From positions 1 to 51,108 of the forward strand of contig NZ_KQ130498.1 in the NCBI RefSeq assembly GCF_001050375.1: 51,108 nucleotides of DNA, in the 5' to 3' direction. The notes under the pieces are model-generated. The model was not told where the DNA came from and did not search any database. It saw only the letters and a program-made list of their open reading frames with translations. Positions 1 through 51,108 of this stretch are shown piece after piece (within the stretch, counting starts at the first letter, position 1; each line of letters begins with the position of its first letter). Position numbers and translations under genes: made by a program. The DNA comes from Catenovulum maritimum. GTDB taxonomy: Bacteria; Pseudomonadota; Gammaproteobacteria; Enterobacterales; Alteromonadaceae.

Positions 1-67
1 TATCAGGTTTAGCTTAAACGTATTTTTATCCCTAAAATATAGCTCTGCAGGCTCGAGCTAATGGTAA

Positions 68-457
68 TTACTTTTGGTAGATTTCCAGCGGCAAAGCATC
101 TGGATCTTGAAAAAACGTAAAAGCTTTTCCAGTTAATTCATCCACTCGAATATCTTCAACTTCAATGCCTTTTGATTCTAATTCAAGCTTGGTTTGTTGC
201 ACGTTATCGACTTCAAACGCGAGGTGTCTTAATCCTTGAGCTTCAGGCCTTGAAGGGCGTTTAGGTGGATTAGGAAAAGAAAATAGTTCAATTTGGCTAT
301 GGTCGTTGATAGCCAGATCTAATTTATAAGAATTTCGCGCTGCTCGGTAAGTCTCGGCAATTATGGCTAAGCCTAATATTTCATGATAAAAGTGCTTCGA
401 CTTTTGATAGTCGGAACAAATAATCGCGACATGATGAATAGCGTTTAGTTTAATCAT
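68..457 (-). CDS. VOC-fold metalloprotein, YaeR/GloA2-like
   Basis: A 129-residue single vicinal-oxygen-chelate (glyoxalase/dioxygenase fold) protein. The opening IHHVAI, the central QIELF, RHLAF and the final PLEIY are the four places where this fold puts its metal ligands; by position these would be H9 (or H8), E57, H78 and E125. Length and sequence fit the YaeR/GloA2 group of lactoylglutathione-lyase-like proteins, whose true substrate is not established. It lies downstream of the SNF2 helicase gene on the same strand with a 75 bp gap, so it may be co-transcribed. The fold call is solid; the reaction is unknown. Confidence 0.85.
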   Translation of the reverse strand: MIKLNAIHHVAIICSDYQKSKHFYHEILGLAIIAETYRAARNSYKLDLAINDHSQIELFSFPNPPKRPSRPEAQGLRHLAFEVDNVQQTKLELESKGIEVEDIRVDELTGKAFTFFQDPDALPLEIYQK

Positions 458-532
458 TTTGAATACCTAGCCTAATGTTTTTGACTATTTTGAGTACAAC
501 CGTCGCTCACACAATAACGAGTCATTAAGGTT

Positions 533-3500
533 TTAAAAAGTTTCTTTTAATAAATTCAGCATATCCGCGACAGACAAGCGGTTTACTTGCTCATTGCCTT
601 CAAGCAGTGATTCTGCCAAATCTCGTTTTTGTTGGTGTAACGCAACAATTTTTTCTTCAATGGTATTTTGTGCGACTAATCTGTAAATGGTGACTGGCCG
701 TTGCTGTCCCATTCTGTGCGCTCTGTCTGACGCTTGCTCTTCAACCGCTGGATTCCACCAAGGATCCATGTGAATAACATAATCAGCTGCGGTTAAGTTT
801 AAGCCAAAGCCGCCTGCTTTTAAGCTAATTAGAAACACATCTCCTTCACCATTTTGAAAAGCATTTACTCGTTTTTCTCTATCTTTATAGCTGGTGGTGC
901 CATCTAAGTATTGATAGCTTATTTGCTTGTGCTCTAAATGCTGCTTAATTAACTGAAGATGGCCGACAAACTGGCTGAAAATGAGCGTTTTATGTTTGTT
1001 TTCTCTCAGCTCGTCTAACAGTTTATCTAGTGCTAATAGCTTAGCGCTTGGTAAATGCGTTTCTGGTACGATTAACGCGGGGTTACAGCATGCTTGGCGT
1101 AGTTTTACTAACTCTGCCAGCATTTGAATTCTTTGCTCATTGGGGGCTGAATTTTGGCTCGACTGACTGATGTTTTCGACTGCTGTTTGCCTTAATGCTT
1201 CATAAAAGCTCTGCTCAGCTTGGCTCAAGTGTACTTGGATAGTGACTTCGGTTTTGGCTGGTAATTCAGTTAATACCTGACTTTTCATTCTTCTTAAAAT
1301 GAAAGGCTTAATTAAGGTTTTCAGCCCTTGGCTGGCTTTTCTCGCCGCTAATGGATCTTCTTTCGCATTTTCGATGGGGATTGCAAAACGCTCGCCAAAT
1401 CGTTTTAAATTACCTAATAACCCTGGATTTACAAATCTAAATAAGCTCCACAGTTCAGTTAAATTATTCTCTATTGGTGTACCTGTGGTGATAATTTTAA
1501 ATTGAGCCTTGAGTTTGTATGCTGCTTTGGTTCTTTTCGCTAGCGGGTTTTTCAGCGCTTGGGCTTCGTCGGCGATTAGCGTATTCCAATTTACTTTGGC
1601 AAGTAAATCTATCTCTCTTTGTAGTAATCCATAGCTAATCACGACGCAATCATATTGCGTTAGGCTTTCAAGTAAATCCATCCGGTCTTGCTGGCTAGTG
1701 GCGTTGGCAAATACTTTGATATTTAAACTAGGCGCAAATTTTATCGCTTCCTGCTGCCAGTTAAAACAAACCGAAGTAGGAGCTATCACTAAACTCGGAC
1801 CTAGTTTGGCTCTGTCTAATAAAATAGCTAATGCTTGTAGCGTTTTACCTAGCCCCATATCATCCGCTAGGCATGCCCCTGCGCCCCAGTGGGCTAAGCG
1901 ACTCGCCCAATCAAAACCGGTTTGCTGATAATCTCTTAACTCTGCTTGTAAGTTTAATGGCACTAGAGGCTCGAGCTTGTTAGCTTGGTGCATTTTTTTA
2001 GTTTGCTCTTCCCAGCCATGTAATGGCTTAAGTCGCATGCCTGAGGTTGCTTCCTCTGCAACAAAACTGGCGAGAGGGTGAAATTTTCCATCTTCACTAA
2101 TGTTTTGTAATTGCTCTAGTTTTTTTCTTAAATCTTGTGATAAAGCTAAAATTTTCCCCGAATCCATTTTGATAAACCGCGTGTGATTTGTCGCCACTAA
2201 CTCAAGTAAGCGTTTAATTTCTATTACTTCTTCATCGTCTACTTGGAGTTCACCGGTAAAATCAAACCACTCATTCTTTTTGTTTATTGCGAGTTGCAGG
2301 TGTTGGGCTTCTAATTTTTTACTGAGCTTTATCTTTTTACCTTTTGGCCAGCGAAGCTTTATCGCAAAGGGCAGGGGATCTTGATTGATAACTTGCTCTA
2401 GTTGCTCCATGGTTTCTAACGCGGATTCTAGATCATCAATCGCTAAAATATTATCTGGCATATTGATAAACTGAGGACAATGTTGGTCTAGCTGATCAAG
2501 TAAATCTTGCTCTGAGATTAAGTCCCTTTGCGTTGCGACTCTTTTACCATTTAGTTCTGTGGTTAAGTTTGCGTTACCTATCCCAGGTTTTAATGCAGGG
2601 CCTTGCTCGCCAAATGGCATAACGAAGCAGCTAAACTCTAAGCCTTGATTATAAGGTTGAATGTTAACCACTAATTCAGCTTGGTGGTTTACGTTTTCTA
2701 ACCCTGTGTCTAATTCTGCTATGTCCGATTGTATATTCAGCAAGGGGGCAATCGCGGCAACACTCGCAAGCACTTTTTGTTTGGCCTTAGTTGGAATTAA
2801 TAATCCACCTTCTCCTATAATTTTGGCGACTTTTAAATGCTGTGGATTGAAGATAGTAAAACTGTACCTTTCAGCCGATTCTTCCACTAACGTGAATTTG
2901 CTTTGTTCGCTTGCAGAGTCCTCAAGGTAATCCGGCAAGTTGGCCATGGTCAGGAGTAAATCTTGCCCTTGTTGATTGATAATTAGCTCAGGTTCTTTTT
3001 GGATTAATTCGATTGGCGCGGATAAATCATCTGCTAAATATAAGTTTTCTAATTGGCAAGCGGCCGTTAACGCATCAATGCCTTCAAGCACATATTCTGT
3101 CGAGTTGTAGTAGCCCCAATTTTGGTACACTGTGATTGCTTCGCACATAGCTAAGTCTGCTTGGCTTAAGTAATCAAAGCTCTCAGGCGTTTTATGCAGG
3201 CGTTTTAGCGCGATAGGTTTACCCTTGCTCCAGCCTTTACTCGATTGTTTTTGTTCTCTCACTTTAAAACTGACGTTGTGACGAACTAGTTGCATTTCCC
3301 AAACCAAACGACTGGGTTTTGAGTTGCTTTGTGCTCCAGGCTTGTTTTGCTCTGAGGCGCTGAGGGCTAATAGTTTATCTAAGGCTAAATCCCAAGATGC
3401 TTTTTTGTGAACTTGGTTAGGCAAGTAAATCAGTCGCGTAGCAAGTTTTGGCTGGCTTACGGCTGGTTTTTGTTGAACTTCTGCATCTATTTGTTGGCAA

Positions 3501-4783
3501 ATCATATGGAATAGAGGCAGTTCAGCTTGGTTGAAAAAGCTTAAACAACTCGAAAGTATTTGGCTGATTTCTGGCGTATTGAGTTTATGTTTGTCTTCTT
3601 GGCTCCAAATAAAGCAAATCAGATTGATGAGTTGAATTAAATGGAAACAATAGGGGTTGTCGTCTTGTAAAAACAGAAAGGCTTCTAATTTTATTTGATA
3701 TGCTTTGCCTTGTTCTAAACTGGTTGCCCCCCAACGCATAGACTCGCTTAAATAGAGTAAATCTGGGTTAGATTTTTTGTCACTGCGCTCAAAGTCTATC
3801 TGGTCTTTTATTTGACTAAATAGCTGAACTTCTTGGTCGTTCGCAAGTATAAGTAAACACAGTTTATACAAGACACCCGCTGTATTATTTAAGTATTGTT
3901 TTTTACGTCGAGTGATTTTATTTTTTGCTTGTATAGCTTGTTCAAAAAGCACTTTGGCTTGTTCGAAATCACCGGTTAAAAACTGGTATTGGGCTGCTAG
4001 TTGCAGTGAATAGCTGGTTTTGTCTGAGGTGTCGATAACAGCCAAAAATTGATCAAATTTTAACTGCAGTAAATATTGCTCGGCGAGTAAGTTTTTAAGC
4101 AATGAGTTGCTTGGGTTTTGCTGGCAAGTTTGCTCAAGTAAATCTATCGCGTATAAATTACTAAACCCTTGATGTTGATTACTTGTCAGCCAAGTAGCGA
4201 AGCTTTGATATTGAATCGTGTCCGATAAACTTAAAAATAGGTCAAGATTAAAAGGTACAAAAAACAGCTCTATCAATAATTGATTTTGAGTATCTATAAT
4301 TTGAGGATCTTTATTAAACTCAAAACACTGCTCAAACTCAGCCATTTTGTTTGAGAAATAAAAGTCGCGTGCCAACCTAAAGCCATCGTTTGATGCGGAT
4401 TGCCAGTATAAGGCATGCCTAACGGGGGCTACTTGTTCTGCAGCATGCAGTATTGGATTTAAGCTATGCTCAATTATGCATTCTTCAGTTAGTTTGTTCG
4501 CTAGTAAAGGCGTTATTTTAAGCCCTTCCTTGGAATGAATAATGAACTCATTCTGAACGAGTGCCTGTCTTTTCTCTGCTGCTAGTTGAGATTTTCTAGT
4601 GATGGTCTCAAATAAACCAAGCTCACCGACAAATTTTAAAATTTGGCCAAATTTACTAATTCCAATAGGCTTATGGATAACGGCAAGTAATTTTAAACAG
4701 ATTTTTTCTACGTCATCTAACTTTTGATATTCAGTGTATTTTTCTGTTATTTGTTGTTGAATATTAGCTGATATCTTCATCAA
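533..4783 (-). CDS. Large SNF2-family DEAD/DEAH-type helicase
   Basis: A 1416-residue SNF2-type ATPase that probably moves along or remodels DNA-protein complexes. The ATPase is confined to the C-terminal third: Walker A DDMGLGKT near residue 970, Walker B IADEAQ near 1071, and helicase-C motifs near 1280-1360 (LIFSQF, LKAGGFGLNLTAADYVIHMD, a WWNP block, DRAHRMGQ). This is the standard bacterial SNF2 layout. The first roughly 900 residues are leucine- and glutamine-rich, look helical in places (possibly TPR-like around 200-330), and I recognise no named domain in them; no SWIM-type CxC zinc motif is seen. It starts with two adjacent ATGs; I used the first. RapA is shorter and differs, so no symbol is given. 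Confidence 0.88.
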   Translation of the reverse strand: MMKISANIQQQITEKYTEYQKLDDVEKICLKLLAVIHKPIGISKFGQILKFVGELGLFETITRKSQLAAEKRQALVQNEFIIHSKEGLKITPLLANKLTEECIIEHSLNPILHAAEQVAPVRHALYWQSASNDGFRLARDFYFSNKMAEFEQCFEFNKDPQIIDTQNQLLIELFFVPFNLDLFLSLSDTIQYQSFATWLTSNQHQGFSNLYAIDLLEQTCQQNPSNSLLKNLLAEQYLLQLKFDQFLAVIDTSDKTSYSLQLAAQYQFLTGDFEQAKVLFEQAIQAKNKITRRKKQYLNNTAGVLYKLCLLILANDQEVQLFSQIKDQIDFERSDKKSNPDLLYLSESMRWGATSLEQGKAYQIKLEAFLFLQDDNPYCFHLIQLINLICFIWSQEDKHKLNTPEISQILSSCLSFFNQAELPLFHMICQQIDAEVQQKPAVSQPKLATRLIYLPNQVHKKASWDLALDKLLALSASEQNKPGAQSNSKPSRLVWEMQLVRHNVSFKVREQKQSSKGWSKGKPIALKRLHKTPESFDYLSQADLAMCEAITVYQNWGYYNSTEYVLEGIDALTAACQLENLYLADDLSAPIELIQKEPELIINQQGQDLLLTMANLPDYLEDSASEQSKFTLVEESAERYSFTIFNPQHLKVAKIIGEGGLLIPTKAKQKVLASVAAIAPLLNIQSDIAELDTGLENVNHQAELVVNIQPYNQGLEFSCFVMPFGEQGPALKPGIGNANLTTELNGKRVATQRDLISEQDLLDQLDQHCPQFINMPDNILAIDDLESALETMEQLEQVINQDPLPFAIKLRWPKGKKIKLSKKLEAQHLQLAINKKNEWFDFTGELQVDDEEVIEIKRLLELVATNHTRFIKMDSGKILALSQDLRKKLEQLQNISEDGKFHPLASFVAEEATSGMRLKPLHGWEEQTKKMHQANKLEPLVPLNLQAELRDYQQTGFDWASRLAHWGAGACLADDMGLGKTLQALAILLDRAKLGPSLVIAPTSVCFNWQQEAIKFAPSLNIKVFANATSQQDRMDLLESLTQYDCVVISYGLLQREIDLLAKVNWNTLIADEAQALKNPLAKRTKAAYKLKAQFKIITTGTPIENNLTELWSLFRFVNPGLLGNLKRFGERFAIPIENAKEDPLAARKASQGLKTLIKPFILRRMKSQVLTELPAKTEVTIQVHLSQAEQSFYEALRQTAVENISQSSQNSAPNEQRIQMLAELVKLRQACCNPALIVPETHLPSAKLLALDKLLDELRENKHKTLIFSQFVGHLQLIKQHLEHKQISYQYLDGTTSYKDREKRVNAFQNGEGDVFLISLKAGGFGLNLTAADYVIHMDPWWNPAVEEQASDRAHRMGQQRPVTIYRLVAQNTIEEKIVALHQQKRDLAESLLEGNEQVNRLSVADMLNLLKETF

Positions 4784-5083
4784 TTTTTACGCCGTCATAC
4801 TTAATACTTAGGTGATTTTGTTATTCTAGCTTTTTGTTCGCCTGCTTAGCATTAAATCTGACTGCTAAGGATAAAAATTTGAGTATAGATTTTGCTGGCA
4901 TTTTCGGTATATGCGATAGGACTTAGGTGCAGAATGAATTCTATTAATCACGGAGCTTGATAGTTCAGCTAGATGAAAGAGGGTAAGTGATGGATAAAAA
5001 GGACGAAGTAATGTCTATCCTTTTTATATCATTCGTCTATATAACTCGTTTATCTAGCTGCGTTATCGAATCGGATGTTTATC
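4784..5083. other. Intergenic region between SNF2 and YgiM-like genes
   Basis: 300 bp between two minus-strand genes. It should hold the promoter of the helicase gene and the 3' end of the YgiM-like transcript. The only clear structure is the inverted repeat at 4994-5027. No ORF of note and no repeat shared with other gaps was seen. Confidence 0.6.
4994..5027 (-). terminator. Inverted repeat, likely terminator of the YgiM-like gene
   Basis: Two perfect 10 bp arms, ATAAAAAGGA at 4994-5003 and TCCTTTTTAT at 5018-5027, are separated by 14 bp. On the minus strand this is a hairpin whose 3' arm contains a run of five T, about 56 bp beyond the stop of the gene at 5084-5707. A second overlapping pairing, GACGAA at 5002-5007 with TTCGTC at 5033-5038, is also possible. 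The stem is AT-rich, so its strength is uncertain. Confidence 0.5.
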
Positions 5084-5707
5084 CTACGCCCATTCACTGC
5101 TGCGTTTTTTACGTCTAGGCATAAAGGCGAGGGCAAAGCCTAGTAGTAAACTACCTAAAGAAAGTATGCCGCCTTTAACTAACCAATCCATTCTGACGTT
5201 TTCTAGTTCGCTATTTCTCTCGGTTTGCAATGCCGTTAATTGTAATTGGGTTTGATTTAATCTTGCAGTTGTATCCGCTAAGGTTTGCTCAGATTTAGCT
5301 AAATCTTGTTTTAATGCCTGGTTGTCGCTGGCTTCTTGATTCAAGTTTTCTTGAACTTTGATTAATTCAGATTTGGTTGTTTCTAATGATTGGCTTAACT
5401 GGGCTATTTGTTGTTTTTGTCCGGTTTTTCGGCTGATATATTGGCTTTCGATCCAGCCTGATTTATTGTCTTGGGTTTTTACTTGGCTAAAGCTGTTATC
5501 TTCTGAATTCGCTAAAATTTCTAATTGTGTACCAGCAATTATGGTTCCTGAAATTCGATAATTTCGACTTGGGCCTGTGTGGATAAAAATGGTTAAATCA
5601 TCAGATACGTACGCAGAGTCTTGGCTTGTACTATTTGATTCTACTTCTGCGTAAACATGGCTAGTGGCTAACAACATACAAATAGCAGCTAGAATGTTTA
5701 ATTTCAT
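5084..5707 (-). CDS. YgiM-like SH3-domain membrane protein (TIGR04211 type)
   Basis: 207 residues in the order typical of this family: a signal peptide (about 1-20, ending HVYA), a bacterial SH3 domain (about 30-92, with the TGPSRNYR loop and a GWIESQYIS end), a long coiled coil (about 95-170, repeated Q/L/E heptads), one membrane helix near 178-197 and a basic cytoplasmic tail starting PRRKKR. The protein should sit in the inner membrane with the SH3 and coiled coil in the periplasm; a role at the cell wall is inferred only from the SH3 domain. It is divergent from the CYTH-CHAD gene, as ygiM is from ygiF in Escherichia coli, which supports the assignment. Confidence 0.85.
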   Translation of the reverse strand: MKLNILAAICMLLATSHVYAEVESNSTSQDSAYVSDDLTIFIHTGPSRNYRISGTIIAGTQLEILANSEDNSFSQVKTQDNKSGWIESQYISRKTGQKQQIAQLSQSLETTKSELIKVQENLNQEASDNQALKQDLAKSEQTLADTTARLNQTQLQLTALQTERNSELENVRMDWLVKGGILSLGSLLLGFALAFMPRRKKRSSEWA

Positions 5708-6209
5708 GTTCTACTCCAACGGGTAAAGGCTTACTTCGAGACAAATTAAAGTTATCAGTATAGTTTAAAATAACTTAGATAATGAGTGACTGAACAAGGG
5801 TTTTTACATTATTTATTCAATCGCTTAATTCAAGTGAAAGAAATGCTTATATCCAGCTGGTTAAAATATATCATCAATGATTAGCTAAATAAATTCAATT
5901 GGTTAAATTTAAACTTTAGTTCACATTAAGGGGGCGATTGATATAGCTTATATCCGTCAGTCTATGGTGGTGAATAGGGTTGTGCAGTAAAAATTAATGG
6001 CACCCCAAACATTAAGATTCGTTTAGGCTCATGCAAGTTATAAGAATATAAACTGCCAATAACTTTGGTTTCCTGCCTCATATAGTTCAGCTACACATAC
6101 GCCATTCATCTGCATTATTGTTAAAAGTTCGTTTTAAACTTGAACAAATTGATATGCTCGGGTATGTTTTCACTTTATCCCTGATTAATTAGGTTGCTTC
6201 CAAACATAT
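5708..6209. other. 502 bp divergent intergenic region
   Basis: This gap between two divergent genes must hold both promoters. It is AT-rich and contains no convincing ORF, RNA gene or long repeat. The best promoter-like pair for the rightward gene is at 6140-6168. I see nothing that explains its unusual length for a divergent pair. Confidence 0.5.
6140..6168 (+). promoter_or_regulatory. Candidate sigma70-type promoter for the CYTH-CHAD gene
   Basis: TTGAAC at 6140-6145 and TATGTT at 6163-6168 are separated by exactly 17 bp and lie 41 bp upstream of the ATG at 6210. The -35 box matches the consensus well and the -10 box moderately. AT-rich DNA gives such pairs by chance, so this is only a candidate. 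Confidence 0.35.
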
Positions 6210-7739
6210 ATGGACACTGAAATAGAGCTTAAATTTGTTTTAGCCGATATAGAACATTTAAGCTGTGAAAATGTAACTCAATCTTTAACGAGTTTTTTGA
6301 ATCCTTACCTTTCATCATCTGAATTAAGTGTTAACACGCTTTCAAATACTTATTTTGACACTGCAGAGCAAAAAATTAGAAGTTTTGATTTTGGCTTAAG
6401 AGTTAGAACAGTAAACGGCAAAGCTGAGCAAACAATCAAAACAGCAGGTCAAGTTGTTGGTGGTTTACATAAACGACCAGAATACAACATAGATATTACT
6501 GCCGATGAACCTGATTTGAGTTTATTCCCTGCTGAGATTTGGCCTGAATATACAGATATTCAACTATTGCAAAGTGAGTTGATTCCGCTATTTACCACTG
6601 AGTTTGTGCGTCAAAAGTGGCTAGTTGGTTACGAAGGGTGCAGTATTGAGGTTGTGTTCGATAAAGGACAAGTATCAACACAATCTGCCAGTGAAGATAT
6701 CAGGGAGATAGAACTTGAGCTGTTAGACGGCGATGTTCGTCAGCTAATTAAATTTTCGCAATTATTAACTGCCCACCTGCCTATGCGATTATCTAATGAT
6801 AGTAAGGCGGCGCGTGGTTATCGGTTATTCCATAACAAGTCACTTGAAAATAAAGAGCTGCTTGGTACTGTTGCGCTGAATGCGAACGATAGCTTAGAAG
6901 ATGCCTTTGTTAAATCTTTAAAGCACGGTATAGAGTTTTGGCAGCACCATGAAGCGGTTTATTGTCAAAGTCAGAAACTGTCTAGTTTAAAATCCATGAT
7001 TAAAGGCATTTGGTTGGTGCGTCATACTTTATGGCTGTATCGGCAATATGTGCCAGAGAATGCATCTGGTGAACTGTGGGATGAGCTGAAATGGCTCATG
7101 TGCGAGTTCGATTGGTTAGATGAAGCATTTCATATTAAGCAATTAACCTCAAAAAAAGGTAACTTTAGAAAGCGTATCGCCGAAGATAGCTGCTTGATTA
7201 AGCATTTAGAAGAAAGCCGCACAAACTTACAGTTAGAGTCTGATATTGAAAAGTTGTTTTATAGCGAGCGCTATAATCAAATTATATTGAAATTAATGGC
7301 TTGGATATTAGAGGCGGGTTGGCGTTATTACTCTGAGATTGAAGAAGGAAAACTTAATTTTAGAGTGTTTGATATCGCAGCAGAATTAAATCAAGCAAGC
7401 TGGGAAAATTTAAAGCAGCAAATCCCAAGTGGGAACTTGACGGTTGACGAGTTTATTCAGGCAGAAAAAGAAATCGGTAGGGGTTTGTTAACCGGTGTTT
7501 GTGTCGGCGCTTTATTTGATACTGATAGCCGAAAAGACTTTAGAGCACCTTGGTTTGATATTTTACAAGGTATCGAAGAACTAAAAACCTTTAAACAATT
7601 TGAAGCTTGTTTAAGTAATTATCAAGGTGACAATGTAGAAGAGCTATACAAGTGGCACCAAGGTAAAACCCAAAATTTGTTAAAGGTAATGCAGCAGTCT
7701 TATCAATCAGCCTTAAAAATGACGCCTTACTGGGCGTAA
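6210..7739 (+). CDS. CYTH-CHAD inorganic triphosphatase, YgiF-like
   Basis: 509 residues. The N-terminal CYTH domain (about 1-205) opens with the diagnostic ExExK motif (E4, E6, K8 in TEIELKF) and continues with basic and acidic strands such as GLRVRT, EQTIKT and EIELELL that line the triphosphate tunnel. The remainder (about 220-509) is a helical CHAD domain, poorly conserved but with regularly spaced His/Arg residues. Proteins of this architecture, for example E. coli YgiF, hydrolyse inorganic triphosphate. The position opposite the YgiM-like gene matches the E. coli neighbourhood. A strong hairpin at 7810-7855 ends the transcript. Confidence 0.88.
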   Translation: MDTEIELKFVLADIEHLSCENVTQSLTSFLNPYLSSSELSVNTLSNTYFDTAEQKIRSFDFGLRVRTVNGKAEQTIKTAGQVVGGLHKRPEYNIDITADEPDLSLFPAEIWPEYTDIQLLQSELIPLFTTEFVRQKWLVGYEGCSIEVVFDKGQVSTQSASEDIREIELELLDGDVRQLIKFSQLLTAHLPMRLSNDSKAARGYRLFHNKSLENKELLGTVALNANDSLEDAFVKSLKHGIEFWQHHEAVYCQSQKLSSLKSMIKGIWLVRHTLWLYRQYVPENASGELWDELKWLMCEFDWLDEAFHIKQLTSKKGNFRKRIAEDSCLIKHLEESRTNLQLESDIEKLFYSERYNQIILKLMAWILEAGWRYYSEIEEGKLNFRVFDIAAELNQASWENLKQQIPSGNLTVDEFIQAEKEIGRGLLTGVCVGALFDTDSRKDFRAPWFDILQGIEELKTFKQFEACLSNYQGDNVEELYKWHQGKTQNLLKVMQQSYQSALKMTPYWA

Positions 7740-7809
7740 TTTTTAGGCGTAAAATATGACCTGAAAGTTTGTCTGGGGTAAATATTTACATTTTTCTACG
7801 CATATAGTT

Positions 7810-7855
7810 AAAGCCAAACTAAACTTTTGTTATTCATAGTTAGTTTGGCTTTTTT
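7810..7855 (+). terminator. Strong rho-independent terminator abutting glpK
   Basis: Perfect 13 bp arms, AAAGCCAAACTAA at 7810-7822 and TTAGTTTGGCTTT at 7840-7852, with a 17 nt loop and a run of six T ending at 7855. It lies 70 bp after the CYTH-CHAD stop codon and would end that transcript. The run of T touches the ATG of glpK at 7856, so glpK has no room for its own promoter downstream of the hairpin. Confidence 0.85.
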
Positions 7856-9352
7856 ATGTCTGTCATTATCTCGTTTGATCTAGGTACAACCAGTTGCCGT
7901 GCAATTGCGTTTGATACGAATGCAAAAATATTAGCTCAAGCTCAGCAAGCATCTCAACTTAGCTTTCCTCAAGCAGATTGGGTAGAACAGGATGGCGAAG
8001 AAATCTGGCAGCAACAATTAGCTGTTTTTGAACAATTACTGGCTGAGCTTAAATTAAGCCCTGATGATATTTTAGCGATTGGCATTACTAATCAACGTGA
8101 ATCCTGTTTAATTTGGGACAAAGCAACAGGCCAAGCTTTAACCCCTGTTATTAGTTGGCAAGATAAGCGAACTCAGGCCGAATGTCGGAAAATACGCGAG
8201 ACTAACAAGTCGGATTGGATTAAACGAAAAACGGGCTTAATTCCAGATGCTTATTTTTCGGCGACTAAGCTAGCTTGGTTACTCGATAATGATGAATCAT
8301 TACGTCAGCGAGCAGACAATAATCAAGTCGCTTTCGGCACTTTAGATTCTTGGCTTGTGTGGAAAATGAGCCAAGGAAAGCAACATATTACCGATGTATC
8401 TAATGCATCTCGTACCATGCTATTTAATATTGAATCACTTGAGTGGGATCATGAGTTATTAAGCTTCTTTAATATCCCTAAAAGTATACTGCCGAGTGTG
8501 GTTGATAGTTCAGGTCAACTCGCAAACTTTGAATACCAAGGCAGTCAAATTCCTATTTGTGGCATAGCCGGTGATCAGCAAGCAGCGTTATTTGGTCAAG
8601 CTTGCTTTGATTCTGGTCAGGCCAAAAACACTTATGGCACAGGCTGCTTTTTGTTAGCGAATATAGGCAGTGAGCTTAAATTTAGCCAGCATAACCTGCT
8701 TACAACCCTTGCATGGCGTTTTAATGGCGAAACCTATTATGCATTTGAAGGCTCTGTATTTATTGCCGGCGCTGCTATTGAGTGGCTTATTAATAAGTTA
8801 GACGTGATTGCATCTACCAATGAAATTCAAGCTTTAATTACGCAGGCCAAGCCCAGTAGTGAAGTCGTTTTTGTACCTGCTTTTGTTGGGTTAGGAGCGC
8901 CTTATTGGCAAAGTAACGCTAAAGCTGCTGTTTTTGGTTTAGGTCTAGACGATGGTAAAGCTGAGTTAACTAAGGCGTGCATAGAGTCGTTAGCGCTACA
9001 AAGTAAAGATTTGCTAGATGCCATGATTAGTGATTTAGGCAGTAATTTAACGCTATTAAATATTGATGGCGGTGCTGTCAGGAATAAATACTTAGTCCAA
9101 TTTCAAGCTGATATTTTGGCTAATACTCAAGTAAAAGTGACCACAGAAATTGAGTTAACCGCAATAGGTGCTGCATATTTAGCGGGTTTAGGCTGTGGTT
9201 TATGGCAACAAGACCAACTCAGAGTGTTTAATCAAGCGAGCGAAAAGCAGACTTATACGACGAATATGACTGAAGAAAAGCGCCAATCTGTTTTGAGTAA
9301 TTGGCGCAAAGCGATAGATGCTTTGAGATTATGGGCCGGTGAAAGAAGCTAA
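7856..9352 (+). CDS. glpK: Glycerol kinase
   Basis: 498-residue FGGY-family kinase that phosphorylates glycerol to sn-glycerol 3-phosphate in the cytoplasm, providing substrate for PlsB encoded nearby. Seen: FDLGTTSCRA at the N-terminus (phosphate-1 loop), GITNQRES, SNASRTMLFN, CGIAGDQQAALFGQ (ATP site), NTYGTGCF, VPAFVGLGAPYW and a C-terminal AIGAAYLAGLGCG. Length matches the family. The ATG at 7856 puts the FDLGTT strand at the correct distance, so the start is well supported even though no Shine-Dalgarno sequence is present: the bases just upstream are the T run of a terminator hairpin. No glpF or glpD is adjacent. Confidence 0.95.
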   Translation: MSVIISFDLGTTSCRAIAFDTNAKILAQAQQASQLSFPQADWVEQDGEEIWQQQLAVFEQLLAELKLSPDDILAIGITNQRESCLIWDKATGQALTPVISWQDKRTQAECRKIRETNKSDWIKRKTGLIPDAYFSATKLAWLLDNDESLRQRADNNQVAFGTLDSWLVWKMSQGKQHITDVSNASRTMLFNIESLEWDHELLSFFNIPKSILPSVVDSSGQLANFEYQGSQIPICGIAGDQQAALFGQACFDSGQAKNTYGTGCFLLANIGSELKFSQHNLLTTLAWRFNGETYYAFEGSVFIAGAAIEWLINKLDVIASTNEIQALITQAKPSSEVVFVPAFVGLGAPYWQSNAKAAVFGLGLDDGKAELTKACIESLALQSKDLLDAMISDLGSNLTLLNIDGGAVRNKYLVQFQADILANTQVKVTTEIELTAIGAAYLAGLGCGLWQQDQLRVFNQASEKQTYTTNMTEEKRQSVLSNWRKAIDALRLWAGERS

Positions 9353-9373
9353 ATTCAGTTTTAATGTTGGTGA

Positions 9374-9811
9374 TTATGCTTCGCTACAGGCCTTACATAA
9401 GCCGTGCGCTTCAATTGTTGGCTGCTGGACTTTGAATCCGTATTGATCTGCTGCTTTTTCCAGCTCAGTGTTAATTTCTGGACATTGAATTTCTTGAACG
9501 TCGCCACAGTTATCACAAATCAGTAATTGTGCTTTATGCTGTTCTGCAAAGTGACTACATAAAACATAAGCATTTTGTGATTCAACTTTATGTACAAAAC
9601 CTTGTTCAATTAAAAAATCGAGGGCTCGGTAGATAGTTGGTGGTTTAGCTTTAGCGTCAAGTTGCTGTAGTTGGGTGAGTAATTCGTATGCCCCAATTGC
9701 GCTATTTGAATTTGCTAAAAAACTAAAGACTTGCTCTCGTACTAGAGTAAATCTTGCCCCACGTGTTTCGCAGGCTTTTCTAGCTTGTTCAATGAGTCGT
9801 TTACTCGACAT
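9374..9811 (-). CDS. zur: Zinc uptake regulator, Fur family
   Basis: 145-residue Fur-family repressor. The N-terminal winged helix contains AKPPTIYRALDFLIEQGFVH, the form typical of Zur rather than Fur, followed by KVESQNAYVLCSH. The structural zinc site is formed by C99, C102, C139 and C142 (CDNC and CKAC). In known relatives Zur with zinc represses high-affinity zinc import genes; none is seen in this window. It is shorter at the C-terminus than E. coli Zur. It is convergent with glpK with a 21 bp gap and lies downstream of plsB, separated from it by a terminator. Confidence 0.92.
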   Translation of the reverse strand: MSSKRLIEQARKACETRGARFTLVREQVFSFLANSNSAIGAYELLTQLQQLDAKAKPPTIYRALDFLIEQGFVHKVESQNAYVLCSHFAEQHKAQLLICDNCGDVQEIQCPEINTELEKAADQYGFKVQQPTIEAHGLCKACSEA

Positions 9812-9920
9812 ATTTATTACCTAACTACTGGCTAATTGGAAGTTTAAGAAATCTATTCTACTACAATCGCTTATCATTTCTAGACAAAAGTGTAATACAT
9901 TGTTTAGAAAGCGCTTAGCA

Positions 9921-9949
9921 AAGAAAACAGGTAAGTAAACTTACCTGTT
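9921..9949 (-). terminator. Rho-independent terminator after plsB
   Basis: On the minus strand an 11 bp perfect stem (plus-strand arms AACAGGTAAGT at 9926-9936 and ACTTACCTGTT at 9939-9949) is followed by a T-rich tract TTTTCTT. The arms are separated by only two bases, so the loop opens part of the stem. It begins 15 bp beyond the plsB stop codon. Confidence 0.8.
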
Positions 9950-9963
9950 CATTTATGTTTAGG

Positions 9964-12405
9964 TTATTTGTGTCGAATCGTACTCAAGACATCACCATCA
10001 ATTAAGGAGTAGATAATTGATGAGCGTACATGTAACTCTGGCGTGCCGATAAAGCGGCCTTCGGCTTTGATGACAATTAGATCATTATCTCTAAGCTCGC
10101 CCACAAATTGGCTCAGAATTGATTTATCGACAAATTCTGGCGCTTTTATATCATGCAGTTTTGCTAGATTTTTAGCGATCTCTAGTGCTCTTCGTTCCAG
10201 ATCTGAGCGCACTAAACCATCTTGGCTATTATCGTCGACTAAATGTAAGACTATCGCATATCGCTGCAATGTTTCTTGAGCAAGTAAACTTAACAAGTGT
10301 AACTGTAGGTAGCTCTTATCGGCATGGTCGACAGCTGAGATATTTTCACCTTCTACACTGATCAATTTGTGCTGCTGGAACGTCGCTAATACATGTTTTA
10401 GGTGTTGCTCGAATTGTCCGTCATCAATTTCGATAAAGTATTCATTCGCCAACAGCGGATAAATTTGGGTTAACTTAGTTTTTAACGCTTCAAGCTGGGT
10501 ATGTTTATCTTCCAATAAAATAGCTGCCACCAATGAAGGTATCATATACATGTGTATGATATTGTTACGGTAATAGCTTAACTCCACAGCGCTTTCATCA
10601 GGCAAGGCTATGGTTTCGACGCCTGACGTGTCCACGTCAAACTTATCCATTTTAATCGCGTTATCTATCAGAGTTTCAACGTCAGATTCAGGCGGTGTGC
10701 TCGCATCTTTAAATGGCGAGTTATCAGAGTGTAATTGAATACAAAGCGCAAGTTGTTTTGCTAGCTCATCTCTAAATAAAACATGTTTATTGGCGACCGA
10801 TAGCACCATAGCCGTTAAGTTAACACAGTTTAATGCTGCAGCATGGTTGATATTACTCATCACCTTTTGACTTAAGTTTGAGATGTAATTAGGCAACCAA
10901 GCTGGCTTTGGTGGATAAAATGGATCTATGCTTTGTTTCCATTCCGGCACATCTTGGTTTAGTGATTTGTTTAAGTTAATTGGCTCACCAAAGTTGACGT
11001 AGCTTCGGCCAAAATGACGCAAGTTTTTAACTATGCTAAATAAGTGAAGCGCCGATTCTTTTTTCTTTTTCTGACCGCTGAGTTCACGTAAATAGGTTTT
11101 TACTTCCATGACATGTTCGTAACCTACGTAAACAGGTACAAGAGTCACTGGTCTATCTAGGCCTCTTAGCATGGTTTGTACTGTCATGGCCAACATACCT
11201 GTTTTAGGTTTTAATAAACGTCCTGTTCTAGAGCGGCCTGATTCTGGGTAGTATTTAATAGAATGACCTTTAGCGATTAATTGAGCTAGGTATTCTCTAA
11301 AGGTTTCAGAGTAAAGTTTATTTCCGCGGAAAGAGCGACGAATAAAGAAGGCGCCAGAGCGACGAAATACAGTACCCATAGGCCAAAAGTTTAAATTAAC
11401 ACCCGCGGCTATATGTGGCGGAACTATACCTTGTCGGTAGATAACATAAGTTAATAGTAAGTAATCCATATGGCTTCTGTGACAAGGTACATAGACTATT
11501 TCGTGGCCGTCTTGTGCTAGCTTTCTGACTCTATCGTCATTTTTAACTTCGATACCCGAATATAATTTATTCCAAATCCAAGTGAAAATTTTATCCATGA
11601 TTCGAATGAAATTTTCTCTATAGTCAGCAACCATTTCTTCTAAGTATGATTTTGCCGTAGCTCTAGCTTGTTCGATTGAAATATTTTTCGTTTTGGCTTC
11701 ATCTTCAATTGCTTTCTTGATAACAGGAGAAGCTAGTAAAGATGTGATTAAATGATCTCTTTGCCAAAGCCTTGGTCCCGCTAAAGCTAAGTGACGTCTT
11801 TGAAAGTGAAAGCGAGCGACTCTAAGTAGTTTATTGGCAATACTTTTATCTGTGCCGTATTCGTCTGCAACAAAGCGTAAAGATAAAGGCTTACTGATAG
11901 ATAAAAATGTATGACGGCCAGAAAACAATATGATAAATGCTTTTTTTAACCAGCTTGGTTTTTTCTGATCGCTAAAGATAGTTTGAACATTATCTGTTTT
12001 AACCCCAGGGCTTCTTCCCCAAGTAATGTAGCAAGGTAATAGCTGAGCATCTATCTCAGGGTGTTGAGAATGTAAGTTTAGTAGCTCGTTGACTTGATCG
12101 TTAGCGTCTGTTTTTCCGGCTTGTTTTTTTAATACAGGTTGGAGTTTGTCTAAACATACATATCGTTTAAAGCTCTTTCCTTTAATCTCAACCGGTTTAA
12201 ACGGGTTGGGTAAATTGTGCTTTTTACAACAGCGTTGCAGAATTAATAAATCGGTTAACGAATCTTGTTTTAGTACATAAAAAATGGGGCGTTCAGCCTG
12301 ATTAATCTCTATGTCTTTTGCATCATTAAAAACAGATCGGGTCTTAGTTAATAATAATGTTGGTATTTTAAAGATGTGTCGGAATAAACCTTTATAATCA
12401 GTCAT
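9964..12405 (-). CDS. plsB: Glycerol-3-phosphate 1-O-acyltransferase
   Basis: 813-residue inner-membrane-associated enzyme that puts the first acyl chain on glycerol 3-phosphate, the entry step of phospholipid synthesis. Seen: the HX4D catalytic motif in CHRSHMDYLLL near residues 309-314, GAFFIRRSFRGN (block II), GRSRTGRLLKPKTGML (block III) and VTLVPVYVGYEHV (block IV). Length matches PlsB of enterobacteria and vibrios. In block III the usual EGG before RSRTGR reads ESG here, which I checked on the nucleotides. It is divergent from lexA; in E. coli dgkA lies between plsB and lexA, and dgkA is absent here. Confidence 0.95.
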   Translation of the reverse strand: MTDYKGLFRHIFKIPTLLLTKTRSVFNDAKDIEINQAERPIFYVLKQDSLTDLLILQRCCKKHNLPNPFKPVEIKGKSFKRYVCLDKLQPVLKKQAGKTDANDQVNELLNLHSQHPEIDAQLLPCYITWGRSPGVKTDNVQTIFSDQKKPSWLKKAFIILFSGRHTFLSISKPLSLRFVADEYGTDKSIANKLLRVARFHFQRRHLALAGPRLWQRDHLITSLLASPVIKKAIEDEAKTKNISIEQARATAKSYLEEMVADYRENFIRIMDKIFTWIWNKLYSGIEVKNDDRVRKLAQDGHEIVYVPCHRSHMDYLLLTYVIYRQGIVPPHIAAGVNLNFWPMGTVFRRSGAFFIRRSFRGNKLYSETFREYLAQLIAKGHSIKYYPESGRSRTGRLLKPKTGMLAMTVQTMLRGLDRPVTLVPVYVGYEHVMEVKTYLRELSGQKKKKESALHLFSIVKNLRHFGRSYVNFGEPINLNKSLNQDVPEWKQSIDPFYPPKPAWLPNYISNLSQKVMSNINHAAALNCVNLTAMVLSVANKHVLFRDELAKQLALCIQLHSDNSPFKDASTPPESDVETLIDNAIKMDKFDVDTSGVETIALPDESAVELSYYRNNIIHMYMIPSLVAAILLEDKHTQLEALKTKLTQIYPLLANEYFIEIDDGQFEQHLKHVLATFQQHKLISVEGENISAVDHADKSYLQLHLLSLLAQETLQRYAIVLHLVDDNSQDGLVRSDLERRALEIAKNLAKLHDIKAPEFVDKSILSQFVGELRDNDLIVIKAEGRFIGTPELHVRSSIIYSLIDGDVLSTIRHK

Positions 12406-12546
12406 TTAATCTAAAGCACTATGGTATTTTTGGCGTATTATAGCATGTTAACTGAAACTGACATCTGGTTATTATTTTATAATTTATACCCAGATTTATT
12501 TTTAGTGGAAAAGGGTGTTTAGATTAAATTTGCCTTTTACGATTGC

Positions 12547-12562
12547 CTGTATATACTAACAG
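12547..12562 (+). promoter_or_regulatory. LexA operator (SOS box 1) of lexA
   Basis: CTGTATATACTAACAG is a full match to the gammaproteobacterial SOS box (CTGT, eight AT-rich bases, ACAG). It is 30 bp upstream of the lexA start and nearly identical to the first operator of E. coli lexA, so lexA is very likely autoregulated. Confidence 0.92.
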
Positions 12563-12571
12563 TAATGATAA

Positions 12572-12587
12572 CTGTATGGATAAACAC
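12572..12587 (+). promoter_or_regulatory. Second, weaker SOS box of lexA
   Basis: CTGTATGGATAAACAC has an intact left half and one mismatch in the right half (ACAC for ACAG). It starts 25 bp after box 1; E. coli lexA also has two adjacent boxes. It ends 5 bp before the start codon, so it covers the place where a ribosome-binding site would lie. Confidence 0.6.
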
Positions 12588-12592
12588 CTAAT

Positions 12593-13216
12593 ATGCGACC
12601 TTTAACTCCAAGACAAAGTGAAATATTGCAATTAATTAAAGACAATATTCAAGATACAGGTATGCCACCTACTCGTGCCGAGATAGCTAAAATATTAGGC
12701 TTTAAATCGCCTAATGCAGCAGAAGAGCATTTAAAAGCACTGGCCAAAAAAGGTGCGATTGAGATTATGCCGGGAACAAGCAGAGGCATTCGACTTGTTA
12801 ATCATGAAGATGAATCAGCAAATGAAACAGGTTTGCCACTTATAGGACAGGTTGCAGCTGGTTCACCAATTTTAGCGCAAGAACATGTTGAAGAACATTA
12901 TCAAGTCTCACCTGAATTATTTAAGCCGGTTGCTGATTTCTTATTAAGAGTACACGGCGACAGCATGATGGATATCGGGATACTGGATGGCGATTTATTA
13001 GCGGTTCATAAAACTCAAACTGCAAGAAATGGCCAAGTAGTTGTTGCTCGAGTGGAAGAGGATGTAACCGTTAAGCGCTACCAGCAATCTGGCAGCAAAG
13101 TTTCTTTAATTGCGGAAAATAAAGATTTTTCGCCTATTGAAGTTGATTTAAATACAACTGAATTTTCGATAGAAGGTTTGGCTGTCGGTGTTATTCGTAA
13201 CTCTACTTGGATGTAG
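12593..13216 (+). CDS. lexA: SOS repressor LexA
   Basis: 207 residues. N-terminal winged helix (about 1-70; [31 protein letters not shown]) and C-terminal S24-type self-cleavage domain. The cleavage site is A89-G90 (QVAAGSP), the nucleophile S124 in VHGDSMMD and the general base K161 in VTVKRY. RecA filaments trigger self-cleavage and release SOS genes. Two operator-like boxes upstream indicate self-repression. No clear Shine-Dalgarno sequence precedes the ATG. A small perfect palindrome (13217-13230) directly follows the stop codon. Confidence 0.97.
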
Positions 13217-13243
13217 TCACTTTCAAGTGAGCTAGTTATACCG

Positions 13244-13292
13244 ATCCATATTGAATGTGACCTGTGCTGGGTGCTCACCATTCAATATGGAT
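13244..13292. repeat. 14 bp perfect inverted repeat, hairpin
   Basis: Left arm ATCCATATTGAATG (13244-13257) is the exact reverse complement of the right arm at 13279-13292, with a further TGA/TCA pairing inside after a one-base bulge. There is no T run, so it is not a standard rho-independent terminator; it could still act as an mRNA-stabilising hairpin or be a small palindromic repeat. It lies 28 bp after the lexA stop. Confidence 0.65.
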
Positions 13293-13425
13293 TAGTAGTA
13301 GATTGAACTGGCTAAGTTTATTTAATTGCTAATTTTCCTCTTTTCATTCGTTATAACCCTTTCTTTTTCCGTTCTCTATTAAATAATTAAAAAAGTGTTA
13401 AAAAAATTGGATACTTTTAGATTCT

Positions 13426-13454
13426 TTGACTAATTTTTAAGCATAAGAAATATT
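13426..13454 (+). promoter_or_regulatory. Candidate promoter of the cytochrome oxidase operon
   Basis: TTGACT (13426-13431) and AATATT (13449-13454) with a 17 bp spacer, about 70 bp upstream of the coxB start. The -35 box is good, the -10 box poor. Confidence 0.3.
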
Positions 13455-13523
13455 TGCGCTTTTTACCTACATCTAGATTTTTTGCAAGCTTAATAATTAT
13501 TCTAAAAACAAGGAGCGGTCGTT

Positions 13524-14672
13524 TTGTTAATTAAAACTAAGCACTTACTCAATATATTATTGTTGGTTTTTTGCTTCCCCTTAGCAGCAAGCGAAACTGC
13601 AACCTCCTCTATTAACCTTAGAGAAGGGGTAACGGATATAAGCCATCAAGTATATGACCTTCACATGACAATATTTTATATCTGTTGTGTGATTGGTTTA
13701 GTCGTTTTTGGTGTCATGATTTATTCCATGATTTTTCACCGAAAATCACGAGGCGCTAAAGCGGCTAATTTTCATGAAAGTCTGAAAGTTGAAATTGCTT
13801 GGACGGTTGTGCCTTTTGTTATTTTGATTGGCATGGCGATTCCTGCAACCAAAACCTTGATTGCGATGGAAGATGCAGATGAATCAGATTTAACCATTAT
13901 TGTCACGGGCTCACAATGGAAATGGCATTATGAGTACCAAGGTCATGATATTGATTTTTACAGTTTATTGGCGACACCCGAACAGCAAAGAAGTGGGCAA
14001 TGGATTAAAGGAGATACTTATCTGTTAGATGTAGATCGTCCTTTAATATTACCAATTAATAAAAAAGTTAGATTTTTGATGACTTCGGATGATGTTATTC
14101 ACAGTTGGTGGGTACCTGATTTTGCTGTGAAAAAAGATGCAAACCCTGGGTTTATTAATGAAGCATGGACCAAAATAAATGAAGTTGGTACCTATAGAGG
14201 CCAATGTGCTGAGTTATGTGGCAAAGATCATGGCTTTATGCCAGTTGTGGTTGAAGCTGTCAGTGAAGCTGATTTTGAGAATTGGCTATTAAGCGAAAAG
14301 GATAAAATCTTACAAGCCAAGGCCGAAGAGCAAAAGTGGCTAGCCATGAACATGTCTAAGGATGAGTTGATGTTAGAAGGCCAACAAGTTTATACGGCTT
14401 ATTGCGCAGCATGTCATCAAGCTAATGGTCAAGGTTTACCTGGTGCATTTCCTGCTTTATTGGGGAGCCCATACGTAACAGGCCCAGTCGATAAGCATAT
14501 TGAAATTGTTTTAAATGGTAAGTCGGGCACTTCAATGCAAGCTTTTGCTAAGCAACTAAGCCTAAAACAAATTGCGGCTGTGGTGACTTATGAGCGAAAT
14601 GCTTGGGGACAGAATTCGGGTGATTTAATTCAACCTAAAGATGTCAATCAAATTGTTAAATCTGGATTATAA
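13524..14672 (+). CDS. coxB: Cytochrome c oxidase subunit II with fused cytochrome c domain
   Basis: 382 residues. Signal peptide (about 1-22), two membrane helices (about 47-70 and 92-113), then the periplasmic CuA cupredoxin domain with ligands H193, C228, E230, C232, H236 and M239 (GQCAELCGKDHGFM). A C-terminal cytochrome c domain carries CAACH (294-298) with a likely axial Met at 338. It takes electrons from cytochrome c and passes them to subunit I. The start is TTG at 13524, supported by AGGAG at 13511-13515, eight bases upstream. First gene of the oxidase operon; coxA follows after 11 bp. Confidence 0.95.
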   Translation: MLIKTKHLLNILLLVFCFPLAASETATSSINLREGVTDISHQVYDLHMTIFYICCVIGLVVFGVMIYSMIFHRKSRGAKAANFHESLKVEIAWTVVPFVILIGMAIPATKTLIAMEDADESDLTIIVTGSQWKWHYEYQGHDIDFYSLLATPEQQRSGQWIKGDTYLLDVDRPLILPINKKVRFLMTSDDVIHSWWVPDFAVKKDANPGFINEAWTKINEVGTYRGQCAELCGKDHGFMPVVVEAVSEADFENWLLSEKDKILQAKAEEQKWLAMNMSKDELMLEGQQVYTAYCAACHQANGQGLPGAFPALLGSPYVTGPVDKHIEIVLNGKSGTSMQAFAKQLSLKQIAAVVTYERNAWGQNSGDLIQPKDVNQIVKSGL

Positions 14673-14683
14673 GGCGAATTATT

Positions 14684-16276
14684 ATGGAAACTAGTTTACC
14701 CACTCATTCAGATAATCATGCAGCGCATCATGGCCCAGCCAAGGGTATTAAGCGTTGGTTATTTACGACAAATCATAAAGATATAGGCACACTTTATTTA
14801 TGGTTTGCTTTTATTATGTTTTTGACTGGCGGCGCTATGGCCATGGTCATACGAGCTGAATTATTTCAACCAGGGTTACAAATTGTCGAGCCTCATTTTT
14901 TCAATCAAATGACAACTGTTCATGGTTTGATCATGGTTTTTGGCGCGGTTATGCCTGCCTTTACTGGGTTAGCCAATTGGTTGATCCCGCTGATGATAGG
15001 TGCGCCAGATATGGCACTACCTAGAATGAATAATTTAAGCTTTTGGATTTTACCTTTCGCATTTTTAATCTTATTAATGAGTTTATTTATGGAAGGTGGC
15101 GGCCCTGCATTCGGTTGGACTTTTTATGCACCTTTATCGACAACCTATAGTGGCGACAGCACGGCACTTTTTGTGTTTTCAGTACATATTATGGGTATAT
15201 CGTCAATTATGGGTGCAATTAACGTCATAGTGACAATTTTTAATATGCGTGCACCGGGTATGACATGGATGAAGTTACCTTTGTTTGTGTGGACTTGGTT
15301 TATTACGGCTTATTTGTTAATTGCAGTTATGCCAGTATTAGCAGGTGCTGTGACTATGGTGTTAACCGATAAATATTTTGGCACTTCATTCTTTTCTGCT
15401 GCGGGTGGTGGGGATCCTGTACTCTTCCAGCATATATTTTGGTTTTTTGGCCATCCTGAAGTTTACATTATGATTTTACCTGCGTTTGGTATTATTTCCG
15501 CGATAGTGCCTACCTTCAGCCGGAAAAAATTGTTCGGCTACTCTTCAATGGTTTATGCCACGGCTTCGATTGCTTTTTTATCTTTTATTGTATGGGCGCA
15601 TCATATGTTTACCACGGGTATGCCTGTAGCCGCAGAGTTATTTTTTATGTATTGCACCATGCTTATTTCGGTGCCAACTGGGGTTAAAGTTTTTAACTGG
15701 GTTGCGACTATGTGGCGTGGCTCTATTAGTTTTGAAGTTCCTATGATGTTTGCAATCGCTTTTATTATTTTGTTCACATTTGGCGGTTTTTCAGGCTTGA
15801 TGCTGGCGATTACGCCTGTCGATTTCCAATACCATGATACTTACTTTGTGGTGGCTCATTTTCATTATGTCTTGGTTACAGGAGCGATCTTCTCGCTTAT
15901 TGCGGCAACCTATTACTGGCTACCTAAATGGACAGGGGTTATGTATGACAATAAGTTAGCTAAATGGCATTTTTGGTGTTCGCTTATTTCAGTAAATGTG
16001 CTGTTTTTTCCAATGCATTTTGTCGGTTTAGCTGGCATGCCAAGACGAATTCCTGATTACTCAATTCAGTTTGCTGATTGGAATCAAATTATTAGCTTAG
16101 GCGGATTCGCGTTTGGCTTGTCTCAACTTATATTTTTAGCCTTGCTGATTAAAGCTTGTCGTAAAAAAGGTGAGCCAGTCCCCGCTAAAGTTTGGGATGG
16201 TGCCGAAGGATTAGAATGGGATTTACCTTCACCAACGCCTTATCACACTTTTTCTACACCACCTAAGATCAAATAG
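14684..16276 (+). CDS. coxA: Cytochrome c oxidase subunit I
   Basis: 530 residues, about 12 membrane helices: the catalytic subunit holding heme a, heme a3 and CuB, reducing oxygen to water while pumping protons. Seen: TTVHGLIMVF (heme a His), WFFGHPEVY (CuB His cross-linked to Tyr), VWAHHMFTTGM (two CuB His), and HDTYFVVAHFHYV (heme a3 and heme a His). The conserved N-terminal NHKDIGTLY is present. Subunit II upstream carries CuA and a cytochrome c domain, so this is a cytochrome c oxidase rather than a quinol oxidase. Confidence 0.97.
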   Translation: METSLPTHSDNHAAHHGPAKGIKRWLFTTNHKDIGTLYLWFAFIMFLTGGAMAMVIRAELFQPGLQIVEPHFFNQMTTVHGLIMVFGAVMPAFTGLANWLIPLMIGAPDMALPRMNNLSFWILPFAFLILLMSLFMEGGGPAFGWTFYAPLSTTYSGDSTALFVFSVHIMGISSIMGAINVIVTIFNMRAPGMTWMKLPLFVWTWFITAYLLIAVMPVLAGAVTMVLTDKYFGTSFFSAAGGGDPVLFQHIFWFFGHPEVYIMILPAFGIISAIVPTFSRKKLFGYSSMVYATASIAFLSFIVWAHHMFTTGMPVAAELFFMYCTMLISVPTGVKVFNWVATMWRGSISFEVPMMFAIAFIILFTFGGFSGLMLAITPVDFQYHDTYFVVAHFHYVLVTGAIFSLIAATYYWLPKWTGVMYDNKLAKWHFWCSLISVNVLFFPMHFVGLAGMPRRIPDYSIQFADWNQIISLGGFAFGLSQLIFLALLIKACRKKGEPVPAKVWDGAEGLEWDLPSPTPYHTFSTPPKIK

Positions 16277-16284
16277 GTAAGAGT

Positions 16285-16857
16285 ATGACTGAGCCAAATA
16301 CTTCAAATGCTGTGTTGGTTAAAAAGCTTGTTTTAGCCGTTGTGTGCATGTTTGGCTTTGGTTTTGCGCTAGTGCCTTTGTACGATGTTTTTTGTGATTT
16401 AACTGGTATTAATGGTAGGCAAATTAATCGGGTCGATGCGAGCCAAACTCAGTTAATCGATAAAAGTCGTTTAGTTAAAGTTGAATTTGCGACTTTTACC
16501 GGTCAGTTATCTGGTTGGCGATTTGAGGCGGTTGAGCCTTTTGTTAGTGTTAATCCAGGACAAATGAAGGCGGTAAAATTTAGATTAGTTAATTTAAATA
16601 AAGACACGGCTAATATTCAAGCCATTCCTTCAGTTTCACCGGGTACGGCAGGACTCTATTTAAATAAGCTAGAGTGTTTTTGTTTTGAGCAGCAACTGAT
16701 AAATCCGTCGAGCGAAACTGAGTTTGTAATGCAGTTTTTTATTGATACTGCATTACCTAAAAATATAAAAGTTATGACTTTGGCTTACACCCTCTTTGAG
16801 GTTGAGAACCAAGCTGTAGTTTACCCTGCACAGGAGCAGAACAATGACAGATCATAA
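16285..16857 (+). CDS. ctaG: Cytochrome c oxidase assembly protein CtaG/Cox11
   Basis: 190 residues. One N-terminal membrane helix (about 14-33) followed by a periplasmic immunoglobulin-like domain. The copper-binding C-x-C signature appears in ECFCFEQQ. It delivers copper to the CuB centre of subunit I. It lies 8 bp after coxA and overlaps coxC by 14 bp, as in other proteobacterial oxidase operons. Confidence 0.93.
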   Translation: MTEPNTSNAVLVKKLVLAVVCMFGFGFALVPLYDVFCDLTGINGRQINRVDASQTQLIDKSRLVKVEFATFTGQLSGWRFEAVEPFVSVNPGQMKAVKFRLVNLNKDTANIQAIPSVSPGTAGLYLNKLECFCFEQQLINPSSETEFVMQFFIDTALPKNIKVMTLAYTLFEVENQAVVYPAQEQNNDRS

Positions 16858-17725
16858 TGAAAAATATTATGTCCCCGAGCAAAGCCCTTGGCCAATCGTC
16901 GGCGCCATCGCTTTTTTCTTAATTGCTGTTGGAGCTGGTAATTTAGTTGCTCAAATAAGCCAATCTGGTACTGGAGGGTGGGGGCGCTATGTATTGTACA
17001 CGGGGATCGCTCTGATTATCTTTATGCTTTTTGGTTGGTTTAGAGATCAAATTAAAGAATCAACTACTGGCATGCATAATCATCAGCTTGGCGTTTCTTA
17101 TCGACAAGGTATGAGTTGGTTTATTTTTTCTGAGGTAATGTTTTTTGCCGCGTTTTTTGGCGCTTTGTTTTATACCCGAACTATCTCTGTACCTTGGTTA
17201 GCAGGAGCAGGCAATAATGCAATGACAGCTGCTGTATTATGGCCAAACTTTGAGGCTATTTGGCCGTTAACCACCACACCTTCAGGGCAAACAACTGAGG
17301 CTATGGGCTATCAAGGTTTACCCTTGATTAATACACTAATTCTTTTAGTTTCTTCAATCACGGTTCATTTTGCCCATACTGGCCTAGAGCTGAATAAACG
17401 AGGCCAGTTAAAAGTTATGTTAGCGATAACTGTGTTGCTAGGCTGTATATTTTTAGCACTGCAGGTTATGGAATACATTCATGCTTATCGAGATCTTGAT
17501 TTAAGGCTCGACTCTGGAGTTTATGGCAATACCTTTTATTTACTGACAGGTTTCCATGGTTTACACGTCTTTTTAGGGACTGTCTTTTTATTCATCATGC
17601 TGCTAAGGATTTTTGCTGGGCATTTTGATTCTTCAAACCACTTTGCTTTTCAGGCTGCTAGCTGGTATTGGCATTTTGTTGATGTGGTTTGGTTATGCTT
17701 ATTTATCTTTGTTTATATTTTGTAA
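16844..17725 (+). CDS. coxC: Cytochrome c oxidase subunit III
   Basis: 293 residues with seven predicted membrane helices and the family signatures MSWFIFSEVMFFAAFFGALF, GFHGLHVFLGT and SWYWHFVDVVWLCLF. It has no cofactor; it stabilises subunit I. An AGGAG about 10 bp upstream supports the ATG at 16844, inside the end of ctaG. A large palindrome follows the gene. Confidence 0.95.
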   Translation: MTDHNEKYYVPEQSPWPIVGAIAFFLIAVGAGNLVAQISQSGTGGWGRYVLYTGIALIIFMLFGWFRDQIKESTTGMHNHQLGVSYRQGMSWFIFSEVMFFAAFFGALFYTRTISVPWLAGAGNNAMTAAVLWPNFEAIWPLTTTPSGQTTEAMGYQGLPLINTLILLVSSITVHFAHTGLELNKRGQLKVMLAITVLLGCIFLALQVMEYIHAYRDLDLRLDSGVYGNTFYLLTGFHGLHVFLGTVFLFIMLLRIFAGHFDSSNHFAFQAASWYWHFVDVVWLCLFIFVYIL

Positions 17726-17791
17726 TTTTCTTAACTCAGAATAAGAAATTAGCTAACAAGTTGAAATGCACATACTTTTTCTAGCTCGATG

Positions 17792-17870
17792 TTTTTTCTT
17801 AGTTCAAGGCGAATTTGAGCGTCAATAGCGAGCCTATTGTAATCAAATTTAACGTAGTAGTAAGGAAAAA
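17792..17870. repeat. 79 bp imperfect palindrome between convergent genes
   Basis: Nested inverted repeats: an outer TTTTTTCTTA / TAAGGAAAAA pair, a middle AATTTGA (17812-17818) / TCAAATT (17843-17849) pair and an inner CAATAG (17823-17828) / CTATTG (17834-17839) pair around a 5-base loop. It lies between coxC (plus) and the DUF2909 gene (minus). It could end both transcripts, or be a copy of an intergenic palindromic repeat family; the latter is an inference from its complex, long shape. Confidence 0.6.
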
Positions 17871-17908
17871 CAGCCGTTTGAAAGCGAGTTGTTATCAAGT
17901 GTTAAGGT

Positions 17909-18124
17909 TTAGTAAGGTCTTGGGTTTGGTTGAATCCAGCCCATTAGCAAGGAGATCACCACTAATATCATGACAGCAAAAGATAACATAAGGCGAAAGC
18001 CTAAGTTTGTTGTCATTTTTTGCTCAGTGGATTTATTCATCGCATTCTTATTCATAATGAACAATGCTTTGAATAAATTAAATATGACAAAAAATAATAA
18101 TCCAACAATAAGTACTTTTAACAT
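17909..18124 (-). CDS. Twin-transmembrane protein, DUF2909 family
   Basis: 71 residues with two membrane helices (about 2-23 and 45-64) joined by a polar loop, ending in WIQPNPRPY. This matches the small DUF2909 proteins that commonly sit, on the opposite strand, inside oxidase clusters of gammaproteobacteria between coxC and the SURF1 gene. A role in oxidase assembly is inferred only from that context. Its start codon is just 21 bp from that of the SURF1 gene on the other strand. Confidence 0.8.
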   Translation of the reverse strand: MLKVLIVGLLFFVIFNLFKALFIMNKNAMNKSTEQKMTTNLGFRLMLSFAVMILVVISLLMGWIQPNPRPY

Positions 18125-18145
18125 TTTTCTACCTGGTGGCGTGAC

Positions 18146-18892
18146 TTGATAATAACTTTAGGTTCATTTTCAGTAAAAGTACATACGGTAAGTATGTTCG
18201 CTTTTGTTATCGCTTTTTGTTTGCTGTGTTCATTAGGCGTTTGGCAAATTCAAAGAGGGATTGTTAAGCAAGAAATCCGCTATCAAGAACAAGCCGAAAT
18301 TCAAGATTTATCGAATCTATTCACTTCTGTTGAGCGTTTTTCTAAATCAGATTTAAAAAAACTGCAGGGTCAACAAGTTCACATTCAAGCTGAAAGGCTA
18401 GGAAGCGAAATTTGGTATGTAGAAAATAAGATATTTAATAAAAAACTTGGAGTGGATGTTATTGCTGTCTTCAAACTGTCTAATTCAAACCAAGTTGTTT
18501 TCATCAACTTTGGTTGGATTGCGGTTGGTGAAAATAGAGCGCCAAGGGAACTAACTCAAGCCCTACCTGATGTTTTAAATGAAATGGGGCAAATTCAAAT
18601 TATAGAATTAAATCCATTTATGCAGGGCGACATTCGAACTGAACAAGGTAAAAAAATAATTCAACAGATTGATTTAAATGTGTTTAAACGGGAAGAAAAT
18701 ATTGAAAGCTATCCTATACTAATACATGTAACGAATAAAAATAAGTTTGGTTTTAGGTCTAATTGGGCACCAAGTGTGATGACTGCGGATAAGCATTTCG
18801 CATATGCTATTCAGTGGTTTGGTTTAGCTTTGTGCCTGACAATAATAATTATTATAAGGGCGATAAAATGGAATCCTCAGATCGAATCCTAG
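18146..18892 (+). CDS. SURF1-family oxidase assembly protein
   Basis: 248 residues with the SURF1 topology: a membrane helix near 15-36 ending in GVWQIQRG, a periplasmic domain and a second helix near 222-242. INFGWIAVG corresponds to the conserved NRGWV-type strand. SURF1 helps insert heme a into subunit I. The start is TTG, preceded by GGTGG at 18135-18139; the next candidate, ATG at 18194, would remove the first 16 residues but keep the helix, so the start is not certain. The 3' end overlaps the next gene by 25 bp. Confidence 0.88.
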   Translation: MIITLGSFSVKVHTVSMFAFVIAFCLLCSLGVWQIQRGIVKQEIRYQEQAEIQDLSNLFTSVERFSKSDLKKLQGQQVHIQAERLGSEIWYVENKIFNKKLGVDVIAVFKLSNSNQVVFINFGWIAVGENRAPRELTQALPDVLNEMGQIQIIELNPFMQGDIRTEQGKKIIQQIDLNVFKREENIESYPILIHVTNKNKFGFRSNWAPSVMTADKHFAYAIQWFGLALCLTIIIIIRAIKWNPQIES

Positions 18893-19422
18893 CATCAGGA
18901 ATACCTTCGGTTAAACCCGCTAATCGTTTTAATATGTTTGCTTTACTGGTAACGTTTTTGCTACCAGTATTGCTGGCTGCACTGGCTTTTAAGTTTCAAT
19001 GGTTTACCCCCGCGTCGACCAATTTAGGACAGCTGTTAACACCGTCAATTCAACTTGATAAAGCGTCTATGCCTGATTCAATTCAAGGCAAGTGGCTGCT
19101 TATTGTGCCTACAAAAGCTAGTTGTCATGAAAAATGCCAGCAAGGGTTATACATTTCAAACCAAGTGCATTTAGCCTTAGGTAAAGATATGGATAGGGCT
19201 GCTAATATTACTTTAGGCAGCACCATTCCCGATTTGGATAGTATTCACTTTTCCACTCAGATTGATGAGCAATTTAGCTCAGACCAGCTATATATTTCAG
19301 ATCCTTTAGGTAATGTTATTTTAACTTATCCAATTAAGGAAACTCCTGAAGACAATATCTTAACGGCGAAAAGTATTCTTTTAGATTTTAAGAAGTTATT
19401 AAAACTTTCAAGGATAGGCTAA
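18868..19422 (+). CDS. Membrane-anchored thioredoxin-like CX3C protein in the oxidase operon
   Basis: 184 residues from ATG 18868, which has AAGGG seven bases upstream; a start further upstream at 18814 lacks such support. One membrane helix (about 23-45) anchors a periplasmic domain with C86-H-E-K-C90 and a later DPLGNVILTYP strand, the pattern of a SCO/thioredoxin fold. The cysteine spacing equals that of SCO (CX3C), but the SCO copper-ligand His (present as VNHSA in the real SCO protein downstream) has no obvious counterpart. I infer a thiol-disulfide or accessory role in CuA assembly. Relatives are usually labelled hypothetical in oxidase clusters. Confidence 0.75.
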   Translation: MESSDRILASGIPSVKPANRFNMFALLVTFLLPVLLAALAFKFQWFTPASTNLGQLLTPSIQLDKASMPDSIQGKWLLIVPTKASCHEKCQQGLYISNQVHLALGKDMDRAANITLGSTIPDLDSIHFSTQIDEQFSSDQLYISDPLGNVILTYPIKETPEDNILTAKSILLDFKKLLKLSRIG

Positions 19423-20480
19423 TGCAAAATTTAGTGAGAGTAAGCATATTACTCACTTTAGTTGTGGTTATTTTAGGTGCCTATACTCGGTTGACTGATG
19501 CCGGACTTGGTTGCCCTGATTGGCCTGGGTGTTATGGCCATATGCTAGTGCCTACCGGAGATAAAGTCACTCAAGCTCAAAGCTTATATCCTGATGCACC
19601 TATTGAACATGAGAAAGCTTGGAATGAAATGATTCACCGTTATTTTGCCGGCACCTTAGGTTTATTAATATTGGCTATGACATTAATTAGTTTTTGCCAA
19701 AATAAACTTAAAAACGTTCGACTGCATTGCTCTGCGTTACTTGGTGTCGTTACTTTTCAAGCTTTGCTTGGAATGTGGACTGTCACTTTATCATTAATGC
19801 CTATTGTCGTGATGGCACATTTAATTGGCGGCTTTACGACCTTTATTTTACTTGTTTGGCTTGAAAGGCGAATTAATTTCAGCCAAAAAGTAGAAGCGTC
19901 AGTGGCTCCAATTAAACCTGATGTTAAATTGGTTAAGACGCCTAAGCTTGCGATTATTGCTCTAGCTGTTTTGATGCTACAAATTATGTTAGGTGGTTGG
20001 ACCTCTTCAAATTATGCCGCATTAGTTTGTAATGAATTACCTATTTGTCAGGGAGATTGGGTTAAAGATTTAGCTTTCATGCCGGCTTTTAACTTGGCTA
20101 GCCCAGATGCTGAGACCTATCAGTATGGCGTATTGGATTTTGCTAGCCGTATGACGATACACGTGACTCATAGAGTTGGCGCAATTGTGACTATGTTAGT
20201 CGTTTTAGCTTGGTTGTTTGTTTGTTTTAGAAATGCAATGCAGCTCAAGCAGCAAAAGCAAAATACAAATCCCAAATTAATATATGTTCTCGGATTGTGT
20301 TTTGCTTTGTTATTACTACAAGTCTCGCTTGGGGTTTTGAATATTGTTTTGTCATTACCATTAATTGTCGCGGTTGCACATAATGCGATCGCTTTATTAT
20401 TACTTGCGAGTCTTTTCTTGAGTATTTTGTATTACAGGTATGAAATTCAACGTGTAAATCTGCAAGGGGAGTCATTATGA
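19422..20480 (+). CDS. ctaA: Heme A synthase, COX15/CtaA family
   Basis: 352-residue integral membrane protein, about eight helices, that oxidises heme O to heme A for the aa3 oxidase. Seen: [18 protein letters not shown] near the N-terminus, EMIHRYFAG with a heme-ligand His, and a second half repeating the pattern with CNELPICQG and [10 protein letters not shown]. The start overlaps the stop of the preceding gene by one base (TAATG), indicating translational coupling. It also overlaps cyoE by 4 bp. Confidence 0.94.
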
Positions 20481-21370
20481 GTCAGATAAATACAATACGT
20501 CATTTACAAGCTACTCAGCTAAAAGATTATATTGAGTTAACTAAACCCAAAGTTGTGTTGTTAATTTTGCTTACGGCTTTAGTTGGTATGGTCATTCCTG
20601 CAGCTGGGTTACCCGATCTTGATTTGTTAATACTTGCTTTGTTAGGTATCGGGTTATTGTCTGGATCTGCAGCGGCTATTAACCATGTTGTCGATTACAA
20701 AATTGATGCACAAATGGCTCGAACCTATCATAGGCCTGTTGTTAAAGGCCGATTAACTCAAATTCAGGCACTTAGTTTTGCGCTTAGTATAGGTTTATTA
20801 GGTTTTTGTATTTTATGGTTTACTGTTAATCAACTTACCGCTTGGCTCACATTTGCTTCACTTGTTGGATATGCAATCGTCTATACTCTGTATTTGAAAC
20901 GTGCTACCCCGCAAAATATAGTCATAGGTGGGTTAGCTGGCGCCATGCCGCCGCTGTTAGGTTGGACTGCCGTAACCAATACTATAGATCCTAACGCGTT
21001 ATTACTTGTTATGATTATTTTTGCTTGGACACCGCCGCACTTTTGGGCGCTCGCAATCCATAGGAAACAGGACTATGCGAAAGCTGAAATCCCTATGCTG
21101 CCAGTTACTCATGGCGAAGAATTCACTAAGACGATGATCTTGCTGTATACCTGTATTTTAAGCATAGTGTGTATTATGCCTTGGTTATCAGGCCAGTTTG
21201 GTTTAACTTACTTGTTGGTGTCCGCTGGATTGAATTTTAGATTTATTTGGTTAGCTGTGCAGTTAAAATGGTTCGATACAAAAGGACTTGCATTTAAAAC
21301 CTTTAAATATTCGATCTGGCATTTAATGTTTTTATTTATTCTGATGGTGTTCGATTTTATTTTAGTATGA
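20477..21370 (+). CDS. cyoE: Protoheme IX farnesyltransferase (heme O synthase)
   Basis: 297 residues, UbiA-superfamily membrane prenyltransferase. Motif one is [19 protein letters not shown] (the NxxxDxxxD farnesyl diphosphate site) and the second Asp-containing loop is [15 protein letters not shown]. It makes heme O from heme B; CtaA then makes heme A. The start overlaps the ctaA stop in an ATGA arrangement. The alternative symbol in cox clusters is ctaB. Confidence 0.95.
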
Positions 21371-21972
21371 AAAAAATAATAATTACTGGCTTGGTCTGTT
21401 TATTGTCGGCCTTAAATGTCGCTTGTGATAGGCAGCAAGCCCCTGAGTTCAAAAATAGTTTGGTTTATCCTCAAGCTAAAGCTATCAGTCCGTTTTCTTT
21501 AACGGATAGTAAATCTTCTCCGTATACTTTAGAAAATATCAAAGGGCATTGGAGCATAGTATTTTTAGGCTATACCTTTTGCCCAGATATATGCCCAACT
21601 ACACTTATGGACCTAAAAAATGTTTATCCTCAGTTAAAAGCATTAAATGATAAAGTCCAAGTTATTTTGGTTTCCGCCGATCCCAAAAGAGATACACCGG
21701 AGCAACTCGATAAATATATTAATTATTTTCACCCTGAATTTATTGCTGTTACGGCTCAGCATGATAAATTATTACCTTTTACTCGAGAACTAGGTTTAGT
21801 TTATGCAATGAAGGGAGAAGGCGAGGATTATTTGGTTAATCATTCAGCTTCAATCGTTATTATTAATCCAGATGGAAAAATTTCCGCTGTGAGTAAGCCT
21901 AATTTTAGTGAATCTATCCCTAAAATAGATTATCTCGAGTTGTTGTCTTTATTTGAATCTCTAAGCTCTTGA
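21367..21972 (+). CDS. SCO1/SenC copper chaperone
   Basis: 201 residues. An N-terminal hydrophobic segment ending in cysteine 20 (ALNVAC) may be a lipoprotein signal or an anchor. The thioredoxin-fold domain holds the copper site C72 and C76 (FCPDICP) plus H159 (LVNHSA). SCO proteins load copper into the CuA centre of subunit II. It is the last gene of the oxidase operon, overlapping cyoE by 4 bp; the next gene begins 166 bp later. Confidence 0.93.
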
Positions 21973-22138
21973 AATTGGAATGCTAATTTTTTGGAGCTTG
22001 ATTCGTTTTTTGATGGCAAATTTTATGAAGCGGTCTAAGCTAAAAACGTTAATATAAAAATTGCGCATCATATTTAATGTGTTTATTTTACTTAGTTACT
22101 GAAATACAGAAGCTTAAGTTTAAATGGAGGTTTGTCGT

Positions 22139-22417
22139 ATGACTCAATATACGAGATATCAACTAGAAAAAATTGCCAATATTACTAAGGCTGAAGAAAT
22201 CCTGAATGATTTCAGAGAGCTTAAAGTTTTAGGGCAAAATGTAAAATTAGATGCCTCCCAAGTTGAGCGAATTGATACTTCAGTATTACAATTAATCGTC
22301 TCATTAAAAAAATCATTAAAAGAACAAGAATTAGAGCTCGAGATTGAAAATGCCAATCAAGTCGTGACAAATGCAGCTTGTATCTGTGGTTTAAATAAAG
22401 TTTTATCTATTAATTAA
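22139..22417 (+). CDS. STAS-domain protein of the chemosensory cluster
   Basis: 92 residues from ATG 22139, chosen because GGAGG (22126-22130) lies eight bases upstream; an earlier in-frame ATG at 22124 overlaps that site. The sequence is one STAS domain of the anti-sigma-antagonist type, with LDASQVERIDTSVLQLI carrying the Thr/Ser pair (47/48) where such proteins are phosphorylated. It is the first gene of the cluster, 20 bp before cheY. STAS genes are known next to some auxiliary chemosensory systems; the partner kinase or target is unknown. Confidence 0.85.
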   Translation: MTQYTRYQLEKIANITKAEEILNDFRELKVLGQNVKLDASQVERIDTSVLQLIVSLKKSLKEQELELEIENANQVVTNAACICGLNKVLSIN

Positions 22418-22437
22418 GTTAAATTGAAGGAAGTACA

Positions 22438-22800
22438 ATGAAAAAGATTCTAGCTGTAGATGATTCGGCTTCAATGCGCCAAATGGTTAGTTTCACATTA
22501 AAGAAAGCTGGTTTTGATGTAACAGAAGCTAAAGATGGTGTTGATGCATTGAATATAGCTAAAAGTAACACATTCGACTTGGTTATTTCAGATGTGAATA
22601 TGCCTAATATGGATGGTATCACTCTAATTGGTCATTTACGTGGCTTGCCTGATTACAAATTTGTGCCTATGTTAATGTTAACCACAGAATCAGGCTTAGA
22701 TAAAAAATCTGCTGGTAAGGCCGCTGGTGCAACAGGTTGGATTGTTAAACCATTTAACCCGGATCAGTTATTAGCAACTATTGGAAAAGTGTTGAGATAA
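22438..22800 (+). CDS. cheY: CheY-type single-domain response regulator
   Basis: 120 residues, one receiver domain. Acidic pocket D8 and D9, phosphorylation site D52 (ISDVNMPNMDG), T82/T83 and K104 (IVKPF) are all present; the switch aromatic (Tyr106 in E. coli CheY) is a Trp at 101. GAAGGA precedes the ATG. It is presumably phosphorylated by the adjacent CheA. Whether it acts on the flagellar motor or on another output is not shown by the sequence. Confidence 0.9.
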   Translation: MKKILAVDDSASMRQMVSFTLKKAGFDVTEAKDGVDALNIAKSNTFDLVISDVNMPNMDGITLIGHLRGLPDYKFVPMLMLTTESGLDKKSAGKAAGATGWIVKPFNPDQLLATIGKVLR

Positions 22801-22803
22801 CAT

Positions 22804-24939
22804 ATGAGTATAGATCTCAGTCAATTCTACGAAGTATTTTTTGAAGAAAGCTTCGAAGGATTGGATGCCATGGAATCCGAGTTATTAAACTTAGAGCCAG
22901 GCACCCCAGATAATGAAACAATTAATACGATTTTTAGAGCCGCCCATTCTATAAAAGGTGGAAGTGGTACATTCGGCTTTTCTGCCGTTGCTGATTTTAC
23001 TCATGTAGTTGAGACTTTATTAGATCAAATACGAGATGGACAAAGGCAACTCACGCAAGTACAAATCGATTTGTTTCTTCAATCTGTAGATTGTCTGAGA
23101 GAAATGCTTTCTGCGCTGCGTGATAGTGAAGAACCTGACACACAGGAAGCACAAGCGCTTAAAGCTCAATTTGAAGCTATTCTTGCTGGTGATGAACTAG
23201 CTGGGCTAGAGTCAAATCAAGTCACACCGGATGACAGCTCGAATACAGCTGTTGAAGAAGAGAGCCGCTTAGGCTGGCAAATTCAGTTTAAACCGGGCAA
23301 AGATATTTTAAAAACCGGTAATGAACCCATATACATGCTGCAAGAGCTTGGTGAAATTGGAGACGTTGAGCTTGATATAAACCTTGATTTTGTGCCCACG
23401 CTTGAAACTATAGAGGCAGAAGACTGTTATTTTAATTGGGATATTAAGTTAAAATCTGATTGTGATCTTGCAAAGGTAGATGAAGTTTTTGAGTGGGTTG
23501 TAGATGATTGTGAAATCAATATCACCCCATTAGAGACACTCGTTTCTGCAGTTGATGAAGAAGTATCTGAAAATGCGACTGAGTTAGGTCAAGCCCCTGC
23601 AGCAGAAGCCATTACACCAGCCGTAGAACCCGAAAATCAAGATAGTAGTCCAGCACAGTCAGCCAAAGTAACAGAAAGTACTCCAGCTAAAAAGGATAAC
23701 GCCCCTAAAAATGCGGAAGCCAGTTCGATTCGTGTCGGCATTGAGAAAGTTGACTCATTGATTAATATGGTGGGAGAGTTAGTGATAACTCAAGCTATGT
23801 TAACTCAGCTCTCTGAAGGCGATTTCGATAAAGCTAAATTAGTCAGCCTTCAAGAAGGTTTGGCGCAGCTAGCGCATAATACTCGTGATTTACAAGAGAG
23901 CGTGATGCGAATTCGCATGCTCCCTATTAGTTTTGTTTTCAGCCGTTTCCCGCGTTTGGTCAGAGATACAAGTAAAAAACTTGGCAAACAAATTGAGCTT
24001 AAGTTACTTGGCGAGCAAACCGAACTAGATAAAACAGTTATGGAAAAAATATCAGATCCTATGGTGCATTTAGTTCGAAATGCGATGGATCATGGTTTAG
24101 AAACGACTGAAGAACGTATTGCTTCGGGTAAATCAGAAGTTGGTTCAATCACTTTGAATGCTTTTCATCAAGGTGGCAATATAGTGATTGAGATTATAGA
24201 TGATGGCAAAGGCTTAAATACTGAAAAAATTAAGCAAAAAGCAATTGCTAATGGCCTAATTACTGAAAATAGTGACCTTACTGACGAAGAAATTAATTTA
24301 CTCATTTTTGAACCAGGCTTTTCGACAGCAGATCAAGTGTCAGATTTGTCTGGTCGAGGTGTAGGCATGGATGTTGTTAGACGTAATATTCAAGCTTTAA
24401 ATGGTTCGGTTGAGTTAGCGTCAACACCTGGTGAGGGTTCTACCTTTACGATTCGCTTGCCTTTAACTTTAGCTATTCTTGATGGCCAGCTGATACGTGT
24501 TGGTGAACATATTTATATTATACCTTTGGTTAATATTATTGAGTCACTTCAAATTAACCTTGAAGATGTTAATTGTGTTGGCGGTGAATATGATGTTTTA
24601 CGCTTAAGGGATGAATACATACCTATTATCCGACTGTTTGATTTGTTCAATCATGAACCAGACAGTAAAAAAATGGAAGATGGATTGCTGGTTGTCGTGG
24701 AGCATGATAATGAAAAAATCGGCATTTTAGTTGATGAACTATTAGCTCAGCAGCAAGTTGTCATTAAAAGCTTAGAAGCTAACTATATGAAAGTTGAAGG
24801 TGTCTCTGGCGCGACAATTTTGGGTGATGGCACAGTCTCACTTATAATCGATATCTCTGGTGCAATTAAATTAGCAGGGTTAAAGAAGAGTGTAAGACGG
24901 AGCATAGAAAAAGCGGTTGTTGATTTGGAGTCTGCTTAA
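22804..24939 (+). CDS. cheA: Chemotaxis histidine kinase CheA
   Basis: 711 residues. P1 phosphotransfer domain with H48 (FRAAHSIKGGSGTFGF); an acidic central region (about 155-255) that probably stands in the P2 place; a proline/alanine/glutamate-rich linker (about 260-305); P3 dimerisation (about 310-375); P4 ATPase with N box VRNAMDHGLE, DDGKGL (G1) and SGRGVGMDVV (G2); and a C-terminal CheW-like P5. All residues for kinase activity look intact. It overlaps cheW by one base, so the two are translationally coupled. Confidence 0.95.
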   Translation: MSIDLSQFYEVFFEESFEGLDAMESELLNLEPGTPDNETINTIFRAAHSIKGGSGTFGFSAVADFTHVVETLLDQIRDGQRQLTQVQIDLFLQSVDCLREMLSALRDSEEPDTQEAQALKAQFEAILAGDELAGLESNQVTPDDSSNTAVEEESRLGWQIQFKPGKDILKTGNEPIYMLQELGEIGDVELDINLDFVPTLETIEAEDCYFNWDIKLKSDCDLAKVDEVFEWVVDDCEINITPLETLVSAVDEEVSENATELGQAPAAEAITPAVEPENQDSSPAQSAKVTESTPAKKDNAPKNAEASSIRVGIEKVDSLINMVGELVITQAMLTQLSEGDFDKAKLVSLQEGLAQLAHNTRDLQESVMRIRMLPISFVFSRFPRLVRDTSKKLGKQIELKLLGEQTELDKTVMEKISDPMVHLVRNAMDHGLETTEERIASGKSEVGSITLNAFHQGGNIVIEIIDDGKGLNTEKIKQKAIANGLITENSDLTDEEINLLIFEPGFSTADQVSDLSGRGVGMDVVRRNIQALNGSVELASTPGEGSTFTIRLPLTLAILDGQLIRVGEHIYIIPLVNIIESLQINLEDVNCVGGEYDVLRLRDEYIPIIRLFDLFNHEPDSKKMEDGLLVVVEHDNEKIGILVDELLAQQQVVIKSLEANYMKVEGVSGATILGDGTVSLIIDISGAIKLAGLKKSVRRSIEKAVVDLESA

Positions 24940-25424
24940 TGAATATAGAGCAATTGAATGCACAGTTAGGTGAATTAGAAACGGAATTACAACCAGAAAA
25001 TATGAGCCAATACTTAACTTTTTTTATGGATAATGAAGAGTATGGTATAGATATTTTAAAGGTGCAGGAGATTAGGGGGTGGGAGTCGACAACTGCTATT
25101 CCAAATTCAGCTGAGTATATTAAGGGTGTCATTAATCTAAGAGGCACAATTGTACCTGTTATCGATCTCAGACTAAAATTCAGTATTGAAAACGTGCAAT
25201 ATACTGCTGTAACTGTGGTAATCGTGCTTAAATTAACCCAAGAAGGTAAAGAAAAAATAATGGGGGTTGTTGTTGATGCGGTTTCCGATGTCCACTCAAT
25301 TTCAGATTCTCAAATCAAAGTCTCGCCAGGTTTAGGCGACAATAACAATTCTAAATTTATTAAAGGTTTAGGCGTTGTTGGAGATAAAACCTTAATCTTA
25401 TTAGAGCTCAATGACGTATTATAA
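24939..25424 (+). CDS. cheW: Chemotaxis coupling protein CheW
   Basis: 161 residues, a single CheW SH3-like domain linking receptors to CheA. Seen: YLTFFMDNEEYGIDILKVQE, NLRGTIVPVIDLRLKF and VVVDAVSDVHSI, all typical. The TAATG overlap with cheA supports the start. It ends this part of the cluster; a 248 bp gap with short imperfect hairpins (for example AGCCT/AGGCT near 25448) separates it from the BLUF gene, so the downstream genes may have their own promoter. Confidence 0.95.
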   Translation: MNIEQLNAQLGELETELQPENMSQYLTFFMDNEEYGIDILKVQEIRGWESTTAIPNSAEYIKGVINLRGTIVPVIDLRLKFSIENVQYTAVTVVIVLKLTQEGKEKIMGVVVDAVSDVHSISDSQIKVSPGLGDNNNSKFIKGLGVVGDKTLILLELNDVL

Positions 25425-25672
25425 CTATCAGTATCCATTCTAATATCAGCCTTCTAGGCTCATTATAAAGGCTCTAAATAATAGGGCCTATTCTCAATAT
25501 TTTTTTCCCAGTTTGAAAATTTCCCAAATATTTTTTGATAAATATCGATTTTATTTGATCATTTTTGTTTTCTGAACTATTTCATTATTACACCTTATTA
25601 GATGTGATTTTATTAAACTAATTCTGCATTGTTTATTTCACTTTAATTTTAAGCACGTATTAAGGAAAAATT

Positions 25673-26116
25673 ATGCTCCAATATCAACTGGTTTATTACA
25701 GTGACGCAAGCAAAGACTTTAGCGAAGAAGAACTTGTTGAGTTGCTCAACAAAGCGATTAAAAATAATAAGTCCCTCGGAATAACGGGATGCTTATTATA
25801 TGGCAATAGACGATTTATTCAGTTATTAGAGGGACCTGAAGCAAGTGTTAGGGCTTTATACCAAAAAATAAGTACAGATCCTAGGCATTCTAATGTTATG
25901 CAGGTTATGGAGATGACAGTTAATAATAAGCTATTTCCCGATTGGTCTATGGGATTCAAACATGTTGGAAACATTTCTAATAAAATAGATGGGTATACAG
26001 ATGTTTCTAAATGGATTTACTCTGAGTTTGTCACTGATGCAAGTACAGCTAAAGAGAAGGTTTTCAATTTTGCTGTGAGAAACAAATTAATGGAATCACA
26101 AGTCCTACCAAAATAA
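25673..26116 (+). CDS. Stand-alone BLUF-domain blue-light sensor
   Basis: 147 residues, essentially one BLUF domain that binds flavin. The photocycle residues line up by number with the cyanobacterial PixD (Slr1694): Y8 (LVYYSD), N31/N32 (KNNKSLGITG), Q50 (RRFIQLLEG), W91 and M93 (FPDWSMGF). About 45 residues after the domain are helical and could be an interaction surface. An AAGGA precedes the ATG. There is no output domain, so it must act through a partner; its position between cheW and the receptors suggests the chemosensory complex. The family call is firm, the partner is inferred. Confidence 0.93.
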   Translation: MLQYQLVYYSDASKDFSEEELVELLNKAIKNNKSLGITGCLLYGNRRFIQLLEGPEASVRALYQKISTDPRHSNVMQVMEMTVNNKLFPDWSMGFKHVGNISNKIDGYTDVSKWIYSEFVTDASTAKEKVFNFAVRNKLMESQVLPK

Positions 26117-26277
26117 TAATTTATTTTCACGTGTATGATTTAGCAAATTTTTTTCTATTGACTAGTATGTAATTAAGAAGTCCGTTGAAGCAAAGTAACT
26201 AACTGTCGTTGCTAGGAATATAATTTTGATATGCCGCACTTCTCGGTGCTATAGCAAATATAAAAAGGGTAAAAAAC

Positions 26278-29200
26278 ATGGGTGTTTTGGATAGTTTTTT
26301 GGGTGGAAAATCGAATCGGCATTTGCAAGAAATAGTCAGCGCGATAAATCTTTCACAGGCAATGATTGAATTTGATTTAGATGGCCGAGTTCTCGCTGCA
26401 AATCAGAATTTTTTAAATGTAATGGGTTATGAACTTGAAGAGATTGTCGGAAAACACCACAGCATTTTTGTTGCACCTGATTACGCTAAAAGCAAAGAAT
26501 ACAGTGATTTTTGGCTCCAGTTAAAGCAAGGGAAAGCAGAAGCCACCCAATTTAAGCGTTATACCAAAAATGGAGACGAAATTTGGATTCAAGCTTCATA
26601 CAATCCAATTTTTGATGCCTCGGGTAAGCCTAAAAAAGTAGTTAAGTTTGCCACTGATATCACAGCGCAAAAAGCGGCAGAGCAAAAATCGATTGCCGAT
26701 GCGAATTATGCGAATGCGTTAAAGTCTTGCCAAGCCAACGTCATGCTTGCAGATAACGACCTGAAAATAGTTTACCTAAACGACACAGTCGAAAAAATGT
26801 TAAAAGGCAGAGAAGCTGAGTTGCGAACTGAACTGCCTAGTTTTGAGGTTGATAAATTAATTGGCACTTGCGTTGATGATTTTCACAAGCAGCCAGCCCA
26901 TCAAAGACAAATTCTCAGCACGCTCACAACAGCTTACTCCACCACCCTAAGTGTGGCAGGCCTCACTTTTAAATTAATTGCTTCACCTTGGATTGGTGCA
27001 CAAGGTCAGAGATTAGGAACTTTGGTTGAGTGGCAAGACTTAACTGAAGAAACTAGACGATTAGCTAGTGAAAAATTAATAGCCGCTAGTAATTCAAGAA
27101 CTAAAGCCGCTTTAGATGTTTGCCAGGCCAATGTCATGATGGCGGATGAAAATTATAATATCGTGTATGTTAATCAATCTGTTGTTGAGATGCTTAGAAG
27201 TAACCAACAAAAACTGAGAGAGGTTCTGCCAACTTTAGATGCAGACAACCTGATTGGTACTTCCATTGATAGCTTCCATAAAAATCCTGCACATCAAAGA
27301 AACTTGCTGGCTAATTTAACCGATGTTTATAAAACCAAGCTTAAACTGGTCGGTCTTACTTTTGACTTGATAGCAACACCTGTATTTGATGAAAGTGGCA
27401 AAAGACTCGGGACTGTGGTTGAGTGGCATGATTTAACCGAGAAGATCCGAGCGGAAGAAAAAGATGCTGAAAAGCAAAGATATACAACTCGACTAAAAGC
27501 CGCATTAGATGTTTGCCAAGCCAATGTCATGATGGCAAATACTGAATTAGAAATTTTATATGTAAACCATTCTTTGACTAATATGTTAAAAGTGAATGAA
27601 AGAGCAATTCAGACACAATTACCAGGTTTTAGTGTTGAAAAATTGGTTGGTACTTGTGTGGATGATTTTCATAAACAGCCGAGTCATCAAAGAGGTGTGA
27701 TTAGTCAACTGACAACGGCATATAATACCCAGTTAAATATTGGCGGTTTAATCTTTGATTTAATTGCAACACCAGTTATTAGTGAAGATGGTGAAAGGCT
27801 AGGTACTGTTGTTGAATGGAAGGATATGACTGAAGAGCTTGCCAGAAGGAAAGAAGAAAGAAGTATACATAATGAAAATTTAAGAATTAGGCAAGCTTTA
27901 GATAATGTGGCAACCAATACTATGATAGCGGATGCCGAAAATAACATTATCTACATGAATCGTGCGGTTAAACAAATGCTGGCAGATGCAGAATCAGATA
28001 TTAAAGCGCAATTGCCTAACTTTGACGCAAGTAACTTACTACATCAAAATATGGATGTGTTTCATAAAAACCCTGGGCACCAAAAAGGACTTATTTCTAA
28101 ATTATCGTCGACTTATTCAGCTCAAATTAATGTTGGAGTTCGGGTGTTTAGTTTAACGGCGAACCCTATTAAGAGCGATGATGGGGAAAGAATAGGTACG
28201 GTTGTTGAGTGGGTCGATCGCACAGAAGAAGTTGGTATTGAAAGAGAAATTGACAGCCTAATCGAAAATGCTTCTGCTGGCGATTTAAGTAGTCGTCTAG
28301 ATGAAACAGGCAAATCAGGCTTCTTCTTAAATTTATGCCAAGGCTTGAACAAATTGGTTGGTGTTGCTGACGGCATTATAAATGATACTGTCGTTATGTT
28401 GGACGCTATGGCACATGGTAATTTAACTAAGCGTATTGATGGCGACTACTCAGGCACTTTTGCTAAGTTGAAAGATGATGCCAATAGTACAGTCACTAAA
28501 TTAACTGAAATTATTGCTAGGATTAATCAGGCTGCAACAACAGTTGCCACAGGGGCAGATGAAATTGCTCAAGGTAATGCCGATTTAAGTCAAAGAACCG
28601 AAGAGCAGGCGTCTTCGCTAGAAGAAACCGCGTCAAGTATGGAAGAAATGACCAGTACAGTAAGACAAAATGCGGATAATTCTCAAATAGCTAATGACTT
28701 GGCGACTGAAGCCCGTAAAAAAGCAGCAGAAGGTGGCTCGGTTGTTGAGCGTGCTGTTTCTGCCATGCAAGGGATTAATCAATCTAGTAATCAAATTGCA
28801 GATATCATTGGAGTAATCGATGAGATTGCCTTCCAGACGAACTTGCTTGCGCTAAATGCAGCTGTAGAAGCTGCTAGAGCTGGTGAGCAGGGGAGAGGCT
28901 TTGCTGTTGTTGCTGGTGAGGTGAGAAATTTAGCTCAACGAAGTGCAGAAGCTGCGAAAGAAATTAAGAATCTAATTAGAGATAGCGTAGCTAAAGTCGA
29001 AGATGGCTCTAATTTAGTCAATGAATCCGGTGCAACTCTTGCGCAAATTGTGAGTGCAGTTGAGAGGGTGAGTCAAATGATTGCCGATATTTCAATTGCG
29101 TCTAATGAGCAAAGTACTGGTATAGAGCAGGTCAACAAGGCGGTTGCTCAAATGGATGAAATGACTCAACAAAATGCGGCGTTAGTCGAAGAAGCATCTG

Positions 29201-29421
29201 CCGCTGGTGAATCTATGTCAGAGCAAGCAAGAGCGATGAAGCAGTTACTCTCATTCTTTACGGTTGAATCAGGTAGTGATAGCCGACATGTTGAGTTAGT
29301 CGGACAAAATAGATCAGCAGCCCCACTTGCTTCGGTTAAACCAAAAACCCAAGAAAGCGCTAAGTTGCCTTCTGCAGCTATATCATTTGAAGAAAGCGAT
29401 GATGATTGGGAAGAGTTCTAA
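26278..29421 (+). CDS. Soluble multi-PAS methyl-accepting chemoreceptor, Aer2-like
   Basis: 1047 residues, no membrane helix, so cytoplasmic. Order: a canonical PAS-PAC (about 18-130); four tandem PAS repeats (about 146-258, 274-389, 404-519, 536-651), each with AN/TN-x-M-x-A near the start, D-x-FHK-x-P-x-HQ(R/K) in the middle and (L/V)VEW-x-D at the end; a double HAMP-like region (651-751, with AGDLSSRL and HGNLTKRI); the kinase-control hairpin (751-995; tip [20 protein letters not shown]); and a tail ending DWEEF. From memory the PAS signature matches the heme-binding PAS of Aer2/McpB, so oxygen or another heme ligand is the probable signal. An AAGGG precedes the ATG. A terminator follows. 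Confidence 0.9.
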
Positions 29422-29434
29422 ACACTAATAGAAT

Positions 29435-29464
29435 AAAAAAGCGTCAGTATTGGCGCTTTTTTTT
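29435..29464 (+). terminator. Rho-independent terminator after the first receptor
   Basis: Arms AAAAAAGCG (29435-29443) and CGCTTTTTT (29454-29462) with a 10-base loop, continuing in a run of eight T. It lies 13 bp after the stop codon. The second receptor therefore probably has its own promoter in the roughly 80 bp that follow. Confidence 0.85.
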
Positions 29465-29547
29465 CGTTTTAATCACAGTAAATTGATTTTTTGGTCTTGG
29501 ACTTCTGATATTATTGAATAATATCAATATCTTGAATGGGGTTTTTC

Positions 29548-32500
29548 ATGGGATTTGTACAAAATCTTAAATTATGGCAGAAGCTTTCTGCGGCATTATT
29601 ACTAATAGGTTTGTTACCTATGGTAATAGTGACACTTATGTCACTTAATTCAGCAACAAATTCACTGACTTCTCAAAGCTTTAATCAGTTAACATCAATT
29701 CGAGAAATTAAAGCCGCGGCTATTGAAAGGCACTTCAATGCTTCTCAAGCTAATATTAAAGCCTTCTCTAACAATTCAGCGGTTAAAGATGCGAGTGACG
29801 TATTCGTTCGAAGCTATGATAATTTTGTGCTTTCCCAAGGGCTTAATCAAACTGAAATAACAAAGCTTAAGCGAGATTTATCGACTTATTATCAAAGCGA
29901 GTTTGGTCGTGAATATAAATCACGAAACAACAAAGACATTACTACTGATAGGTTGTTGGACTCTATTTCTGGAACTGCAGTTGCGCTTCAATATGAGTAT
30001 ATAAAAGCTAATGAAAATCCTTTAGGTAGCAAGCATTTAAAGTCATTTTCGATGGATGGAAGTCAGTATGCTAATGCACATCAAAGATATCACAAAATGT
30101 TTGTCAGTATGCTTGAGGAGTATGGTTATTACGATATCTTCTTAGTTGACCCAGCGAAAGGGAACATAGTTTATTCTGTTTATAAAGAATTAGACTATGC
30201 TACATCCTTATATACAGGTCCCTATGCTGACACGAATTTTGCAGATGCAGTTAAGCGAGTTGTAGATAACGCTAAAAATGATATTTTAGATGTTGTTATG
30301 GTTGATTTTAAACCTTACACCCCTTCTTATGATGCTCCAGCTGCTTTTGTTGCTGCACCGGTAACAGACTTGTTTGGAGAGTTAATGTCTGTACTTGTGT
30401 ATCAATTACCTTACGAAGATATTAACAACATTATGACTGATCGCTCTGGTCTTGGCCTTACAGGTGAGAGCTATTTGGTTGGACCGGATAAACTGATGCG
30501 GTCTGATAGCTTTTTAGATCCTATAAACCACACAATTGCGAATTCATTTGTCAATCCAAGCTTAGGTACAGTGGCGACAAATGCAATTAAAGAAGCTATG
30601 GCTGGGAAAACTGGTGAAGCCATTATTAATAGTTACCATGGTGGAGAGGTCTTTTCTGCTTATAAACCGATTAAAATTGGTGATTTCAACTGGTTTTTGG
30701 TCGCAGAAATGTCTATCGATGAGGCGTTGTCATCGGTAAATGATTTAAGAAATTTGGTTCTAATTATTGGTGGTATTATTGCTTTGGTTGTTTTAGGCAT
30801 TGCTTTCGCCTTGTCTTCTTCAATCGCTAAACCTATTACAGCTTTAGCCAAAACGATAACTAAAATTCAAGAAAATGGTGATTTCCAAGTTAGAGCAGAC
30901 AACAAAAGTAAAGATGAAGTCGGAGATATTAGCCGAGCTTTAAATAGTTTTGTTGAAAATTTATCTCAGGTCTTTTCTGAGACCAATAAAACACTTCAAG
31001 CCGTGTCTCATGGTGATTTTTTAGCTAGAGTGGAAGGTCGCTATATCGGGGAGCTTGCTGAGCTTAAACTCGGTGTGAACCAAGCGATTGAAGGCATTCA
31101 AAGCGCAAATGATGAAAGTCTGAGGCAAGCTAAAATTGCTGCAGATAGTGCTGATGAAGCTCAAAAAATGGCGGATAGAATTTCAGCAGAAGCGGTTATC
31201 ACTTCTCGTTTAAAACAAGCCTTAGATAAATGTAATGCGAACGTTATGTTGGTTGATCCTGATTTAGATATTATCTATCTCAATGATTCCTTAAATGCGA
31301 CCTTTACCCGATATGCTGGAGATTTTGCTTCGAGCTTATCAAATTTCTCTATAGGCCATATTCTGGAATGTTCTCTTGAGCAATTTAATACTGAAGAGTT
31401 AAATATAGCCAACACGGTTAAGCAAAATAATCAAACCGAGACACATCAATATCTCATTGCGAGTTTAACCTTTGAATTAAGCTTTACGCCAGTCTTAAAT
31501 GATACTGGTGACCGTATCGGTACTGTTATTGAGTGGCAAGATAGAACCGAATTTTTAGCCCAGCAAAAAGAGGAGCGCAAAGTCGCTTCTGAAAATTTAA
31601 GAATTAAGCAAGCATTAGACGCATGTGCTGCGAATGTCATGCTAGCGGATAAAGATTTTAATATTATCTATTTAAATGATGCGGTAAAAGGTCTTTTAAC
31701 TGAAAGGGAAACAACACTAAATCAAGCTCTACCTCATTTTAGTGTTAAAGGTCTACTTGGAAGTAATATCGATGTATTCCATAAAACGCCGCAGCATCAA
31801 AGACAACTTTTAGCGGGACTAAAAGATACTTATACAACTCAAATTGAAATTGCAGGTTTAACTTTTAAATTAACGGCAACACCGGTTAATAATGAAGCTG
31901 GTGATCGCCTTGGTACTGTTGTTGAGTGGCTTGATTTAACCGAATCGTTAGCAAATGAAGCTAGAGAAAAAGCTATTTCGGAAGCTAATTCTAGAGTTAA
32001 ACAAGCTTTAGATAGTTCTTCCAATAACACTATGATTGCAGATGCTGAACATAACATCATTTACATGAATGAAAGTTTAAACAAGCTAATGCATGCTGCT
32101 GAATCAGACATCAAAGAAGTATTTACACAATTTAATGCTGATACTTTAGTTGGTAGCTCAATGGATATTTTCCACAAGCAGCCAAGTCATCAGCGCGCTT
32201 TAATCGAATCTTTAACTGATAGTTTTAAAACTGAAATTAAAGTTGGTCGAAGAATATTCTCATTAATTGCGAACCCGATTATCAGTGATACCCAACAACG
32301 ACTTGGTACTGTCGTTGAGTGGGAAGATAGAACTTTAGAAGTAGCTGTTGAAAATGAAGTGGCAGATATTGTTTCGGCAGCGTCTAATGGGGATTTATCA
32401 CAAAGGCTTAATCTGGATGACAAAACAGGGTTCTTTAGGTCATTGTCTGAAGGATTAAATCAGCTAGTGACAGCTTGCGATGATGCGATTCAAGATACAG

Positions 32501-33540
32501 TCGTTATGTTAGATGCTATGGCACATGGCGATCTAACTAAGAGAATTGAGAAGGATTACCAAGGTGCATTTGCGAAATTAAAAAATGACGCAAATGCGAC
32601 GGTTGAAAAGTTAACAGAGATTATTGGACGCGTGGATCATTCTGCTTCAACTGTTAGTGAAGGTGCAGATGAGTTAGCTCAAGGAAATGCAAATTTAAGC
32701 CAGCGAACAGAAGAGCAAGCTTCTTCATTAGAAGAAACCGCTTCTAGTATGGAAGAAATGACGAGCACAGTTAAGCAAAATGCAGATAATTCTAAAATTG
32801 CAGATGAATTAGCAGGGCAAGCTAAAGACAAAGCCGCTCAAGGTGGACAAATCGTTGAACGTGCAGTTAAAAGTATGGCTGAGATTAACGACTCAAGTAA
32901 ACGAATTGCAGACATCATTGGTGTGATCGATGAGATCGCTTTCCAAACTAATCTATTGGCTTTGAATGCTGCGGTTGAAGCAGCAAGAGCTGGTGAGCAA
33001 GGCCGAGGGTTTGCTGTTGTAGCAGGAGAAGTTCGAAATCTCGCTCAAAGAAGTGCTCAAGCTGCCAAAGAAATTAAAGACTTAATTCGAGACAGTGTCT
33101 CTAAAGTTGAAGACGGTGCTGCGCTTGTGAATGAGTCTGGAGCAACGTTGAAAGAGATTGTGATGTCGGTTGAGAAAGTAAGCCAAATGGTTGCTGATAT
33201 TTCTGTTGCATCTACTGAGCAAAGTAGTGGTATAGAACAAGTGAATAAAGCAGTTAATCAAATGGATGAGATGACGCAGCAAAATGCTGCATTAGTTGAA
33301 GAGGCATCTGCTACAGCTGAGTCTATGTCTGAACAGGCTAGAGCAATGAAGCAATTGTTATCTTTTTTTACAATCAACTCCCAGCATAAGGTTAGCTCAA
33401 CCGAAGCTATAGAGTTATTTACTCCTAAAGCTGAAGCTGAGTCTAATGCATTATCGCAAAGTACCTCGTCTACCCCAACTCGCCGAGATACATCTAATAA
33501 AATGAGCTTTAGCGAGGACGATGATTGGGAGGAGTTTTAA
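29548..33540 (+). CDS. Membrane chemoreceptor with periplasmic Cache-like domain and tandem PAS
   Basis: 1330 residues from ATG 29548, chosen over the in-frame ATG at 29536 because a GGGG (29538-29541) lies six bases upstream. Membrane helix about 12-32, a long periplasmic Cache-like domain (about 35-400, with [17 protein letters not shown] and [14 protein letters not shown]), second helix about 403-424, HAMP, then three PAS repeats (about 553-669, 685-800, 815-930), a double HAMP-like region and the kinase-control hairpin, ending DWEEF. Repeats two and three carry the FHK-x-P-x-HQR motif; repeat one has lost it ([11 protein letters not shown]) but keeps the final EWQD. The C-terminal half is nearly the same as that of the preceding receptor, so they are tandem paralogues. 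Confidence 0.9.
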
Positions 33541-33613
33541 TCCTAACGCATTCAGATTCTCTCGAATAGAGATGTAGTTCCTCAAAATTTGGGTTCATTT
33601 CTAAACTTAAATT

Positions 33614-33657
33614 AAGGCCTGATTTCGATAATATCGGATTCAGGCCTTTTTGTTTTT
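33614..33657 (+). terminator. Rho-independent terminator after the second receptor
   Basis: Perfect 9 bp arms AAGGCCTGA (33614-33622) and TCAGGCCTT (33640-33648); the 17-base loop can itself pair (CGAT/ATCG). A T-rich tract follows. It closes the chemosensory cluster. Confidence 0.88.
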
Positions 33658-33826
33658 AGATTGATACTATCGCGATTATTAAACCTTATTTTACTGCAGT
33701 TGCCTTGTCACAAAAAATTATTCGATTTTAGTGATTTTTATTTTGACAGAAAGAGATTTTCTAGCTAAATAGTAAATTGAATTTTGAATATGATTTTAAC
33801 AGCTATTTTTTGCTTGAGAGGGTTGA

Positions 33827-34210
33827 ATGGCGGCTAGTAAACAAACTTACTTATCTCGTATTTATAACGATTTTAAAAATTATCCTTACGGTTTTCGTCG
33901 TTCTGGCGATTTTTCAATTAAAGAATCAGAAGCACTGGAAAAATATGGTTTATGGTTTGATGCTTTAGACAAAGGTTTGATTGAAGCTGAAGATGATGAA
34001 GACCGGAGAACCGTTGCTGTGCTGAAGGGAATCGAAGCACCAGAGAGTCCAGCGGAAACGGCTTGGGTTAAATATATAAAGCGTATCAATAGGCCTAAAA
34101 TGGGCAGTGTATACGGTAGAGGTAAAATACAAGCCGATGATGATTCTGTTGAACCATTGGATGATGATGACATCGGTGACGATATCGAAGTTTCTGATAA
34201 TGATGAGTAA
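33827..34210 (+). CDS. maoP: Macrodomain Ori organisation protein MaoP (DUF413)
   Basis: 127 residues. The N-terminal 90 residues match the DUF413/MaoP (YifE) family: YPYGFRRSGDFSIKESEALE, an Asp/Glu-rich middle and WVKYIKRINRPK. The C-terminal 30 residues are very acidic and longer than in E. coli. In E. coli MaoP acts with the maoS site to organise the Ori macrodomain and its gene lies next to the ilvGMEDA operon; here ilvIH is 3 kb away. The start follows a GAGAGGG stretch eight bases upstream. Confidence 0.88.
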   Translation: MAASKQTYLSRIYNDFKNYPYGFRRSGDFSIKESEALEKYGLWFDALDKGLIEAEDDEDRRTVAVLKGIEAPESPAETAWVKYIKRINRPKMGSVYGRGKIQADDDSVEPLDDDDIGDDIEVSDNDE

Positions 34211-34269
34211 ATTGTAGAAAGTTGTTAATTGGGAGTGATTCTGTTTAAAAAGTATTCTATAGTTAAAGT

Positions 34270-34857
34270 ATGAATTGTTTCCCTTTTAAAGACGATGCAG
34301 AGCTAAAAAATAGCATAATTAGCTTAGCTAATCAGGCTATTAGTTATGCATTTTTACACAATGGTGATCGCTTACCGGATCATTTGATTGTTAAAAATCC
34401 AGAGCTCTGCGAGTCCATGGCTTGCTTTGTTTCTTTATCAGAAGGTGAGATGCTAAGAGGCTGTGTTGGCACGACTGTAGCTAATGACAGGTTAGATACC
34501 AACATAGCATGGTATGCCCATGAAGCTGCGTTTCATGACCCTAGATTTGACCCTATCCAAAGAGAAGATTTAACTAAGCTGACCGTTAAAGTTTCTTTGC
34601 TGTCTAAACCACTTCCTTTAGTTGTCGAAAATGAAGCTCATTTACTTGAACAGCTTGTACCTAATAAAGATGGATTAATCATTCAATACGGCCAATTAAC
34701 CGGTGTTTTTCTACCTTGTATGTGGCAAAAATTTAATTCACCTGAAGCTTTTCTTGTTGCTCTAAAGGAAAAAGCGGGATGGCCTCAGCATAGTTGGACC
34801 CAAGCAATGAAGGCAAGTGTCTTTCAAACTTACTATTTTGAAGGTCCTTTGGGCTAG
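34270..34857 (+). CDS. AMMECR1-domain protein (AmmA type)
   Basis: 195 residues, one AMMECR1 domain. The family hallmark LRGCVGT is present (MLRGCVGTTV), followed by AFHDPRFDPI and KVSLLSKP. Its biochemical role is unknown. The domain often occurs with a MEMO-like protein and a radical SAM enzyme (AmmeMemoRadiSam), but neither partner is next to it here. The last 125 bp overlap, antisense, the 3' end of the EAL-CBS-GGDEF gene. Confidence 0.88.
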   Translation: MNCFPFKDDAELKNSIISLANQAISYAFLHNGDRLPDHLIVKNPELCESMACFVSLSEGEMLRGCVGTTVANDRLDTNIAWYAHEAAFHDPRFDPIQREDLTKLTVKVSLLSKPLPLVVENEAHLLEQLVPNKDGLIIQYGQLTGVFLPCMWQKFNSPEAFLVALKEKAGWPQHSWTQAMKASVFQTYYFEGPLG

Positions 34858-36604
34858 TCTTTTTCTTTTGATAAACGTATAGGTTATTCCCCGGAATTGA
34901 TTTGGCCTTCTTTTTGGCTTCCATTGCATATTCTGATACATGGTGATGGGATAAACATATTTCAGGATCTGGAGTAATCAAACCGGTTGATAGGCTTAGC
35001 AAAGGATAAAAAAGACGTTGTCCGTCTCGACTTTGTCCCCAGTAACCTTTGGCTTTTAAGTGATTATCGCTAAAAAACTCACTTACCTTGAGTTCAAATT
35101 CTTTTAAAATCTGATTTAGAATTGATTGCCAATTATTTTTATAAAAGATGATGACAAAGTCATCACCACCTATATGACCACAAAAAGTATATTTATTGAT
35201 TGCCACTTTTTTAATTAAATTCGATAAAAGTAGAATCACTTCGTCCCCTTTCGCATAGCCATATTGGTCATTGAAAGGTTTAAAGTGGTTTAAGTCGAGA
35301 TAGGCAAAATAGAAGTTTTGTTTTTTCGCGAGTAAAGAATCAATTTCTTTATCTATTGGTACATTGCCTGGTAATTGGCTTAATGGATTAGAGTATTTTG
35401 CTCTTTCAATTTTTGCATCTGTGATGATTTTTAGTAATGTTCTGACCGAGCCCATACCTAGATACCTCCCTTTATCTGTAATCACAAAAGGCGTTCTGGC
35501 TTCTAAGCGTGTCTCATCCGTCAGAATTCGGCTCAAGTTCTCTAGAGGCAAGTTGGATTCTGCGATGATAAAATTGGTATCCATCAAGAAGCTGATTGGC
35601 TTGTTGTCGTATAATGCATGTCCTAGTGGCTGTGAAAAGAATTCCATTAATTTTTCGCGCATGACAATACCTACTACAGTGCTGCCATCGAGTATTGGAA
35701 TTGTGTACAGGTTCTTATCATTTTTAAATCTATCTAAAATAACTTTTGTTCTAGTATCCCAATGCTCACCTTTACAGGGTTTTAATAATTGAGCGACAGT
35801 TTCTTCCGGCAGTATACGACTTAAGTTACTCTCGCTGTTAAAGCTTTGCATCACATGCGGCATATCCGTTTTAGGCAGCTTAGATGGTTTCGCTAATAAA
35901 AAACCTTGGACGAAATTGATACCGAGATCTCTGACGCAAAGTAACTCGGCTTCTGTCTCAACGCCTTCAACAATTGTCATCGCATTAGTTTTATTTGCTA
36001 GTGATAATAAAGACTTTATAAACTCGCGTTTCATTAAATCTGAGTTGCATTCACGAATAAAGTATTTATCTATTTTGATCAGGTTAGGTCTTATTTTTGA
36101 CCATTGAATCAGCCCTGAATAGCCAGCTCCTAAATCATCAATCGCAAAGTTAATGCCTAAGGTCCGCAAGTTTTCGATACAAGAAATTAAATCATCTAGG
36201 TTGTCTGCGGGATTTTCTTCAGTGATTTCGATTACTAGTCTGTCACCGGTTAAACCAAATTTTCTTAGGGCTTGCTTAACTATCTCTATTTGGTTGAGCT
36301 CGCTGACTAAGAAGTTGGGCGTAACATTAAGGAATAATTTTCCCGGTAAGTTTTGTCTGGCAAAGGATTCAATCGCTTTCGCAAAACATATTTCTTCTAT
36401 TTGATTATACAAACCTGTTTCGTGTGCAATTTTAAATAACTCGAAAGGTGACTCTAATGGTGAGTGTTCAGGTCCTCTGCTGAGCGCTTCATATCCGAGA
36501 ATAGTTTGGCTCGATAAATTAAAAATGGGTTGGAAAACTGTATTTACGCTTTTATTCAGAATTATGTGATTAAGCAATAAATTATTATCGATAACTTGAG
36601 GCAT
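34733..36604 (-). CDS. EAL-CBS-GGDEF cyclic-di-GMP protein
   Basis: 623 residues, cytoplasmic. N-terminal EAL phosphodiesterase domain (about 15-250) with GYEALSRG, FLNVTPN, VIEITEE, AIDDLGAGYSGL, IKIDKYF, IVEGVE and VQGFLLAKP: all metal and catalytic positions appear intact. Two CBS motifs (about 265-400) may sense a nucleotide. The C-terminal GGDEF domain (about 410-575) has GGDDF near residue 480, Asp for the usual Glu, so cyclase activity is uncertain and this domain may be regulatory. The final 41 residues lie beyond a normal GGDEF domain and are encoded antisense to the AMMECR1 gene. It reads away from the DUF1289 gene. Confidence 0.92.
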   Translation of the reverse strand: MPQVIDNNLLLNHIILNKSVNTVFQPIFNLSSQTILGYEALSRGPEHSPLESPFELFKIAHETGLYNQIEEICFAKAIESFARQNLPGKLFLNVTPNFLVSELNQIEIVKQALRKFGLTGDRLVIEITEENPADNLDDLISCIENLRTLGINFAIDDLGAGYSGLIQWSKIRPNLIKIDKYFIRECNSDLMKREFIKSLLSLANKTNAMTIVEGVETEAELLCVRDLGINFVQGFLLAKPSKLPKTDMPHVMQSFNSESNLSRILPEETVAQLLKPCKGEHWDTRTKVILDRFKNDKNLYTIPILDGSTVVGIVMREKLMEFFSQPLGHALYDNKPISFLMDTNFIIAESNLPLENLSRILTDETRLEARTPFVITDKGRYLGMGSVRTLLKIITDAKIERAKYSNPLSQLPGNVPIDKEIDSLLAKKQNFYFAYLDLNHFKPFNDQYGYAKGDEVILLLSNLIKKVAINKYTFCGHIGGDDFVIIFYKNNWQSILNQILKEFELKVSEFFSDNHLKAKGYWGQSRDGQRLFYPLLSLSTGLITPDPEICLSHHHVSEYAMEAKKKAKSIPGNNLYVYQKKKTSPKDLQNSKFERHLPSLLGSNYAEAIPLFPLEQQEKLQVN

Positions 36605-36766
36605 TGACTAAACTCTTTTATGGCGGATGTGAAAACTAGCTAAAGATTATGAAAACTAGGGCGTGTTGGTGAACGTTGTAATATTCTACTTAAAATCAAC
36701 AGACTCTAGAGATGAGCTACTTTGCAAAGTGGGCAAGATACAATTTGAATATGAAAGATTAATGAC

Positions 36767-36970
36767 ATGCGCTCAGTTAAACTGAAGAGACACAGCGATT
36801 TATCGCCATGTATTAGAAATTGTTGCTTAAATGAACAAGATGTTTGCATTGGTTGTGGCCGAATGCTATCTGAGATAACGAGTTGGAATAAATACACCTC
36901 GGAGCAGCAGCAAGCTATTATAAAATTAGCTCATTTACGCCTAGTCAAATCTCAAAATGAGTTAGATTAA
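36767..36970 (+). CDS. DUF1289 small cysteine-rich protein
   Basis: 67 residues. The motif SPCIRNCCLNEQDVCIGCGR is the DUF1289 signature, with cysteines spaced as in a small metal-binding knuckle, followed by EITSWNKYTSEQQ. Function unknown. It is divergent from the EAL-CBS-GGDEF gene (162 bp) and 113 bp upstream of ilvI. The start is the only ATG that leaves the cysteine motif with a short leader; no strong ribosome-binding site is visible. Confidence 0.82.
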   Translation: MRSVKLKRHSDLSPCIRNCCLNEQDVCIGCGRMLSEITSWNKYTSEQQQAIIKLAHLRLVKSQNELD

Positions 36971-37083
36971 GGGGTAGATTCATTTTTTTTTATAGTTTTT
37001 AGTATTCAGTGAATAAATTAAGTTTTTTAAACTGCTGCAACTTGCTATCCTTATCATAATTAAAGTTTTAGAGGAAAATTATC

Positions 37084-38802
37084 GTGGAAATGATGTCCGG
37101 CGCAGAAATGTTAGTTCGCGCACTCACCCAAGTAGGTGTTAAGCACATTTTCGGATATCCAGGTGGTGCTGTTCTGGATATTTACGACGCTTTATATGAA
37201 GCAAAAGAAATTGACCACTTACTAGTTAGACACGAGCAAGCTGCAGCCCATATGGCTGATGGTTATGCTAGGGCGACAGGTAAAGTTGGCACTGTACTCG
37301 TAACTTCTGGTCCTGGTGCGACTAATACAATTACAGGTATCGCAACTGCTTATATGGATTCGATTCCTATGGTTGTTTTATCGGGACAAGTTCCGACTAG
37401 CATGATAGGTGAAGATGCTTTCCAAGAATGTGACATGGTGGGGTGTTCTAGACCTGTTGTTAAGCATAGTTTCTTAGTTAAAAGAGCGGTTGATATCCCA
37501 GCTGCGATCGCTAAAGCTTATCACATTGCTGCCACAGGCAGACCTGGCCCTGTTGTTGTTGATATTCCAAAAGATATCGTTAACCCTAAAGAAAAGCACG
37601 CGTATGTTTTCCCTGATTCGGTTCAAATGCGTTCTTATCACCCGACAGTTAAAGGTCATAAAGGCCAAATCAAGAAAGCTTTATCCAAGCTACTTGCAGC
37701 CAAAAAACCTATGCTATACGTTGGTGGCGGTGCTATTGCTGCTGAGTGCAGTGAACTGTTAACTCAATTTGCTGAGCGTTTGAATCTTCCGGTAACTAAT
37801 ACCTTAATGGGACTCGGGGCTTTCCCTGGTGATCATAAGCAATGTTTAGGCATGCTTGGTATGCATGGTACATTTGAAGCGAATACGGCTATGCATCATT
37901 CAGATGTCATTTTAGCGCTAGGTGCGAGATTTGATGATAGGGTTACTAATAATGTTAAAAAATTCTGCCCTAACGCCACTATCTTGCATGTAGATATTGA
38001 TCCTGCTTCTATCTCTAAAACAATTGATGCACATGTACCTATTGTAGGTTCAGTTGATCAGGTGTTAACTGATATGACTGAGATGTTGGACTCTTCAGAT
38101 GACAAAATCGATGCGCCAGCACTTGAAAGCTGGTGGAAAGAAATTGAAGCATGGCGAGCCACTAATTGTTTAGCTTATGAAAAATCAGATACGATTATCA
38201 AGCCTCAACAAGTTATAGAGACTTTATATAAAGTCACTAAGGGTGATGCTTATGTGTCGTCTGATGTTGGTCAGCACCAAATGTTTTCGGCTTTATATTA
38301 CCCGTTTAATAAACCTAGACGCTGGATTAACTCTGGCGGTTTAGGCACCATGGGCTTTGGCTTACCAGCCGCTATGGGGGTTAAAGTTGCATTGCCTGAT
38401 TGTGTGTCTGTTTGTGTGACTGGTGACGGTAGCATTCAAATGAACATACAAGAACTATCAACTTGTATGCAGTACGGCATTCCAGTAAAAATAATTTCAT
38501 TGAATAACCAAGCTTTAGGCATGGTACGCCAGTGGCAAGATTTAATTTATGAAGGTCGACATAGTCACTCTTATATGGAATCGCTACCTGACTTTGTTAA
38601 ATTAGCTGAGTCTTATGGCCATGTTGGTATGCGTGTATCAGATCCTGCTGAATTAGAATCAGCGATGGAAAAATGCTTTGCGATGGAAGATAAATTAGTT
38701 TTCATGGATATCTTAGTTGATCAAAGTGAGCATGTTTACCCAATGCAAATTAAATTTGGGGCAATGGACGATATGTTATTAGGCAAACCGGAGGGTAAAT
38801 AA
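37084..38802 (+). CDS. ilvI: Acetolactate synthase III, large subunit
   Basis: 572 residues. Thiamine diphosphate enzyme catalysing the first common step of valine, leucine and isoleucine synthesis. Seen: [33 protein letters not shown] (catalytic Glu), [21 protein letters not shown] and the diphosphate motif beginning GDGSIQMN. The start is GTG: GAGGA at 37071-37075 lies eight bases upstream, and the resulting MEMMSGAEM aligns with the start of E. coli IlvI (MEMLSGAEM). An ATG two codons later is possible. Upstream is a TATTCA/TGAATA palindrome (37003-37015) of unknown meaning; no leader peptide was found. Confidence 0.96.
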
Positions 38803-39299
38803 TGCGTAGAATTTTATCTGTTTTATTAGAAAATGAACCGGGCGCATTATCTCGTATTGTCGGCTTGTTCTCACAACGCGGCTATAATATCGAAAGTTTG
38901 ACCGTTGCAGCGACTGATGACGCTACACTTTCTCGCTTAACCGTTATTACAGGTGGCGATGATAAAGTTATAGAGCAAATAACAAAACAAGTGAATAAAC
39001 TGGTTGATGTGCTGAAAGTAACAGATATTACAGACGGTGAGCACATCGAGCGTGAATTAATGTTAGTTAAAGTAAAGGCTGATACAGTAGCTGCTCGTGA
39101 TGAAGTTAAGCGTTTATCTGATATATTCCGTGGCCAAATCGTTGATGTTACCTCTACGTCGTCTGTGGTTCAGTTGGTCGGCCCTTCTGATAAACTCGAT
39201 GCTTTTATCAAAGCAACTAGCTCTGAAGTTGAAATTATTGAAGTTGCGCGAACTGGTGTAACTGGCTTATCTCGCGGCGAAAAATCGTTACGAGCATAA
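38802..39299 (+). CDS. ilvH: Acetolactate synthase III, small regulatory subunit
   Basis: 165 residues. N-terminal ACT domain (LSVLLENEPGALSRIVGLFSQRGYNIESL) that binds valine for feedback inhibition, and a C-terminal ALS_ss domain (LMLVKVKAD, FRGQIVDVT). It activates IlvI. TAATG overlap with ilvI couples translation. A terminator follows. Confidence 0.96.
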   Translation: MRRILSVLLENEPGALSRIVGLFSQRGYNIESLTVAATDDATLSRLTVITGGDDKVIEQITKQVNKLVDVLKVTDITDGEHIERELMLVKVKADTVAARDEVKRLSDIFRGQIVDVTSTSSVVQLVGPSDKLDAFIKATSSEVEIIEVARTGVTGLSRGEKSLRA

Positions 39300-39325
39300 A
39301 GATATCAAATTTTAAGTTGTGTAAG

Positions 39326-39359
39326 AAAAGGTTGGATTTATCCAGCCTTTTCTATTTTT
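39326..39359 (+). terminator. Rho-independent terminator after ilvIH
   Basis: Arms AAAAGGTTGGAT (39326-39337) and ATCCAGCCTTTT (39340-39351), paired throughout with one G-T wobble, followed by CTATTTTTG. It lies 26 bp after the ilvH stop. Confidence 0.85.
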
Positions 39360-39404
39360 GAGGCTATAATTTTTTAGTCAATCGAAAACGGAGCTAACAA
39401 TAAA

Positions 39405-39698
39405 ATGATACGGCACACAGTTACATTTAAATTAAAACATGAAGCAGGAACACCACAAGAACAAGCCTTTTTAGCAAAAGCTCAAGCGCTTGCTTTAATT
39501 CCTGGAGTTGAAAAGTTTGAAGTGCTTAAACAAATTAGTACCAAAAATGATTATGATTTTGGCCTATCGATGGAGTTTGTTAGTCAAGCCGAATACGATG
39601 CATATAATCAACACCCAGAACATGTTTCATTTGTTGAAAATGTGTGGATGGTGGAGGTACTCAGCTTTATGGAAATTGATTATTTAGTCGAGTCGTAA
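39405..39698 (+). CDS. Dabb-domain (stress-responsive alpha/beta barrel) protein
   Basis: 97 residues, a dimeric alpha-beta barrel family. MIRHTVTFKLK, the central IPGVEKFEVLKQI and YNQHPEHVSFVE are the usual Dabb elements. Function in bacteria is not established. It has its own GGAG upstream and sits between the ilvIH terminator and the convergent queG, whose stop is only 2 bp away. Confidence 0.85.
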   Translation: MIRHTVTFKLKHEAGTPQEQAFLAKAQALALIPGVEKFEVLKQISTKNDYDFGLSMEFVSQAEYDAYNQHPEHVSFVENVWMVEVLSFMEIDYLVES

Positions 39699-39700
39699 CA

Positions 39701-40855
39701 TCAAGCATCTCTGGGTAAGCCTTTTTCTATTACTCGAATTAACCTTGCTGTTTTTTTGTTAACTGGGTTTTCGTTTGACTGCTTTAGTTGCTGCTGTGCA
39801 ATTGCCCAATTAATGTGTTCAGCAGCTATTTCATCTGCTTGAACTAGTTTAGATTCCAGCGCTGCTATATTGGCTGGATTAAAGCTGGAATTACCAATTC
39901 CAATCGCCAAATTACGTAACCACCTTTGGTAACCAATTCTACGAATAGGTGAACCTTGGGTTTTGGTTAAAAAGGTTTCTTCATCCCATTGCCATAAAGC
40001 TAGAAGATCTTGCGAAAGCAAGCCGTGCCTTTGCTCAAAATCTTTTTCTTGGCTTAAATCAGCATAGCGGTTCCAAGGACAAACCAATTGGCAATCATCA
40101 CAACCATAGATTCGGTTACCAATAGCTTCTCGGTACTCTACTGGAATTGAACCTTGTAACTCTATCGTTAAGTAGGAAATGCATTTTCTTGCATCTACCA
40201 CATAAGGTTCGACAATGGCTGCTGTGGGACAAATCGTGATGCAGGCTACACAGTTGCCACATTCTTCTTGCACTGGCTGATCTTCAACTAAGGGTAAGTT
40301 AATAAACAATTCACCCAAAAAGAACCAACTGCCAGCATCTTTATGTATGATTAAGGTATGTTTACCTGTCCAGCCCAACCCAGCTTGTTCCGCAATGGGT
40401 CTTTCCAGCACCGGAGCTGAATCAACAAATGGACGAAAACCAATGTTGAGTTCGGTTTCTAATTCTATTTTTTGACCGAGTTGTTTTAGTTTGTTTCGTA
40501 ATACTTTGTGGTAATCTCGACCTATTGCATAGCGGCTTATGTAAGCTTTGTTTGGATCATTTAAGCTGGTTGAGAACCCTGCATTTTCTGGTAGATAGTC
40601 TAGTCTGACGGAAATGATACTGGCAGTGTTAGGGTGAAGTTGAGCTGGGTTAAGGCGTAAATCAATATTACGGTTCATGTAATCCATGTCGCCGTGATAA
40701 TTATTTTTAATCCATTTTTGATAAGCTTCATCTTGGTTTAATAATTCGGTGCTACTTATACCGACATGTTGGAAGCCTAGTTCTTTGCCCCATTTTTTAA
40801 TATCAATGGATAGCTGAGCGAGTTGCTCTGAATTAAGGGCTGTTTGTGTTGTCAT
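39701..40855 (-). CDS. queG: Epoxyqueuosine reductase QueG
   Basis: 384 residues. Last step of queuosine synthesis: removal of the epoxide in tRNA, using cobalamin and two 4Fe-4S clusters. The cluster motifs are CGNCVACITICP (near residue 200) and CDDCQLVCPWN (near 255). Other family blocks: PVLERPIAEQAGLGWTGKHT and GSPIRRIGYQRWLRNLAIG. It is divergent from nnr, the same arrangement as in E. coli (yjeS/yjeF). Confidence 0.96.
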   Translation of the reverse strand: MTTQTALNSEQLAQLSIDIKKWGKELGFQHVGISSTELLNQDEAYQKWIKNNYHGDMDYMNRNIDLRLNPAQLHPNTASIISVRLDYLPENAGFSTSLNDPNKAYISRYAIGRDYHKVLRNKLKQLGQKIELETELNIGFRPFVDSAPVLERPIAEQAGLGWTGKHTLIIHKDAGSWFFLGELFINLPLVEDQPVQEECGNCVACITICPTAAIVEPYVVDARKCISYLTIELQGSIPVEYREAIGNRIYGCDDCQLVCPWNRYADLSQEKDFEQRHGLLSQDLLALWQWDEETFLTKTQGSPIRRIGYQRWLRNLAIGIGNSSFNPANIAALESKLVQADEIAAEHINWAIAQQQLKQSNENPVNKKTARLIRVIEKGLPRDA

Positions 40856-40994
40856 AATTATTATTAAACCACTGATTTAAAATGTATCGCTAGAAGCCGG
40901 CAACAGAATTAACGTATTATACTTAAGATACCATCAACAAGCATTAAACTATGTATGTTGAACCTGATTAACCTATAAGACTATTACAAAATTT

Positions 40995-42497
40995 ATGAAA
41001 TATAGCAGCAATCGTATTCTCCCCATTGATGTATACAGCCCGGAACAAGTAAAACAAAACGAAGCAAAAGCAGCTGAAACTGCTGGGTTATCTTTATTTA
41101 ATTTAATGGAGCAAGCCGGAGCAGCCGTTTTTGAGCTGGTGAGTGTAAGTAAAATTAAACCAAGCAAGTTGTGTGTTGTTGTCGGAAAAGGCAATAATGC
41201 TGGCGATGGTTTTATTACGGCTGCACTCGCTGCAAAAGCAGGTTGGCAAGTTGATTTAGCTGTCATGCCAAGCTGTGATATTTGGCATGGCGATGCCGAG
41301 AAAGCGAGACAGCTAAGTTTGGAGCAAAACGGTATTTACTGGACGCAGGCTAGCCAAGTCGACTTTGCTACATATGACATAGTTGTAGACGCCATTATAG
41401 GTACCGGATTACAAAAAAAATTGATTGAAGAGTGGCAACAAGTCATACAAAACATCAATCAACAAGCTAAATCTGTTATTAGTATCGATGTGCCGACGGG
41501 TTTAAATGCTGCTACAGGCGAGGCATTAGGAGAAACGATAAAGGCAAATCAAACGGTGACATTTATTGGCCTAAAATCTGGTTTGTTGACCGCAGACGCA
41601 CCTGATTATATCGGTCGGTTATTTTTTGCAGGTTTATCTGTTGATGAAACTTTTGCCAAGCAAAATAAAGCCTATTACCAGATAGTAGAGCTAAACCAAA
41701 TTAAACATTTGCTTAAACCTAGAAAGCGCAACTCTCATAAAGGTACTTTTGGTCACCTTGTTTGCATTGGCGGAGACAAAGGTATGTCTGGGGCAATTAA
41801 ATTAACTGCTGAAGCTGCGCTTAGAACGGGTGCAGGCAAAGTGACGGTTTTGACTCATCCTGATAATGTTAATTTAGTTGCTGCATCTAGCCCTGAATTA
41901 ATCGTGTATGGTGTTAATGGCATTACTTCAGAGGTTAAGCGTTTAGTCGCTGCTGCAGACGCGATTGCGATTGGCCCAGGTCTAGGCAAAACGGGATGGG
42001 CAAATGGGTTAATGCAATTAATCGCTGAGTCTGATGTTGCCAAAGTCGTTGACGCAGATGGCATCAATTGGCTTGCTGAGCATAAACTTAAAAACCAAAA
42101 TTGGATTTTAACACCTCATCCGACTGAGGCGGCTCGGCTATTAGATCAAAGTACAGCGAATATCCAAGCTAATCGTTTTGCGACTGCGGTTGAAATCCAA
42201 GCTAAGTATGGCGGCAGTGTCATTTTAAAAGGTTGCGGCTCTTTAATTGCGAGCTATCAGCGTGTCGCTATATGTCGTCAGGGAAACCCTGGGATGGCCG
42301 CAGCAGGTATGGGAGATTTATTAACCGGTATTGTTGGTGCTCTACTAGCGCAAGGCTTCAGACAAGATGTTGCGGCAGAGCTAGCAACCTGTATACATGC
42401 TGAAGCCGGTGATTTAGCTGCTATTGATGGCGAAAGAGGGATGAAAGCGAGTGATTTATTACCTAAAGTTAGAAAGTTAGTGAATCAGGCTGTCTAA
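40995..42497 (+). CDS. nnr: Bifunctional NAD(P)H-hydrate epimerase/dehydratase
   Basis: 500 residues. N-terminal YjeF_N epimerase (about 1-220; VVGKGNNAGDGFI, AIIGTGL, SIDVPTGLNA) and C-terminal ADP-dependent dehydratase (about 235-495; GTFGHLVCIGGDKGMSGA, ADGINWLA, LTPHPTEAARLL, GNPGMAAAGMGDLLTG). The protein repairs hydrated, inactive NADH and NADPH. First gene of the run to hflC. The ribosome-binding site is weak; the ATG used keeps the usual short leader before the domain. Confidence 0.95.
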   Translation: MKYSSNRILPIDVYSPEQVKQNEAKAAETAGLSLFNLMEQAGAAVFELVSVSKIKPSKLCVVVGKGNNAGDGFITAALAAKAGWQVDLAVMPSCDIWHGDAEKARQLSLEQNGIYWTQASQVDFATYDIVVDAIIGTGLQKKLIEEWQQVIQNINQQAKSVISIDVPTGLNAATGEALGETIKANQTVTFIGLKSGLLTADAPDYIGRLFFAGLSVDETFAKQNKAYYQIVELNQIKHLLKPRKRNSHKGTFGHLVCIGGDKGMSGAIKLTAEAALRTGAGKVTVLTHPDNVNLVAASSPELIVYGVNGITSEVKRLVAAADAIAIGPGLGKTGWANGLMQLIAESDVAKVVDADGINWLAEHKLKNQNWILTPHPTEAARLLDQSTANIQANRFATAVEIQAKYGGSVILKGCGSLIASYQRVAICRQGNPGMAAAGMGDLLTGIVGALLAQGFRQDVAAELATCIHAEAGDLAAIDGERGMKASDLLPKVRKLVNQAV

Positions 42498-42566
42498 ACT
42501 TCGTTTCCTATATAGTTTCTGATATGATTTAGCCAAATTAATTGGTTTGATTTTGTATAGGTAAAG

Positions 42567-43022
42567 ATGAATTTCCAGCAAGTATTAAGTGATGCGGATG
42601 CAACCGTAAACTTAGGTAATCAATTGGCAAAAGCGATTGAAAAATCTAGTGTGATTCATTTAATAGGTGATTTAGGCGCCGGTAAAACAACCCTTTCAAG
42701 GGGGATCATTCAAGGTTTGGGTTTTGTCGGTAATGTTAAAAGCCCAACTTATACCTTAGTTGAACCTTACGAATTGACTGATGTCCAAATCTATCATTTT
42801 GATTTATATCGTTTAGCCGATCCTGAAGAGCTCGAATTTATGGGCATTAGGGATTATTTTAACAATGGCAGTATATTACTGATTGAATGGCCAGAAAAAG
42901 CGGGTGACTTACTACCGGATGCGGATTTATTAATAAATATGCAGTATGAAAATGATCAACGTTCGGCAAATATTCAAGCTTATACTGAGCTAGGTCGTAG
43001 AATCCTACAGAAGTTGTCATGA
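42567..43022 (+). CDS. tsaE: tRNA threonylcarbamoyladenosine ATPase TsaE
   Basis: 151 residues. Walker A GDLGAGKTTLSRG, the switch SPTYTLVEPY, HFDLYRLADPEELEFMGI and a final LLIEWPEKAG are all typical. TsaE works with TsaB and TsaD to make t6A at position 37 of ANN-decoding tRNAs. AGGTAAAG precedes the ATG. Overlaps the amidase gene by 4 bp. Confidence 0.95.
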   Translation: MNFQQVLSDADATVNLGNQLAKAIEKSSVIHLIGDLGAGKTTLSRGIIQGLGFVGNVKSPTYTLVEPYELTDVQIYHFDLYRLADPEELEFMGIRDYFNNGSILLIEWPEKAGDLLPDADLLINMQYENDQRSANIQAYTELGRRILQKLS

Positions 43023-44350
43023 AGCATAAATCACTTTTTATATCTTTTCAGAGCTTACTATTATTATGGCTATTTAGCTTTAGTCTTAATGCAGCTAATG
43101 ACATTAAGGGGGTGCGTATTTGGCCTTCTCCTGACAATACTCGGGTGGTTTTTGATCTTGCGGAAAAGCCTGAGTATAGCTATTTCTTCTTGAAAAAACC
43201 TGATCGTCTGGTTATTGATCTAAAGAATACTAAAGCCAATTACTCATTTGATCGGGTTAACATAAAAAGTGATTTAATTAAGCGAATTCGCTACAGCAAA
43301 CCTGAATATAAGCATTCTCAACGAGTTGTGTTTGACCTTAAACTGCCGCTCCAAGCAGGTATTTTTGCGTTAGCCCCTGTAGATAATTATGGTAACCGAT
43401 TAGTTGTTGATTTATCCGATTCTAACGAATCAGATTCAATTAAAGAAACCAAAAAAGATGTCAGCGAAACGGATAAACGTAATATTATTATTGCGATTGA
43501 TGCTGGCCATGGCGGTGAAGATCCGGGCTCTATCGGACCAAGCGGCCTATATGAAAAGAAAGTTACCTACCAAATCTCGCAAAAAATAACTGACATGCTG
43601 AATAAAGAAGTTGGTTTAAAAGCTTATATGGTCAGAACGGGTGATTATTACATCGACGTAAATAAGCGCTCAGTGATTGCTAGAAAAAAGAAAGCTGACT
43701 TGTTGTTATCCATCCATGCGGATGCTTTTACTAGTCCACAACCAAGTGGAGGTTCTGTTTGGATGTTGTCGCTTAAAAGAGCTAATACCGAAATTGGTCG
43801 CTGGATAGAACAAAAAGAGCAGCACTCACAACTCTTAGGTGGCGCAGCGGAAATTATCAAAGATACGATTAATGAAAAGTATTTAGCCAAAGCTTTGCTG
43901 GATATGTCAATGGATCACTCGATTGTAACTAGCTATGATTTAAGTAAAGAGTTGGTTTATCAATTAAAGAAAGTGACCAAAATGCACAAGAAAGAGCCTC
44001 AAACGGCTAGTTTAGGTGTGCTTAAATCACCCGATATCCCTTCTATTTTGATTGAAACAGGATTTATCTCCAATCCTAGAGAGGAAAGAAAGTTAACTCA
44101 ACGAGATCATCAAAATAAATTAGCTAGAGCAATCACAACTGCAGTTAAAAATTATTATCGACGAAATCCGCCCGATGGCACTTTATACGCAAGTATATAT
44201 AACAAGAAAGATCATGTGGTTGAACGTGGCGAATCCTTATCTGTAATTGCTCGTCGTTACTCTGTGAGTATTACTCAGCTTAAAAATGAAAATAAATTAA
44301 AAAATGACCGCTTATTTGTCGGTCAAACGTTAAAAATTCCAAGTTCATAA
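43019..44350 (+). CDS. amiB: N-acetylmuramoyl-L-alanine amidase with AMIN and LysM domains
   Basis: 443 residues. Signal peptide (about 1-25, ending LNAA); AMIN targeting domain (about 28-135; VRIWPSPDNTRVVFDL); amidase_3 zinc hydrolase (about 157-380) with DAGHGGEDPG, the YEKKVT Glu region, SIHADAF and ILIETGFISN giving the zinc and catalytic residues; and a C-terminal LysM (about 397-441). It cleaves septal peptidoglycan to separate daughter cells. Position between tsaE and mutL matches E. coli amiB, although AmiB there lacks this LysM. Start overlaps the tsaE stop. Confidence 0.93.
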   Translation: MKHKSLFISFQSLLLLWLFSFSLNAANDIKGVRIWPSPDNTRVVFDLAEKPEYSYFFLKKPDRLVIDLKNTKANYSFDRVNIKSDLIKRIRYSKPEYKHSQRVVFDLKLPLQAGIFALAPVDNYGNRLVVDLSDSNESDSIKETKKDVSETDKRNIIIAIDAGHGGEDPGSIGPSGLYEKKVTYQISQKITDMLNKEVGLKAYMVRTGDYYIDVNKRSVIARKKKADLLLSIHADAFTSPQPSGGSVWMLSLKRANTEIGRWIEQKEQHSQLLGGAAEIIKDTINEKYLAKALLDMSMDHSIVTSYDLSKELVYQLKKVTKMHKKEPQTASLGVLKSPDIPSILIETGFISNPREERKLTQRDHQNKLARAITTAVKNYYRRNPPDGTLYASIYNKKDHVVERGESLSVIARRYSVSITQLKNENKLKNDRLFVGQTLKIPSS

Positions 44351-46272
44351 TGCCAATTCAAATTCTACCGCCACAGCTTGCAAACCAAATTGCAGCAGGC
44401 GAAGTGGTTGAAAGACCTGCATCAGTTGTTAAAGAGCTACTCGAAAACAGTTTGGATGCGGGCGCAACTAAAATTGAGATAGATATAGAGCGTGGTGGCA
44501 GCCAACTTATCCGTATTCGTGATAACGGTAAAGGCATAGTTAAGGAAGAGCTTGGGTTAGCGCTTAGTCGACATGCAACATCTAAGGTGTCAACGTTAGA
44601 TGATCTTGAAAGTATAAATAGCTTAGGTTTTCGTGGTGAAGCACTTGCGAGTATAAGCTCTGTATCTCGTTTAACCTTAACGTCTAAAACCGCAGAGCAA
44701 GAACAGGCTTGGTCCGCGATAGCAGAAGGGCGGGAGATGGACGTTACAATACAACCAGCCGCTCATCCTAACGGAACCTGTATTGAAGTTGCCGATTTAT
44801 TTTTTAATACGCCAGCCAGAAGACGCTTCTTACGGACAGACAAAACAGAGTTTCAACACATAGAAGAAGTTGTTCGAAGAATCGCGCTTAGCCGATTTGA
44901 TTTGCAACTTAAGTTGACTCACAACGGGCAAACACACCGCCAGTATCGTTGTGGTAGTAATGCAAATGCGCAAAATCAAAGAATTGCTGCTATTTGTGGA
45001 AAAAATTTCGCAGAAAACACAATAGAGATTAATGCTGAATATGAAGGTGTTAGTTTATCTGGCTGGTTAGGTTTACCTGCGGCGGCTAGAAACCAAAATG
45101 ACATCCAATATTCCTACATTAATGGCCGGATGATTCGAGATAAACTGATTAATCATGCGATTAGGCAGGCATTTAACGGCAAAATTAGTAATGATTTATA
45201 TCCAAGTTATGTTGTTTATATTTCTATCGATCCTCGTCAAATCGACGTAAATGTTCACCCTTCAAAACATGAAGTCAGGTTTCATCAGTCAAGAATTGTT
45301 CATGATTTTGTATTACAAAGCATAGAGCGAAATTTAACTCAGTATTTAGAAACCCAAGCCCTGAGCAACATAGAAAACCATGTTGAATATACCTCAAATA
45401 TTCACTTTTCAGAGGCTAAAACTGAAAACCAAGAAGCGCTTAACAGCGATAAAACGGTCGACTTGACGACAGGTGAGTATAAAGCGACTAATCAATATCA
45501 GGTTGCAGAACAAGCAAAGCCGACATTAACGGGTAATCATAGAGGTTTATTTCCTGGCCAACAAAAACCAAGCCAATTTGAACGCCAGATAAAATCACAA
45601 AATACGCGCAGTCAAATAGAGAGTTATGCCGAGTTAGTTAAACCAATTCATACGTTAAGTCAAAATGTAGAGAAACTTGCTTCACCTCAGCGTGCGAAAG
45701 CTGAACTTGTTGACAACTGGCAGGCTTTATCTGTGCTTAAGCAATCGCTTGTTATTTTTTCGAGTGATGAAAATTTATACACAGTTAAATTAGCAAGCTT
45801 TTACTCTCGCTATTTAGCGACAAAATTTGTTGCTCAGCAGCAAAGTATTGTCAGCCAACCGCTATTACTACCAGTGGCGATTAAAATTACGCCGGCGCAA
45901 TTGACTGCAGCTGAGCAATTTCAGTATCTGATTTCGGATATGGGGTTTCAGTTTAATTTATCACGCAAAGAAAATTTAATCGTGCAAAAGACGCCTGCGA
46001 TATTGAGAGAAATTGATATTGCTAGTTTTGTTAATGACTGGCTAATTAAAATTAGCGAGCTCAATTTAGAGCAGATACCCGCTAACACTTGGCTGCAGAA
46101 TCCTATTTGTCTTGCTGTATTTGAACTCGCTGCGAAATATTCGAATATATCTTTAGCTAAATTAGAGCAAGTTTGCTGCGATTGGCAAGTGTTAGATCAA
46201 GCTGAATACCAGCAATATTTAACATCTAAAGCTAAGCTAATTGATCTAACAACCCATTTAGAGAGTAATTAA
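44350..46272 (+). CDS. mutL: DNA mismatch repair protein MutL
   Basis: 640 residues. N-terminal GHKL ATPase with [25 protein letters not shown]-type motifs (residues 13-38), DNGKGI, ATSKV and [14 protein letters not shown] variable linker (about 335-470) and a C-terminal dimerisation domain follow. QPLLLP near residue 502 fits the sliding-clamp motif. The endonuclease motif DQHA-x2-E-x4-E is absent, as in E. coli, implying MutH/Dam-type repair; neither gene is in the window. One-base overlaps with amiB and miaA. Confidence 0.96.
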
Positions 46273-47195
46273 TGTCGACACTTCAAACCCAAGCGATTTT
46301 TTTAATGGGGCCAACCGCATCTGGCAAGACAGCGCTCGCCATTGAGCTGTGTCAAAAATTACCTTGTGAAATTATTAGTGTTGATTCAGCGCTTGTGTTT
46401 AAAGGAATGGATATTGGTACAGCTAAGCCAAATGTAGAGGAATTAGAACTAGCTCCGCATCACCTGATTGACTTTTTAGATCCAACACAAGCTTATTCCG
46501 CTGCTGATTTTCGTGCAGATGCGTTAAAACTAATAGATGAGATTCATGCTCGGAATAAGATTCCTTTATTTGTGGGCGGTACTATGATGTACTTTAATGC
46601 ATTATTAAATGGATTATCTAAACTGCCTGCAGCAGATGAACAGGTGAGAGCAGAACTCGCTAAAGAAGCAGAGCAAGTTGGATGGGATGGCCTACATAAA
46701 GAGTTAGCTAAAGTAGACCCAGTTGCCGCCGCTAGAATACATAAAAATGATCCACAAAGAATTAACCGAGCACTTGAAGTTTTTCGAATTACTGGCCAAA
46801 CTCTAACTGAGTTAACGGCCCAGGAAGATGAGAAATTTCCATTTAAAGTACAACAGTTTGCAATTGCACCTGCAGATAGGGCAATATTACATAGCCGAAT
46901 TGAAAAGCGTTTCTTGCAAATGTTGGACAATGGTTTTGAACAGGAAGTAAAAAAATTATACGCTAGAGGCGATCTACATCCTGATTTACCATCTATAAGA
47001 TGTGTTGGGTATCGCCAAATGTGGGATTTTTTAGAAAATAAAATTGATTATGATGAGATGGTGTTTCGTGGCATAGTTGCGACTCGTCAGCTTGCCAAGC
47101 GACAATTAACCTGGTTACGTGGTTGGGAAGATGTCGTTTGGTTAGACAGTGAACAAAGTTTGTTGATTGATCAGGCAATTTCTCATATTCAATAA
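46272..47195 (+). CDS. miaA: tRNA dimethylallyltransferase MiaA
   Basis: 307 residues. P-loop [28 protein letters not shown] and [16 protein letters not shown] are family signatures; GYRQMWDFL lies near the C-terminus. It adds the dimethylallyl group to A37 of tRNAs reading UNN codons. The start overlaps the mutL stop by one base. Gap to hfq is 75 bp. Confidence 0.96.
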
Positions 47196-47270
47196 AAATA
47201 GCGCTAGTTAAATTAGTTTTTAGCTACTACAATGCTTAACAAAGCTAATAAAAACAATAAGGAGCCAGCC

Positions 47271-47525
47271 ATGGCAAAAGGTCAATCTTTACAAGACCCA
47301 TTTTTGAATGCATTACGCAGAGAGCGTATTCCAGTATCAATTTACCTAGTTAATGGTATTAAATTACAAGGTCAAGTTGAGTCTTTTGATCAATTTGTAA
47401 TTTTATTGAAAAACACAGTTAGTCAAATGGTCTATAAACACGCTATTTCAACCGTTGTTCCAGCGAGACCTTTTCAAACTAACCCTAACACTCAAACATT
47501 TAGTCAAGAATCTGAAGTTGAATAA
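47271..47525 (+). CDS. hfq: RNA chaperone Hfq
   Basis: 84 residues from ATG 47271, selected because AAGGAG (47259-47264) lies six bases upstream and [20 protein letters not shown] is the conserved N-terminus; an in-frame ATG at 47232 would add 13 unrelated residues. Sm1 ([20 protein letters not shown]) and Sm2 ([10 protein letters not shown]) motifs are present. The C-terminal tail is short, unlike the long tail of E. coli Hfq. It pairs small RNAs with mRNAs as a hexamer. Confidence 0.97.
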
Positions 47526-47551
47526 AAGTTTAAAAAATCGAGGTTTAGTGC

Positions 47552-48838
47552 TTGTTTGATAGATATAAAGCAGGCGAAGACGCAGTTCTTGTTCATATCG
47601 ATTTAGATGATGAAATAGCTCGAGAAGATTTAGAAGAACTAAGATTATTAGCTTCTTCTGCTGGTGTGAACACTTTAGCCGTGATTACGGCTTCACGTGG
47701 TAAGCCTGATCCCAAGTTCTTTGTGGGGACAGGTAAAGCGGAAGAGATTAAGCAAGCTGTAGAAGCATTAGAAGCTAATTTAGTTATTTTTAATCACGCA
47801 TTAAGTCCTTCCCAAGAAAAAAACATTGAATCTATTGTCAAATGTCGAGTTTTAGACCGGACAACTTTGATCTTAGATATATTTGCCCAACGAGCTCGAA
47901 CCCACGAAGGTAATTTACAGGTTGAATTAGCACAACTTAAACATATATCTTCTAGGTTGATTCGAGGTTGGACGCATTTAGAACGGCAAAAAGGCGGTAT
48001 TGGTTTACGTGGGCCAGGGGAAACCCAGCTTGAAACCGATAGACGTTTAATCCGTGGTCGAATTAAAAATATTGAACGTAGGCTCGAAAAGGTTGCTAAA
48101 CAACGCGATCAAGGCCGACGTGCAAGAAAACGATCCGAATTGCCTACTATTTCGTTAGTAGGTTATACCAATGCCGGTAAATCAACCCTGTTTAATCGAT
48201 TAACTGATTCAGACGTCTATGCGGCAGATCAGTTATTTGCTACGCTAGATCCTACATTGCGTAAAATCGAAATCGAAGACGTCGGTACTTCTATATTAGC
48301 CGACACGGTAGGATTTATTCGTCATTTGCCGCATGATTTAGTGGCAGCGTTTAAAGCAACCTTGCAAGAAACAAGAGATGCTGACATTCAGCTCCATGTT
48401 ATTGATGTTGCAGACGACAGACGTGGCGAAAATATTGAAGCAGTTAATAACGTATTAACTGAAATCGACGCAGATGAAGTACCACAAATTTTGGTATATA
48501 ACAAAATTGATCAGTTAGAAGAAATTGCCCCTCATGTCGATAGAGATGATGAAGGCAATATTATTCGTATTTGGCTATCAGCACACTCAGGTGAAGGTTG
48601 TGATTTATTATTACAAGCTTTATCTGAACGCTTAGCTAAAAAAATGGTCAGTTATACCTTAGCAATTCCACCCAGTGAGAGTAAAATGCGCGGGGTGTTT
48701 TATCAATTAAACTGCATTCAGGCTGAATCATATGCCGAAAATGGAGATTGGTTGATAGATGTTCGGTTGTCTTCAGATGATTGGAACCGAACAAATAAAG
48801 TTCATAACCTTAAACTAGACAATTTTATCGTTAATTGA
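47552..48838 (+). CDS. hflX: Ribosome-associated GTPase HflX
   Basis: 428 residues. N-terminal HflX domain, coiled linker with GLRGPGETQLETDRR, then a G domain: G1 GYTNAGKST, G3 DTVGFI and G4 NKID. HflX splits stalled ribosomes in known relatives. The start is TTG at 47552: GAGG (47540-47543) is eight bases upstream and MFDRYKAGEDAVLVHI aligns with the E. coli N-terminus. 26 bp after hfq. Confidence 0.95.
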   Translation: MFDRYKAGEDAVLVHIDLDDEIAREDLEELRLLASSAGVNTLAVITASRGKPDPKFFVGTGKAEEIKQAVEALEANLVIFNHALSPSQEKNIESIVKCRVLDRTTLILDIFAQRARTHEGNLQVELAQLKHISSRLIRGWTHLERQKGGIGLRGPGETQLETDRRLIRGRIKNIERRLEKVAKQRDQGRRARKRSELPTISLVGYTNAGKSTLFNRLTDSDVYAADQLFATLDPTLRKIEIEDVGTSILADTVGFIRHLPHDLVAAFKATLQETRDADIQLHVIDVADDRRGENIEAVNNVLTEIDADEVPQILVYNKIDQLEEIAPHVDRDDEGNIIRIWLSAHSGEGCDLLLQALSERLAKKMVSYTLAIPPSESKMRGVFYQLNCIQAESYAENGDWLIDVRLSSDDWNRTNKVHNLKLDNFIVN

Positions 48839-48853
48839 TATTTGGAGTTTGCC

Positions 48854-50026
48854 ATGGCCTGGAATGAACCGGGTAATAACAACAATAAAGACCCTTGGGG
48901 AAATCGCGGTGGAAAAGATCAAGGTCCACCTGATTTAGATGAAATTTATCGCGATACCATGAATAAAATCCGCAAGACGTTTGGCGGTAAAGGGAATGGT
49001 AATAACGGGAACAACAAAAACTCTGGCGGTTTTAGTAGCGCTGGTTTGATTTTAGTTGGCGTTATTCTTTTTTTCGTATGGGGATGGTTGGGTGTATCTA
49101 CCATCAAAGAAGCTGAACGTGGCGTTGTATTAAGATTTGGTCAGTTCCACACTATAATTGAGGGTGGTCTACAATGGCAACCTGCATTTATTGACCGAGT
49201 TATCCCAATTAACGTTGAGCAAGTTGACTCATTAACTTCTACTGGCATGATGTTGACGAAAGATGAAAACGTCGTTGCAGTTGAAATGGAAGTTCAATAT
49301 CGAGTCGAAAACCCAAGAGATTTCTTATTCAGTGTGACAGAGCCTATTTATAGCTTACGTCAAGCTACAGACAGTGCTTTAAGATATGTTGTTGGTCATT
49401 CAACTATGGATGATGTATTAACAACGGGTCGTGAAGAGGTACGTCAAAATACTTGGAAAATGCTAGAAGAAGTCATTTCTAATTATAAGTTGGGTATTGT
49501 CGTTCTTGATGTTAACTTTTTGCCAGCTCGTCCACCAGAGCAAGTTAAATCAGCATTTGATGATGCAATTGCAGCTCAAGAAGATGAAAATCGCTATATT
49601 CAAGAAGCTCAGGCTTATGCTAAGTCTAGAGAACCTGAAGCACGTGGTGTTGTTCGTCGTATTGAAGAAGAAGCAAAAGCTTACAAGCAACAAGTTATAT
49701 TAGAAGCGCAAGGTGAAGTTGCTCGATTTGAGAAATTATTACCTGAATTTGAAGCTGCTCCAGAAGTGACTCGTCGTCGCTTGTACCTAGATACGATGGA
49801 ACAGGTTTATTCTAATACAACCAAAATCATTTTAGATACAGATGGCAGTGGCAATATGATGTATTTACCATTGGATAAAATCATGCAGCATCAAGCAGAT
49901 TCCAACGCGAATGCACCTAAAGTTAGCAGCTCGGGGCAGTATTCTCCGCCTGTTATTCAGAAATCTCGCCCTGTCTCTTCAGAGCGAAGTTCTCGCGATG
50001 TTAGTCGCTTTTCAGGAGGCCGCTAA
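48854..50026 (+). CDS. hflK: FtsH protease modulator HflK
   Basis: 390 residues from ATG 48854, with GGAG (48844-48847) six bases upstream; this gives MAWNEPG, the conserved HflK start. A Gly/Asn-rich cytoplasmic head (RGGKDQGPPDLDEIYR, then GN repeats), one membrane helix (about 57-77), and a periplasmic SPFH/band-7 domain with TIKEAERGVVLRFG, SLRQATDSALR and DVNFLPARPPEQVKSAFDDA. With HflC it forms a cage around FtsH. A Ser/Arg-rich tail ends the protein. Confidence 0.95.
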   Translation: MAWNEPGNNNNKDPWGNRGGKDQGPPDLDEIYRDTMNKIRKTFGGKGNGNNGNNKNSGGFSSAGLILVGVILFFVWGWLGVSTIKEAERGVVLRFGQFHTIIEGGLQWQPAFIDRVIPINVEQVDSLTSTGMMLTKDENVVAVEMEVQYRVENPRDFLFSVTEPIYSLRQATDSALRYVVGHSTMDDVLTTGREEVRQNTWKMLEEVISNYKLGIVVLDVNFLPARPPEQVKSAFDDAIAAQEDENRYIQEAQAYAKSREPEARGVVRRIEEEAKAYKQQVILEAQGEVARFEKLLPEFEAAPEVTRRRLYLDTMEQVYSNTTKIILDTDGSGNMMYLPLDKIMQHQADSNANAPKVSSSGQYSPPVIQKSRPVSSERSSRDVSRFSGGR

Positions 50027-50905
50027 ATGAAAAATTTAATCGTTTTTATTTTAATCGCGTTGGGTGCCTTAGTTTATTCGTCTGTGTTTGTGATATACGA
50101 AGGCCAAAGAGGTATAGTGATTGAGTTTGGTAAAGTTAAACGAGATTCAGATAATAAAACTGTTATCTATGAACCTGGTTTAGCATTTAAAATGCCTTTA
50201 ATTCAAACAGTTAAGATCTTAGATGCGCGTATCCAAACTCTAGATGGTGCTGCCGATAGATTTGTTACTTCAGAGAAAAAAGATTTAATCGTCGATTCTT
50301 ATGTTAAGTGGCGAATTAAAGATTTTGAAACTTATTATCTAAAAACCAGTGGCATTAAATCGACGGCTGAAGGCCTACTTGATCGTAAATTTAGTAATGG
50401 ATTACGCAGTGAAATTGGTTCTCGCACTATCGCCGAAATCGTTTCAGGCGAGCGTGATGAATTAATGGATAAGGCGCTTGAATTAGTTCAAGAAAGCGCG
50501 ATTGAGCTTGGTATAGATGTAGTTGATGTTCGAGTTAAGAAAATTAATTTACCTGAAGAAGTGAGCAGCTATATCTATGATCGTATGCGTGCTGAACGTA
50601 ATGCGGTTGCGGCAGAGCACAGATCGCAAGGTAAAGAACAAGCTGAGTTCATTAAAGCTGATATAGATGCAAAAATTACTATTATGATTGCTGATGCAGA
50701 GCGTAATTCACGCGTTTTACGTGGTGAAGGTGATGCGGAAGCCGCCAAGATTTATGCAGATACTTATAATAAAAACCCTGAGTTTTATGCCTTCATTCGA
50801 AGTCTAGAAGCTTACAAGCAAAGCTTTAAAAACAAAGGTGATATTATGCTAGTTAAACCGGATAGTGACTTCTTCCAATATATGAAGCAGTCTGACGGTA
50901 AGTAA
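50027..50905 (+). CDS. hflC: FtsH protease modulator HflC
   Basis: 292 residues. N-terminal membrane helix (about 3-22), then an SPFH domain with VYEGQRGIVIEFGKV-like strand, SYVKWRIKDFETYY and VVDVRVKKINLPEEVSSYIYDRM. The helical end includes GEGDAEAAKIYADTYNKNPEFYAFIRSLEAY, split here only as description of residues about 235-265. Partner of HflK; its ATG directly follows the hflK stop codon. Last gene of the operon, followed by a strong terminator. Confidence 0.95.
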   Translation: MKNLIVFILIALGALVYSSVFVIYEGQRGIVIEFGKVKRDSDNKTVIYEPGLAFKMPLIQTVKILDARIQTLDGAADRFVTSEKKDLIVDSYVKWRIKDFETYYLKTSGIKSTAEGLLDRKFSNGLRSEIGSRTIAEIVSGERDELMDKALELVQESAIELGIDVVDVRVKKINLPEEVSSYIYDRMRAERNAVAAEHRSQGKEQAEFIKADIDAKITIMIADAERNSRVLRGEGDAEAAKIYADTYNKNPEFYAFIRSLEAYKQSFKNKGDIMLVKPDSDFFQYMKQSDGK

Positions 50906-50932
50906 GTTCGCTAGATAGTAAAGCTTTGTTTT

Positions 50933-50958
50933 AAAACCCCGATTTATCGGGGTTTTTT
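50933..50958 (+). terminator. Rho-independent terminator after hflC
   Basis: Perfect 10 bp arms AAAACCCCGA (50933-50942) and TCGGGGTTTT (50947-50956), a four-base TTTA loop and a run of six T. It starts 28 bp after the hflC stop. Confidence 0.93.
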
Positions 50959-51108
50959 GTTTAATGGCAAACCCCGCTTTTTCCGGCGGTTTTTTGTTTA
51001 ATGGCAAACCCTCTTTTTTCTGGCGGTTTTTTGTTTAATGGCAAACCCCGCTTTTTTCTGGCGGTTTTTTGTTTAATGGCAAACCCCGCTTTTTTCTGGC
51101 GGTTTTTT
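50934..51108. repeat. Tandem terminator-like repeat array, cut by the window edge
   Basis: Head-to-tail units at 50934-50968 (35 bp, the terminator itself), 50969-51005 (37 bp), 51006-51042 (37 bp), 51043-51080 (38 bp) and 51081-51108 (incomplete). Each starts AAACCC, has a T-rich middle, then GGCGG (GGGG in the first), six T and GTTTAATGGC. The later copies form weaker hairpins (CCGC with GCGG; AAA with TTT around a CC bulge). The array may continue beyond the window. Confidence 0.92.

What the first reader, a model, noticed from the sequence alone, without database searches (positions are those of the whole stretch)
22139..33540. Chemosensory cluster combining Aer2-like heme-PAS receptors with a BLUF light sensor
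Seen: STAS, CheY, CheA, CheW, a single-domain BLUF protein and two very large receptors in one direction. The receptors' PAS repeats share D-x-FHK-x-P-x-HQR and VVEW-x-D, which I recall as the signature of the heme PAS of Aer2/McpB (axial His and ligand-stabilising Trp). In Pseudomonas and Vibrio, Aer2 belongs to an auxiliary chemosensory cluster with CheR, CheD and CheB. Here those genes are missing from the locus and a photoreceptor is present. The cluster directly follows the cytochrome oxidase operon. Inference: oxygen (or NO/CO) and blue light are integrated in one array. This is the best candidate in the window for an undescribed system.
Basis: partly seen in the sequence, partly recalled or inferred. 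Interest (0 to 1): 0.75.

Follow-up and report, generated by a model that had tools for sequence, protein, structure and literature searches.

The report
Oxygen-sensing chemosensory cluster with blue-light gene
A marine bacterium carries a known type of oxygen-sensing signalling array whose gene cluster has gained a blue-light sensor; the light-sensor gene and the oxygen-sensing part of the receptor appear together again in a distant bacterium, which hints that the two work as one light-and-oxygen sensor.

Summary
In detail: STAS, CheY, CheA, CheW, single-domain BLUF and two large Aer2-type receptors lie in one direction behind a cytochrome oxidase operon. It is a known kind of system, the ancestral F7 (Aer2) chemosensory system of gammaproteobacteria (PMC7184735). 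Six of seven Aer2-type PAS repeats keep the heme histidine; all seven keep the tryptophan.

CheR, CheD and CheB are not lost: a linked F7-like cheR-cheD-cheB set lies on another contig, and apart from cheA in all six other genus members with F7. BLUF near chemotaxis genes has been reported (Spongiibacter, PMC8805636).

What looks new is the BLUF-receptor pair. None of the six other F7 clusters in the genus has it, but a Saccharospirillaceae MAG has a 55%-identical BLUF immediately upstream of an Aer2 receptor. That receptor is chimeric: its PAS tandem groups with the window's first receptor, its signalling domain does not. Separately, three other genera of the family carry BLUF directly behind cheB of F7-like clusters.

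Best reading: BLUF is an accessory blue-light input to the Aer2 array, probably acting on the receptor's PAS stack. Interaction and output are untested. New variant of a known kind.

The parts
22124..22417 (+). STAS-domain protein (anti-sigma-factor-antagonist type), first gene of the F7 cluster
   Evidence: Pfam STAS_2 8.8e-09; first gene of F7 stage 1 in PMC7184735
22438..22800 (+). CheY of the F7 system
   Evidence: Pfam Response_reg 5.5e-27; 82-93% identical to CheY in the five genus F7 clusters where it was called (missed by the ORF picker in G005)
22804..24939 (+). CheA of the F7 system
   Evidence: Pfam Hpt, H-kinase_dim, HATPase_c, CheW; tree
24939..25424 (+). CheW
   Evidence: Pfam CheW 1.1e-32
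25425..26277 (.). 853-bp segment between CheW and receptor 1 that holds BLUF; in the six other genus F7 clusters CheW and the receptor gene are 13 to 53 bp apart
25673..26116 (+). single-domain BLUF blue-light sensor, 147 aa
   Evidence: Pfam 7e-31; Tyr8, Asn32, Gln50, Trp91, Met93 present and invariant in 11 aligned BLUFs
26278..29421 (+). receptor 1: cytoplasmic Aer2-like receptor, one Aer/MmoS-like PAS, four Aer2-type PAS, HAMP region, 36H-like signalling domain, C-terminal DWEEF
26320..26688 (+). N-terminal PAS of receptor 1, like MmoS and Aer (flavin-type by homology)
   Evidence: 3EWK 7.5e-18, 8DIK 5.5e-13; that these bind FAD is partly recalled (Aer: passages of PMC13401364)
26710..28236 (+). 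four Aer2-type PAS repeats with period 393 bp (131 aa); His203/334/465/596 and Trp252/383/514/645
29404..29418 (+). C-terminal pentapeptide DWEEF of receptor 1 (CheR/CheB tether type)
   Evidence: motif x-[HFYW]-x(2)-[HFYW] given in PMC7184735
29435..29462 (+). terminator-like hairpin between the two receptor genes
   Evidence: pattern match only
29536..33540 (+). receptor 2: two predicted membrane segments around a dCache-like domain, HAMP, three Aer2-type PAS (first without the heme His), HAMP, signalling domain, C-terminal DWEEF
   Evidence: the hydropathy scan also gave a borderline peak at residues 270-288
31213..32346 (+). three Aer2-type PAS repeats of receptor 2; Asn618 replaces His in the first, His749 and His880 present

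Best explanation
The locus encodes an ancestral-type F7 (Aer2) chemosensory array. Cytoplasmic receptor 1 and membrane receptor 2 carry stacks of heme-PAS domains that bind oxygen and control the F7 CheA through CheW; the phosphate passes to the F7 CheY, not to the flagellar F6-like system. Adaptation enzymes (cheR-cheD-cheB) are encoded on another contig. The BLUF protein is an accessory subunit: on blue light it changes its contact with the receptor, most likely with the PAS stack of receptor 1, and so shifts the oxygen response of the array. Output is probably a stress response (RpoS-type partner switch) rather than swimming. Shown by sequence: gene content, domain types, heme and flavin site residues, relocation of cheRDB, and shared ancestry of BLUF plus PAS region with a distant genome. 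Inferred: cofactor binding, BLUF-receptor contact, direction of the effect, output.
For: F7 identity: gene order STAS-cheY-cheA-cheW-aer2, signalling domain aligned with Tsr at equal length (707-999 to 228-520), CheA tree. Heme-PAS. BLUF-receptor link: L130 has BLUF (55%, residues 1-146) ending 19 bp before an Aer2 receptor. BLUF pair 99/95 among 49 BLUFs. PAS tandem pair L130 + receptor 1 99/97, while the signalling domain of L130 goes with G063 (100/99). Forcing L130 with receptor 1 in the signalling tree is rejected (p-AU 1.5e-12), and forcing L130 with G063 in the PAS tree is rejected (p-AU 0.012). BLUF lies within 10 kb of a CheA match in 5 of 31 genomes having both, 0.275 expected. Output: PMC7184735 abstract reports evidence that ancestral F7 arrays act in a stress response. 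In L130 the BLUF follows a STAS gene and a REC-SpoIIE-HATPase gene, the make-up I recall for CrsA/CrsR; PMC9855816 introduction ties CrsR/CrsA at the Che1 locus to RpoS.
Against: BLUF and the receptor's PAS-coding end are neighbours, so one transferred fragment would carry both without any functional tie. Only two genomes have this exact pair: 3 of 369 class genomes and 5 of 390 genomes of L130's order matched the pair alignment, and the six besides the window and L130 were partial matches, none beside Aer2 in the stretches held (16 kb for two, 2.0-3.4 kb for four). L130 comes from a MAG. In the window the BLUF has 248 bp and 161 bp of non-coding DNA on its sides, so it may have its own promoter. 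In the BLUF tree the chemosensory-linked BLUFs do not form one group (5 changes for 11 rows, at least 2 forced by starred branches), so the window BLUF is not kin of the one behind cheB. BLUF may instead act on CheY, STAS or an unlinked partner. The BLUF structure model was too poor to use (pLDDT 52).
Confidence: 0.5

Rival explanations
1. Passenger: the BLUF gene landed in the F7 operon by chance insertion and serves an unrelated light response from its own promoter; the pair in L130 is only a shared transferred fragment.
For: None of the six other F7 clusters in the genus has BLUF; wide AT-rich gaps around BLUF; BLUF genes are common (134 of 395 family genomes); genus BLUFs sit at an unrelated spot; in most BLUF genomes examined BLUF and CheA are far apart.
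Against: Recurrence in different arrangements with F7-like clusters; in L130 the gene lies between two F7-type genes, 72 bp after one (from its likely ATG) and 19 bp before the other; retention of the pair after recombination within the receptor gene.
Confidence: 0.27
2. BLUF acts on the output side: it binds the STAS/partner-switch or CheY branch and gates a general stress response to light, without touching the receptor.
For: L130 order McpA-STAS-(REC-SpoIIE-HATPase)-BLUF-Aer2; in G063 BLUF is divergent from a McpA-STAS-(REC-SpoIIE-HATPase)-cheY-cheA cluster; STAS gene in the window cluster; a STAS plus REC-SpoIIE-HATPase pair elsewhere in the window genome; PixD acts on a PATAN-CheY protein in Synechocystis (PMC5812497, passages).
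Against: BLUF shares history with the receptor's PAS region; the window's own REC-SpoIIE gene is on another contig, and a homologue is present in G002, which has no F7 CheA match at 1e-100.
Confidence: 0.15
3. BLUF controls transcription or expression of the chemosensory genes, as reported for Spongiibacter nanhainus CSC3.9, so that light sets the amount of array and not its activity.
For: PMC8805636: BLUF gene immediately upstream of a chemotaxis cluster whose expression rises in blue light in the wild type and not in the BLUF deletion (passages and section 6).
Against: A 147-aa BLUF without a DNA-binding domain match; in L130 the BLUF is inside a run of same-strand genes.
Confidence: 0.08

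Closest known systems
F7 stage-1/2 (Aer2) chemosensory systems of gammaproteobacteria (V. cholerae, P. aeruginosa, S. oneidensis Che1; PMC7184735, PMC9855816)
   Same: STAS-cheY-cheA-cheW-aer2 order, 36H-like receptors with tandem heme-PAS and pentapeptide, separate F6-like system in the genome
   Different: cheR-cheD-cheB on another contig; no mcpA-STAS-phosphatase tail at the locus; BLUF gene inside; second, membrane-type Aer2 receptor with dCache-like domain
BLUF beside a chemotaxis cluster in Spongiibacter nanhainus CSC3.9 (PMC8805636)
   Same: single-domain BLUF immediately next to chemotaxis genes in a marine gammaproteobacterium; genetic data show light response
   Different: cluster includes motA/motB; its F class and an Aer2 neighbour are not stated in the parts I read; effect reported on expression and motility
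PixD of Synechocystis (PMC5812497, passages)
   Same: short BLUF protein feeding a motility-signalling chain
   Different: partner is a PATAN-CheY protein; no heme-PAS receptor
AppA-PpsR of Rhodobacter sphaeroides (PMC4844311, passages)
   Same: blue light (BLUF) and oxygen/heme integrated in one pathway
   Different: AppA is one protein with a SCHIC heme domain and controls transcription, not a chemosensory array
Leptospira interrogans Aer2, membrane-bound PAS-heme sensor (named in PMC13401364, passages)
   Same: membrane-bound Aer2 with three PAS, as in receptor 2
   Different: no BLUF link seen in the passages; domain order of that protein not compared here

Membership tests
F7 (Aer2-type) chemosensory system | CheA of the F7 class | tested here: met
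   Tree of 21 CheA: window CheA with F7-type clusters of the family, E. coli CheA on that side, own F6-like CheA apart at 100/100; the branch holding E. coli and the F7-type rows has only 86/84
F7 (Aer2-type) chemosensory system | gene order STAS-cheY-cheA-cheW-aer2-cheR-cheD-cheB (stage 1) | tested here: inconclusive
   First five present with BLUF inserted; cheR-cheD-cheB linked to each other but on another contig
F7 (Aer2-type) chemosensory system | 36H receptor with C-terminal pentapeptide | tested here: met
   Equal-length match with Tsr over 293 residues; DWEEF ends
Aer2 heme-PAS receptor | PAS repeats homologous to Aer2 PAS structures | tested here: met
   3VOL 5e-50, 4HI4 8e-38, 6CEQ 9.1e-19 for one repeat of receptor 1; receptors below the NF041847 cut-off of 1200 bits (910 and 698)
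Aer2 heme-PAS receptor | axial His (H234 in P. aeruginosa) and ligand-stabilising Trp | tested here: met
   6 of 7 repeats have the His, 7 of 7 the Trp; H234 from a PMC13401364 passage, Trp number recalled
Aer2 heme-PAS receptor | binds b-type heme and oxygen | not testable with these tools
   needs spectra of purified protein
BLUF photoreceptor | BLUF domain with Tyr, Asn, Gln, Trp/Met of the flavin site | tested here: met
   Pfam 7e-31; residues present
BLUF photoreceptor | flavin-bound, light-driven red shift | not testable with these tools
   needs spectra
Orthologue of the Spongiibacter BLUF-chemotaxis pair | same BLUF lineage and same cluster class | not tested
   Spongiibacter sequence was not retrieved; the genome-contig scan confirmed only L130-L132

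The most novel reading that the evidence does not exclude
BLUF and the heme-PAS stack of the Aer2 receptor form one two-gene photo-oxygen sensor: a soluble flavin light sensor that docks on a cytoplasmic chemoreceptor array and gates its oxygen signal. The unit moves between bacterial orders as a module independent of the kinase-control domain. BLUF was recruited to F7-type arrays more than once.
Probability: 0.33. Interest if true: 0.82.

Novelty: new variant of a known kind. Interest (0 to 1): 0.58.

Why it matters
[quoted passage not shown] A photoreceptor joined to their oxygen receptor would point to photo-oxidative conditions (light plus oxygen) as a natural input and gives a directly testable two-protein system. 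It would also show a soluble photoreceptor as an accessory input to a chemoreceptor array.

Tried and rejected
Loss of adaptation enzymes was rejected: a CheR-CheD-CheB set is on contig C6 of the window genome. The second CheR and CheB lie on C7 with flagellar-type genes and an F6-like CheA.

A special BLUF C-terminal tail as proof of a partner surface was weakened. Tail identity between window and L130 BLUF (54%) equals core identity (55%); this ranks 4th of the 273 pairs (of 1097 scored) in the 40-70% core range, but pairs that are sisters in the BLUF tree rank close by.

BLUF as a recent foreign gene by composition: GC 0.349 against 0.383 for the window, not decisive.

AlphaFold of BLUF with a two-row alignment gave mean pLDDT 52 and was not used; no fold search was run.

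Whether the relocated CheR is of the pentapeptide-binding kind: it lacks a two-residue stretch that E. coli CheR has in one loop, as does G025's F7 CheR. What that means is recalled only, so no conclusion.

CrsR-like gene as proof of F7 output: a match at 1e-20 in all 14 genomes searched, G002 without an F7 CheA match included, so not specific.

Promoter scan: fewer sites than in shuffles (29 against 37.9), uninformative.

Papers: BLUF with Aer2 or chemosensory terms, BLUF with CheA/chemotaxis/genomic context, BLUF with methyl-accepting and gene cluster, BLUF with phototaxis/CheA/Shewanella/Alteromonas. Of the papers opened, only PMC8805636 puts BLUF beside chemotaxis genes; the listings were not read paper by paper, and the library holds open-licence papers without preprints.

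It also gave 6 bp before the L130 BLUF, counted from the longest ORF; from the likely ATG it is 72 bp.
Full report
What is there. The window holds, in one direction, STAS (22124-22417), CheY (22438-22800), CheA (22804-24939), CheW (24939-25424), a single-domain BLUF (25673-26116) and two large receptors (26278-29421 and 29536-33540), all confirmed by Pfam. Upstream is a cytochrome c oxidase operon with its assembly genes; downstream are DUF413 (MaoP, name recalled) and AMMECR1 genes.

Receptors. Both match the Vibrio Aer2 model NF041847 strongly but below its curated cut-off (910 and 698 of 1200 bits). Receptor 1 has no membrane segment by hydropathy. It starts with a PAS most like MmoS and Aer (3EWK 7.5e-18, 8DIK 5.5e-13; the name MmoS for 3EWK is recalled), then four Aer2-type PAS with a 131-residue period. 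The fourth repeat matches the P. aeruginosa Aer2 structures 3VOL (5e-50) and 4HI4 (8e-38). His and Trp stand 49 residues apart in all four repeats. The heme ligand H234 of P. aeruginosa Aer2 is stated in PMC13401364 (passage); that the partner Trp is residue 283 is recalled. Receptor 2 has two strong hydropathy peaks and one borderline one, a dCache-like region between the two (dCache_1 4.7e-08, below the Pfam cut-off), a HAMP, and three Aer2-type PAS, of which the first has Asn618 at the His place. Both end in DWEEF, the tether motif of PMC7184735. Over 293 residues the signalling domain of receptor 1 matches Tsr at equal length, as expected of class 36H.

Class. [quoted passage not shown] The window follows this order with one cheW, BLUF inserted and the part after the receptors absent. 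In a tree of 21 CheA, the window CheA lies with the F7-type clusters of its family, E. coli CheA on the same side (86/84), and the genome's other CheA plus one from L130's genome lie apart (100/100). That other CheA sits on contig C7 near CheY, CheB, CheW and flagellar-type genes, with a CheR on the same contig, so the swimming system is most likely separate. Gene names there come from BLAST against my reference set and from reading the ORFs.

Adaptation genes. The window genome has 2 CheR, 1 CheD and 2 CheB matches. One CheR, the CheD and one CheB are adjacent at G000:C6, 59-61% identical to those of the F7 cluster of G025. The same linked trio, away from cheA, is in G001, G003, G004, G005, G006, G007 and in G042 of another genus. 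G025, G027 and G036 keep the trio directly after the receptor or cheW at the same place behind the cox genes. G002, the eighth genus member, has no CheA match at 1e-100 and no CheD. So the split is older than these species.

BLUF within the genus. The genus has 8 genomes. The window genome has one BLUF match. In the six other genus genomes with an F7 cluster, CheW and receptor are adjacent (13-53 bp) without BLUF, and there is one Aer2-type receptor at the locus (my ORF picker missed STAS and CheY in G005). In G042 CheW is also directly beside the receptor, whose gene is cut by the contig end. Five genus members carry another BLUF (33-39% identical to the window's), in a conserved spot beside yfbR-, aminotransferase- and MFS-like genes (names recalled).

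BLUF near F7 elsewhere. In 98 relatives, 37 genomes had a BLUF match (1e-5) and 58 a CheA match (1e-100). Of 31 genomes with both, 5 had them within 10 kb (G000, G018, G023, G026, G063); 0.275 expected with random placement (counts typed by hand). If G018, G023 and G026 are counted once, the chance of three or more is about 0.003 under the same simple model. In a family sample, 134 of 395 genomes had BLUF. CheA (1e-120) was sought in 80 of the 104 BLUF genomes not among the relatives; 24 were not searched, and one search lists only its best matches. Two more close pairs appeared, G138 and G166. Thus G018, G138, G166 (one genus), G023 and G026 have cheY-cheA-cheW-receptor-cheW-(ParA-like)-(STAS-like)-cheR-cheD-cheB followed directly by BLUF (Pfam of the two middle genes for G023 and G018 only). 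In G063, of the same order but another family, BLUF is divergent and 646 bp from a McpA-like gene that heads a complete McpA-STAS-(REC-SpoIIE-HATPase)-cheY-cheA-cheW-aer2-cheR-cheD-cheB cluster. In the other examined genomes BLUF and CheA are far apart or on different contigs.

The BLUF-Aer2 pair. A genome-contig scan with the window BLUF gave 66 candidate stretches and 3 confirmed loci. The best, L130, a Saccharospirillaceae MAG, has BLUF 55% identical over residues 1-146, in the order McpA-like, STAS-like, REC-SpoIIE-HATPase, BLUF, Aer2-like receptor (680 aa, two PAS with His and Trp motifs, ending DWEAF), CheD. From its likely ATG the BLUF starts 72 bp after the phosphatase gene and ends 19 bp before the receptor. 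L131 and L132 show no chemosensory match nearby by my references. L130's genome has a cheR-cheY-cheA-cheW-mcp-cheD-cheB cluster on another contig. A profile of the two BLUFs found 3 of 369 class genomes and 5 of 390 genomes of L130's order at 1e-25; only the window and L130 matched over the full length. Of the six others, G519 and G477 (16 kb each) show no chemosensory gene by my references, G843 has two response-regulator-like ORFs beside it in 3.4 kb, and G809, G824 and G919 show none in 3.3, 3.3 and 2.0 kb.

Shared history. BLUF of window and L130 group at 99/95 among 49 BLUFs. The other chemosensory-linked BLUFs lie elsewhere in that tree: the five behind cheB form their own clade (98/98), so these are separate recruitments or transfers. 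L130's PAS tandem groups with receptor 1 at 99/97 and is 61% identical to it against 56% or less for the others. L130's signalling part groups with G063 at 100/99 and receptor 1 with its genus (96/98). On the same 14 rows, holding L130 with receptor 1 in the signalling tree is rejected (p-AU 1.5e-12), and holding L130 with G063 in the PAS tree is rejected more mildly (p-AU 0.012); the groups were named after seeing the trees. So L130's receptor is a chimera whose junction lies near the PAS-HAMP border, and BLUF went with the PAS side. Since BLUF is next to the PAS-coding end, linkage alone could do this; the data show shared descent, not contact. Direction of transfer is not settled.

How it most likely works. 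The heme-PAS stack reports oxygen to the F7 CheA; BLUF adds blue light, most likely at the PAS stack of receptor 1. PMC9855816 (introduction and section 3.2) reports b-type heme in Shewanella Aer2 and links the Che1 locus to an RpoS partner switch; PMC7184735 (abstract) reports evidence for a stress-response role. A STAS-like plus REC-SpoIIE-HATPase pair is present at G000:C3, but homologues of the second gene occur in all 14 genomes searched. A stress output is therefore inference. AppA in Rhodobacter joins BLUF light sensing and heme-based oxygen sensing (PMC4844311, passages), which shows that the logic exists in another frame.

Known or new. F7/Aer2 arrays are known. BLUF beside a chemotaxis cluster, with deletion data, is known from Spongiibacter nanhainus (PMC8805636; passages, sections 6 and 9). 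I found no report of BLUF paired with an Aer2 receptor in the searches, within an open-licence library. I rate it a new variant of a known kind.

Noticed in passing
L062:13751-17187, L121:13858-16265, L061:3130-4556: In the BLUF-bearing F7-like clusters of G023 and G138 a second, degenerate BLUF with an N-terminal extension follows the first; REC-EAL and PAS genes follow in G023 and a GGDEF gene in G018.
   Followed up: partly
L126:6027-10677, L124:4074-8747: BLUF genes directly next to 1390-aa CheB-CheR-PAS-GGDEF-EAL proteins in G023 and G110.
   Followed up: partly
L125:911-7085: In G027 a cheA-mcp-cheW-cheR cluster (CheA 33% identical to the window's, a long outlier in the CheA tree) has BLUF directly after cheR and a second BLUF on the other strand.
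   Followed up: no
L064:7603-11891: In G063 a BLUF gene stands divergently, 646 bp from the McpA-like gene that heads a complete F7-type cluster.
   Followed up: partly
window 26710-32346: Aer2-type PAS repeats keep a 131-residue period here, in the genus receptors with more than one motif match, and in G025, G036 and L130; it is 124-127 in five more distant receptors. Repeats that match the full His motif number 1 to 4 among genus receptors, which should change array height.
   Followed up: partly
window 34733-36604 (-): EAL-CBS-GGDEF protein on the opposite strand whose ORF overlaps the end of the AMMECR1 ORF.
   Followed up: no
L004, L005, L006, L014, L015: Five genus members have a BLUF gene at a conserved spot between a yfbR-like gene and an MFS-like gene on the other strand; the window genome shows one BLUF match only.
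   Followed up: partly
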